A stretch of DNA of 39,063 bases, from contig CAIKAP010000150.1 of assembly GCA_903825435.1 (NCBI GenBank), positions 1 to 39,063 on the forward strand. Direction: 5' to 3'. The translations under genes were made by a program, and so were the position numbers. Every line of letters begins with the position of its first letter. Position 1 is the stretch's first letter. Source of the DNA: an uncultured Verrucomicrobiota bacterium (GTDB lineage: Bacteria > Verrucomicrobiota > Verrucomicrobiia > Palsa-1439). Shown piece after piece: positions 1 to 39,063 of the stretch. The notes under the pieces were generated by a model, which was not told where the DNA came from, did not search any database, and saw nothing but the letters and a program-made list of their open reading frames with translations.

Positions 1-9
1 TCAGTGGCG

Positions 10-34
10 CCGGCTTGAAAAGTCGCCAAGCCGG
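10..34. repeat. 8-bp inverted repeat at the left edge
   Basis: CCGGCTTG (10-17) and CAAGCCGG (27-34) form a perfect 8-bp stem with a 9-base loop. No T-tract follows on either strand, so it is not a convincing terminator. It lies just outside the broken gene that ends near 149 and could belong to a mobile-element end or to an intergenic repeat. Nothing else is recognisable in 1-148. Confidence 0.35.
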
Positions 35-148
35 AAGAATATCAGAGGCGTCGGTAAAAAAAACGAAATCGCAACCGCGCTGAACCGGTCGGAATTGTCA
101 GAAGCGAAAAAAACATCACGCTAAGTCCAACAGACTGCTAGGGAACGT

Positions 149-695
149 CTATTCAAACAGTTCCCTGAGTTGATCTCCTGCATGCGTAGAGTGGCCGGTT
201 CGCTATACAGTCTGAGAGCGCTCTTTCCGTTGACGGCAACAACCCGTTGGCCGTCTGGGGTGAATAGCCCGTTTTTATTGGCGACTACATAGCCGGTTTC
301 GCGGGTGAGGTAGGGGTAGTTCCATGATCATCCGTGTCGTCTGGTATGAGGTGTAATCACGGAGTCGGTCATTGTTCTGCATGACTTGGAGATTCTCCCG
401 CCGCATTTGCTCGGAGTTCATCGCGATCTGGTCGCCGATCTTGGTTAGCCCGGCGTAGTAGTTCTACATGTTCTTCGCGATCTCTTTTACGGCCATCTTG
501 CCATTAATCTCATAAGAGCCCATGACGGCAGCCAACGTGGGTAGGGCACTTTCAAACTCGTCCGACGGCACCATGATTGAGAAATGCCACAATCCCCACC
601 CCGCATTCATGGCGTCTCCCGAACAACCACCGTTACTGAAGCCGGTGAACGGTTTACCGTTCTTGTCAAGGAAGGCGTACGCGAAGTCTTCTACG
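149..695 (-). pseudogene. Broken gene for an unrecognised protein, C-terminal part
   Basis: Read on the minus strand, 480-690 gives natural-looking protein sequence (NGKPFTGFSNGGCSGD, then HFSIMVPSDEFESALPTLAA). An in-frame TAG at about 464-466 follows KEIAKNM. The same frame continues (YYAGLTKIGDQIAMNSEQM, then MQNNDRLRDYTSYQTT) to about 325, where a frameshift leads into WNYPYLTRETGYVVANKNG and FTPDGQRVVAVNGKSALRL. A second shift near 185 would allow the plausible terminus GDQLRELFE, with a stop at 149-151. One stop plus one or two frameshifts make this a pseudogene, or a gene with several sequencing errors. I do not recognise the family. The amino-terminal side is cut off near 695, where plus-strand coding remains begin. 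Confidence 0.5.
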
Positions 696-1081
696 GCAAC
701 AGATCGCAACGGACCGTCAAACAGGCGCTCGGTCTGCTCGTGATGAGCGGCGTCTCCGGCGATGGCCCGCACCTCATTCGCAGCGACGACGGCAAGGCCG
801 CGCTCTGCTGCGGCGCAATTGATGATCTCTGGCAGTTCGGCAAACCGCGCGGCGTCGGTGGCCCGTGGAAAGACACCGCCGTCACGACGGACAAGCCGAG
901 CGATCCGTATTTGATGACCGGCTACGACAAGAAGACGCTGACGCTGTCCGCCGACAAGGCGGTCAAGGTGCGCGTCGAGGTGGACATTACCGGCACTGGC
1001 TTCTGGCGGACGTGGCAGACGCTGAAGGTCGCGACGGGCAAGGCAACGGCGATTGCACGGCGTCGGCGGTGTTCTAGTACG
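680..1081 (+). pseudogene. Remnant of a large protein's C-terminal domain
   Basis: From about 680 the plus strand reads QALGLLVMSGVSGDG, DDGKAALCCGAIDDLWQFG, KPRGVGGPWKDTAV, DPYLMTGYDKKTLTL and VRVEVDITGTGFW. This resembles the C-terminal beta-rich region of a large PVC-type secreted or propeller protein that ends in a short conserved tail ending A-W/F-Y-x. The frame is lost near 1045. A plausible ending (TASAVF, TAG, YE, TGA) appears in another frame at 1055-1081, with a TAG where Trp is expected. There is no start codon of its own, and the upstream part is replaced by the minus-strand remnant. The family assignment rests on memory of similar tails and is tentative. It is clearly coding-like but broken. 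Confidence 0.5.
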
Positions 1082-1148
1082 AGTGAACGCTTGATTTGGC
1101 GGGCCGGACGTGGTAACAAGAGCGGCAAGGAGGCCGTTCCAGACTGAT

Positions 1149-1655
1149 ATGCGATGCCCGAGCTGCGCCGCGCACGACGACAAAGTGATCGATTCCCGCG
1201 AGGGCCGTGATGGTGTTTCTGTTCGCCGCCGGCGGGAGTGTCTGCGGTGTGGGGCGCGGTTCACCACCTACGAGGAGGTCTACCGCGAGCCGTTGCGGGT
1301 GAAGAAACGCAACGGTCAGTACGAGGATTTCGACCGGCATAAGCTTCTCATGGGCGTCGAGAAATCCTGCGAGAAACGTCCAGTAACAACCCACCAGATC
1401 GAAACGCTCGTGGACAAGATCACGACGGACCTTCAGAACGAGTTTGTGCGCGAGGTGACGTCGTCGGTGATCGGCGAGCGGGTGATGCAACATATGCGCA
1501 AGCTGGACGAGGTCGCGTACGTGCGGTTTGCGTCGGTCTACCGGCAGTTCTGCGACGCTGATCAGTTCATCCAGGAGATCAAACAACTCAGCCGCCGGCA
1601 ACTACGGCGCAAACCGGCCCGCAAATCGCGAGTGAACCGAAAGAAGAGACAATGA
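1149..1655 (+). CDS. nrdR: Transcriptional repressor NrdR
   Basis: NrdR represses ribonucleotide reductase genes in response to the dNTP/ATP state and binds NrdR boxes as an oligomer. The protein begins MRCPSCAAHDDKVIDSREG; C3-x2-C6 and a second CxxC near residues 31-34 (LRCGARFTTYEE) form the zinc ribbon. An ATP-cone follows at about residues 46-136 (KKRNGQYEDFDRHKL). I chose the ATG at 1149 because the family starts exactly MRCP; an ATG at 1110 in the same frame would add 13 unrelated residues, and AAGGAGG lies upstream of 1149. At 168 residues it is slightly longer than usual because of a basic C-terminal tail. The stop overlaps the next gene's start as ATGA. No ribonucleotide reductase gene is in the window. 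Confidence 0.95.
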   Translation: MRCPSCAAHDDKVIDSREGRDGVSVRRRRECLRCGARFTTYEEVYREPLRVKKRNGQYEDFDRHKLLMGVEKSCEKRPVTTHQIETLVDKITTDLQNEFVREVTSSVIGERVMQHMRKLDEVAYVRFASVYRQFCDADQFIQEIKQLSRRQLRRKPARKSRVNRKKRQ

Positions 1656-2212
1656 TCCTGCTGTGCGACAACATCGGCTGGGTGCAGGCCGCGTATGGCC
1701 GGACGGCTCCGTTTGACATCGAGCGGTTGAGCGTGTCGGTGATGCGCGCAGCGACGCTGGCCGGGCATGGGGATTGGTGGCTGGCGGAGTCGGTGGCGCT
1801 GGCGCTGGAGGAGTTTATCGTTGGACATTGCGCGCGTCAGACAGTGCCGGCGGAGACGTTGGCCGATTTGGTGAAGGGTGTGCTCGGATCGCTGGGGTAC
1901 GCGGACATCGCCGAGGCGTACGGCCGGCGGCACCAACACGCGGAGGTCCATCTAGACCAGATAACAAACACGGTTTCGGAATTGGAATTTTTTCAGCGGC
2001 TGGACGCGGCGTTGCGTGTGGCGGGCGACGACGAGCTGGCCTCGGTGCAGGTGCGCGGGTTGCGTTCGTGCGTGATGCGGTTGCGCGGGGCGCAGTACTG
2101 GAGCGCGAGTTGCCGGCAGATGGCGGAGGAGATTCTCTGCCATGTGCGCGAGCGGGTGGCGCGGGCGCGCCGTCGCGAGGCTGGGGAGTTGCGGTTGGCA
2201 GTCATTGAGTAG
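1652..2212 (+). CDS. Orphan ATP-cone-like protein coupled to nrdR
   Basis: This is a 186-residue cytoplasmic protein with no signal or membrane segment. Residues 10-95 have the layout of an ATP-cone domain: a short beta hairpin followed by PFDIERLSVSVMRAATLAG, a helical middle, then ETLADLVKGVLGSLGYADIAEAY. That last stretch matches the usual ATP-cone ending, in which a helix-forming LV-x-VL-x-x-LGY segment precedes an A-x-AY motif. The remainder (100-186) is helical, with many Arg residues and no recognised domain. The ATG overlaps the nrdR stop by four bases (ATGA), so the two are probably translated together. I infer a nucleotide-sensing or NrdR-modulating role; no function is proven. The ATP-cone reading is by pattern only. 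Confidence 0.75.
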   Translation: MILLCDNIGWVQAAYGRTAPFDIERLSVSVMRAATLAGHGDWWLAESVALALEEFIVGHCARQTVPAETLADLVKGVLGSLGYADIAEAYGRRHQHAEVHLDQITNTVSELEFFQRLDAALRVAGDDELASVQVRGLRSCVMRLRGAQYWSASCRQMAEEILCHVRERVARARRREAGELRLAVIE

Positions 2213-2223
2213 GAGGAACCACG

Positions 2224-2568
2224 ATGGCCGACAATATTTTTGCAAAGATCATTACCAAGGAGATTCCCGCCAAGATTGTGTACGAAGATGAACGCGTGCT
2301 GGCGTTTCGGGACATCGGGCCGAAGGCGCCGGTGCATGTGTTGATCGTGCCGAAAAAAGAAATCGCGAGGGTGTCGGAGGCAACAGCGGCGGACGAGGCG
2401 TTGCTGGGACACTTGCTGACGGTGGCTGCCGAGGTGGCGCGACGCGAGGGTGTGGACGACACGGGCTACCGGCTGGTCATCAACAAAGGCCCACACGCGG
2501 GCGAGAGTGTGCCGCACTTGCACATGCATCTGCTGGGCGGCCGCCCGATGGCGTGGCCGCCGGGTTAA
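2224..2568 (+). CDS. HIT family nucleotide hydrolase (HINT type)
   Basis: This 114-residue protein has full HINT/PKCI length. It starts MADNIFAKIITKEIPAKIVY, the standard opening of the branch, and has the histidine-triad motif HLHMHLLGG near the C-terminus. Family members hydrolyse nucleoside phosphoramidates or adenylated substrates through the central histidine. AGGAGGAACC lies just before the ATG. It starts 11 bases after the ATP-cone gene and ends 3 bases before the next gene, so it is part of a nrdR-led run of four genes. The physiological substrate cannot be told from sequence. Confidence 0.93.
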   Translation: MADNIFAKIITKEIPAKIVYEDERVLAFRDIGPKAPVHVLIVPKKEIARVSEATAADEALLGHLLTVAAEVARREGVDDTGYRLVINKGPHAGESVPHLHMHLLGGRPMAWPPG

Positions 2569-2571
2569 GCC

Positions 2572-4035
2572 TTGATTCTTTTTCACGACGAACATCTGCT
2601 GGCGGTCCACAAGCCCTCGGGCATCAACACGCACAAGCCCGACCGTTTCGCTCCTGACGGTATCCACGAATGGCTTAGCCGTCGCCACGGGACGCTGTCG
2701 GTTCTGCACCGTCTCGACAAGGAAACGTCCGGCGTTCTTGTGTTTGGCCGGACGCGCGCGGCGAACCAATCGTTGAGTCGGCAGTTCGAGACCCACGTCA
2801 TTCGCAAATCCTATCTTCTCTTGTCCGCCACCCGTCCGTCGCGGGTAAACTTCCGCGCCAAGAACATCCGCCTCAAGAGCGGGCATGAGGAGACCGAGTT
2901 CACGTATCTGGAGCCGCATGGTGATTTCTTTCTGGTCGAAGCGCGTCCATTGACCGGCAAGACGCACCAGATTCGCCGGCACGCGGCGGAGAACGGTTTT
3001 CCCATCCTCGGCGACACCCAATACGGCGGTCCACCGGCGTCGCGCCTGATGCTGCACGCGCACCGGCTAAGCTTCGTGCACCCGCAAACCGGCGAGCCCG
3101 TGACGCTGGAGGCGTCGGTGCCGGAGGCGTTTGAGAACAACGACGCGGTGACGGCGGCGCGGGAGTTCCGGGAGTTGATTTTCGGCGGGGAGACGAACGC
3201 CTTTCGGCTTGTCAGCGGCGCGGCGGACGGGTTTTCGAATCTGATTGTGGATTCGTACGACGGGCGGTTGCTGGCGCAATGGCAGACGGAGTCGGTGGAT
3301 CCGTCGGTGTACGACCGGCTGGGGGCGCAGGCGGTGTACGAGCAGGTCTGCACGAAGCAGAAGCGGACGGCAACGCGTTGTGTGCGCGGCGCGGCGGAGG
3401 AACGGTTCGCGGTACGGGAGAACGGGCTGACGTTTCTGGCCGGATTCGGGGAAGGGTTGTCCACGGGGTTGTTCATGGACCAGCGGGAAAACCGGTGGCG
3501 GCTGCTGCAAATGGATTTACGCGGCAAGACGGTGATGAACACGTTCGCGTACACGTGCGCGTTCTCGGTGGCTGCGGCAAAGGCGGGCGCTGTAACGACG
3601 AGCGTGGACCTGTCGCGGAACTACCTGGAGTGGGGGAAGGAAAATTTCCGCGCGAACGGGCTGGACGTGGAGGGACACGAGTTTCTGGCAGGCGACGTGT
3701 TCGAGTGGCTCAAGCGGCTGGCGAAACGCGGGCGACGGTGGGACATGGTGATCCTGGATCCGCCGACGTTCTCGACGACGAAAGACGGGCGGCGGTTCCA
3801 GGCGGAACGCGATTACGGCGCGCTGGCGACGCAGGCGGCGGCGTTGGTGACGCGGGGCGGAACGCTTTTATGCTCTACGAATCAGCGAACGCTTTTGCCG
3901 GAGCGATTCGAGGAGGCGATCCGGAAATGTGGTCGTGAGGTTACCGGGTTGGAGTTTGCAACGGTGCCGTTCGATTTCCGGACGGCGGCGGGGGAGTCGC
4001 CGTACTTGAAGACGTTGTGGGCGCGGCTGGACTAG
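2572..4035 (+). CDS. Fused RluA-type pseudouridine synthase and RlmI-type rRNA methyltransferase
   Basis: This 487-residue protein has two enzymes in one chain. Residues 1-200 are an RluA-family pseudouridine synthase: HRLDKETSGVLVFG contains the catalytic Asp, and GKTHQIRRHAAENGFPILGD is the conserved C-terminal strand-helix. Residues 215-487 resemble the RlmI/RlmK group of class I SAM methyltransferases: TGLFMDQRENR, then the SAM-binding NTFAYTCAFSVAAAKAGA, with MVILDPPTFS as the catalytic-loop motif. The start is TTG at 2572, only 3 bases after the preceding stop; no ATG fits before the conserved FHDEHLLAVHKPSG. Both halves look catalytically intact. They presumably modify ribosomal RNA, but the target bases are unknown. 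The 3' end overlaps a minus-strand gene by 95 bases. Confidence 0.9.
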   Translation: MILFHDEHLLAVHKPSGINTHKPDRFAPDGIHEWLSRRHGTLSVLHRLDKETSGVLVFGRTRAANQSLSRQFETHVIRKSYLLLSATRPSRVNFRAKNIRLKSGHEETEFTYLEPHGDFFLVEARPLTGKTHQIRRHAAENGFPILGDTQYGGPPASRLMLHAHRLSFVHPQTGEPVTLEASVPEAFENNDAVTAAREFRELIFGGETNAFRLVSGAADGFSNLIVDSYDGRLLAQWQTESVDPSVYDRLGAQAVYEQVCTKQKRTATRCVRGAAEERFAVRENGLTFLAGFGEGLSTGLFMDQRENRWRLLQMDLRGKTVMNTFAYTCAFSVAAAKAGAVTTSVDLSRNYLEWGKENFRANGLDVEGHEFLAGDVFEWLKRLAKRGRRWDMVILDPPTFSTTKDGRRFQAERDYGALATQAAALVTRGGTLLCSTNQRTLLPERFEEAIRKCGREVTGLEFATVPFDFRTAAGESPYLKTLWARLD

Positions 4036-5752
4036 CGGGCAGATACGGACGCACGGCAAAGTAGCCGGCCAATGCGCCGAGCATCATGGTAGCGGGTTCG
4101 CCCAAGGGCGAAATGGTGATGACGGTCTCGCCGCGGCTGTCGGCGAGTGTGGCGGAGACAAGCGGTACAAGGTGGCGTGTGAGCGTTTCGGATGCCGGCA
4201 GTTTGTCGGTACGGATAAACGGATTCGGAGCGGCGACAAGCCCGGCGCGCGCTCCGGCAAGCAGTGGTGGCGTGACGGCGCACAGGTTGCAGTACGCGTA
4301 GGCCGAAACGTTGGTCGGGAGATGTTTCATGGCTTCCTGGTAGTCAGCGTTCATGGCGAGCGTCGGCACAAGCTCTTTCAACTGGCCCACCAGCTCGCGG
4401 GCGTAGTCAGGCGAGGAGGCGAGGACGAAAAATTTGTCCGCGGTGAAATAGGTTGGGGCAAATGCGGACGTGCGGAAGCGCAACGTGCGGAGGGTTTCGT
4501 CGTGGAACGGAGTAATATCCCAAGGCGTCGCGCTGTTCGTGGCCGACAAGGCGTCCTTGAGCGCTGTCATGGCGACATCCAGCCGCAGCCGCATCGAGTC
4601 GGGGTTTTGCAGTTCCACCACAAGCGCGGCATCGGGAAGACGCGCGCCTTCGCGCCAGTTGGCGAGCAGCGCGGTTTCGGGGCCGAGCAGACGGAAGAGG
4701 TCTTCGTCGGGGCGAATGCTGTTGCGGCGCAAGGAACGCTCGAACTGGATGAGCTTGGAGAACAGGTCGCGATTGCCGGATGCGGCCAGCGCATCGGCAG
4801 TCTCGCGGTAGGCGCTTTCCCAGTCCGTGATGCCGACACGGTAAAAGGCAGTTTGCGGAGCCGTCAATACAATTGTCTGAAACCGGACCAGCGCCGGCGA
4901 GGCGGCCATCGCAACGACGTGACGAGAGTAATGCATGTCGCGGAGTTGCGTGTCGAGGAACGTCGTGCCGAGCGCAACCGGCCCGGCGCGCGACAACCAA
5001 AGCGACGCAGGCCACGCGTTGCGGAACGAGGCGGGATTGACGTAGGCGACGAACTCCGGAGCCGGACGAAGCTGGGCCACCGTTTCCTGATATTTCGGAG
5101 AGGCACCGAGCGGCACGAAGTTTCCGCGCGTCTGCACGGCAAACCGCGCGATCACCTCGCAGAGCGTGTCCTCGCTCAGCGTGTACACGAGAAGAGAATT
5201 AAGGAAGGTGTGACAGATGCGGAGTTGCGGGTTCAATTCACAGACCCGGTAGGGAACGCCACAGTGTTTCTTTGTGTAAAAACGAGCTGAGCGATTCCAC
5301 GTGCGGATCCGGAACTCGTGGTAGGAGAGCGCGAGCTTGGTGACAAGAAGATCCCGTTGGACATCCAGCCCCAACACGACGTTGAACCCGAAGCGCGGTT
5401 CCAGGGAAAGATCCGTGACGGCGAAAAACACCTCCCCTTTCGCAGGATCGAACAGAGAGGGAACAAAAGATCGGCGCTGCCCCTTCCCCTTCGGGGCTCC
5501 CAACGATTCCATGATCGTGCGATTCACATCCTGCGCGAGCGACTGCACTTGCGGTTCCTGCCAAAGCGCGTACGCCGCGGTCTTCGGAAAATTCGCGCGT
5601 GTGCGGGCAAAATCAGGAAACTCCAGCAGCAACACCGTCGTGTCCGGCAATAACGCCGCCGCCTTCGGAGCCGGTGGCGACTGGTTGAGGCGCCAGAACA
5701 ACAACAACACCGCCAGCGCCACGATCAGCGCGATTGTCCAAAACTGTTTCAT
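3941..5752 (-). CDS. Membrane-anchored protein of unknown function
   Basis: This 603-residue protein begins MKQFWTIALIVALAVLLLFW, a single N-terminal membrane anchor or uncleaved signal, and the rest is predicted outside the cytoplasm. The body contains repeated strand-helix stretches (LLPDTTVLLLEFPDFART; GPETALLANWREGARLPDAA; TLRTLRFRTSAFAPTYFTAD) reminiscent of the DUF3352-like, substrate-free proteins common in PVC bacteria, but I cannot name a family with confidence. It ends in a Pro/Ser/Thr-rich tail (about residues 570-603) encoded antisense to the methyltransferase end of the preceding gene. That tail may be a read-through extension rather than functional sequence. The gene is divergent from the aminotransferase gene across 75 bases. 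Confidence 0.8.
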   Translation of the reverse strand: MKQFWTIALIVALAVLLLFWRLNQSPPAPKAAALLPDTTVLLLEFPDFARTRANFPKTAAYALWQEPQVQSLAQDVNRTIMESLGAPKGKGQRRSFVPSLFDPAKGEVFFAVTDLSLEPRFGFNVVLGLDVQRDLLVTKLALSYHEFRIRTWNRSARFYTKKHCGVPYRVCELNPQLRICHTFLNSLLVYTLSEDTLCEVIARFAVQTRGNFVPLGASPKYQETVAQLRPAPEFVAYVNPASFRNAWPASLWLSRAGPVALGTTFLDTQLRDMHYSRHVVAMAASPALVRFQTIVLTAPQTAFYRVGITDWESAYRETADALAASGNRDLFSKLIQFERSLRRNSIRPDEDLFRLLGPETALLANWREGARLPDAALVVELQNPDSMRLRLDVAMTALKDALSATNSATPWDITPFHDETLRTLRFRTSAFAPTYFTADKFFVLASSPDYARELVGQLKELVPTLAMNADYQEAMKHLPTNVSAYAYCNLCAVTPPLLAGARAGLVAAPNPFIRTDKLPASETLTRHLVPLVSATLADSRGETVITISPLGEPATMMLGALAGYFAVRPYLPASPAAPTTSSSTATPPPPSGNRTAPLQTPTR

Positions 5753-5760
5753 GGAGCGAA

Positions 5761-5789
5761 TTGGATTGATTTTCTACCGCCCACATAAT
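5761..5789 (+). promoter_or_regulatory. Possible sigma-70-like promoter of the aminotransferase gene
   Basis: TTGGAT (5761-5766) and CATAAT (5784-5789) are 17 bases apart in the 75-base divergent gap, about 40 bases before the ATG at 5828. GAAAGGA precedes the start as ribosome-binding site. The match is by eye and promoter consensus in this phylum is not well fixed. Confidence 0.35.
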
Positions 5790-5827
5790 ACTGACTTCCC
5801 CCGTCGAAAAGAAAGGAACAACTCATT

Positions 5828-6910
5828 ATGGCGCGCAACCACGTGAAACTTCATATCCCCGGCCCCATCGAGGTCAGTCCCGACACTTTTGCGGCGATGT
5901 GCCAGCCGATGATCGGCCATCGCGGCAGCGGGTTCCAGGACCTTTACGCACAGATGCAGCCCAAGCTGCAACAGGTCCTCTACACCAAGAACCGCGTCTT
6001 CCTCTCCACATCCTCCGCGTGGGGCGTCATGGAAGCCGCCATCAACAACCTCGTCTCCAAGAAAGTCCTCAACTGCTGCTGCGGCGCGTTCTCCGACAAA
6101 TGGTTCGACGTCTCCAAGCGCCTCGGCAAGAATGCCGAAGCCCTCAAAGTCGAGTGGGGCCAGCCGATCATGCCCGAGATGGTGGACGCCAAACTCAAGA
6201 CCGGCGAGTTCGACGCCGTCACCCTCATCCACAACGAAACCTCCACCGGCTTGATGAACCCCATCGCCGACATCGCCGCCGTCGTGAAGAAATACCCCGA
6301 CGTTATCTTCATCGTCGACACCGTCAGCTCCATGACCGGCGTCAAGATCGAGATGGACGCCCTCGGCCTCGACGTCATGCTCGCCAGCGTCCAGAAAGCG
6401 TGGGCATTGCCACCCGGCTTTGCCGTGTTCGGCGTCAGCGAGAAAGCCCTCAAGAAAGCCGCTACCGTGCCCAACCGCGGTTACTACTTCGACTTCCTCG
6501 AATTCAAGGCCAACCACGACAAGAACATGACGCCATCCACGCCGAGCATCCCGCACGTCTACGGTCTCAAACACCAGCTCGACAAAATCTTCACCGAAGG
6601 TTTGGAGAACCGTTACGCTCGCCACCTCACCATGGCCAAAATGATGCGCGACTGGGCCAAAGCCAACGGCTTTGAGCTGTTCCCCAAAGCCGGATACGAA
6701 TCCATCACGCTGACCTGCGTCAAGAACAACCGCAACATCGACGTTGCCAAGTTCCAGAAGGCCATCAAGGACAAACACAAAATCCTCATTGACGGCGGCT
6801 ACGGCCAGATCAAAGGCAAGAGCTTCCGCGTCGGACACATGGGCGACGAAACGTCCGAGACCATCAAGGAAGTCCTCGCCGCCCTCGACGACGGCCTGAA
6901 ATCGCTCTAG
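5828..6910 (+). CDS. Class V PLP-dependent aminotransferase (alanine/serine-glyoxylate type)
   Basis: This 360-residue protein has normal family length. It begins HIPGPIEVSPDTFAAM, the typical start of the alanine-glyoxylate/serine-glyoxylate aminotransferase group (GP-x-x-V/S-x-x-V). The PLP-binding sequence SVQKAWALPPGFA places the Schiff-base lysine at about residue 190, with the upstream IVDTVSSMTG holding the ring-stacking Asp. HNETSTGLMNP and the C-terminal SFRVGHMGDE complete the fold. The codon use is strongly C-ending, as in glmS, suggesting high expression. The exact substrates (glyoxylate, serine, or phosphoserine-like) cannot be decided. No neighbouring gene of glycine or serine metabolism is present. 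Confidence 0.88.
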   Translation: MARNHVKLHIPGPIEVSPDTFAAMCQPMIGHRGSGFQDLYAQMQPKLQQVLYTKNRVFLSTSSAWGVMEAAINNLVSKKVLNCCCGAFSDKWFDVSKRLGKNAEALKVEWGQPIMPEMVDAKLKTGEFDAVTLIHNETSTGLMNPIADIAAVVKKYPDVIFIVDTVSSMTGVKIEMDALGLDVMLASVQKAWALPPGFAVFGVSEKALKKAATVPNRGYYFDFLEFKANHDKNMTPSTPSIPHVYGLKHQLDKIFTEGLENRYARHLTMAKMMRDWAKANGFELFPKAGYESITLTCVKNNRNIDVAKFQKAIKDKHKILIDGGYGQIKGKSFRVGHMGDETSETIKEVLAALDDGLKSL

Positions 6911-6919
6911 CAAAATCCT

Positions 6920-6938
6920 CCGGAACAAAACCGGAACA
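6920..6938. repeat. 19-base repeat, intergenic copy
   Basis: CCGGAACAAAACCGGAACA lies 10 bases after the aminotransferase stop. It is identical to 27277-27295 inside addA and to 30074-30092 inside addB. It is itself an 8-base direct repeat (CCGGAACA) separated by AAA. On the plus strand it is followed by TTTTG but no stable hairpin forms, so it does not act as an ordinary terminator. Confidence 0.85.
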
Positions 6939-6994
6939 TTTTGCACCCCTGCGCGCGCTTGACCTTCTGTTGACGGCTGCCTATCGCTGCCGCC

Positions 6995-7165
6995 ATGAAG
7001 GCATTGGGAGCATTGCTCGACGGGATTGCGCTGTTGGCCGCCAACCAACCTGTCACTGTCTGCGCGGAGACGGAGACCATTGACCTCAAAGAGATCGCCC
7101 AAAAAAGCCCGTCCTGCCGTCATACTGCTGGTCGTATCCGACGCCAACGGCAAGGAGATCCGGCC
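6995..7165 (+). pseudogene. N-terminal remnant of a trypsin-like (HtrA-type) protease
   Basis: The reading frame opens with an ATG at 6995 (MKALGALLDGIALLAA, a likely signal sequence, then TETIDLKEIAQK). After the six-A run at about 7104-7109 the sequence continues in another frame as ARPAVILLVVSDANGKEI. Together these match the start of exported trypsin-like serine proteases, in which (I)A-x-K-A-x-PAV-x-LLV-x-DA-x-GKE is followed by a G-T-G-F strand. Removing one A restores the frame. The gene is cut at about 7163, where a minus-strand remnant begins; the catalytic His, Asp and Ser are all missing. Either a pseudogene or a gene with an indel error plus truncation. Confidence 0.6.
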
Positions 7166-7662
7166 CCCTTCCTCCTTCCACTCCCTGCCTCCAAGGTAAG
7201 ATGGGGTACCGACGATGGCATCGAAGCCGTGCGTTTCTTCCAATAGCCCGGGATACCAGCGCCGGCCACCTTCGTGGCCCAAGCCATAGGGCACGACAGG
7301 TTCACGGACGACTCACGGCTGGCGGCCAAAGATATGCGAGAAGGCATCCTCGAAGTTCATCGGGTTGAGTTTACATTCTTCCTCACCGGCGAAAAGCTGG
7401 CTGTCGAGAATATCTCTGCCGATAAGCGAGTTTCCGCAGACGCCGTTCTTGCTGAGATCAGGCAGTAGCTTCTTCATCTGCGCGGTGTGCTCAGAATCCA
7501 GCAGATATTGTGCGGTCGTTTCGGGCGATTCGTCTTTGAGCAGTTTCAGACACAGCGACAGTTGGCAGACTTCGACGGCTTGGACGTCAATGTCCACGCC
7601 GTAAATGTTCTTGACAAGGATGTCACGCTTCTTGGTCTTCGCCCCAACCTTATCGAGACTGA
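7163..7662 (-). pseudogene. Internal fragment of an Eco57I-type restriction-modification enzyme
   Basis: On the minus strand, 7662 down to 7163 reads KKRDILVKNIYGVDIDVQAVEV, LSLCLKLLKDESPETTAQY, MKKLLPDLSKNGVCGNSLIG, NPMNFEDAFSHIFGRQP, a TGA at 7313-7315, then in the same frame GFDAIVGTPSYLGGREWKEE. This matches the methyltransferase core of type IIG (Eco57I-like) enzymes: the GVDID motif, the GNSLIG strand, then the catalytic loop that is normally NPPY. Here that motif is TPSY, so Asn and the second Pro are lost and activity would be abolished. Both ends are missing. The in-frame stop, lost motif and truncation all point to a decayed defence gene. Confidence 0.8.
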
Positions 7663-7678
7663 CTACTCGCTACTTGTT

Positions 7679-8647
7679 TCATCGGTAGCCGTTGGGGTGG
7701 GCGCGCTGCCAGTTCCATGCACTCTCGATGATCGCCTCGATGTCGTCGTAGCGCGGTTCCCAGCCGAGCACCTTGCGGATCTTCTTGGAGTCGGCCACCA
7801 ACTTCGGCGGATCGCCTGGACGGCGCGGTTTCTTGACGACGGGAATGTCGTGACCTGTCACTTTGCGGGCGGCCTCGATGACTTGGAGCACGGAGTAGCC
7901 GGTGCCGCTGCCGAGGTTGAAGACATCGCTCTGCTCGCAGTTCAGCGCGAGCATGTGTGCCTGTGCGAGATCAAGGATGTGGATGTAGTCGCGGATGCAG
8001 GTGCCGTCCTTGGTCGGATAATCGGTACCGAACAGTTCGACGTGCGGCTTCAGCCGCAACGCGACCTTCAACACGTTCGGAATGAGGTGCGTCTCCTGCC
8101 AGTGGTGTTCGCCATACCGCTGCGACGCGCCTGCGGCGTTAAAGTAGCGGAGGCAGACGTATTGGAGCTTGTGGATTTTGCCGAACCATTCAAGAATCTT
8201 CTCGAACATGAGCTTGGATTCGCCGTAGGGATTGATCGGCTCTTTCGGCAGGTCTTCGCGCAGCGGTATTTTGTCGGGCATACCAAAAATGGCGCAGGTC
8301 GAGGAAAAGACGAACTTACTGACACCGGATTGAACGCAGGCCTCCAACAGGTTCACACCGTTGCCAACATTGTTGCGGAAATATTTCGCCGGGTTCGTCA
8401 TGCTTTCTGGCACGATCGCGTTGGCAGCAAAGTGCATGACAGCCTCGGGGCGCAATTGCTCCATCGCGCTGAACAGAAACGCGCGGTCGCCGAGGTCGCC
8501 CTCGATGAACGTGGCACGCGAATCCACCGCTTGGCGATGGCCCTCGCTGAGGTTATCGAATACATACACTTGGTGACGCGCATTGAGTAATTCCTCGACG
8601 CAGATGCTGCCAATGTACCCGGCTCCGCCTGTGACGAAAATTTTCAT
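7679..8647 (-). CDS. galE: UDP-glucose 4-epimerase
   Basis: This 322-residue enzyme interconverts UDP-glucose and UDP-galactose, feeding galactose use and surface-polysaccharide precursors in the cytoplasm. It begins MKIFVTGGAGYIGSICVEEL with the NAD-binding GxxGxxG. FSSTCAIFG carries the catalytic Ser/Thr and NPYGESKLMFE gives the Tyr-x-x-x-Lys pair. RYFNAAGA and FNLGSGTGYSVLQVI follow as in the family. Length is at the short end of normal. The stop lies about 17 bases from the end of the restriction-modification fragment. It is divergent from the 8717 gene over 69 bases. Confidence 0.95.
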   Translation of the reverse strand: MKIFVTGGAGYIGSICVEELLNARHQVYVFDNLSEGHRQAVDSRATFIEGDLGDRAFLFSAMEQLRPEAVMHFAANAIVPESMTNPAKYFRNNVGNGVNLLEACVQSGVSKFVFSSTCAIFGMPDKIPLREDLPKEPINPYGESKLMFEKILEWFGKIHKLQYVCLRYFNAAGASQRYGEHHWQETHLIPNVLKVALRLKPHVELFGTDYPTKDGTCIRDYIHILDLAQAHMLALNCEQSDVFNLGSGTGYSVLQVIEAARKVTGHDIPVVKKPRRPGDPPKLVADSKKIRKVLGWEPRYDDIEAIIESAWNWQRAHPNGYR

Positions 8648-8716
8648 ACTTCTATGCTAACGTCGCAGCAACACCGGCGCAAGCCTGCATTGACCCGCCC
8701 ACGGCGGCACGCTACG

Positions 8717-10168
8717 ATGTCGCTTGTGAAAATCCTCCGCTGGATTGGAATCGGGTTAGGAATCCTCATCGGATTGCCGTCGTTGTTCCTCATCGAGGAA
8801 AACATGCGCGGGCGATTCCTTCTGCACCGCTACCTGAATGAACTCCGTGCCCGCAGCGAGAAACTCACCGTCGCCGAGCTGGCACCGCCGCCACCGCCGA
8901 CGGAAGGCAACGGCGCGCCCGCCTTCTTCGCCGCCGCCAGACAACTCGATGGCCTGAAAAAACAATGCCCGGTGGCTGGCGACTCCGGCTTCGCCTTCGG
9001 TCTCCACGTCCCGGATGGTCGCGCCATCGTCAAATACCGGCTGGAACAACTTTACACCTCCAAGCGCACGAACACTTGGCGCGACCTCACCAACGAACTT
9101 GCTCTCGCAGCCGCGCCGCTGGACGATCTCAAACGCGCGCTGCAACAGCCGGTGTTGTCGCAGCCGATTGACTACAGTCGCGGTTTTGCCGCCGCTCCCT
9201 TCACTAATTTCAGCATCATCCGTGGTTCCGTCCGTTGGTTGTCCTGGTCCACCATCAACGACCTGCACAATGGCAACCTTGATGCCGCCACGGATGACAT
9301 CACCACTATCGTTTCCACCACGAGATTGCTCAAGGATGACCGCTTGCTGATTTCCGAACTCGTTCGCATGACAATCGCCAGAATCGGATTGGAGAATACC
9401 TGGCAAGCATTACAGGCCGATGGCTGGAACGATGCTCAGCTCGCACGACTCCAGCAAACTTGGCAAACAGTTGGCTTTTCTGACGCATTACTTTGCGCCT
9501 TGGAAATGGAACGAAATATGATCGCACTGGAATTTGAAAAGGTTCGGAGAGAAAATTTCTCACTCGACGCTCTGGTAGAAATGTCAGGCGATCAAATTAT
9601 GCGGCAGGTCATGTTTGCCGAATTTCCATCGTTTTGTCGTCTGCTAGCATGGCGACTGGCATGGACGCATTTGGATGAATTCCACGCTTTCCGCAAGACG
9701 CAATCTGCTCTTGATAAAATCTGCATTGCCGCCTCTCATCAACAACAAGTCAGCGAAACGAACGAACAACCCGACGATTATCGGTTGTTATTCTCCCGTT
9801 TTGTCGGCGACATCAGCTTCCGCGTTTTTCAAAACGTCTGCCGAACCGAAACCCACCGCGAGATGATGCTGGCGGCGATTGCGATCAAGCGATACCAACT
9901 CCGACACGGGAAGTTGCCGTCGTCGTTGCACGCATTAGCGCCGGAGTTCATGCCGTCTCTGCCACACGACTGGATGGATGGCAAGCCGTTGCGTTACCGC
10001 GTCAATACCGACGGCACATTTACGCTCTACTCTGTCGGCGATGATGGCGTTGACAACGGCGGCGAACCATCGGGCGAACAAAACATGTGGCGCTCTCGCG
10101 ACGCCGTTTGGCTGCAGCCCGCCACGGCGGAGGAAGTCGCCGACGCACTCCGCAAGAAGGGGCGTTGA
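8717..10168 (+). CDS. Membrane-anchored protein of unknown function
   Basis: This 483-residue protein starts MSLVKILRWIGIGLGILIGL, a single N-terminal membrane anchor. I chose ATG 8717 because it sits right before the hydrophobic segment; an in-frame ATG at 8654 would place 21 Arg-rich residues in front and lie 7 bases from galE's start. The body is largely alpha-helical without a recognised domain. The C-terminus has LRHGKLPSSLHALAPEF, DWMDGKPLRYRVNTDG and TLYSVGDDGVDNGGE, a motif shared with pseudopilin-like and other PVC exported proteins. In the centre (about 9440-9850) the GC content falls, so that part may have a different history. It ends 4 bases before the transporter gene. Confidence 0.75.
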   Translation: MSLVKILRWIGIGLGILIGLPSLFLIEENMRGRFLLHRYLNELRARSEKLTVAELAPPPPPTEGNGAPAFFAAARQLDGLKKQCPVAGDSGFAFGLHVPDGRAIVKYRLEQLYTSKRTNTWRDLTNELALAAAPLDDLKRALQQPVLSQPIDYSRGFAAAPFTNFSIIRGSVRWLSWSTINDLHNGNLDAATDDITTIVSTTRLLKDDRLLISELVRMTIARIGLENTWQALQADGWNDAQLARLQQTWQTVGFSDALLCALEMERNMIALEFEKVRRENFSLDALVEMSGDQIMRQVMFAEFPSFCRLLAWRLAWTHLDEFHAFRKTQSALDKICIAASHQQQVSETNEQPDDYRLLFSRFVGDISFRVFQNVCRTETHREMMLAAIAIKRYQLRHGKLPSSLHALAPEFMPSLPHDWMDGKPLRYRVNTDGTFTLYSVGDDGVDNGGEPSGEQNMWRSRDAVWLQPATAEEVADALRKKGR

Positions 10169-10172
10169 TTTT

Positions 10173-11165
10173 ATGGCGCACGTTGTCCTGTTGAAGATCG
10201 CGATGGTGTTTATCGTCATCCTGCTCGGATGGCTGGCGCGGCGGCGCGGTTACCTCGCGAACGAAACGATGAGCGTGATGAACCGGTTTGTCTTGGACAT
10301 CGCGTTTCCCGCGCTAGTGTTCACACAAATGCTACGAACGGTGGACGCCGGCACGCTGCGGGAAGGTTGGTATCTGCCGTTGTTGTCGGCGGGCCTGATT
10401 GTACTGGCGTGGCTGGTCGCGTTGGCGACTGCGCCGTTGTTTACCAACGGTAAGGAAGGGGGCACTTTCATTTTCTGTGTGGCGATCCCTAATTGGGTCT
10501 TCCTCCCGCTGCCTATCGCCGATGCGCTCTACGGCGACGATGGCGTGCGCGTGATCCTGTTGTGCAACGTCGGCGCGCAATTGGTGCTCTGGTCGCTTGG
10601 CGTCTGGATTCTGCACGCGCACCTCACGCCACGCCTGGCGTTACGCCAAATCATCACCAACCCGGGTCTCATCGCTACCATCGCCGGCATTGTCGCGGCA
10701 CTGCTGGTTCCCTCATCGCGCCACTGGGAAACGCTGCGCCCAGCCGACGTCAGCGGCTTGAACTTTGCCGCCGGTGCGGCGGTGCAGGCGCTGGCGTTGG
10801 TCGGTAGCCTGACGATTCCGCTGCAACTCCTCGTCATCGGGGCGCAACTCGGCGGCATGGTTTCAAAAATCCACAAGCCGTCACGTGCGTTGGTCGGTGT
10901 GTTGGTAACGCGCTTACTGATCGCGCCTGCCGTGACGCTGCTCCTGTCGTGGCTGGTGATACAAACGGGGTTGCACCTGCCAGACACGGCGCGTTATTGC
11001 ATCTATCTGATTGCCTCAATGCCGGTGGCTATTTCTGCCGCGTTGTTCACCGATCGGTATGGGGGCGACATCGAGCTTGGGGCACAAGGCATCTTTTACA
11101 GCACCTTCTTCAGTGTTCTGAGCGTGCCGTTCTTCTTCTACTTGATTCAGAATTTCGGCTTGTAA
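10173..11165 (+). CDS. AEC family (auxin efflux carrier-like) transporter
   Basis: This 330-residue inner-membrane protein has about ten hydrophobic segments in the 5+5 arrangement of the AEC/BASS fold. Recognisable parts are MVFIVILLGWLARRRGYL, LDIAFPALVFTQML and, in the second half, PVAISAALFTDRYGGD, the usual AEC segment before the last helix. Bacterial members carry small dicarboxylates or related anions; the substrate is not predictable here. ATG at 10173 is preferred because the first helix begins there and the previous stop is only 4 bases upstream; the frame stays open to 9978 but that part overlaps the previous gene. Its end overlaps the convergent lipoprotein gene by 19 bases. Confidence 0.9.
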   Translation: MAHVVLLKIAMVFIVILLGWLARRRGYLANETMSVMNRFVLDIAFPALVFTQMLRTVDAGTLREGWYLPLLSAGLIVLAWLVALATAPLFTNGKEGGTFIFCVAIPNWVFLPLPIADALYGDDGVRVILLCNVGAQLVLWSLGVWILHAHLTPRLALRQIITNPGLIATIAGIVAALLVPSSRHWETLRPADVSGLNFAAGAAVQALALVGSLTIPLQLLVIGAQLGGMVSKIHKPSRALVGVLVTRLLIAPAVTLLLSWLVIQTGLHLPDTARYCIYLIASMPVAISAALFTDRYGGDIELGAQGIFYSTFFSVLSVPFFFYLIQNFGL

Positions 11166-11587
11166 GCGCCTTTGGTATCTGTGTGAAACTCGACTTGAAC
11201 GACAGTTCCTTCACGGAACGAGATTGTCACCATCTGGCTTTTGGGCATCTTCAGATATGCCCAACCGTTGTATAATTTCCACACAACCCAGCTTTCCACC
11301 TTTTCGCTCGTGGCGTCCACCATCTGCTTCTGAATATCCTTCACATCAAGATGAATAGATGCCAGTACCTGATTCTTGGCCATTCCAACCAGCACGAGGC
11401 GGTCATCCACGGCCTCGCGGATTTCCTTCGGCCATGTGGGGTACTCTTTCTTGCGGATATCCGCGTTCGGATCAGGCACAGAACTATCTCCTATCCCATA
11501 AAAGAAATCGCGCAAGCCGGGGCGCGGATCCCAGATCTCACACCCGCCGGCTAGGACGGCAAGCAAAACAAGCAGAACGACTTTCAT
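11147..11587 (-). CDS. Small lipoprotein of unknown function
   Basis: This 146-residue protein has a short signal with a lipobox LAGGC, lipidated at Cys16, so it is probably held in the inner or outer membrane facing the periplasm. The mature part has YPTWPKEIREAVDDRLVLVGM and KNQVLASIHLDVKDIQKQ, and ends with strands (WVVWKLYNGWAYLKMP; TISFREGTVVQVEFHTD). The latter resembles the BamE/SmpA-like pattern, in which a helix pair ahead of a short beta sheet ends with a W-Y-strand-F layout; I rate that only as possible. It ends convergent with the transporter gene, overlapping 19 bases, and lies 8 bases downstream of the SDR gene on the same strand. Confidence 0.8.
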   Translation of the reverse strand: MKVVLLVLLAVLAGGCEIWDPRPGLRDFFYGIGDSSVPDPNADIRKKEYPTWPKEIREAVDDRLVLVGMAKNQVLASIHLDVKDIQKQMVDATSEKVESWVVWKLYNGWAYLKMPKSQMVTISFREGTVVQVEFHTDTKGAYKPKF

Positions 11588-11595
11588 GGCTTAAT

Positions 11596-12354
11596 CTAGC
11601 TCATTTCCTGACCGCCGGTTACGCTGAGGGCAATGCCGGTGATGTAGTTGGATTGCTCGGAGGCGAGGAAGATGACGGCATTACAGATGTCGTCGTAGCT
11701 ACAACCGCGCTTCATCGGCACCTGGTTCATGTAGGTCTGGCGAACGTCGTCAATATTCTTTGCGCCGGGCACCTTACCGGCCTTGAGATACTGGACGAAG
11801 AGGCCCTTAGCCTGATCGGTCCAGAGCGGCGAGTCCAGCAGATTTCCGGGACAGATGGCATTGCAGCGGATGCCGTGTGGCGCCATCTCCAGCGCAACAC
11901 TCTGGACAAGACCGATGCCGCCGAATTTGCTGGCGGCGTAGGCGCTGTTGGCGGCGCTGCCTTTCTTGCCGCTCTTGGAGTTGATCTGGATGATCGATCC
12001 GCTCTTACGCGGCTTCATCACCCGACAGGCGTGTTTCATCGTTAGGAAATTTCCGAACAGGTTCACGTTCATCACCGCCCGCCATTTCTCGGCGTCAGCC
12101 TCTGCGATCGGCTCGGCGATAAGGATGGCGGCATTGGCCACGACGATGTCCACGCGGCTGAATTGTTTCACCGCCCGGTCGAACAACGCCTTCATGTCTT
12201 CTTCCCTTGTCACGTCCACCGACACGTCGAGTCCCTTCACGTCGGCAGGCACAACGCGCGCCCCATCGGCGGTGAGGCGTTGGCAGATGGCCGCGCCAAG
12301 ACCTTGCGCGGCGCCGGTAACGATGGCAATTTTGTCCTGAAGTGCTGGAGTCAT
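11596..12354 (-). CDS. SDR oxidoreductase, sorbitol-6-phosphate 2-dehydrogenase-like
   Basis: This 252-residue NAD(P)-dependent dehydrogenase is of classical short-chain type. The cofactor motif is TGAAQGLG at residues 14-21, NAAI follows, and the catalytic Ser-Tyr-Lys set is given by NSKSGKKGSAANSAYAASKF. RCNAICPGNLLDSPLW and VPMKRGCSYDDICNAVIF match the sorbitol-6-phosphate 2-dehydrogenase branch better than other SDRs, so it may oxidise a polyol (phosphate) to a ketose (phosphate). The substrate is inferred by family likeness and no sugar phosphotransferase genes are nearby. It shares a 74-base divergent region with the beta-propeller gene and leads into the lipoprotein gene. Confidence 0.85.
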   Translation of the reverse strand: MTPALQDKIAIVTGAAQGLGAAICQRLTADGARVVPADVKGLDVSVDVTREEDMKALFDRAVKQFSRVDIVVANAAILIAEPIAEADAEKWRAVMNVNLFGNFLTMKHACRVMKPRKSGSIIQINSKSGKKGSAANSAYAASKFGGIGLVQSVALEMAPHGIRCNAICPGNLLDSPLWTDQAKGLFVQYLKAGKVPGAKNIDDVRQTYMNQVPMKRGCSYDDICNAVIFLASEQSNYITGIALSVTGGQEMS

Positions 12355-12428
12355 GTGTATTGTTTGCCAAGTCTACCGCACATCGTCAAGCCTTGCCAGC
12401 CAGAGCAAACACGGCTACAAGAGCGCGT

Positions 12429-13625
12429 ATGTTTGGTTTTTTGTTTCTCTTGTTGGCCGCCGTGCCGTGGACACAGTTCCGCGGACCGAATGGCCAGGGC
12501 GACACCGGTGACGCAAATCTTCCGTTGACATGGAGCGAGCGCGATAACATCGCCTGGAAAACGCCTCTTCCCGGCAAAGGCTGGTCCTCGCCTGTCGTTT
12601 GCGGCAACCAAGCGTGGATGACCGCCGCAACCGACGACGGGCACGCGCTCCACGCGCTCGCCGTCACGCTCGACACCGGTAAGCTAGTGCACGACGTGAC
12701 AGTGTTCCGTCGGGCTGAGCCGGTACTTATACACTCCAAGAACAGCCATGCTTCACCAACGCCGTTGATCGAGCCGGGGCGCGTCTATGTCAACTTCGGG
12801 ACCGCCGGCACGGCTTGCCTCGACACAAGGACGGGCACTGTTCTCTGGCGCAACGATGCGTTGAGACTCAATCATCTCGTTGGCCCCGGCAGTTCGCCGA
12901 TTCTTTATCGCAATCTCATCATCCTCAACTGTGACGGCACCAACACCCAATTCGTCGCAGCGCTCGATAAACAGACCGGAAAACTTGCTTGGAAAACGAA
13001 ACGCTCCGGCACACTCAACGACAACCCTGATCTCCAAAAAGCTTACAGCACCTGCGCTATCGCTTCCGTTGCCGGCAAAGACCACCTTATCAGTCTTGGC
13101 GCCGATTGGGTCTACGGGTACAACCCACTCACCGGCAAGGAACTCTGGAGGAGCGGATTCAAGGGGTTCTCTAACGTGCCGATCCCGATCCTCGGCGACG
13201 ATCTCATCTACATCTGCACCGGCTTCGGTCGTCCACGCATCTGGGCCATTCGCCCCGACAACACTACCGTCATCTGGAAGTACGAGAAGCCGTCACCGGC
13301 GATTCCCTCGCCGTTGCGGGTCGGCGACGGGCTATATTTTGTCACAGAGAGCGGCGTCGCCGTTTGCCTCGACGCGCGAACGGGAGCCGAGCGTTGGCGC
13401 GAGGTATTGCGCGGTGCCCACGCCGCGTCGCCGCTGCACAACCGAGGGCAGATTTACTTCTTCAGCGAGAAAGGCAAGACGACCGTTGTGGCCGCATCGC
13501 CACAGTTCAAGCTACTCGGAACCAGCCAACTCGACGGGGCCATCATGGCCACGCCCGCCGTCGCCGACAACGCGTTTATTTTGCGCACCGATTCAGCGCT
13601 ATATCGCATCGAGCAACGCCGTTAA
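12429..13625 (+). CDS. Secreted PQQ-like beta-propeller protein
   Basis: This 398-residue protein has a short signal (MFGFLFLLLAAVPW) and then TQFRGPNGQGDTGD, the standard opening of PVC outer-membrane or periplasmic PQQ-like propeller proteins. Repeats with the blade signature follow: TGTVLWRNDA, TGKLAWKTKRSG, TGKELWRSGFKG, TGAERWREVLRG, each about 45-60 residues apart. No quinoprotein dehydrogenase catalytic residues are evident, so it is probably a scaffold or binding protein rather than an enzyme. ATG 12429 is chosen because the signal starts there; an upstream ATG at 12342 would overlap the SDR start. It ends 28 bases before the convergent oxidoreductase. Confidence 0.88.
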   Translation: MFGFLFLLLAAVPWTQFRGPNGQGDTGDANLPLTWSERDNIAWKTPLPGKGWSSPVVCGNQAWMTAATDDGHALHALAVTLDTGKLVHDVTVFRRAEPVLIHSKNSHASPTPLIEPGRVYVNFGTAGTACLDTRTGTVLWRNDALRLNHLVGPGSSPILYRNLIILNCDGTNTQFVAALDKQTGKLAWKTKRSGTLNDNPDLQKAYSTCAIASVAGKDHLISLGADWVYGYNPLTGKELWRSGFKGFSNVPIPILGDDLIYICTGFGRPRIWAIRPDNTTVIWKYEKPSPAIPSPLRVGDGLYFVTESGVAVCLDARTGAERWREVLRGAHAASPLHNRGQIYFFSEKGKTTVVAASPQFKLLGTSQLDGAIMATPAVADNAFILRTDSALYRIEQRR

Positions 13626-13653
13626 GTCACGCCCCTCAGGCAGAGCGCCGCAG

Positions 13654-15006
13654 CTACCGCAATGAACGGCTGATGTGGTAGGCCTGCATGATGGTGCTGT
13701 ACTTGGTGAGCATGTTGGGCACTTCCCACTCGGTCATCTTGCCGGCGGCGAGGAAGCCGAGGTATCGCTCGGCGACCTGGGCGAAATGGGCTTCGTGGCC
13801 GTTCTTGTAATGATCGGGGATGATGACTTCCCAGCCACAGGCGCATTTGGTTACGTCCACGCCGGGAATGCGGGCGTTGATCTTGGTGATGGCAAGGCGG
13901 AGGGCGCGCTCGAATTCGGCGTCGGAGAGTTTGGTGCGTTTCTCGACGTAGAGGGTAGGTTTGTAGTTCTGTTCCTTGCCCTGGCGGATGACGAGGGCGG
14001 CTTTGGTGCCGCGCATGAGGGAGAAATGGGTGTCGCCAGTGCCGGGCGGGGCCTCGAAACGCCATTCGACGGAGACCTTGGCGTGAACGCCGCGGAGTGA
14101 GTAGATGAAGTCGCCGTTGGAGTAGATGTGGATGGCGCCGTCTTTGCCGACGGACGGTTTTAGGTAGTCGGGGAACTCGGCGAGCTTGGTGGCGCGCTGG
14201 AATTGTTCGGGCGTGATGGCGGTGGTCCAGCGTTTGGCGTAGAGGACCTGAGCCTCGCGGTGAGGCAACGCCTGGTCGGGGAAACATTCCCACTGGATGA
14301 GGTCGGTAAGATGCGTGGTGACGTCCACGATGGCTTCGCCCTGTTGTTTGACGTCGAAGAACCACGGCGGACGGATGAGCGGCTTGCCGGCGACTTCCTT
14401 GAAGAAATGGTGGACGCTGATCTTGGTGATGGCGGGGTCGTCGGGCGTGCCGGTGTCGAGGACGCCGAAGACGGTGGGTTGCATGGAGAGTTCGCGCTGG
14501 AGGATGGTGGTGATCTCGTGGCGCTCGGTCATGATGTCGAGGAGGAACACGCCGCGGCGGCGCGCTTCGATGAAGGCTCGCTCGATGAGATCGAAGTCGG
14601 CGGGGTTGATGGCCATCGGTTTATCGGCGAGAACGTTCAGACCGGCCTCGATGCAAGCGAGGATGTAGTGGGCTTTCTTGGCGTTATTGCCGGAGATGAC
14701 GACGACGTTGCCGGCTTTGTCCTTGATCATCTTCTCGAGGAAGTCGGGGCCGGTGTAGACTTCTTCTTCCCAGCGGGTCGGGCTGTCGGCGCGGGTGTTG
14801 AAGAGTTCGATGCGTTTGAGGTGCTGTTCGAGGTCGGGGCCGCCGGGGGAATAGACGTGGACGACGGGGTTGACCTGCGGGAACATCTTTTTCTGGACGA
14901 GCGATGCGTGGAAGTGGCCGGGGTCGAGTGTGATCAACCGTACTTCTTTGATTTCGGTGGCGAGTGTTGGCATGGCGATGAGTGTGGCGAGGAGTATGGT
15001 TTTCAT
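13654..15006 (-). CDS. Exported Gfo/Idh/MocA-type oxidoreductase, second of pair
   Basis: This 450-residue protein starts with a Sec-type signal (MKTILLATLIAMPTLA). The Rossmann region lacks the clean GxGxxG of the family, beginning VRLITLDPGHFHASLVQKK instead, but VVVISGNNAKKAHYILACIE and AGLNVLADKPMAINPADFDL match the cofactor-side strand and the conserved EKP/DKP motif. The C-terminal half (KISVHHFFKEVAGKPLI onward) matches the putative-oxidoreductase C-terminal domain seen in PVC bacteria. Sec export with an NAD(P)-type fold is unusual, because the cofactor is cytoplasmic; either it binds cofactor tightly before export or has lost catalysis. It is coupled to the upstream oxidoreductase by a one-base TGATG overlap. 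Confidence 0.85.
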   Translation of the reverse strand: MKTILLATLIAMPTLATEIKEVRLITLDPGHFHASLVQKKMFPQVNPVVHVYSPGGPDLEQHLKRIELFNTRADSPTRWEEEVYTGPDFLEKMIKDKAGNVVVISGNNAKKAHYILACIEAGLNVLADKPMAINPADFDLIERAFIEARRRGVFLLDIMTERHEITTILQRELSMQPTVFGVLDTGTPDDPAITKISVHHFFKEVAGKPLIRPPWFFDVKQQGEAIVDVTTHLTDLIQWECFPDQALPHREAQVLYAKRWTTAITPEQFQRATKLAEFPDYLKPSVGKDGAIHIYSNGDFIYSLRGVHAKVSVEWRFEAPPGTGDTHFSLMRGTKAALVIRQGKEQNYKPTLYVEKRTKLSDAEFERALRLAITKINARIPGVDVTKCACGWEVIIPDHYKNGHEAHFAQVAERYLGFLAAGKMTEWEVPNMLTKYSTIMQAYHISRSLR

Positions 15007-16406
15007 CAGGCTTTCTTGATGTTGTCAACGCCGTACGGCTTGCGTTGCGTGCGGGACCGCAGCGCGTTGGCGGCATCGTCGTTGACGAATTCTTCCTTTT
15101 CGGGGTTCCAGGCGAGTTTGCGTCCGAGTTTCATGGCGATCCAGCCGAGGCTGCAGGCGCTGCACGAACGGTGCGCCTGTTCCGGCGAGGTGGCGGCGGG
15201 TTTGCGGGTCTGGATGCTGGTGATCCAGTCGAGGTGATGGTCGCCCTTGGGGCTTTCGTGGAGATGTATGTCGGTCGCGCCGAGCGGCGTCCTAATGATG
15301 TCTTCCTTGCTGGCTTGAAGCGACTTGGCGGCTTTGCCTTTCGGGACCGGATCGCTGGCAGTGACTTTTTCCGCGCCGCGGGTGACGAAGATCCAACCGT
15401 CGGAGCCTTCAAAGCGGATGCCGTTGGTGAGCTTGTGGTCGATGATCATCGTGACGCCGTTGGCGTACTTGGCTTCGATGTGGTAGGGGCCGTGAACGTT
15501 CCAGAGACCGGTGGTCGGAAACTCGGCTTTGCCTTCGATGAAAATCGGGCCGGTGAGTTCGGTGTCCATGCCCCAGTGGGCGATGTCAACGTGGTGGGAA
15601 CCCCAGCCGGTGATCATGCCGAGGCAGTAGCTCTCGATGCGGAGCCAGCCGGGCCGGTCGCCGTAGCGTTTCTTCGGGTCCTTGTTCTGCGAGTGGACGC
15701 GGTCTTCGTTGTACGGCGCGACGGGTGTCTGGCCGAGCCACATGTCGTAGTTGAGGTTCGGCGGCACGGGTATCTCGTCGGTCTTGCCGCCGGATGGGTC
15801 GGTGGGCAGGCCGATTTTGACGGTGTGAAGTTTGCCGATGCGTCCGCTGCGGACGAGTTCGCAGGCGAGCCGGAACTGAGCGCCGGAACGTTGCTGGCTG
15901 CCGATTTGAAAAATGCGACTCTTGGCGCGGACGATGTCGCTGACGACACGGCCCTCGGTGATAGTCATCGAGAGCGGTTTTTGGACGTAAATGTCTTTGC
16001 CGGCTAGAACAGCCTCGACGACAGGCTGCGAATGCCAGTGGTCAGGCGTGCTGACGGCGATGGCGTCGATGTCGGGATTCTGCAATGCCTCGCGGTAGTC
16101 GCCGTAGGTCTTGACGGCGATTTCGATGTTTTTCTTCGCGTAGGTTTCCTCGACGTATTTTTTCGCGTCGGCCACGCGGATGGAGTCGAGGTCGCAGACG
16201 GCGATCATGCGGGCGGCGTCTTGTTTGAGGATGCCGGGCATGTCCATGCTGCGGCCGATACGGCCGCAACCGATCTGGAGGATGTTGATTTTCTTGCTCG
16301 GTGCGTCAGCGCCCAACACGCGCGATGGGATGATGCTGGGAAACACAAATGCGCCAGCGGCGCCGATCATGGAGGTCTTGAGAAATTCGCGGCGGGACTG
16401 TTTCAC
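15006..16406 (-). CDS. Tat-exported Gfo/Idh/MocA oxidoreductase
   Basis: This 466-residue protein carries a twin-arginine signal (KQSRREFLKTSMIGAAGAF). The NAD(P)-binding INILQIGCGRIGRSMDMPG, then AVCDLDS, VSTPDHWHSQPVVEAVLAG and DIYVQKPLSMTITEG (EKP position as QKP) are all typical of glycoside-related oxidoreductases of this family. Tat export allows folding with bound cofactor in the cytoplasm. I chose GTG at 16406 because the signal starts directly there and an AGGAG lies before it; the frame stays open to 16682 but that part is antisense-like sequence over the ThuA gene. The GTG overlaps the ThuA stop (GTGA). It probably acts on a sugar or polyol in the periplasm. Confidence 0.92.
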   Translation of the reverse strand: MKQSRREFLKTSMIGAAGAFVFPSIIPSRVLGADAPSKKINILQIGCGRIGRSMDMPGILKQDAARMIAVCDLDSIRVADAKKYVEETYAKKNIEIAVKTYGDYREALQNPDIDAIAVSTPDHWHSQPVVEAVLAGKDIYVQKPLSMTITEGRVVSDIVRAKSRIFQIGSQQRSGAQFRLACELVRSGRIGKLHTVKIGLPTDPSGGKTDEIPVPPNLNYDMWLGQTPVAPYNEDRVHSQNKDPKKRYGDRPGWLRIESYCLGMITGWGSHHVDIAHWGMDTELTGPIFIEGKAEFPTTGLWNVHGPYHIEAKYANGVTMIIDHKLTNGIRFEGSDGWIFVTRGAEKVTASDPVPKGKAAKSLQASKEDIIRTPLGATDIHLHESPKGDHHLDWITSIQTRKPAATSPEQAHRSCSACSLGWIAMKLGRKLAWNPEKEEFVNDDAANALRSRTQRKPYGVDNIKKA

Positions 16407-17182
16407 TCGGCTTTCTCCTGTTGGTTCATCGCCCAGCGGATGCCGCCGAGGATGTGTTTCTGGAGGTTGGGATCGGCGTAATGTTCCTTTTTGTGGCCGA
16501 GCGCGGTGTACCAAACGCGCGCGCCCTCGAACTCGTGGCACCACGCCAGCGGAATGCTGTCGGGCATCGCGTCGGCGAGTTGGCGCTGCTTGTCGGGCAT
16601 CTTCAGCGGCTTGATGTTGCCGGCGAGAAGCACGCGCAAGCCTTTCGGCTGCTCTTTCATCACGTAGAATTCGTCCTCCCACGGCCAGGTGTCACCGGGA
16701 AGGTCCGAGGTGGACGGATGGTTCTTGTCCACGACGTTGACGGTGAACTTCTGCAACGGCGCGTGAAACGAGAATGTGCCGCCGATCATCGCCCAGAACC
16801 ACGGCCATTTCCGCTCCGAGCCGGTCGCTGAATGGATGCCAACAAACCCGGCGCCGGCGCGGATGAAGCGCTGGAAGGCGGCTTTCTGGTCCTCGGTGGC
16901 GAACGCCTCGTTGTTGGAGTTGGCGAAGATGATGACGCGATACTGCTTGAGGTTGGTGTCGGTGAACACCTCGGGGTTGTCGGACGCATCGGTGGCGAAC
17001 CCGTTGTCCTTGCCGAGTTGCTGGAGCATCTCGGTGCATACGGCAATGTTGTCGTGGACGAAACCCTTGCCGGTGCTGACGTAGTTGCGTGTGTAGATGA
17101 GCACTTTGGGGTTCTCCGCGTGGCTGGAAACAGCGCCGACCTCCAGTGACGCCATGATGGCAAGCACAAACAGGTTTCGCAT
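16403..17182 (-). CDS. Exported ThuA-domain protein
   Basis: This 259-residue protein has a signal sequence (to about residue 22, SSHA) and a ThuA/trehalose-utilisation domain: PKVLIYTRNYVSTGKGFVHD, then NSNNEAFATEDQKAAFQRFI and AGFVGIHSATGSERKWPWFW, ending RVWYTALGHKKEHY. The class-I glutamine-amidotransferase-like fold is shared, but the conserved Cys is absent at the nucleophile position, as in ThuA proteins in general. ThuA proteins are found with Gfo/Idh/MocA dehydrogenases in disaccharide use. It heads the three-gene coupled set, with the next start inside its stop codon, and follows the NIPSNAP gene by 48 bases. Confidence 0.92.
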   Translation of the reverse strand: MRNLFVLAIMASLEVGAVSSHAENPKVLIYTRNYVSTGKGFVHDNIAVCTEMLQQLGKDNGFATDASDNPEVFTDTNLKQYRVIIFANSNNEAFATEDQKAAFQRFIRAGAGFVGIHSATGSERKWPWFWAMIGGTFSFHAPLQKFTVNVVDKNHPSTSDLPGDTWPWEDEFYVMKEQPKGLRVLLAGNIKPLKMPDKQRQLADAMPDSIPLAWCHEFEGARVWYTALGHKKEHYADPNLQKHILGGIRWAMNQQEKAE

Positions 17183-17230
17183 GGCCAGACTCCTACTGGA
17201 TTTTCTCCCTCAACTCAATACCGAACTGCA

Positions 17231-17992
17231 TCACTTGATCGGCGAGAAATCCGTTGCTTTCATCATGGTAGACTTCACGCCGACAGGTTGCGGTTGCACC
17301 GTGAGCGGGCCACCCGCTTTGTCTTCCGACGCCTTCTTCGCGGCGATCCAATCCGGGTCGGCACGGAATGCACCGAATGAGGCTTTCGCCGCCTCGGCAT
17401 CCTTGTGGGCAAGAATGTACACCAGCCGGTTATCGGCGCCTTTCTGGTCTTTCACCGGTGTCCAGTAGCCGATTTGCGTCATGCCATGCTTGGCGAAAAG
17501 CTTCACCGTATGATCGCGGAACCGGGCCAGCAACGCGTCCAGATTGCCGGGCGAGGCTGTGTACTCGCGTAACTCGAAGATGCGCGGCCCGGCGTCGGAC
17601 GGCTTGATCTCGGGCGAGAAATCGGTGGCGCCCAGGAAGACGGACTCGATCTTTGCGACGAGTTTGCCGTTGGCTTCACTTTCCCTGACCACCTGTTTCC
17701 ATTCGGGGTCAGCGCCGAACTCCTTGAACGCCTTGTCGCGGGCGTCGTGGCTGGGGAAGGTGAGCAGGTAAACGAGCTTATTGTCGGTGTTGTCAGACGG
17801 CACCCAGTAGCCGATGTTGGTCATGCCGTGTTTTTCGAATAGCTTGCACGTGTGATCACGGAACCGCGCCAGCAACGCGTCTAACTTGCCCGGCGCGGCA
17901 TAATACGTCCGCATCTCGTACACGCACGTATCCTCCGTCGCTATGACGTTCGTCAGGCACAACAAACCAATCAGCCATTTGAGAGGTTTCAT
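17231..17992 (-). CDS. Tandem-domain NIPSNAP protein
   Basis: This 253-residue protein has a likely signal or anchor (MKPLKWLIGLLCLTNVIA) followed by two NIPSNAP domains. Domain 1 is roughly residues 20-130 (CVYEMRTYYAAPGKLDALLA) and domain 2 roughly 132-253 (RIFELREYTASPGNLDALLA). Both contain the ARFRDHT and KHGMT-x-IGYW segments, so they are dimeric ferredoxin-like halves fused in one chain. The DNA is also similar between the halves, which indicates a recent duplication. The start is ATG at 17992 for the hydrophobic segment; an in-frame ATG at 18037 has no signal-like context. Function of bacterial NIPSNAPs is not known. It leads the ThuA/oxidoreductase group at a 48-base distance. Confidence 0.85.
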   Translation of the reverse strand: MKPLKWLIGLLCLTNVIATEDTCVYEMRTYYAAPGKLDALLARFRDHTCKLFEKHGMTNIGYWVPSDNTDNKLVYLLTFPSHDARDKAFKEFGADPEWKQVVRESEANGKLVAKIESVFLGATDFSPEIKPSDAGPRIFELREYTASPGNLDALLARFRDHTVKLFAKHGMTQIGYWTPVKDQKGADNRLVYILAHKDAEAAKASFGAFRADPDWIAAKKASEDKAGGPLTVQPQPVGVKSTMMKATDFSPIK

Positions 17993-18220
17993 TGAGTAGT
18001 GAAAATTGAAGAATTCATCTACTGTTATTCTTGACATATTTGAAAAATAAGGTTGTTTCTGCCCTTGAATAAGGGTTTAGTTTCCTTTGAAATAAACAGC
18101 TTTATGCGCCATGCTTTAAGAGTGTAATAATTCGCGAAACGTACAGCGCCGATTTGTTCCCGTTTTCCGCCTCTCCGTGTCACACGTTCGCTTAGGTCGG
18201 CGTTCTGGGGATCAGGTGGT
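17993..18220. other. AT-rich intergenic region upstream of the NIPSNAP gene
   Basis: These 228 bases are markedly richer in A and T than the flanks. They must hold the minus-strand promoter for the NIPSNAP/ThuA/oxidoreductase group. A short inverted repeat CCCTT-GAAT-AAGGG sits at 18062-18075. I could not pick a convincing -35/-10 pair. A minus-strand frame from 18246 to 18025 is open but begins inside smc and has no family resemblance. Confidence 0.5.
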
Positions 18221-21200
18221 TTACTCCATTTTTGTTCCGGTCGCATGATTGGCGGAATTGCCCGCGGCCACGGCTTCGGCGACGGCGGCTTGGACCTCGG
18301 CCTTCAGTTCTTCCGGCGCAGCCTGTCCGAGCACGGGCGCGGTTTCGGCGACGACAGGGGCAACGGCCTCGTTGATTGGGGCGACGGTCGCCTCCTTCTG
18401 GACGAGCAGGTCGTTGCGGAGTTCTTCCTCGTGCGGGCGCGGCCCGGCTGCGATGACGTCCATCGCGTCAATCCGGTTCTCCTGCGCTTCGCGGGTCTGC
18501 TCGGCTTGTTTGCGGGTATTCTCTTCGCGCGGGCTGAACTTGACGCTGACGACTTTGCTGACGCCGTGTTCCTCCATCGTGATGCCGTACAGGGCGTCGG
18601 CCATGCCGATGGTGCGCTTGTTGTGCGTGATGACGACGAACTGCGACATCGTGATGAAACGCTGGAGGATCCGGATGAAGCGATTGATGTTGGATTCGTC
18701 CAGCGGCGCGTCGAGCTCATCGAGGACGCAGAACGGCGCGGGCTTGACCATGTAGATGGAGAAAAGCAACGCGGTGGCAGTCATCGTCTTCTCGCCGCCG
18801 CTGAGGAGCGTGATGCTTTGCAGTTGTTTGCCGGGCGGCTTGGCGACGATCTCGATGCCGCTTTCGAGCGGGTCGTTTTCGTCGAGGAGGATGAGGTTGG
18901 CTTTGCCGCCGCCGAACAACTCGACGAACATCTGCTGAAAGTTGGTCCGGACTTTCTCGAAGGTCTCGCTGAAGAGCTGCTTGGTGGTTGTGTTGATCTT
19001 GGCGATGACTTGGAGGAGTTGTTCCTTCGCCTTGATGAGGTCTTCGTGCTGGGTGGTGAGGAATTTGTAACGCTCTTCGAGTTCGTCGTATTCTTGGATG
19101 GCTTCGAGGTTGATCGGTCCCATCGCGTCGAGCTTGGTCTGGATCTCGGCAACCTGCGCCTCGACGGCGTCCCAGTCGGTCTCGCGCGGCACCTGTTCGG
19201 TGATGGCGGGGCCTTGGTCGGCAACGGTGATGATGATGGCGTCGGGTTGGATGTCTTCGACGTTGACTTGGTACTTCTGCCAGACGCGGTCCTTGAGCTG
19301 GCCGGTTTCCATGCGTTTCTGCGCGACTTGGATGTCGAAACCGGATTTCTGCTGTTGCGCTTCGTAGGCTTTTTGCCGGAGCGCCTTCAACTCGGCTTCG
19401 GCGTGGGTGACACCGGCGACGACTTCTCCGCGCTGGTTTTCCAGCCCGGCAATCTGCTGCTGGAGTTGCTCGCGCAACCCGGCCAGTTCAGTGATCTTCT
19501 GTTCGGACTCGACGCTTTCGGCGCGGAACTGGGTGATGCGGACGGTAAGGCTCTCGATCTCGGTTGTGCAGCTTTGCATCCGGTCGCGGAAATCACGGAT
19601 GCGCCCGGCAATCGGTTCGCGGTTCGCTTCGATGGAACTGCGCCTGTGTTCGAGGCCGCCGACGCTGACGCGCAACTCGGTGAGTTGATCGGTCATCTCC
19701 TCCTTGTTGCGGAGGTATTCGTCGGCGATTTGCTGGGCCTGCGCCATTTGCTCGCGCAACTCGCCCTGCCGTGCTTCGGTGTAGCGGATGGCGGCGAGGA
19801 TGCGTTCGCGGCGCGCCTTGTCATCGGCGTCCTGCTGTTCGATGGACTGGACTTCGAAAATGACCGCGTGGATTTTGCTGTCGAGGTCGCGCTGGTCGGT
19901 CGTGAGCGAATTGAGTTCGCCTTCCTTGCCGGCAAGGGCGACTTCCTTGGCGTGGAGGTCGGTACGGAGCGCGGCGACTTCCTGTTCGAGCGCGGCTTTG
20001 CGCGTTTCCAAATCGGATTTCGCGGTGGCGAGTTCGGCGACCCGGGCGCGGAGCGCAACGAGTTCGTCGGTAAGTGCGGTGATTTCGCCGATATGGCTGT
20101 CGGAAACGGCGCTAAGGACGCCGTGGGTGCTGAGGAATTCGCCGCGCAACGTGGCGACGGCAAGATGCGGATGGTGGCCGCGCAACGTTAACGCGAGATC
20201 GAGGTCACCGGCAATGATGACGTTGGCGAGCAACGAGCGGACGAGCGGCGCGAAACGTTCGTCGCGCACGCGCGTGACGTTCGCGGCCCACGCCATCGCG
20301 CCGAGCGGCGGTTCGCCCGCGGGCGCGTCGGCGACGGTGACAAGACCGGGTGCCGTGACGGCGTTGCCGGCAAGCAACGCGCGGGCGGCGGCGAGGTCGT
20401 CGGCGAGAACGGTGCGGAGCGCGCCGCTGAGGGCGGTCTCGATGGCGGCGCCGTATTGCGGCTCGACTTCGATGACGTTGCCGAGGGTGGCGTGGCCGTC
20501 GGGCGCGGCGAAAAGTTTGCGGAGCAATTCGAGCCGGGCGCTCTTGCTGGAGACCTCGGACTCGGAGGCGTGATGTTGTTCGGTGGCGGCGCGAAGTTGG
20601 GGGACGAGTCCGGCAAGCGTGGCGTCGCGCTCGGTGAGCGTGGCGCGGAGCGGTTCGAGGGCGGCGCGGAGTTCGGCGAGGCTGGTGTGGAAATTTTCGA
20701 CTTGTTGCTGCTTGGCGGTGCGCTGGTCTTCGAGCTGGAGCCGCTCGGTGCAGAGGCGCTCGGCGCGGAGTTTGTCGTTGCGGCTGCGGAGGTCGAGGGA
20801 CTGGAGTTCGTTGTGGCTGCCGGCAATCTGGCGCTCGATGTCGACGAGGGCGGTCTTAGCTTCGTTGAGCGCGCGGTTCTTCTGGTTGAGTTCGGATTCG
20901 AGCGCCTTGAGGTCGTCCTGCTGGGCGCGGAGTTTGCCCTGCTCGGCGGCGAGGAGGAAATCAATCTGGTCGTACTCGGTGTTGAGCCGGGCCAGCTCGA
21001 CTTCCTGGATGTGAATCTTTTCCTCGGCCCCGGCAATCTCACGGCGGTTGCGCTCGATGGATTGCTCGGCGTCGGCGACGCGCTCGGTGTTGGTCGTGAT
21101 GCGCTGCTGGTGGCGGTCGGTTTCGTTGCGCAGATCGTGGTCACGGCTGGTCGTGTCAGCGATGGCGCGCTCGATTTCGCCGAGTGACCGGCGGAGCTGG

Positions 21201-22027
21201 TCAATCTGCGACTCGGAAGCGGAAATCTCGGAGGCGAACTGCTCCGACTGCGCCGCGATGGCGGTAATGGCGGCTTCGAGGTTGATGATCTCGGCGTGAA
21301 GGAGGTCGTAGCGATGCCGGCAGAGTTTGGTGTCGAGGACTTTGAGTTGGTCGAAGAGTTCTTTATAGCGGCGGGCCTTGCCGGCTTGGCGCTGGAGGCT
21401 GATGATCTGGCGTTTGACTTCCTTGATGATGTCGGTCAGGCGGACGAGGTTCTGCTCGGTGTACTCGAGTTTGCGGAGCGCTTCCTTCTTCTGGTGCTTG
21501 TACTTGTTGATGCCGGCGGCCTCTTCGAAGATGTTGCGCCGGTCTTCGGGGTGCGCGCTGAGAATCTGGTCAATCTGGCCTTGCGCCATGAGCGAGTAGC
21601 TGGAGCGGCCGATGCCGGTATCCATAAACATGTTCTGGATGTCGCGGAGGCGACACGGAGTTTTGTTGATGAGATACTCGCCTGCGCCGTCGCGATAGAC
21701 CCGGCGGCTGATGGTGACTTCGTTGAATTCGAGGTTCACGCCGGGAAGGGAAATGGTTTTGGCGTCAACGTCGGCGAAAGTCATACTGACCTCGGCCATG
21801 CCGATGGCTTTGCGGCCGTCAGTGCCGCTGAAAATGACATCGGCCATTTCCGAGCCTCGGAGCGCCTTCGCGGATTGTTCGCCGAGCACCCAGCGGATGG
21901 CATCGGCGACGTTGGATTTACCGCAACCGTTGGGTCCAACGATGGCGGTTACGCCTGGAATGAATTCCAGACTCGTTTTCTCGGCGAATGATTTAAAGCC
22001 GACGAGCTGCAGGCTCTTCAGATACAT
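18221..22027 (-). CDS. smc: Chromosome segregation protein SMC
   Basis: SMC forms the ATP-driven loop-extruding condensin core with ScpA/ScpB. The 1268 residues run as follows: N-terminal ATPase lobe with MYLKSLQLVGFKSFAEKTSL and Walker A AIVGPNGCGKSNVADAIRW; coiled coil; hinge at roughly 500-660 (FAAPDGHATLGNVIEVEPQY); second coiled coil; signature LLSGGEKTMTATALLF and Walker B FCVLDELDAPLDE. I chose ATG 22027 because the family begins MYLK; the frame remains open 18 codons upstream. After the D-loop and switch region it has an unusual tail of about 85 residues, rich in Ala, Glu and Val (for example ELKAEVQAAVAEAVAAGNS), not typical of SMC. It follows ruvA by 94 bases, in the same direction. 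Confidence 0.95.
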   Translation of the reverse strand: MYLKSLQLVGFKSFAEKTSLEFIPGVTAIVGPNGCGKSNVADAIRWVLGEQSAKALRGSEMADVIFSGTDGRKAIGMAEVSMTFADVDAKTISLPGVNLEFNEVTISRRVYRDGAGEYLINKTPCRLRDIQNMFMDTGIGRSSYSLMAQGQIDQILSAHPEDRRNIFEEAAGINKYKHQKKEALRKLEYTEQNLVRLTDIIKEVKRQIISLQRQAGKARRYKELFDQLKVLDTKLCRHRYDLLHAEIINLEAAITAIAAQSEQFASEISASESQIDQLRRSLGEIERAIADTTSRDHDLRNETDRHQQRITTNTERVADAEQSIERNRREIAGAEEKIHIQEVELARLNTEYDQIDFLLAAEQGKLRAQQDDLKALESELNQKNRALNEAKTALVDIERQIAGSHNELQSLDLRSRNDKLRAERLCTERLQLEDQRTAKQQQVENFHTSLAELRAALEPLRATLTERDATLAGLVPQLRAATEQHHASESEVSSKSARLELLRKLFAAPDGHATLGNVIEVEPQYGAAIETALSGALRTVLADDLAAARALLAGNAVTAPGLVTVADAPAGEPPLGAMAWAANVTRVRDERFAPLVRSLLANVIIAGDLDLALTLRGHHPHLAVATLRGEFLSTHGVLSAVSDSHIGEITALTDELVALRARVAELATAKSDLETRKAALEQEVAALRTDLHAKEVALAGKEGELNSLTTDQRDLDSKIHAVIFEVQSIEQQDADDKARRERILAAIRYTEARQGELREQMAQAQQIADEYLRNKEEMTDQLTELRVSVGGLEHRRSSIEANREPIAGRIRDFRDRMQSCTTEIESLTVRITQFRAESVESEQKITELAGLREQLQQQIAGLENQRGEVVAGVTHAEAELKALRQKAYEAQQQKSGFDIQVAQKRMETGQLKDRVWQKYQVNVEDIQPDAIIITVADQGPAITEQVPRETDWDAVEAQVAEIQTKLDAMGPINLEAIQEYDELEERYKFLTTQHEDLIKAKEQLLQVIAKINTTTKQLFSETFEKVRTNFQQMFVELFGGGKANLILLDENDPLESGIEIVAKPPGKQLQSITLLSGGEKTMTATALLFSIYMVKPAPFCVLDELDAPLDESNINRFIRILQRFITMSQFVVITHNKRTIGMADALYGITMEEHGVSKVVSVKFSPREENTRKQAEQTREAQENRIDAMDVIAAGPRPHEEELRNDLLVQKEATVAPINEAVAPVVAETAPVLGQAAPEELKAEVQAAVAEAVAAGNSANHATGTKME

Positions 22028-22121
22028 GTAGGGTCCCCACCCCTTTCTTGATTTGGCGACAAAATAGCGACCGGCTTGCAAAAAACAAGCAAAAAATGCA
22101 GCCTGTGAAGCTTCTTGCCGC

Positions 22122-22709
22122 TCAGGTGTTGCAAAGCGACGCGCGCACGAGTTCCTCGACGCTGCCAGCCGCGCCGAGTTTCTGCGTCGCTGCCATCACG
22201 GCTTGCTCAGCGTCGGCCTGTTTGTAGCCGAGCGAGACAAGCGCCATCACGGCGTCGGCGAGTTTCGGATCGGCGCTGGGTTTCGGACCGCGCGGCAATT
22301 CCGCACCGACCTTGTCCTTCAACTCAACGATGAGCCGTTCCGCGGTCTTCTTACCAATGCCGCGCAACAAGGAAAGGGTCTTCGTGTCCCCGCTGGCGAT
22401 GGCATTGCGCAACGACGTAACCGACGCGTTAGAGAGGATGTTGCAGCCGAGCTTTGGGCCGATACCGTTGATGCTGATCAGCAACAGGAACATCTCGCGT
22501 TCATTGGCAGTGGCGAAGCCGAAGAGTTGTTGGGTGCCGTCCTGCGCGCTGACGTGATGGTAGGTGAGCAGTTTCACGTCGCCGCCGACGGACGGAAGCT
22601 TGTCGTAGCTTGATACTGGGATGAAGACTTGATAGCCGACGCCGTGGCAATCAATGACGACGCGGGTTGGCGTCGCCTCTGCCAGCTTGCCTTGGAGGAA
22701 TGCGATCAT
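22122..22709 (-). CDS. ruvA: Holliday junction branch migration protein RuvA
   Basis: RuvA binds Holliday junctions as a tetramer and loads the RuvB motor. The 195-residue protein starts MIAFLQGKLAEATPTRVVID, the N-terminal OB-fold domain. Helix-hairpin-helix motifs follow (FLLLISINGIGPKLGCNILS and LLRGIGKKTAERLIVELKD), with the C-terminal domain III (DAVMALVSLGYKQADAEQAV) that contacts RuvB. Length and order are normal. RuvB is not in the window. It is downstream of ruvC by 45 bases containing short ATTCGTG repeats. Confidence 0.95.
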   Translation of the reverse strand: MIAFLQGKLAEATPTRVVIDCHGVGYQVFIPVSSYDKLPSVGGDVKLLTYHHVSAQDGTQQLFGFATANEREMFLLLISINGIGPKLGCNILSNASVTSLRNAIASGDTKTLSLLRGIGKKTAERLIVELKDKVGAELPRGPKPSADPKLADAVMALVSLGYKQADAEQAVMAATQKLGAAGSVEELVRASLCNT

Positions 22710-22754
22710 GCCCCACGAATAAACACGAATCCGACACGAATGGCACGAAGAAAA
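22710..22754 (-). repeat. Short ATTCGTG repeats between ruvC and ruvA
   Basis: On the minus strand the gap reads with CTTCGTG, ATTCGTG, ATTCGTG and ATTCGTG at 9-11 base intervals. This pattern, in which a TTCGTG heptamer is repeated several times with small fillers, looks like a known type of dispersed intergenic repeat in environmental bacterial genomes. It lies exactly between two genes of one recombination operon. Function unknown. Confidence 0.7.
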
Positions 22755-23252
22755 TCAGATCAGCTTTGGCGGATGGAGTTGGATGCCGCGCAGGGATTGG
22801 GCGTGGCAGATGGCCAACGCGAGCGCGTCACCGGCGTCCTCGAACGGGACTTCCTTCAAGCCGAGCAACGCCTTGACCATGTTGGCAACCTGTTGCTTGC
22901 CGGCGGCGCCGAGACCGGTGACGCTCTGTTTGACTTTGCGCGGAGCGTACTCGTAAACCTCCAACCCGTGCGCGGCGGCAACTGCGATGACAACGCCGCG
23001 CACCTGGCCGAGGGTAAGTGCAATTTTCGTGTTCTGAACGAAGATCAAGCCTTCTACCGCCATCACGTCGGGCTGGTGTTGCTTGATCAACGCCGTCAGC
23101 GTGTCGTGGATGCGGACGAGGCAACGCGACGGGAGGATGTTGGTAGCGTTCTTGATGGTACCATGTGTGATCGGCATCATCTCATTGCCACGAGCCTCAA
23201 TCAGACCGTAACCGGTCGAGCGCAGGCTGGGGTCAACACCGAGAATCTTCAC
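22755..23252 (-). CDS. ruvC: Crossover junction endodeoxyribonuclease RuvC
   Basis: RuvC cuts Holliday junctions symmetrically. The 165-residue protein begins with MKILGVDPSLRSTGYGLIEA (first catalytic Asp at residue 7). AVEGLIFVQNTKIALTLGQV supplies the Glu, and GDALALAICHAQSL the C-terminal Asp pair region. The start is GTG at 23252, overlapping the yebC stop as GTGA, so the genes are probably co-translated. The domain order and length are standard. Confidence 0.95.
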   Translation of the reverse strand: MKILGVDPSLRSTGYGLIEARGNEMMPITHGTIKNATNILPSRCLVRIHDTLTALIKQHQPDVMAVEGLIFVQNTKIALTLGQVRGVVIAVAAAHGLEVYEYAPRKVKQSVTGLGAAGKQQVANMVKALLGLKEVPFEDAGDALALAICHAQSLRGIQLHPPKLI

Positions 23253-23998
23253 GCGCCGGCTTGGACCTTCTCGATGACGGTGTCAGGGATGTCGACGCTG
23301 GAATAGACGTTCTGCACGTCGTCGTGGTCTTCGAGCGTGTCGATAAGGTCCAACACGGCCTTGGCGGTCTTCTCGTCAGTGATGGGCACCGGCGTCAATG
23401 GCAACCACGCGACTTCGGCGCTGACAGGTTTCAGTTTCTTGCCTTCGATGGCCTTGTGGACCGATTCGAACTGGTGCGGGTCGGTCGTGATCTCGTAAGT
23501 TTCGTCGTGCGTGACCATATCATCGGCACCGGCGTCGAGGACAAGACTCATGAGTTCGTCTTCGCCGATTTGTTCTTTTGGAATGACGATCTGCCCTTTA
23601 CGATGGAAAAGATGTTTGGCGGTGGCAAGATGGCCGCCGTGCTTGGTTAGAATGGCACGGACTTCGGCAGCGGTGCGGTTCTTGTTGTCGGTGAGCAGTT
23701 CAATGATCAAGGCGACGCCGCCGGAGGCGAAACTTTCGTAGGTGAGTTCCTCGTAGTTGACGCCTTCGAGTTCGCCGGTGCCTTTCTTGATGGCGCGGTC
23801 AATGTTGTCCACCGGCATGTTGGAGGCGCGGGCTTTCATCAGGATGGTGCGCAGTCGCGGGTTGAACCCCGGATCGCCGCCGCCGTGTTTGCAGGCGACA
23901 GAGATTTCCCTGCCAAGCTTGGAAAAGATCTTGCCGCGCTTGGCGTCAAGCGTGCCTTTGTAGTGTTTGACCTTGGACCATTTGGAGTGCCCTGACAT
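23249..23998 (-). CDS. yebC: YebC/PmpR family transcriptional or translational regulator
   Basis: This 249-residue protein starts MSGHSKWSKVKHYKGTLDAK, the invariant opening of the family, and continues GKIFSKLGREISVACKHGGG and PVDNIDRAIKKGTGELEGVN. Family members bind DNA as regulators or relieve ribosome stalling at proline stretches. The gene heads the yebC-ruvC-ruvA run, a common bacterial arrangement. No promoter could be chosen with confidence in 23999-24066. Confidence 0.95.
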   Translation of the reverse strand: MSGHSKWSKVKHYKGTLDAKRGKIFSKLGREISVACKHGGGDPGFNPRLRTILMKARASNMPVDNIDRAIKKGTGELEGVNYEELTYESFASGGVALIIELLTDNKNRTAAEVRAILTKHGGHLATAKHLFHRKGQIVIPKEQIGEDELMSLVLDAGADDMVTHDETYEITTDPHQFESVHKAIEGKKLKPVSAEVAWLPLTPVPITDEKTAKAVLDLIDTLEDHDDVQNVYSSVDIPDTVIEKVQAGA

Positions 23999-24066
23999 AG
24001 TATGCGAATCTTAGCTTGCCGTCCGGCAGGTTTCCATCTATTTTATGTCCGCTTCCCAACAAGAGT

Positions 24067-24151
24067 GCGCGGGTGGTGGAACTGGCAGACACGTACGTTT
24101 GAGGGGCGTATGCCGTAAGGCGTGCAGGTTCAAGTCCTGTCCCGCGCACCA
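24067..24151 (+). tRNA. tRNA-Leu (anticodon GAG)
   Basis: The acceptor arms are GCGCGGG (24067-24073) and CCCGCGC (24141-24147), followed by A and an encoded CCA. The anticodon stem TACGT/GCGTA (24094-24098, 24106-24110) has the loop TTGAGGG, giving anticodon GAG at 24101-24103. The long variable arm (TGCCGTAAGGCG) and the T-arm with TTCAAGTCC fit a class II leucine tRNA. It decodes CUC and CUU. It stands alone between yebC and degenerate sequence. Confidence 0.96.
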
Positions 24152-24928
24152 ACTTGAAAACACCAATAAAACCGCTGGTTTTCGCACTTGTCATCGTTTG
24201 GTCGGCCTCTCGCATAACAACGCCACCCGCGTCCGCCACTGTCCACAAGCCAATTTGCCAAGTTGGACAAGCCCGCGGCAGGCTGGCGGATCGCCGCGCC
24301 AGCGCCTTGTGGTGCGTTCTGGTGGTGGTTCGCGCAACTCCCCACAAAGCAAGGCGACGGTCTTTGTGAGCACAAAGCCGCCAATGCCGCTGCCGCAAAC
24401 GCAGATCGTTTACAGGCGAGCAAGGCTTTGTTGGATCGTTTTATGAAGGTGATTCCGCAACAAGTGGAGTCAGTTCAAACGTTTAATCTTTCTCCATATT
24501 CCGTCAGCGGTAGCGTGTTTTTGGAAAATGAAAACCAAATAGTCGATGCGACGACTCAATGCGTTGAACAGCTCCATGCCCTTGCCGGACGTGCAGTCGA
24601 CTTGCGGTTCTATTCACGCACAAGCGCAGGCGAATGGAAGTTAGTAGCCGTTGGTGAATGGGGTAACATGGCGCAACATCCTAAGTCTCCATTTGTACTA
24701 AGACTGGTCTCGTTACGTGCACCCGCGCACCATGCAACTTATCAAGAACAGCACGCCCATGAATATCCAACCTTCCTTCGTGGTGAACAGCCAACAAAAA
24801 ATTTCAGGATAGCAACCAATCGTCGCGCTGGTCTCGTTACATTCCCGCCGTTTGCGCTGGAGTACTTCGTGATGTTTCACTTCGTCGCCAGCTTCTACAC
24901 GTGCAAAGACAAAATCGGCCTCTGACCG
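24152..24928 (+). pseudogene. Degenerate region with coding-like remnants after tRNA-Leu
   Basis: No intact recognisable gene lies in these 777 bases. From 24154 a plus-strand frame gives a signal-like start (KPLVFALVIVWSAS) but ends at 24369 without likeness to anything. A second plus-strand frame is open 24263-24925 and contains protein-like stretches (LDRFMKVIPQQVESVQTFNL; AVDLRFYSRTSAGEWKLVAV). Together they could be one exported protein with a frameshift around 24260-24370. On the minus strand 24930-24745 also reads plausibly (EADFVFARVEAGDEVKHHEV, ending EGWIFMGVLFLIS), a possible fragment. GC is lower than around. I cannot name any family. Confidence 0.4.
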
Positions 24929-25624
24929 TCACTCGAAGCTGCGGGTGATTTGTCCCGGTTTGCGGTGCAGCAATGGGTCGATCATGATCATTCGCACAGC
25001 CTTCCAAATCGTCTCCGGTGGACTGTGCCGCTCGACGTGCCCTGCGCGGATCGCTGCGAACAACGAGGACAGTGTCGGCTCGGCGTCCACCAGCGTGTAG
25101 TGCTGACCGAACATCCATAGGTTATGTGCGTCAGAGGTCGCCACGACCGGCTTGCCGTACTGGGCAGCGACACGTAGCGCCTTGCGGTTGGAATTCAGCC
25201 ACGTGAAATGCAGGTGGCAATACTCGATCGCGTCGAACACATCAATGTAGCGTTCCATCCAACGGTGCAGGCTGTGCTTGAAGAAATACGGATGCGGCGC
25301 AATCATCAATACATCGTCGCCGCGCTCCCGCCGCAACGCGCGCAGATCGTCCAGCGTCCGCAGCCGTTCATACTCGCGCTGGCTGATGTTGTAGAGCAAC
25401 ACGTCGCCGTGCGGCGATTCCCATTCGACGCCACGCACCAGCAACAAGCCTTTGCCACGCACGTACTCGAAGACCCGCTCATCTTCCAACACCGCGCCGT
25501 GCAATGTTACCGCCACCGCACCGAAGCCGAGCGCCGCCGCCTTGTCAATCAGCGCCGTTGCCGGGTGCGGAAGGCCGTCTTCGGGGTCCTCGCCCGTGTG
25601 TATGTGCAGGTCAACCTTGATCAT
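24929..25624 (-). CDS. PHP domain metal-dependent phosphoesterase
   Basis: This 231-residue protein begins MIKVDLHIHTGEDPEDGLPH, the first PHP metal-binding motif (D-x-H-x-H). Later metal ligands are carried by AVTLHGAV, VRGVEWES, MIAPHPYF and VVATSDAHN, the usual His/Glu/Asp set of three metal sites. PHP proteins are phosphoesterases, and some act as nucleases or polymerase proofreaders. The start codon overlaps the stop of the AddA-like gene (ATGA), so it is translationally coupled as the last gene of addB-addA-PHP. The reaction on which it acts is unknown. The frame is open further to 25783 but those codons overlap addA's C-terminal nuclease coding. Confidence 0.88.
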   Translation of the reverse strand: MIKVDLHIHTGEDPEDGLPHPATALIDKAAALGFGAVAVTLHGAVLEDERVFEYVRGKGLLLVRGVEWESPHGDVLLYNISQREYERLRTLDDLRALRRERGDDVLMIAPHPYFFKHSLHRWMERYIDVFDAIEYCHLHFTWLNSNRKALRVAAQYGKPVVATSDAHNLWMFGQHYTLVDAEPTLSSLFAAIRAGHVERHSPPETIWKAVRMIMIDPLLHRKPGQITRSFE

Positions 25625-28512
25625 GGCAGCGTCACCACCTCGTTGCAGGCCACGAAATAGAGCAACGTTTCCGTGACACGAACGCCCGCCGTCCGCTCCA
25701 GCGCGGCAACGTAGGCGTCCATCTGTGCCCGGTAAAGTTCCGGGCGCGTCACGGCGTCCGTCTTGTAATCCACCAGCGTCCACCGTTTGCCTTCGCGGAA
25801 CAACAGGTCAATCTTTCCCTCCATCAACCCACCGTCCGTCATCACGCTGAATGGCACCTCGCGATGCACCTCGTCCGCCTGCGCCACGCGCCGCATCAAC
25901 TCCGACTTCAACGCCCGCTCCACCATTGTCCGCGCCTTGCCTTCGAGACCGCCCGCATCACCGCTCTCCAACGCCGCGTGCACTGCCAGGCCGAGTTCCA
26001 TCGCCTCCGCGCGCACCGCGCCCGATGGCTCCTCCTCGCGCGGCTCCGTTTCGCCACCGAGCTTCGACGGGCTGACGCGCGCCACCGGCTTGCTCGCATG
26101 CTCGATCAACGCCGTCCGCGACGCCAGCCACTCGCGACGTCGCGCAATCTCTTTCACGCCTTTTGCCTTCGTATCCAATTCGACCTGCAACGGCGGCAAC
26201 ACCGTCGGCTTCGCGTCCAACTCCGCAACGTTCACGTCCCGCATCAATTCCGCCGGAACATTTTTCAGGCCCGGTTCCAAGTGCCGGCTTCGTCCCGGTT
26301 TCTTCTCCGGCACGAACCACGGCAACACCAGCAACTCCTTCGCTCGCGTCGCCGCGACGTACAGCAACCGGATCGTTTCCGCGTCCTCGCGCTGCGCCTG
26401 ACGCTCGTTCACCGACGCAAACCCGGCCGTCGCGAACTTGCCGAACCGCAACTCGACCTGCTTGTCTAACAACAAGCTCGCGCCGAGATCCTGCGACTCG
26501 CCGCAGAGGTCCGCCATCACAACCACTGGGAACTCCAGTCCCTTCGCGCGGTGCACCGTCATCACCCGCACCACGTCGTCGCCTTCTTCGGTTGACGGCG
26601 ACGGCTCCTCCTCGAACTCGTCGAGCACGCTCCGACGCAGCCGCCGCGCAAACGCCCGCAGCGACCGCAGTCCCGCCGCCTCCAGCGCGCGTGCCAGTTC
26701 CAGCGCCTTCAACAGGTTCAACACGCACGACTCACCGTCCGGCTTCGTTGCGAACGCCTCGCACATCTTCGTCGCCGTCATCGCCTCCTCGACGAACCCC
26801 GCCACCGAAAACTCGTGCCGGCGCTCGTGCAGCTCGCGGAGCAACGCCGGGTATTCGCAGTTGCGGGTCACCAGCCCGTCGTCCGTCCACCCAAACACCG
26901 GCGACCGCAACACCGCGACGAGGCTCAGCTTGTCCGCCGGGTTGTCGAGGCAGCAGAGCAACGACGCCAACGTCTGGATTTCCTGGCGCACATAAAAATC
27001 CTTGCCTCCGATAACCCGGTACGGCACCTCGTACCGGTGCAGCGCATCGAGGAACGTCTCCTGCGCCGTCGTCGTGCAGAACAACACCGCCATCTTCTTC
27101 CAATCGTAATCGCCGTGCAACCGCTTCAGGCATTTCGCGACGGCCTCCGCCTCCAACGACCGCGCGTCCGACTTCTTCTCCTCCTGCGACGCCGGCAGCA
27201 GCCGCCAGACCGACGGCTCGCTCACTTTGTTCTTCGGCGCGGCTTCCAGCGCGACGTAATCCGGTTGAAACTCACTCCGGAACAAAACCGGAACAAAAAC
27301 CTTGTTCACCCAATCGAGCAACGTCGAACGCGAACGGAAATTCGTCTGGATCGTCAGCTTGTTTTTCTTCGCGGCGACGGCTTGGTACAGCTCGATGTCC
27401 GCGCCGCGGAACGCGTAGATGGATTGTTTCGGGTCGCCGACGAGGAATAATTTACCCGGCGTGCCGCCGTCGAGCATCTCGACAATCTCGACCTGCACCG
27501 AATCCGTGTCTTGAAACTCATCCACGAGGATGCAGCGGAACCGCCGCTGCAACTCCGCGCGCACACCGGCGTGTTGTTTCAACAGGTCGCGTGTCTTCAA
27601 CAACAAATCGTCGAAGTCGAGCAGCACGCGGTCGCGTTTCACCTTGTCGTAGTGCGCGACGAACCCGCGCAACCAGACCAGCGCGTCGCGCAGCAACGCG
27701 TCCGCCAATCCGGTGCGGAGCTGCTCGATCTGCTCGCCGACTTTCTTCGCCTCGATGAACAATTCGTGCGGCTTCCATTTCTGTCCCTTCAACTCCGTCC
27801 GCAACGGCGCTGCCGTCAACACGAGCGCCTCCGCCTCCCACTGCGCCGCGCCTTCACATTGCGCGTGCCGGTCGACCCAGTCTGCGATACACTTCGCGAA
27901 TCCGTCGTCAGCATTCGCCTTCGCGCGCAGCGTCTCGATCTCACCGACGCGGCGCGCGATCTCTGCCACCGACCCCGCCTTCGATGTCGCCACTGCAACG
28001 AGTTTCTGTCGTTCCTCGATGACGAGCTTCGCCAACGACCACAGCGCATCCGGCGTCACGCCGACTGCCAGCAACCGTCGCAGCGGCGAACGTTCCTCCG
28101 GCGTCTTCGCCGCCTCGCACGCAAACCAATCGGCCCACGCGTCCTCGCGAAGCAGGTCGGCCTGCAACGCGTCAGCGACCTGAAACTGCGGGTCAACTCC
28201 TGCCTCGACCGGACGCTCCTTCAACAGCCACGCGCAAAACGAATGGATGGTCGAAATCTGCGCCCGCTCCAGATCGACGAGGCTCGCATCGTCGAGTTTT
28301 ATCCGGAGCCGCTCCTTCAATTCGCCGGCGGCTTTCTCGGTGAACGTGATGGCGGAGATCTCGGTGAGTCGGACACCGGCGTTGATGGCGGCGAGGATCC
28401 GGCTCACGAGCAATGTCGTTTTGCCCGTGCCGGCGGCGGCCTCGACGAGGTAGGTCGTCGCGAGGTCGTTGGCGGCGAGGTCGCGCGCGCGCTGATCAAG
28501 GAGACCGCTCAT
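25621..28512 (-). CDS. addA: AddA/RecB-like helicase-nuclease subunit
   Basis: This 963-residue protein is a UvrD-type (superfamily 1) 3'-5' helicase with a C-terminal nuclease, acting in double-strand break resection with the AddB-like partner. Walker A is VEAAAGTGKTTLL (residues 23-35). Motif II is VDEFQDTDSVQVE near 330, motif III GDPKQSIYAFRGADI near 365 and motif V VMTVHRAKGLEFPVVVMADL near 650. The PD-(D/E)XK nuclease comes near 905 (KIDLLFREGKRWTLVDYKTD). ATG 28512 overlaps the addB stop (ATGA). Residues 406-412 lie on an exact copy of the 19-base repeat (27277-27295). AddA, RecB and other UvrD nuclease names overlap here; the neighbour decides for AddA. Confidence 0.9.
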   Translation of the reverse strand: MSGLLDQRARDLAANDLATTYLVEAAAGTGKTTLLVSRILAAINAGVRLTEISAITFTEKAAGELKERLRIKLDDASLVDLERAQISTIHSFCAWLLKERPVEAGVDPQFQVADALQADLLREDAWADWFACEAAKTPEERSPLRRLLAVGVTPDALWSLAKLVIEERQKLVAVATSKAGSVAEIARRVGEIETLRAKANADDGFAKCIADWVDRHAQCEGAAQWEAEALVLTAAPLRTELKGQKWKPHELFIEAKKVGEQIEQLRTGLADALLRDALVWLRGFVAHYDKVKRDRVLLDFDDLLLKTRDLLKQHAGVRAELQRRFRCILVDEFQDTDSVQVEIVEMLDGGTPGKLFLVGDPKQSIYAFRGADIELYQAVAAKKNKLTIQTNFRSRSTLLDWVNKVFVPVLFRSEFQPDYVALEAAPKNKVSEPSVWRLLPASQEEKKSDARSLEAEAVAKCLKRLHGDYDWKKMAVLFCTTTAQETFLDALHRYEVPYRVIGGKDFYVRQEIQTLASLLCCLDNPADKLSLVAVLRSPVFGWTDDGLVTRNCEYPALLRELHERRHEFSVAGFVEEAMTATKMCEAFATKPDGESCVLNLLKALELARALEAAGLRSLRAFARRLRRSVLDEFEEEPSPSTEEGDDVVRVMTVHRAKGLEFPVVVMADLCGESQDLGASLLLDKQVELRFGKFATAGFASVNERQAQREDAETIRLLYVAATRAKELLVLPWFVPEKKPGRSRHLEPGLKNVPAELMRDVNVAELDAKPTVLPPLQVELDTKAKGVKEIARRREWLASRTALIEHASKPVARVSPSKLGGETEPREEEPSGAVRAEAMELGLAVHAALESGDAGGLEGKARTMVERALKSELMRRVAQADEVHREVPFSVMTDGGLMEGKIDLLFREGKRWTLVDYKTDAVTRPELYRAQMDAYVAALERTAGVRVTETLLYFVACNEVVTLP
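27277..27295 (-). repeat. 19-base repeat, copy inside addA
   Basis: CCGGAACAAAACCGGAACA on the plus strand, identical to 6920-6938 and 30074-30092. On the coding strand it is read in the frame GTT-CCG-GTT-TTG-TTC-CGG, giving V-P-V-L-F-R at about residues 406-412, right after motif III of the helicase. Confidence 0.85.
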
Positions 28513-31277
28513 TCGATCTCCTTCACGGCGAGGAACGACGTGAGCCGTTCGTCCTCGATCTTCCGTTCGGCAAGCTGCTCGATGGCGTTGCCGCAAATCG
28601 GACGGTAATCGCACCAACCGCATTTCTTGTGGCCGGTGTATTGTGGAAATTCACCGGCGCGCAGCATCGCGGCGAACGTTTCCAGAATCTGCGCGAGGTC
28701 GCCGGCGCGGTTGCGGAGTGCGTCGCCGCTGAACCGGACGTACTTACCGGCACTGAGATAGGCGTACTCGCTGGAAACGACCGTGAGGCCGAACGCGCGC
28801 TCGGCGGCCAGCGCGTAGAGCGGCAACTGCAACGCTTCACCGCCATCGAATGCGTCGTCCTTCTTGTGCCAAGGCTTGCCGGTTTTGTAGTCGAGGATCC
28901 GGGCGCGTTTGCCGGCGACATCCACACGGTCAATCCGGCCGCGCACCGTCAGCTTCAACACCGTCGTCGGGCCAAATGCTTTCTCGAACTCGCGCGGCAC
29001 GAGGTCATCGGCACGGGCGATTTCGAGGTCGAGAAATTTCAGTAGATCGCGCAGCAACGCCGCGCGGCGCAACGACCAAACGACGGGCAGGCCGGTGACG
29101 CCGTCGCGCTCAAACTCGTCGAGCCGTTGCCGGGCGAGGTCGCGAAGCTGCTGGCGATAGGTCTCGCGCTCCCTCGGCTGCAACGGTAGTGACGCTTGTT
29201 TGTAAAACGCTTCGAGGATGTCGTGGATAGCGGAGCCGATCTCGCCGGGGTCGGCGCTCCAGATGTGTTCGGGCTCCTCCCAGCGTTCGAGACCGAGCGT
29301 TTGTTTACAAAAATACTTAAAGGGACAGAACGCGAATGTCTCCAGTTGCGTCGGCGCGACGACGAGTTCTTCGAGCGTGACACCGGCGGAGGGTGAGAGG
29401 CCGTCGTGCGGCGTCAGCTTCGTCTCGCCCCAGCGCGCACGCTCGGCGGCGAGGCCATGCGCAAGGTGCGGCGACATCTCAGCCAGCAGCGCGACCGGCA
29501 GGCGTTTGGTTTTGAGCAGTGCTAAATCGAACTCGCGCGCGTCGAGCGCGTCGGCGTCGTGCGCGAACTTGCCGAGCGGAATAGGTTTGGCTTCGAGCTT
29601 GAATGGCCGGAGCAGACAAGACATAAGCCGCGGACGGGCCGAGCCGGTGTCAATGCGCGGGAAACTGAACACGAGCCGTTCCCGGGCCGAGGCGGCGGTG
29701 AGCGAGAACAGAAGGCGTTCCTCGGCGTGGCCGCGGCGTTTGAGCGGGAGGTTCGGGCTGATTTGCCGGCGTTCATCGTCGAGCAGGAGCGGGTCTTCGC
29801 GGATGAGGCGAGGGAAGCTCTTCTCAACAAGCCCGACGACAATAACCAGCGGCCACGAGAGGCCGCGCGCGCTCATCACGTCGCCGATGAAGATGCCGCC
29901 GCCCTCGAAGGGGAGCGTCGGTTCGTGTGTTTGTTCGAGCGCCTGCCGGCAACAGGCGGAAAACTCGCTGAGCGTGACGCGCGGCTGAAACGGATCGAGT
30001 CCGGCGAGGGCGCTGATAGTTTCGGCGACGCCGAGGTGTTTGCCGCCGAGAGCGCGCCACGCGTCGAGGACAGCCGGAACAAAACCGGAACATGGGGCGG
30101 CGGTGGGAATGGCGTCGGCGTGACGGAAAAGCTTATCGGTCCACGCAGCGAGTTCCTTTGCCTTTGGATCGCGCGCGAGCCGGTCGCGCCAGCGGTCGCA
30201 TCCGCTGGTGATGCCGAGTTCGAGGGAGAGTTCGTCCCAGCGCGGACGGGCGTTGTCGTGGCTGGCAAGTTCCATGACGTGGGCGCGGGAGAAATCGGTG
30301 GCGATGGTTTCGAGCAGCAGCAACAACAGTTTGGCGTCAGGATGCTCGGCGAGCGGGCGACCGCCGCGGATGAGCGCGGGGATGCCGAGGTGTTTGAGCG
30401 TGTCGCGGAAGATGGCGTCGTATTGGTCGCGGCTGCGACAGAGGATGGCGATGTCGTTGAAGGTGCGGCTGGGATTTTCGCGGAGCCAGTCGAGCGCGGT
30501 GCGGAACGCTTCACGGACTTCAGCGGGTTCGCCGGGGACGGAGAGGAGGGAGATTTGAGATTTGAGATTTGAAACCTCAGATGGGCAAGTGGTGTAGCCG
30601 AGGGATTGGAACCGGTCGAGGAGCGGCTGGGCGAATTCGTTTCCGGCAGGGAAAAAGACGGCGGTGGGAGCGAGTCGCTGGACGAACTGCCGCTGGACAG
30701 CATTTAGATCGTAGAAGCCGTAGAGGAAAACTGACAACTGAGAACTGACAGCTGATGACTGATAGAGATCTGCTTCGGTGTGGAAGTTGTGTTCGGCAAG
30801 CCAGGCGCGGTAGGCGGCGTAGACGGCGGCGAGTTCGCGGAGCTTGGGTGTTTTGCCGGGAAGCGAGTCGAGGCCAGCTTCGTGGAGGTCGGTGAAGGTG
30901 GCGAGGAGTGCGTTAGCGAAGCCGGCGGTGTCGTGGACGGGCGCGAAGTAGCCTTTGGCGAGGAGGTCGAGGGCGAGCCGACGGCAGAGGAGTTGGAGGC
31001 CGAGCGGCGGAGAAATTTGAGGTTTGAGATTTGAGATTTGAGAGGCGAAGTCGGTGAGGGAGGTGAAGTGGATGTTGATGTGGCCGTGGGGAAGGGTGCG
31101 GCCGAGGGTGCGTTGGAGGTGGAGGGCGAGGAGACGCGTGGGACAGATGACGTGGAGCGGGGCGAGTGTGTTGCGACGCCGTTCGAGTTGTTGGGCGAGC
31201 TGGCGTTCGAGGGCGCGGAAGGCGCCGGTGAAAAGTTTGCGTGGCGTTCCGGCCGGAAAGTTGTTAGTTGTTCCCAC
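28509..31277 (-). CDS. addB: AddB-like PD-(D/E)XK nuclease with iron-sulfur motif
   Basis: This protein of about 922 residues is an AddB/RexB-type subunit. The N-terminal part is an inactive helicase-like domain (PLHVICPTRLLALHLQRTL; no Walker A), with SVPGEPAEVREAFRTALDWL and IGDVMSARGLSWPLVIVVGL in the middle. The nuclease is at about 650-900: GEIGSAIHDILEAF, GRIDRVDVAGKRARILDYKTG. Cysteines in FCPFKYFC (near 651) and CGWCDYRPIC (near 889) form the usual Fe-S cluster set. The start is uncertain: GTG 31277 lies 6 bases from the divergent permease ATG without a good binding site; the frame is open to 32138 but that is antisense to the permease. Several short tandem-repeat tracts and one 19-base repeat lie inside the gene. 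Confidence 0.88.
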   Translation of the reverse strand: MGTTNNFPAGTPRKLFTGAFRALERQLAQQLERRRNTLAPLHVICPTRLLALHLQRTLGRTLPHGHINIHFTSLTDFASQISNLKPQISPPLGLQLLCRRLALDLLAKGYFAPVHDTAGFANALLATFTDLHEAGLDSLPGKTPKLRELAAVYAAYRAWLAEHNFHTEADLYQSSAVSSQLSVFLYGFYDLNAVQRQFVQRLAPTAVFFPAGNEFAQPLLDRFQSLGYTTCPSEVSNLKSQISLLSVPGEPAEVREAFRTALDWLRENPSRTFNDIAILCRSRDQYDAIFRDTLKHLGIPALIRGGRPLAEHPDAKLLLLLLETIATDFSRAHVMELASHDNARPRWDELSLELGITSGCDRWRDRLARDPKAKELAAWTDKLFRHADAIPTAAPCSGFVPAVLDAWRALGGKHLGVAETISALAGLDPFQPRVTLSEFSACCRQALEQTHEPTLPFEGGGIFIGDVMSARGLSWPLVIVVGLVEKSFPRLIREDPLLLDDERRQISPNLPLKRRGHAEERLLFSLTAASARERLVFSFPRIDTGSARPRLMSCLLRPFKLEAKPIPLGKFAHDADALDAREFDLALLKTKRLPVALLAEMSPHLAHGLAAERARWGETKLTPHDGLSPSAGVTLEELVVAPTQLETFAFCPFKYFCKQTLGLERWEEPEHIWSADPGEIGSAIHDILEAFYKQASLPLQPRERETYRQQLRDLARQRLDEFERDGVTGLPVVWSLRRAALLRDLLKFLDLEIARADDLVPREFEKAFGPTTVLKLTVRGRIDRVDVAGKRARILDYKTGKPWHKKDDAFDGGEALQLPLYALAAERAFGLTVVSSEYAYLSAGKYVRFSGDALRNRAGDLAQILETFAAMLRAGEFPQYTGHKKCGWCDYRPICGNAIEQLAERKIEDERLTSFLAVKEIE
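30074..30092 (-). repeat. 19-base repeat, copy inside addB
   Basis: CCGGAACAAAACCGGAACA again, exact. The coding strand reads it as TGT-TCC-GGT-TTT-GTT-CCG-GCT, i.e. C-S-G-F-V-P-A near residues 395-401. The frame differs from that used in addA, so the similarity is of DNA and not of protein. Confidence 0.85.
30551..30578 (-). repeat. Heptamer repeat tract inside addB (AGATTTG type)
   Basis: Plus strand AGATTTG at 30551-30557, 30558-30564 and 30565-30571, then AAACCTC. On the coding strand it reads SNLKSQIS near residues 233-242, within a loop before SVPGEPAEVREAF. Same repeat type as 31013-31040. Confidence 0.85.
30729..30763 (-). repeat. Heptamer repeat tract inside addB (AACTGAC type)
   Basis: Plus strand AACTGAC, AACTGAG, AACTGAC, AGCTGAT, GACTGAT, five consecutive 7-base units. 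The coding strand reads SSAVSSQLSV near residues 171-183, inserted between EADLYQ and LYGFYDLNAVQRQFV, where a related protein would have only a short turn. Confidence 0.85.
31013..31040 (-). repeat. Heptamer repeat tract inside addB (AGATTTG type)
   Basis: Plus strand AAATTTG, AGGTTTG, AGATTTG, AGATTTG, four 7-base units. The coding strand reads SQISNLKPQIS near residues 79-89, between FTSLTDFA and PPLGLQLLCRRLAL. Confidence 0.85.
31259..31272 (-). repeat. AGTTGTT dimer next to the addB start
   Basis: Two exact 7-base units AGTTGTT (31259-31265 and 31266-31272), a few bases downstream of the GTG I assigned to addB, giving T-T-N-N in the protein. It may be an intergenic repeat at the addB/permease boundary, which would make the true addB start slightly further in. 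Confidence 0.6.
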
Positions 31278-31283
31278 GAGACG

Positions 31284-32396
31284 ATGAAGATTTTGCCGAA
31301 GTATATCACACGGCAGGTGGTCATCACGCTGTTTTTCAGCCTGGGCGTGTTCACGTTTGTGCTGTTGCTGGCGCGGATGTTGAAGAAGCTCAGCGAGATG
31401 CTGGTGAACCGGCACATGAGCCTGGAGTCTATCGGGATGTTCATCGTGCTGCTGCTGCCGTACGTGCTGAGTTTCACGCTGCCGATGGCGTTGCTGGCGG
31501 CAACGCTGCTGGCGTTCGGGCGGATGAGCGCGGACAACGAAATCACGGCGATGCGGGCGAGCGGCGTCGGGCTGGGACGCGTGGCGGCGCCGGTGATTTT
31601 GCTGTCGGTGGCAATGGCGTGTCTGTGCCTGTACATCAACACGACGCTGGGGCCGCGGTGCCGGTTTGAGTTTCGTAATCTGTTTCTGAACGTGAGCACA
31701 CACCAGCCGGAGGCGTTGCTGGAGGAGAAGACGTATGTGAAGGATTTTCCGGGCTACGTGATCTACGTCGGCAAGAAAGACAAGAACGTGATCGAGGACA
31801 TCACGTTGTACACGCTCGACGCGTCGGGCAATGTGGCGTCGAGCTTGCGGGCGCAACGCGGGATCGTCACGGGAAAACCGGAGGAACGGAAGGTGTTGCT
31901 GGACCTTTACCACGTGCGGGGCGAGGTGCGCGACTCGAAGGATCCGACCGATCCGCGCAAGATCCGACCGGGCATCACGGCAGAACATTACCCGGTCGAG
32001 CTTGACCTCGGCGCAATCTATAACCAAACGATGATGACACGGCAGTTGAACGATCTCCAGATGCCGGAGTTGATGGCGGAGATCCGGAACCTGCGAGCGA
32101 AGGGCCTGTATCCGTCGGCGGCGTTGATGGAGGCGCACCAGCGCGTGGCGGCGGCAGTGGCGTGCGTGGCGTTTGTGTTGATCGGCATCCCGCTCGGCAT
32201 CAAGACGAGCCGACGGGAAACATCAATCGGCATCGCGATCAGCCTCGGCTTGGCGGTGGCGTATTACTTCGCCATTGTGCTGGCCAACGCGCTCCGCAAC
32301 AAACCGCACCTCTTTCCCGAAGCCATCCTCTGGTCGCCGAACCTCGTCTTCGAACTGCTCGGCCTGTGGCTGCTCTGGCGGTTGTCGCGCGTCTAG
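31284..32396 (+). CDS. LptF/LptG family permease
   Basis: This 370-residue protein belongs to the YjgP/YjgQ (LptF/LptG) family, inner-membrane partners of the LptB ATPase in lipopolysaccharide export. It begins MKILPKYITRQVVITLFFSL, with the usual first helix, then MFIVLLLPYVLSFTLPMALL, GRMSADNEITAMRASGVGLG (the conserved cytoplasmic coupling segment) and, after a periplasmic beta domain, GIPLGIKTSRRETSIGIAIS. Length is normal. Only one such gene is here; a partner may be elsewhere. It starts 6 bases from addB (divergent) and overlaps aroF by 4 bases at its end. LptF and LptG cannot be told apart by sight. Confidence 0.9.
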   Translation: MKILPKYITRQVVITLFFSLGVFTFVLLLARMLKKLSEMLVNRHMSLESIGMFIVLLLPYVLSFTLPMALLAATLLAFGRMSADNEITAMRASGVGLGRVAAPVILLSVAMACLCLYINTTLGPRCRFEFRNLFLNVSTHQPEALLEEKTYVKDFPGYVIYVGKKDKNVIEDITLYTLDASGNVASSLRAQRGIVTGKPEERKVLLDLYHVRGEVRDSKDPTDPRKIRPGITAEHYPVELDLGAIYNQTMMTRQLNDLQMPELMAEIRNLRAKGLYPSAALMEAHQRVAAAVACVAFVLIGIPLGIKTSRRETSIGIAISLGLAVAYYFAIVLANALRNKPHLFPEAILWSPNLVFELLGLWLLWRLSRV

Positions 32397-33418
32397 CCGG
32401 CGGCCATCCGTTTGCCCATCGCCTCGACGAACGGGCGGATCTCCGCCATCAACTGCGCGAACTGTCGCGGTTTCAATTGCTGGCCGCCGTCGCTGAGCGC
32501 CGCGGCAGGATTTGGATGCACTTCGATGAGCAACCCGTCCGCGCCTGCGGCTACAGCGGCGCGCGAGAGAGGGATCACCATGTCGAACCGGCCCGCGGCG
32601 TGGCTCGGGTCCACGAAGACCGGCAGATGCGTCTCCTGTTTGGCGAGCGCGACGGCGCTCACGTCGAGCGTGTTGCGGCAAGCGTGCTCGAAGGTGCGGA
32701 TGCCGCGCTCGCACAGGATGACCTTGCTGTTGCCATGGACGCAGATGTACTCGGCAGCCAACAGCCATTCCTCGATCAAGCTGGCCATCCCGCGCTTCAA
32801 GAGGATCGTCTTGCCCGACGCCGCCGCGGCAGCCAGCAACGGCACATTCTGCGCATTGCGCGCGCCGATCTGAAGCACGTCGGCGATCTCGGCAACTGTC
32901 TCGACGTCTTGCGGCGACATAACCTCGGTGATGATCGGCAGCCCGGTCTGTTCTCGCGCTTGGCGGAGAAGTTCAAGGCCCTCCTTGCCGAGGCCTTGAA
33001 AATCGTAAGGCGACGTGCGCGGCTTGAACGCACCGCCACGAAACAACGTCGCCCCGGCCAGCTTGACGGTCTTGGCAGTCTCGATCGTTTGCTGCTGCGA
33101 CTCGACAGAACACGGCCCGGCAACAACGTGAAACTGTCCGCCACCGATCTGAAGCCCAGCAACATCGAGAACGGTGTTGGCAGAATGGTACTCACGGCTG
33201 ACGAGTTTGTATTTCTTCTGGACCGGCGTGACGCTCTCGACTTGTGGCAGAACGATAAGTGATTCCAAAGTGTGGTGGTTGCGCTCGTCGCCGACACAGG
33301 CGATGATGGTGCGTTCGACGCCGCGAATCAAGCGCGGTTCGTACTCGAACTGCTTGACGGCGTCCACGACCTGTTGGATTCCCTCTTCCGGGGTTCCTGG
33401 TTTCAGTACGATGATCAT
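32393..33418 (-). CDS. aroF: 3-deoxy-7-phosphoheptulonate synthase (DAHP synthase, type I-beta)
   Basis: This 341-residue enzyme joins phosphoenolpyruvate and erythrose-4-phosphate, the first step of the shikimate pathway. The N-terminal domain (MIIVLKPGTPEEGIQQVVDA) is the ferredoxin-like regulatory domain of the AroF/AroQ type. The TIM barrel has VVAGPCSVES, AFKPRTSPYDFQGLG, ILCERGIRTFE and VFVDPSHAAGRFDM, which include the metal ligands and phosphoenolpyruvate-binding residues. Its end overlaps the permease gene by 4 bases. A minus-strand terminator lies 24 bases before its start, so it probably has its own promoter between there and 33418, or is expressed by read-through. Confidence 0.94.
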   Translation of the reverse strand: MIIVLKPGTPEEGIQQVVDAVKQFEYEPRLIRGVERTIIACVGDERNHHTLESLIVLPQVESVTPVQKKYKLVSREYHSANTVLDVAGLQIGGGQFHVVAGPCSVESQQQTIETAKTVKLAGATLFRGGAFKPRTSPYDFQGLGKEGLELLRQAREQTGLPIITEVMSPQDVETVAEIADVLQIGARNAQNVPLLAAAAASGKTILLKRGMASLIEEWLLAAEYICVHGNSKVILCERGIRTFEHACRNTLDVSAVALAKQETHLPVFVDPSHAAGRFDMVIPLSRAAVAAGADGLLIEVHPNPAAALSDGGQQLKPRQFAQLMAEIRPFVEAMGKRMAAG

Positions 33419-33441
33419 CTTGGCTCCTCATCACGGATAAC

Positions 33442-33478
33442 AAAAAACCGTCCCACCCCGCCTTGGCGGGACAGGACG
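33442..33478 (-). terminator. Terminator downstream of the cold-shock gene
   Basis: On the minus strand CGTCCTGTCCCGCC and GGCGGGGTGGGACG (33478-33465 and 33462-33449) pair along 14 positions, three of them G-U, around a very short loop. A run of six T (33447-33442) follows after one or two bases. This is a clear rho-independent terminator for the cold-shock transcript, placed just upstream of aroF. Confidence 0.85.
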
Positions 33479-33550
33479 ATTTGACGTACAAATCGTCGAC
33501 GTCAACCTTCGCAACGCACGCGGTCTTTGTCAACTCGATGAAATTGGGGT

Positions 33551-33751
33551 CTAGAGTTTGACGACGTTCTGGGCTTTGGCGCCTTTGGCATCCTCGATCA
33601 GGTCGAACTCCACGGTCTGTCCTTCCGCCAGGGTTTTGAACCCGTCACCCTTGATAGCCGAGTAGTGGACAAACACATCGGGACCGCCGTCACGCTGGAT
33701 GAACCCATAGCCTTTCTTTTCGTTGAACCATTTGACTGTACCGCATGCCAT
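33551..33751 (-). CDS. Cold-shock domain protein
   Basis: This 66-residue protein is a single cold-shock domain: [20 protein letters not shown] carries RNP-1 (KGYGFI) and DVFVHYSAI is RNP-2. It would bind single-stranded RNA or DNA as a chaperone. The start ATG 33751 fits the family; GGAGG lies about six bases upstream. A hairpin with a T-tract precedes it in the leader (33768-33803) and a terminator follows 70 bases after the stop, so it is a single-gene transcript. Confidence 0.95.
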
Positions 33752-33767
33752 ACGTACCTCCCACAAC

Positions 33768-33803
33768 AAAAAATCGCAGCCGTTGACATCTTGGGCTGCG
33801 ATT
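33768..33803 (-). promoter_or_regulatory. Terminator-like hairpin in the cold-shock leader
   Basis: On the minus strand AATCGCAGCC (33803-33794) and GGCTGCGATT (33781-33772) form a perfect 10-bp stem with a 12-base loop, followed by T (to 33768). It ends only about 16 bases before the start codon, with the ribosome-binding GGAGG in between. It could be an attenuator of the cold-shock gene or the terminator of an upstream minus-strand transcript (glgC is 330 bases upstream). Confidence 0.7.
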
Positions 33804-33940
33804 CTACATCATCTGTTCATACGCCTTTGTACTTTGTACTTTCCATATTACTAGCAGACCGACCACCCATCTGTCAAAACCTTTTCCCTCCCATGCGGCA
33901 TTTGACTTTGCAAGGAACGACGGCTAGCAGCGGTTTTTGC

Positions 33941-34061
33941 GGAGAGGTGCCAGAGTGGTTGAATGGGACAGTCTCGAAAACCGGATGAGGCGCTTTTCAA
34001 GTTTCTCCATGCAAACTGCCTTGGACTCTGATAGCCCAATGTGGCGCAACCCCCTCCGCAA
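33941..34061 (+). pseudogene. Degenerate tRNA-Ser(CGA)-like sequence
   Basis: 33941 to about 33984 is a normal-looking 5' part of a serine tRNA: acceptor strand GGAGAGG, D-arm TGCCAGAGTGGTTGAAT, anticodon loop CTCGAAA with CGA at 33975-33977. The anticodon stem has two mismatches. No T-arm with TTCRA follows at the right distance. A possible 3' acceptor strand CCCCTCC (34051-34057, one mismatch to GGAGAGG) with G, the serine discriminator, then CAA instead of CCA, lies 121 bases from the start. Overall this looks like a tRNA-Ser with a deleted or replaced middle, i.e. a pseudogene. Confidence 0.6.
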
Positions 34062-34082
34062 AACCGAATTGCTGCCGGTAAT

Positions 34083-35384
34083 TCAAATCCTCGTGCCAGC
34101 GGGAAGGGCGGTGTTTTTGGGGATGATGACGATGCCGTCGCGGATGTAGTGGTTCGGGCCGTCGAAGTCCGGTTGGCCGGTTTTGTCGGCGATGGTGACG
34201 CCGTCGCCGAGGTAGACGTTCTTGTCGATGATGGCGCGTTCGATGTGGCAGTCGCGCCCGATGCTGGCGTGCGGGATGCCGAAGGATCGCTCGTCGCGGT
34301 CGCGAGTCTCCATGCGCGTGCCGAAGAAGTCGCAGCCCATGACGATGGTTTCCTTGAGTCGGCAACCGGTACCGATGAAGGAGCGAAGTCCGATGACGCA
34401 GTTATCGAGGTGCGATTTTAGGATGACGCAGCCGTCGGCGATGAGCGATTGGTTGATCTGGCAGTCGAGGATCTTCGACGGCGGCAGGAAACGGGCGTGT
34501 GTGTAGATGGGCTTGCGGTGCTCGAAGAAGTTGAACGGCGCCTGGAGCCGGCACATGGAGAGATTGGCATCAAAAAATGATTTCACATTGCCGACGTCCT
34601 CCCAGTAGCCTTGGAACACGTAACTGTGGACGTGTTCGGTGTAGATCGAGTCGGGAATGATGTGCTTGCCGAAATCGGCCTTGTCATTCTCGAGCGCCTG
34701 CACCAGCACGTCGCGATTGAACAGATAGATGCCCATCGAGGCCATGAACCAGTCGCTGCCCTCTGGTAATCCGAGCGACGACACCATGGCGGGCGTAATC
34801 CTCAGTTGATCGAGCAATGACGGGTCCTTCGGTTTTTCAGCGAAACGGATGATGCGCTTGTCGGAGTCCAGTTCCATGATCCCCAGCGAGATGGCATCCT
34901 TGCGCGCCACGGGAATCGTGGCGACGGTCAACGCCGCCTTCGTGGAGATATGCTGTTCTAGGATCAAACGAAAGTCCATGTGGTAAAGCTGGTCGCCGGA
35001 GAGGACCAGTATGTAGTCGGGATCGGTCTGGAGAAAGTAGCGGAGGTTCTGCCGCACCGCGTCGGCGGTACCTTGATACCAACTACAGGCGGTGTTGGTC
35101 TGTTGCGCCGCGAGGATTTCGACGAACCCGCGCGTGAACTGGTCAAAACTGTACGTCGAGTGGATATGCCGGTGCAACGAGGCGGAGTTGAACTGCGTCA
35201 GGACGTAGATTTGGCGGATGTCGGAATTCAGGCAGTTACTGATCGGAATATCCACCAGCCGATATTTGCCGCCAATCGGCACTGCGGGTTTCGCACGCTC
35301 CTTGGTCAAAGGAAACAAGCGCGTCCCCGCTCCGCCGCCCATGATCACACCCAAAACATTTTTCGGCAAAAACTCCGTCGTCAT
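34083..35384 (-). CDS. glgC: Glucose-1-phosphate adenylyltransferase
   Basis: This 433-residue enzyme makes ADP-glucose from glucose-1-phosphate and ATP, the controlled first step of glycogen synthesis. The nucleotide-binding loop is VIMGGGAGTRLFPLTKERAK (from residue 14). GGKYRLVDIPISNCLNS, YQGTADAVRQNL and VLSGDQLYHMDF follow, and the C-terminal left-handed beta helix starts near 300 (SLIADGCVILKSHLDNCVIG). Length is typical of the cyanobacterial/plant-like group. It is divergent from glmS with 210 bases between, and no glycogen synthase or branching enzyme is in this window. The stop (34083) lies 21 bases beyond the end of the tRNA-like sequence. Confidence 0.94.
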   Translation of the reverse strand: MTTEFLPKNVLGVIMGGGAGTRLFPLTKERAKPAVPIGGKYRLVDIPISNCLNSDIRQIYVLTQFNSASLHRHIHSTYSFDQFTRGFVEILAAQQTNTACSWYQGTADAVRQNLRYFLQTDPDYILVLSGDQLYHMDFRLILEQHISTKAALTVATIPVARKDAISLGIMELDSDKRIIRFAEKPKDPSLLDQLRITPAMVSSLGLPEGSDWFMASMGIYLFNRDVLVQALENDKADFGKHIIPDSIYTEHVHSYVFQGYWEDVGNVKSFFDANLSMCRLQAPFNFFEHRKPIYTHARFLPPSKILDCQINQSLIADGCVILKSHLDNCVIGLRSFIGTGCRLKETIVMGCDFFGTRMETRDRDERSFGIPHASIGRDCHIERAIIDKNVYLGDGVTIADKTGQPDFDGPNHYIRDGIVIIPKNTALPAGTRI

Positions 35385-35437
35385 AGTGTTACACTTCTTT
35401 CACTCGCATACTACGAAGCGGAGGCGTGGTTCGTCAA

Positions 35438-35455
35438 TTGACAATCACGTGTCAA
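35438..35455. promoter_or_regulatory. Inverted repeat TTGACA-N6-TGTCAA upstream of glmS
   Basis: TTGACA (35438-35443) and TGTCAA (35450-35455) are inverted copies 6 bases apart. The first is a perfect consensus -35 box; TAGTTT at 35461-35466 is a weak -10 after 17 bases. It could be the glmS promoter, an operator for glmS and glgC, or both. By eye only. Confidence 0.3.
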
Positions 35456-35536
35456 CCTACTAGTTTACCTTTGTAGGCGGTTTATAACCAAGACCCATTG
35501 AAGTCCACGCTGTTGCGATTCGCCATCACCGCCGAT

Positions 35537-35566
35537 CCTCGACGTAAGTCGGGGCGGTTGAGCCGC
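35537..35566 (+). promoter_or_regulatory. Two short hairpins in the glmS leader
   Basis: CCTCGAC-GTAA-GTCGGGG (35537-35554) forms a 7-bp stem with a GNRA-type tetraloop, and GCGG-TTGAG-CCGC (35554-35566) follows at once. They lie about 30 bases before the start codon. The arrangement does not resemble the glmS ribozyme. Structure is seen, function not known. Confidence 0.45.
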
Positions 35567-35594
35567 TACGGCGCGACTTCGGAGACAACTGAAT

Positions 35595-37442
35595 ATGTGC
35601 GGCATCATCGGTTACATCGGCAGGAAACCGGCTCAAGGGATCCTCATCGAAGGCCTCCGACGCCTTGAATACCGCGGCTACGATTCTGCCGGGCTATGCA
35701 CTCTCGACAACGGCCGTTTCCAACTCCGCAAGAAGAAAGGCCGCATTGACAACCTTGCCGCCGTTCTGCGCAAGCAGCCCACCCCCGGCACTTGCGGCAT
35801 CGGCCACACCCGTTGGGCCACCCACGGCGCGCCGACCGATGCCAACGCCCACCCCCACTCCGACCAGTCGGGCAAACTCACCCTCGTCCACAACGGCGTC
35901 ATCGAAAATTACCAGCAACTCAAGGAACGCCTTGCCGCCAACGACCACACCTTCCAGTCGCAGACCGACACCGAAGTTCTCGCCCACCTCATCGGCGAGC
36001 ACTACGACCAATTCGCCGAGCGCAGCACCGACACCCTCGTCGAAGCTGTCCGACTCGCGTTGAAGGAAGTCATCGGCACCTACGGTATCGCCGTCATGCA
36101 CACCGATCATCCCGACCTCATCATCGGCGCGCGGCGCGGCAGCCCCCTCCTCGTCGGCCTCGGTCGCGACGAGAACTTCCTCGCCAGCGACGTCAGCGCC
36201 ATCGTCGCCCACACACGCCGCGTCGTCTATCTCAATGACTTCGAGATCGTCACGTTGACCCGCGACGACTTCCAAGTCACCACCATCGAGGCCGCCGCCG
36301 TCAGCCCACAGATCAAGGAGGTCGAGTTCAAAGCCGAGGACATCGAGCGCGGCAAGTTTCCACATTTCATGCTCAAGGAAATCTTCGAGCAACCCCGCGC
36401 CGTCGAGAACGCGCTGCGCGGCCGCATCAACCATGACGAAGCAACTATCAAACTCGGTGGCCTCAACCTGACGACGGGCGAACTCCGCGCCGTTGACCGT
36501 ATCGTCTTCGTCGCCTGCGGCAGCGCGCTCCACGCCGGCATGGTGGGCGAGTATCTCATGGAAGAGCTTGGCCGCGTCCCAACCGAATGGGAATACGCCA
36601 GCGAATTCCGCTACCGCAACGCGCCCGTCGAGAAACACACTCTAGTCTTCGCCATCAGCCAATCCGGCGAGACCATTGACACTCTCGCCGCCATCCGCGA
36701 ATCCAAGCGCCGCGGCCACCGCACGCTGGGCATCGTCAACGTCGTCGGCTCCACCATCGCCCGCGAAGTGGACGGCGGCATCTATATGCACGCTGGGCCT
36801 GAAATCGGCGTCGCCGCCTCCAAGACATTCACCTCCCAGCTCACTATCATGGCGTTGCTTGCCGTGCTCATAGGACGAATGCGCCACCTCGCCGCCACGC
36901 GCGGCGCCGAGATTCTGCGCGAACTCGAACAGATCCCCACCAAGATGGAACGTGTCCTAGCCCAGAACGACGCCATCGCCGCCATCGCCAAGAAATATTG
37001 CGACGCCCGCAGCGCGCTCTTCCTCGCCCGCCAGTACAACTACCCCATTGCGCTCGAAGGCGCGCTCAAGCTCAAGGAGATTTCCTACATCCACGCTGAG
37101 GGTTATCCCGCCGCCGAGATGAAACACGGCCCCATCGCACTCGTTGACCCCAAGACACCGTCCATCTTCATCTGTCCCAAGGACGGCGTGTACGACAAAG
37201 TCATGTCCAACATCGAGGAAGTGAAAGCCCGCAAAGGCCCCGTTATCGCCGTCGCCACCGAAGGCGACAACGACATCCGCAAGAAAGCCGACGATGTCAT
37301 CTATATTCCCGACACGCTCGACTGCCTTACGCCGCTGCTGGCCGTCCTGCCGATGCAACTCCTCGCCTACCACATCGCCGTCCTCCGCGGCTGCGACGTG
37401 GACAAACCCCGCAACCTCGCCAAGTCCGTCACCGTCGAGTAG
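35595..37442 (+). CDS. glmS: Glutamine-fructose-6-phosphate aminotransferase
   Basis: GlmS makes glucosamine-6-phosphate from fructose-6-phosphate and glutamine for cell wall and lipopolysaccharide. It has 615 residues, normal length. Cys2 (MCGIIGYIGRKPAQG) is the glutaminase nucleophile; EYRGYDSAGLCTL and GIGHTRWATHGAPTDANAHP complete the glutaminase domain. Two SIS domains follow (FAISQSGETIDTLAAIRESK; IALEGALKLKEISYIHAEGY with EMKHGPIAL), ending NLAKSVTVE. The start is fixed because Cys must be residue 2. CGGAG is upstream. The strongly C-ending codon use suggests high expression. Stop at 37440-37442. Confidence 0.97.
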   Translation: MCGIIGYIGRKPAQGILIEGLRRLEYRGYDSAGLCTLDNGRFQLRKKKGRIDNLAAVLRKQPTPGTCGIGHTRWATHGAPTDANAHPHSDQSGKLTLVHNGVIENYQQLKERLAANDHTFQSQTDTEVLAHLIGEHYDQFAERSTDTLVEAVRLALKEVIGTYGIAVMHTDHPDLIIGARRGSPLLVGLGRDENFLASDVSAIVAHTRRVVYLNDFEIVTLTRDDFQVTTIEAAAVSPQIKEVEFKAEDIERGKFPHFMLKEIFEQPRAVENALRGRINHDEATIKLGGLNLTTGELRAVDRIVFVACGSALHAGMVGEYLMEELGRVPTEWEYASEFRYRNAPVEKHTLVFAISQSGETIDTLAAIRESKRRGHRTLGIVNVVGSTIAREVDGGIYMHAGPEIGVAASKTFTSQLTIMALLAVLIGRMRHLAATRGAEILRELEQIPTKMERVLAQNDAIAAIAKKYCDARSALFLARQYNYPIALEGALKLKEISYIHAEGYPAAEMKHGPIALVDPKTPSIFICPKDGVYDKVMSNIEEVKARKGPVIAVATEGDNDIRKKADDVIYIPDTLDCLTPLLAVLPMQLLAYHIAVLRGCDVDKPRNLAKSVTVE

Positions 37443-37452
37443 CGTCAGGAAA

Positions 37453-37470
37453 TGTTCCAGTTCTGTTCCG
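37453..37470. repeat. Degenerate copy of the 19-base repeat after glmS
   Basis: TGTTCCAGTTCTGTTCCG matches the reverse complement of the first 18 positions of the repeat (TGTTCCGGTTTTGTTCCG) at 16 of 18 bases. It lies 11 bases after the glmS stop, as the intergenic copy at 6920 lies 10 bases after the aminotransferase stop. Confidence 0.55.
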
Positions 37471-37510
37471 CCTTCAACGTCTCAAGGTGAGCCACGAGCG
37501 TCCGCTAGTG

Positions 37511-38402
37511 CGCCAGTTGGAGACTGTGTGAAAAACCCACCTTGCGAGTGTGATCGTACTTACTTTTGATCGAAGACGGCGACATCAACTGGCTGCATGA
37601 ACTGGATCATCGGCTGGGATCGAACACAGACCTTGTTGTTACCGGAACGGCTCGAAGACTATGTCCGCGAGCACAACCCAGTGCGGGTGATCGAGGCGTT
37701 TGTCGAAAGCCTTGATCTGGCGCAGGAAGGGTTTCGGTTTCCAAAAGTGGATCCGCTGGGGGCGCGGCCGGCCTATCCGCCGGCGGCACTACTCAAACTG
37801 TATTTGCATGGGTACATCCACGGCATTCGCTCCAGCCGGCGACTGGAGGCGGAGTGCCGTCGCAATCTAGAAGTGCTGTGGCTGGTGCAGAAACTCGCGC
37901 CCGACTTCAAAAACCATCGCGGATTTCTGTCGGGACAATCGGGCAGCGTTTAAGAATCTGCTGCGCGAGTTCACCGCGCTATGCCAAGGGTTGGAATTGT
38001 TCGGCGGCGAGTTGTTGGCCGTGGATGGCATCAAGCTCAAGGCATCGAACCACCCGGACCGCCACACCAGCCAGCGGAAGTTGCGTCGGCAACTGGAAGC
38101 CTTTGAGCAGCAGATCGAGGGCTATCTGCGTGCGCTGGACGAAGCCGATACCACCGAAGCCGGTGCCGTCCCGCCCGCGCCGAAGGCGTTGCCGACGGCG
38201 GCGCAGGTGCGGTAGAAACTCGCCGCACTGCGCCAGAGCCAAGCGGCCCGCCGACAACAGTTGTACTCACTGATCGCCACCGGCCAGAAGCAGGTTTCGC
38301 TAACGGATCCGTACAGTCGGGCGATGAGCCGCGGCGGTGCACGCGTGGTGGGTTACAACGTGCAAGTCGTCGTCGATGCCAAACACAAGTTGCTGACGAT
38401 TC
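37511..38402 (+). pseudogene. Broken IS1182-family insertion sequence
   Basis: The transposase starts with ATG 37597 (MNWIIGWDRTQTLLLPERLE) and matches the N-terminal domain of IS1182/IS5-like transposases (RSSRRLEAECRRNLEVLWLV). At 37908-37912 a run of five A causes a frameshift; reading on in the other frame gives TIADFCRDNRAAFKNLL, ELFGGELLAVDGIKLKASNH (first catalytic Asp), then after a TAG at 38214-38216 KLAALRQSQAARRQQLYSLI and VGYNVQVVVDAKHKL (second Asp). The sequence ends at about 38402, before the catalytic Glu. GACTGTGTGAAAAACCC near 37522-37538 may be the left end. No right end is present. Confidence 0.8.
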
Positions 38403-38910
38403 GCGCCGCGCTGACAACATCCACATTCATGGCGGTCGCCAGATCGAGCACGCCCTCGGTCAGCGGCTTGATCAGTTCCGGACCGACGCCGCCCTGGACA
38501 AGAAACCTCTCGACGGATAACAACGATTCCTTGCTAGCTCCAGTGACTTGCTGAAGCGCCTTGGCGTTTAATGTTAGCTGCTCGCGATATTCGACACTAT
38601 ATTGTCCTGTGCCGCGCAGCGCCTGTTCCAGTTGCGCCTCAACACGCGCCAGTTGCAACGCTTCTTCGGCAAATCTCTTCAGTCGTCCTACGGCGAAGAT
38701 TCCACCAAAGAAACTCATCAGCGCGCTGCTGACTCCGTTGGCGTGCTGCTCGACGCTTTTCAATGATTCGTTCGCCTTTTCGGAAAACTGCTTGACCGAA
38801 TCTTTCATCGTAGCCATGCCCTGCTGCATGGCGCTGACGGTCTGCGTCAGTCCGGTGACATCCCTTTGGATCGTAACGAGAAGTTCGAGTGTTGATGTTT
38901 CCGCGCCCAT
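38403..38910 (-). pseudogene. Truncated phage tail tape-measure-like gene
   Basis: From ATG 38910 the minus strand encodes about 168 residues that resemble the N-terminus of phage tail length tape-measure proteins: MGAETSTLELLVTIQRDVTG, then coiled-coil (MQQGMATMKDSVKQFSEKAN), a hydrophobic helix (ALMSFFGGIFAVGRLKRFAE), and EGVLDLATAMNVDVVSAARI, the usual segment after which the protein would go on for hundreds of residues. It stops being similar at about 38403, exactly where the insertion-sequence remnant ends. No other phage gene is visible. The start codon lies 3 bases after the IS630-type stop. Confidence 0.75.
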
Positions 38911-38913
38911 GTG

Positions 38914-39063
38914 CTAGTGTAGCGTTTCCAACGCTTCTTTACATTTGGCAATTTTTGTCATGATGCGGTTCACCGGCGCGGTCCAGACGAACACTTTGGG
39001 ATTTTGGTTGTGATTCTTCAAGTACTCGGCGATGGCGGCAATCAGCTCTGCGACACTGCGAAA
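38914..39063 (-). pseudogene. IS630-family transposase, C-terminal end (runs off the window)
   Basis: The last 150 bases on the minus strand read SVAELIAAIAEYLKNHNQNP, KVFVWTAPVNRIMTKIAKCK, EALETLH, then TAG (38916-38914). This is the C-terminal tail of IS630-type DDE transposases (AxLIAAI-x-x-Y-x-x-x-HN-x-x-P-K-x-FVW). The rest of the gene lies outside the window, so intactness cannot be judged. It is typed pseudogene only because it is partial here; it may be whole. Confidence 0.7.

Follow-up and report, generated by a model that had tools for sequence, protein, structure and literature searches.

How does a gene for a conserved enzyme come to hold several tandem repeats of a seven-nucleotide unit, a period not divisible by three, and still be read through in one frame? 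The question is raised by a window of 39,063 nucleotides from an uncultured Verrucomicrobiota bacterium, part of a draft assembly of 242 contigs, in which an addB-like gene carries such tracts (Table 1). The addB product matched the profiles PDDEXK_1 (1.7e-39) and UvrD_C (3.8e-8), and, as is expected of an AddB subunit, a UvrD-like C-terminal region and a C-terminal PD-(D/E)XK nuclease are present and addA adjoins. The best AddB models gave 68.1 of 486.5 and 63.2 of 903.7 bits, below the NCBIfam equivalog cut-offs. Judged from its domains and neighbor, the gene is predicted to be part of an AddAB-type helicase-nuclease, its product being AddB-like and divergent. A search for AddB by name across genome contigs returned only six loci, which sufficed to place the family in Verrucomicrobia. 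Lag-7 runs across the window showed no heptamer array in the addA-like gene.

Table 1. Positions of the genes and repeat tracts discussed, numbered within the window.
Feature	Position	Strand	Remarks
addA-like gene	25621..28623	-	UvrD helicase and PDDEXK; ORF overlaps addB 3' end
addB-like gene	28509..31277	-	922-codon ORF at 28512-31277, GTG start, UvrD_C and PD-(D/E)XK domains
Tract, AddB residues 236-243, SNLKSQIS	30550..30572	-	Variable linker before LSxPGE; array 30550-30572, GAGATTT, 3.3 copies, 100%; perfect TCAAATC x3.3 on coding strand
Tract, AddB residues 174-183, SSAVSSQLSV	30729..30763	-	Variable loop before LYGFYDL; array 30729-30755, AACTGAC, 3.9 copies, 85%; degenerate units continue to 30763
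Tract, AddB residues 79-89, SQISNLKPQIS	31013..31043	-	Coding unit TCAAATC; array 31015-31043, ATTTGAG, 4.1 copies, 90%
Claimed AGTTGTT dimer	31259..31272	-	Conserved N-terminal codons; outside the heptamer set
LptF/LptG permease gene	31284..32396	+	PF03739, 1.9e-78; divergent, start 7 bp from addB start

Three of the tracts are real and far beyond chance. In addB, the longest exact lag-7 run has 16 matches and the next longest 14; shuffling its codons 3000 times gave at most 11. The tracts are thus tandem 7-nt units beyond chance, as in a heptanucleotide SSR. Because period-7 arrays are rare in this genome, the occurrence of three within one ORF represents strong clustering; for 9 arrays, about 5e-6 triples within 490 bp are expected. 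Translation gave the three peptides that the earlier note had listed, and the frame of about 920 codons that it described is indeed kept. The units TCAAATC and GTCAGTT leave all three frames open, whereas GATTTGA and AACTGAC carry a stop in each frame, and a frame check placed the three tracts in the stop-free orientation on the coding strand. Since 7 and 3 share no common factor, an array without a stop in one frame has none in the other two either, and 21 nt of array encode a 7-residue peptide, which for TCAAATC is SNLKSQI. The coding units at residues 174-183 are TCAGTCA, TCAGCTG, TCAGTTC, TCAGTTG, and TCAGTTT, a type that we write as (TCAGTTN)n.

The fourth tract claimed for addB, and with it the statement that every tract lies in the stop-free orientation, did not hold. 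At the codons of this putative dimer, homologues have ACRACTAGCAAY; the N-terminus is conserved here and lies one substitution away from a dimer, and we rejected the array as a chance match. Its unit is not stop-free, because AACAACT brings a TAA into each frame and its reverse includes TAG.

An alignment of AddB homologues showed hypervariable linkers at exactly the three tract sites. In an AlphaFold2 model of low-to-moderate confidence, the majority of the tract residues form coil between elements, residues 82-90 being coil or a short bridge that joins two helices, in agreement with the proposal that the peptides are low-complexity loops between conserved segments. The tracts had also been described as captured, but a simple insertion does not fit two of them: residues 236-243 show no length change relative to the closest homologue, homologues at this site and at 174-183 agree in length to within about one residue, and only residues 79-89 are longer, by 5-6 residues. 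One relative (G007) carries other heptamers at two of the sites, (CCGCAAT)4 at 174-183 and TCATCCC x2.4 at 236-243, and the outcome that would have spoken against heptamer arrays, the same residues without the periodicity, was not observed: the residues of the homologues are different. With the window gene left out, the AddB sites gave z values of 5.0 at lag 7 and 3.7 at lag 14, all other lags being at or below 1.1; most of the lag-7 excess comes from the two arrays of G007. At the level of sequence, the tract linkers of AddB have been shown to tolerate change.

The genome of the window carries further arrays in a BadF-kinase::MurQ fusion (two), in archease, and in a chorismate-binding enzyme. 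In BadF, the peptide SNLKSQISN occupies the place of TGLRAAVRE without a gap. Heptamer arrays had been taken to be normally intergenic, but every TCAAATC array detected in this genome is within an open frame and in the permitted orientation, and the only array that is clearly intergenic belongs to the AACTGAG type; the mainly intergenic, genome-wide abundance of heptanucleotide SSRs is not found here. Over 641 kb of unselected stretches of this genome, masked sequence excluded, no exact period-7 run reached 17 bp. The tetranucleotide and GC profiles of the contigs with arrays lie inside the range of other contigs, and mis-binning was rejected on the basis of this homogeneous composition.

Across the class Verrucomicrobiae, a 17-mer of the TCAAATC array was found in 36 of 384 genomes and its reversed control in none (0/384). 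About 30 of 75 arrays in the class scan were inside genes in the sense direction, and not one of the 75 was inside a gene in the antisense, stop-containing direction. The hosts include AcnA (aconitase), PurL, MtnA, LeuS, HisF, ThiC, and UvrA, where the arrays form (SNLKSQI)n loops, and ProA; mutS and mutL, named from sequence, are hosts too. Compared with solved structures, the repeat peptide forms an extra loop in HisF (+11), AcnA (+8), and MtnA. The presence of several arrays in one gene, which had been thought remarkable, is not unique to addB, since UvrA of G555 has three and LeuS of G404 has two. In UvrA linkers from 13 congeners, lag-7 z ranged from 1.4 to 7.5 per species; pooled, and minus the single species that bears TCAAATC, z was 15.1, and lags besides 7 and 14 did not exceed 1.1. 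The same two UvrA linkers in one genus carry different heptamers by species, often drift-like around a common core, and the two linkers of one species share short words above expectation (p 0.018). Composite arrays, in which the unit switches within the array, also occur. These data show that arrays of this kind occupy loops in many conserved enzymes across the class, and that the unit sequences at one site differ between species.

The best explanation of the addB tracts is that they are heptanucleotide microsatellites in linkers that were already free to vary. More generally, we consider it reasonably probable that tandem heptamers arise and turn over in linkers that tolerate change, and that those which are in frame and stop-free are kept by selection. 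Arrays would probably arise through slippage or tandem duplication that keeps to a 7-nt register, and would in part be copied from other arrays of the genome; the recurrence of one unit in unrelated genes would follow from such copying. The unit sequence would then drift, while purifying selection would retain net length changes that are multiples of three and units without a stop in the coding direction, in surface loops. The repeat peptide is probably a neutral, soluble spacer.

Some observations do not sit easily with this explanation. A general lag-7 excess was absent from random stretches of this genome (641 kb) and of G649 (400 kb). A uniform mutational bias combined with selection should fill intergenic DNA too, and something therefore concentrates arrays at certain genes. 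An identical unit in unrelated genes is not expected from simple slippage, nor does slippage alone account for the equal-length replacements in BadF and at AddB 236-243. It is conceivable, though we hold it doubtful, that Verrucomicrobiae possess an active gene-targeted process that repeatedly writes or rewrites 7-nt tandem arrays in the linkers of AddB, UvrA, and other conserved cytosolic proteins, with units copied from other places in the genome and the local length sometimes kept.

Mobile or templated writing, in which a 7-nt template is copied into gaps or breaks by a dedicated enzyme or through repeat-primed repair and the local length is kept, seems unlikely. Such a process would be consistent with the recurrence of an identical unit across unrelated genes and genomes, with the clustering within genes (three arrays in addB and UvrA, two in BadF-MurQ and LeuS), with exact-length replacement in some cases, and with unit switching in composite arrays. 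However, neither a template-writing enzyme nor a flanking element was identified, the drift-like differences among UvrA linker units between species argue against it, and equal lengths are also obtainable through selection on protein length.

Slightly less probable, by analogy with NeuO of E. coli K1, is that the heptads form a functional peptide that tunes the enzyme, or a phase switch that turns the repair gene off and on by slippage of +/-7 nt. The poly-psi domain of NeuO, encoded by prophage CUS-3, resembles addB in that a coding heptanucleotide array is open in all frames and three units give a 7-residue repeat; its (AAGACTC)n is read as RLKTQDS, very like the NLKSQIS register of SNLKSQI, and the nucleotide units also resemble each other. 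NeuO is on when the number of copies is a multiple of three, and its activity increases with the heptads (PMC3046976, PMC13001214). A change of a single unit in addB would likewise shift the frame, and repair genes (addB, uvrA, mutS, mutL) are among the hosts. In NeuO, however, one gene carries a long, N-terminal, phase-variable, activity-tuning array (PMC3046976, PMC13001214) at the gene start with up to 93 copies, whereas the addB arrays have about 3-4 copies (about 3 in perfect tracts), are interrupted, and lie at residues 79, 174, and 236 of 922. Short internal arrays of this kind, whose units differ from species to species, occupy loops in many housekeeping enzymes; many hosts are ordinary metabolic enzymes, and AddB homologues either have no repeat peptide or have an unrelated heptamer.

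It is quite improbable that (TCAAATC)n is a displaced translation leader, and that the copies inside genes were caught in frame or act as internal starts. Of 25 non-redundant (TCAAATC)n arrays in viral contigs, 14 stop 2-11 nt short of an ATG that has a long ORF; on the opposite strand, such an ATG lies within 14 nt for 2 of the 25. Some of the host arrays are leaders as well. The TAACTGA direct repeats of Beggiatoaceae, Cyanobacteria, and Bacteroidetes (MacGregor 2015, PMC4679880) are mostly in intergenic DNA, in Beggiatoaceae directly upstream of start codons; as here, one strand has stops in every frame and the other has none, ORFs contain some of the repeats, and their core, TCAGTTA, resembles the TCAGTTN of residues 174-183. 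The in-ORF cases are few, and most of them concern hypothetical proteins or the ends of proteins. The addB tracts differ in unit (TCAAATC and TCAGTTN, the latter one base from TCAGTTA) and in place, at codons 79-243, and no ATG follows them or any array scored as in-gene in the class scan. Moreover, the leader orientation of the TCAGTTN type is that of the opposite strand (0/14 sense, 5/14 antisense within 14 nt), and a leader function therefore cannot set the in-gene orientation. As no ATG follows and the leader orientation is unit-specific, we rejected internal starts or leaders for in-gene arrays.

Chance or an assembly artefact, for which only the draft state of the assembly might speak, is very improbable and is refuted for the three addB tracts by lengths below 40 bp in an intact frame, a level of repetition never reached by the codon shuffles, the empty reversed-pattern control, the homogeneous contigs, and the presence of heptamer linkers in G649, a single 4.39-Mb contig.

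Heptamer microsatellites at tolerant linkers have partial precedents. Among long SSRs, heptamers are over-represented in many bacteria, and a slippage model based on polymerase contacts has been proposed for them (Mrazek 2007, as cited in PMC4679880 and PMC4692102); GGGNATC of Xanthomonas and Nostoc is one such heptamer (PMC4692102). As those citing papers summarize it, the heptamers studied are mainly intergenic, unlike those described here, and repeats in ORFs are expected to have 3n units. The four-heptamer elements of Geobacter metallireducens, with consensus GGACCGG, are one conserved family of predicted regulatory RNA, for which turnover in protein linkers is not described (PMC2700814). 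The tandem repeats of Borgs are similar in that repeats within ORFs make new flexible or disordered segments, of which one ORF may have several, but their in-ORF units are all divisible by three (PMC9879509), whereas the unit in addB is 7. A literature search for the peptide SNLKSQI gave no match. Heptamer repeats are known in bacteria, but that they should serve again and again as linkers of housekeeping proteins, even though the unit length is no multiple of three, looks new, and this route to new protein sequence is apparently undescribed as well as unusual.

One would expect genes to be purged of microsatellites whose period does not fit the reading frame. The present ones recur in loops of essential enzymes, and their units at the same site are species-specific. 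Because a 7-nt period is blind to codons, the arrays can be read at the nucleotide level, which makes heptamer linkers a clean natural marker for the origin of new loop sequence in conserved proteins and a test for a bacterial replication or repair process with a 7-nt register. If arrays are indeed written in a gene-targeted manner, a mutational period incompatible with the code would be a standing source of new protein loops.

The addB-like gene of the window adjoins an addA-like gene, is divergent from an LptF/LptG gene and encodes a product with UvrD_C and PD-(D/E)XK domains. Its open frame, put at about 920 codons by the earlier note, proved to be one of 922. Four stop-free 7-base tracts had also been claimed in this gene, and three of them are real. 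The two longest exact runs of matches at 7-nt spacing in the coding sequence comprise 16 and 14 matches, and shuffling the gene's codons 3000 times gave no run above 11. The units TCAAATC and GTCAGTT leave all three frames open, and in their reverse complements every frame meets a stop once per 21 nt. The fourth tract, an AGTTGTT dimer, was rejected both as a heptamer array and as stop-free and is attributed to chance, because homologues from three genomes of one sister genus have similar codons there (ACRACTAGCAAY) and its unit bears a stop in each frame on both strands.

Coordinates of the addB-like gene, period-7 arrays and an array-bearing fusion gene
Feature	Position	Strand or host	Remarks
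addB-like gene	31277 to 28509	minus	922 codons, GTG start
Period-7 array	30550-30572	addB	Tandem Repeats Finder
Period-7 array	30729-30755	addB	Tandem Repeats Finder
Period-7 array	31015-31043	addB	Tandem Repeats Finder
Exact period-7 run	33825-33842	outside addB	CTTTGTA x2.6
Single-frame fusion of a BadF-type (BadF/NAGK-like) sugar kinase with a MurQ-like SIS etherase	contig 165:1186-2874 (L233)		563-aa ORF
GAACTGA array	contig 214:9435-9470 (L017)	intergenic	

We aligned the window AddB with five family homologues (47-62% identical there; the search figure for G004 is 64%). Relatives of this AddB that bear names are Verrucomicrobia metagenome assemblies. All three tracts fall where the homologue segments bear no mutual resemblance. 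The gaps that the earlier note expected were borne out at residues 79-89, where the window AddB is 5-6 residues longer than every aligned homologue, but not at residues 236-243, where SNLKSQIS stands against STRKIQTT of equal length in the closest homologue, nor at residues 174-183, whose length is within about one residue of that in G008-G010. In an AlphaFold2 model built on a shallow alignment, with a mean pLDDT of 65, the tracts are mostly coil, as the note had supposed: residues 82-90 lie between two helices, with 79-81 ending a helix, residues 174-181 between a helix and a strand, and residues 231-240 ahead of strand 241-244, local confidence being good to fair at the first two sites and low at the third. 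With the window gene excluded, the three linkers of four homologues gave an excess of base matches at 7-nt spacing (lag 7, z 5.0; lag 14, z 3.7), and no other lag rose above z 1.1. The main source was G007, a relative with (CCGCAAT)4 in the linker of residues 174-183 and TCATCCC x2.4 in that of residues 236-243; the remaining homologues were weak (z 1.2 to 2.2). Since other heptamers occupy these linkers, it is the sites that are shared and not the particular unit. AddB occurs in the family as two divergent types of patchy distribution; that of congener G001 matches the window AddB only at 32%, and that of G004, from another genus, is 64-84% identical, a pattern that hints at addB exchange.

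The genome to which the window belongs (3.43 Mb) was searched with the 14-mer TCAAATCTCAAATC at no more than one mismatch, reversed-pattern controls giving 0-1 matches. Matches lay in addB (two arrays), the contig 165 ORF (two) and contigs 75, 115 and 228. Every TCAAATC array was in an open frame and in the permitted direction; the AACTGAC type had one intergenic array, on contig 214, besides the tract in addB, and a match on contig 43 was one near-copy within an ORF. The contig 214 array adjoins TTCACTTCGTTCAGAATGACA, a motif that is often seen between genes in other phyla. Other hosts were an archease and a chorismate-binding enzyme, and the contig 115 ORF had no Pfam match. The BadF domain has SNLKSQISN in place of TGLRAAVRE, in a segment of conserved length and without a gap, and the MurQ and chorismate-enzyme linkers carry an array where homologues have unrelated variable sequence of similar length. 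The BadF-MurQ fusion is common to G002 and G008-G010. No exact period-7 run of at least 17 bp was found in 641 kb of non-masked, unselected stretches of this genome; arrays are therefore rare, and three within 490 bp represent clustering.

Across the class, an exact 17-mer of the TCAAATC array was present in 36 of 384 genomes (reversed control, 0). At phylum level a 21-mer occurred in 7 of 388 genomes, against none for its control. About 75 non-redundant class arrays were sorted by codon-usage score: some 30 pass through genes in frame and in sense orientation, about ten finish immediately ahead of a start codon, and the rest are seemingly intergenic or ambiguous; none of those classified interrupts a gene in antisense. 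The hosts are ordinary conserved enzymes, namely AcnA, PurL, HisF, IspE, ProA, menaquinone decarboxylase, MtnA and ThiC (two genomes each), LeuS (two arrays) and UvrA (several), together with MutS, MutL and a nitrite/sulfite reductase-like protein as named from sequence. Compared with solved structures, the heptamer peptide forms an added 11-residue loop between DAKRV and WEVFTHGG in HisF (4evz), an 8-residue added loop in AcnA (2b3x) and an added loop of about 12-16 residues in MtnA (1t9k); in ThiC it lies within an unaligned linker. Composite, apparently intergenic arrays (loci L036, L038, L039 and L040) switch unit along their length, for example from CACAAGA to TCAAATC or from TCAAATC to ATCATAG.

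Turnover within one genus was seen in UvrA. The G555 protein has three arrays, and in two of the same linkers its congeners, at 70-81% identity, carry different heptamers, among them CCAATCT, CTGATCA, CTTCTCA, AAATCCA, CCAAGTT and ATCAAAA. In fixed 90-nt windows ahead of two conserved motifs, 12 of 13 species showed a lag-7 z of at least 2.2. Pooled, with the one other TCAAATC-bearing species left out, the windows gave a lag-7 z of 15.1 and a lag-14 z of 6.3, every other lag being at most 1.1, and the remainder of the uvrA gene had no lag-7 excess. A 400-kb sample of G649, a single-contig genome, had none either, so that arrays are concentrated at particular linkers; in random stretches of both this genome and the window's own, intergenic DNA included, heptamers are rare. 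The two UvrA linkers of one species have short words in common above permutation expectation (p 0.018), which weakly suggests that arrays are copied from one another. At a given site the units often have ATC and its surroundings in common, as they also would if an old array had drifted. In the G555 genus the open frames that contain UvrA (L262, L264-L273) reach about 1900 aa, which suggests tandem or fused copies.

Among 25 non-redundant (TCAAATC)n arrays in viral contigs (L085-L109), 14 have the ATG of a long ORF 2-11 nt beyond their end, and on the other strand an ATG lies within 14 nt in 2 of 25. The downstream genes, named from sequence, are DnaB-like, capsid-like and other phage genes. 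These arrays apparently act as SD-less leaders. For TCAGTTC arrays the preference is reversed: of 14, the mRNA strand carries GAACTGA in 5 and the opposite orientation in none. This arrangement is similar to the TAACTGA leaders of MacGregor 2015 (PMC4679880). Leader function was rejected as the cause of in-gene orientation: the addB TCAGTTN tract faces the opposite way, and therefore stop codons set that orientation.

The arrays display site tolerance, an orientation filter, loop placement, species-specific units and clustering. Their birth and turnover probably proceed via slippage or duplication in a 7-nt register, with some copying between arrays, and selection would then retain those that are net in-frame, stop-free and loop-located. 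Polymerase slippage in this register is a proposal of Mrazek and co-workers, cited by PMC4679880 and PMC4692102. NeuO is a protein with a heptamer-coded repeat, such arrays slip, and its RLKTQDS is close to the NLKSQIS of the Verrucomicrobia arrays (PMC3046976). Earlier work already covers heptamer arrays in bacteria, even within genes, and the argument that stop codons govern their orientation (PMC4679880, PMC3046976, PMC2700814). Among repeats that make new protein segments the Borg in-gene repeats come closest; their units, unlike the 7-nt units in Verrucomicrobia, are all divisible by three (PMC9879509). Our literature search, outside which most subscription journals lay, found no description of repeated, unit-switching heptamer linkers in conserved cytosolic enzymes; heptamers as recurrent linkers of this kind may be new, and an earlier description is possible. 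Because homologues do without the arrays, the simplest reading is that they would serve Verrucomicrobia as neutral spacer.
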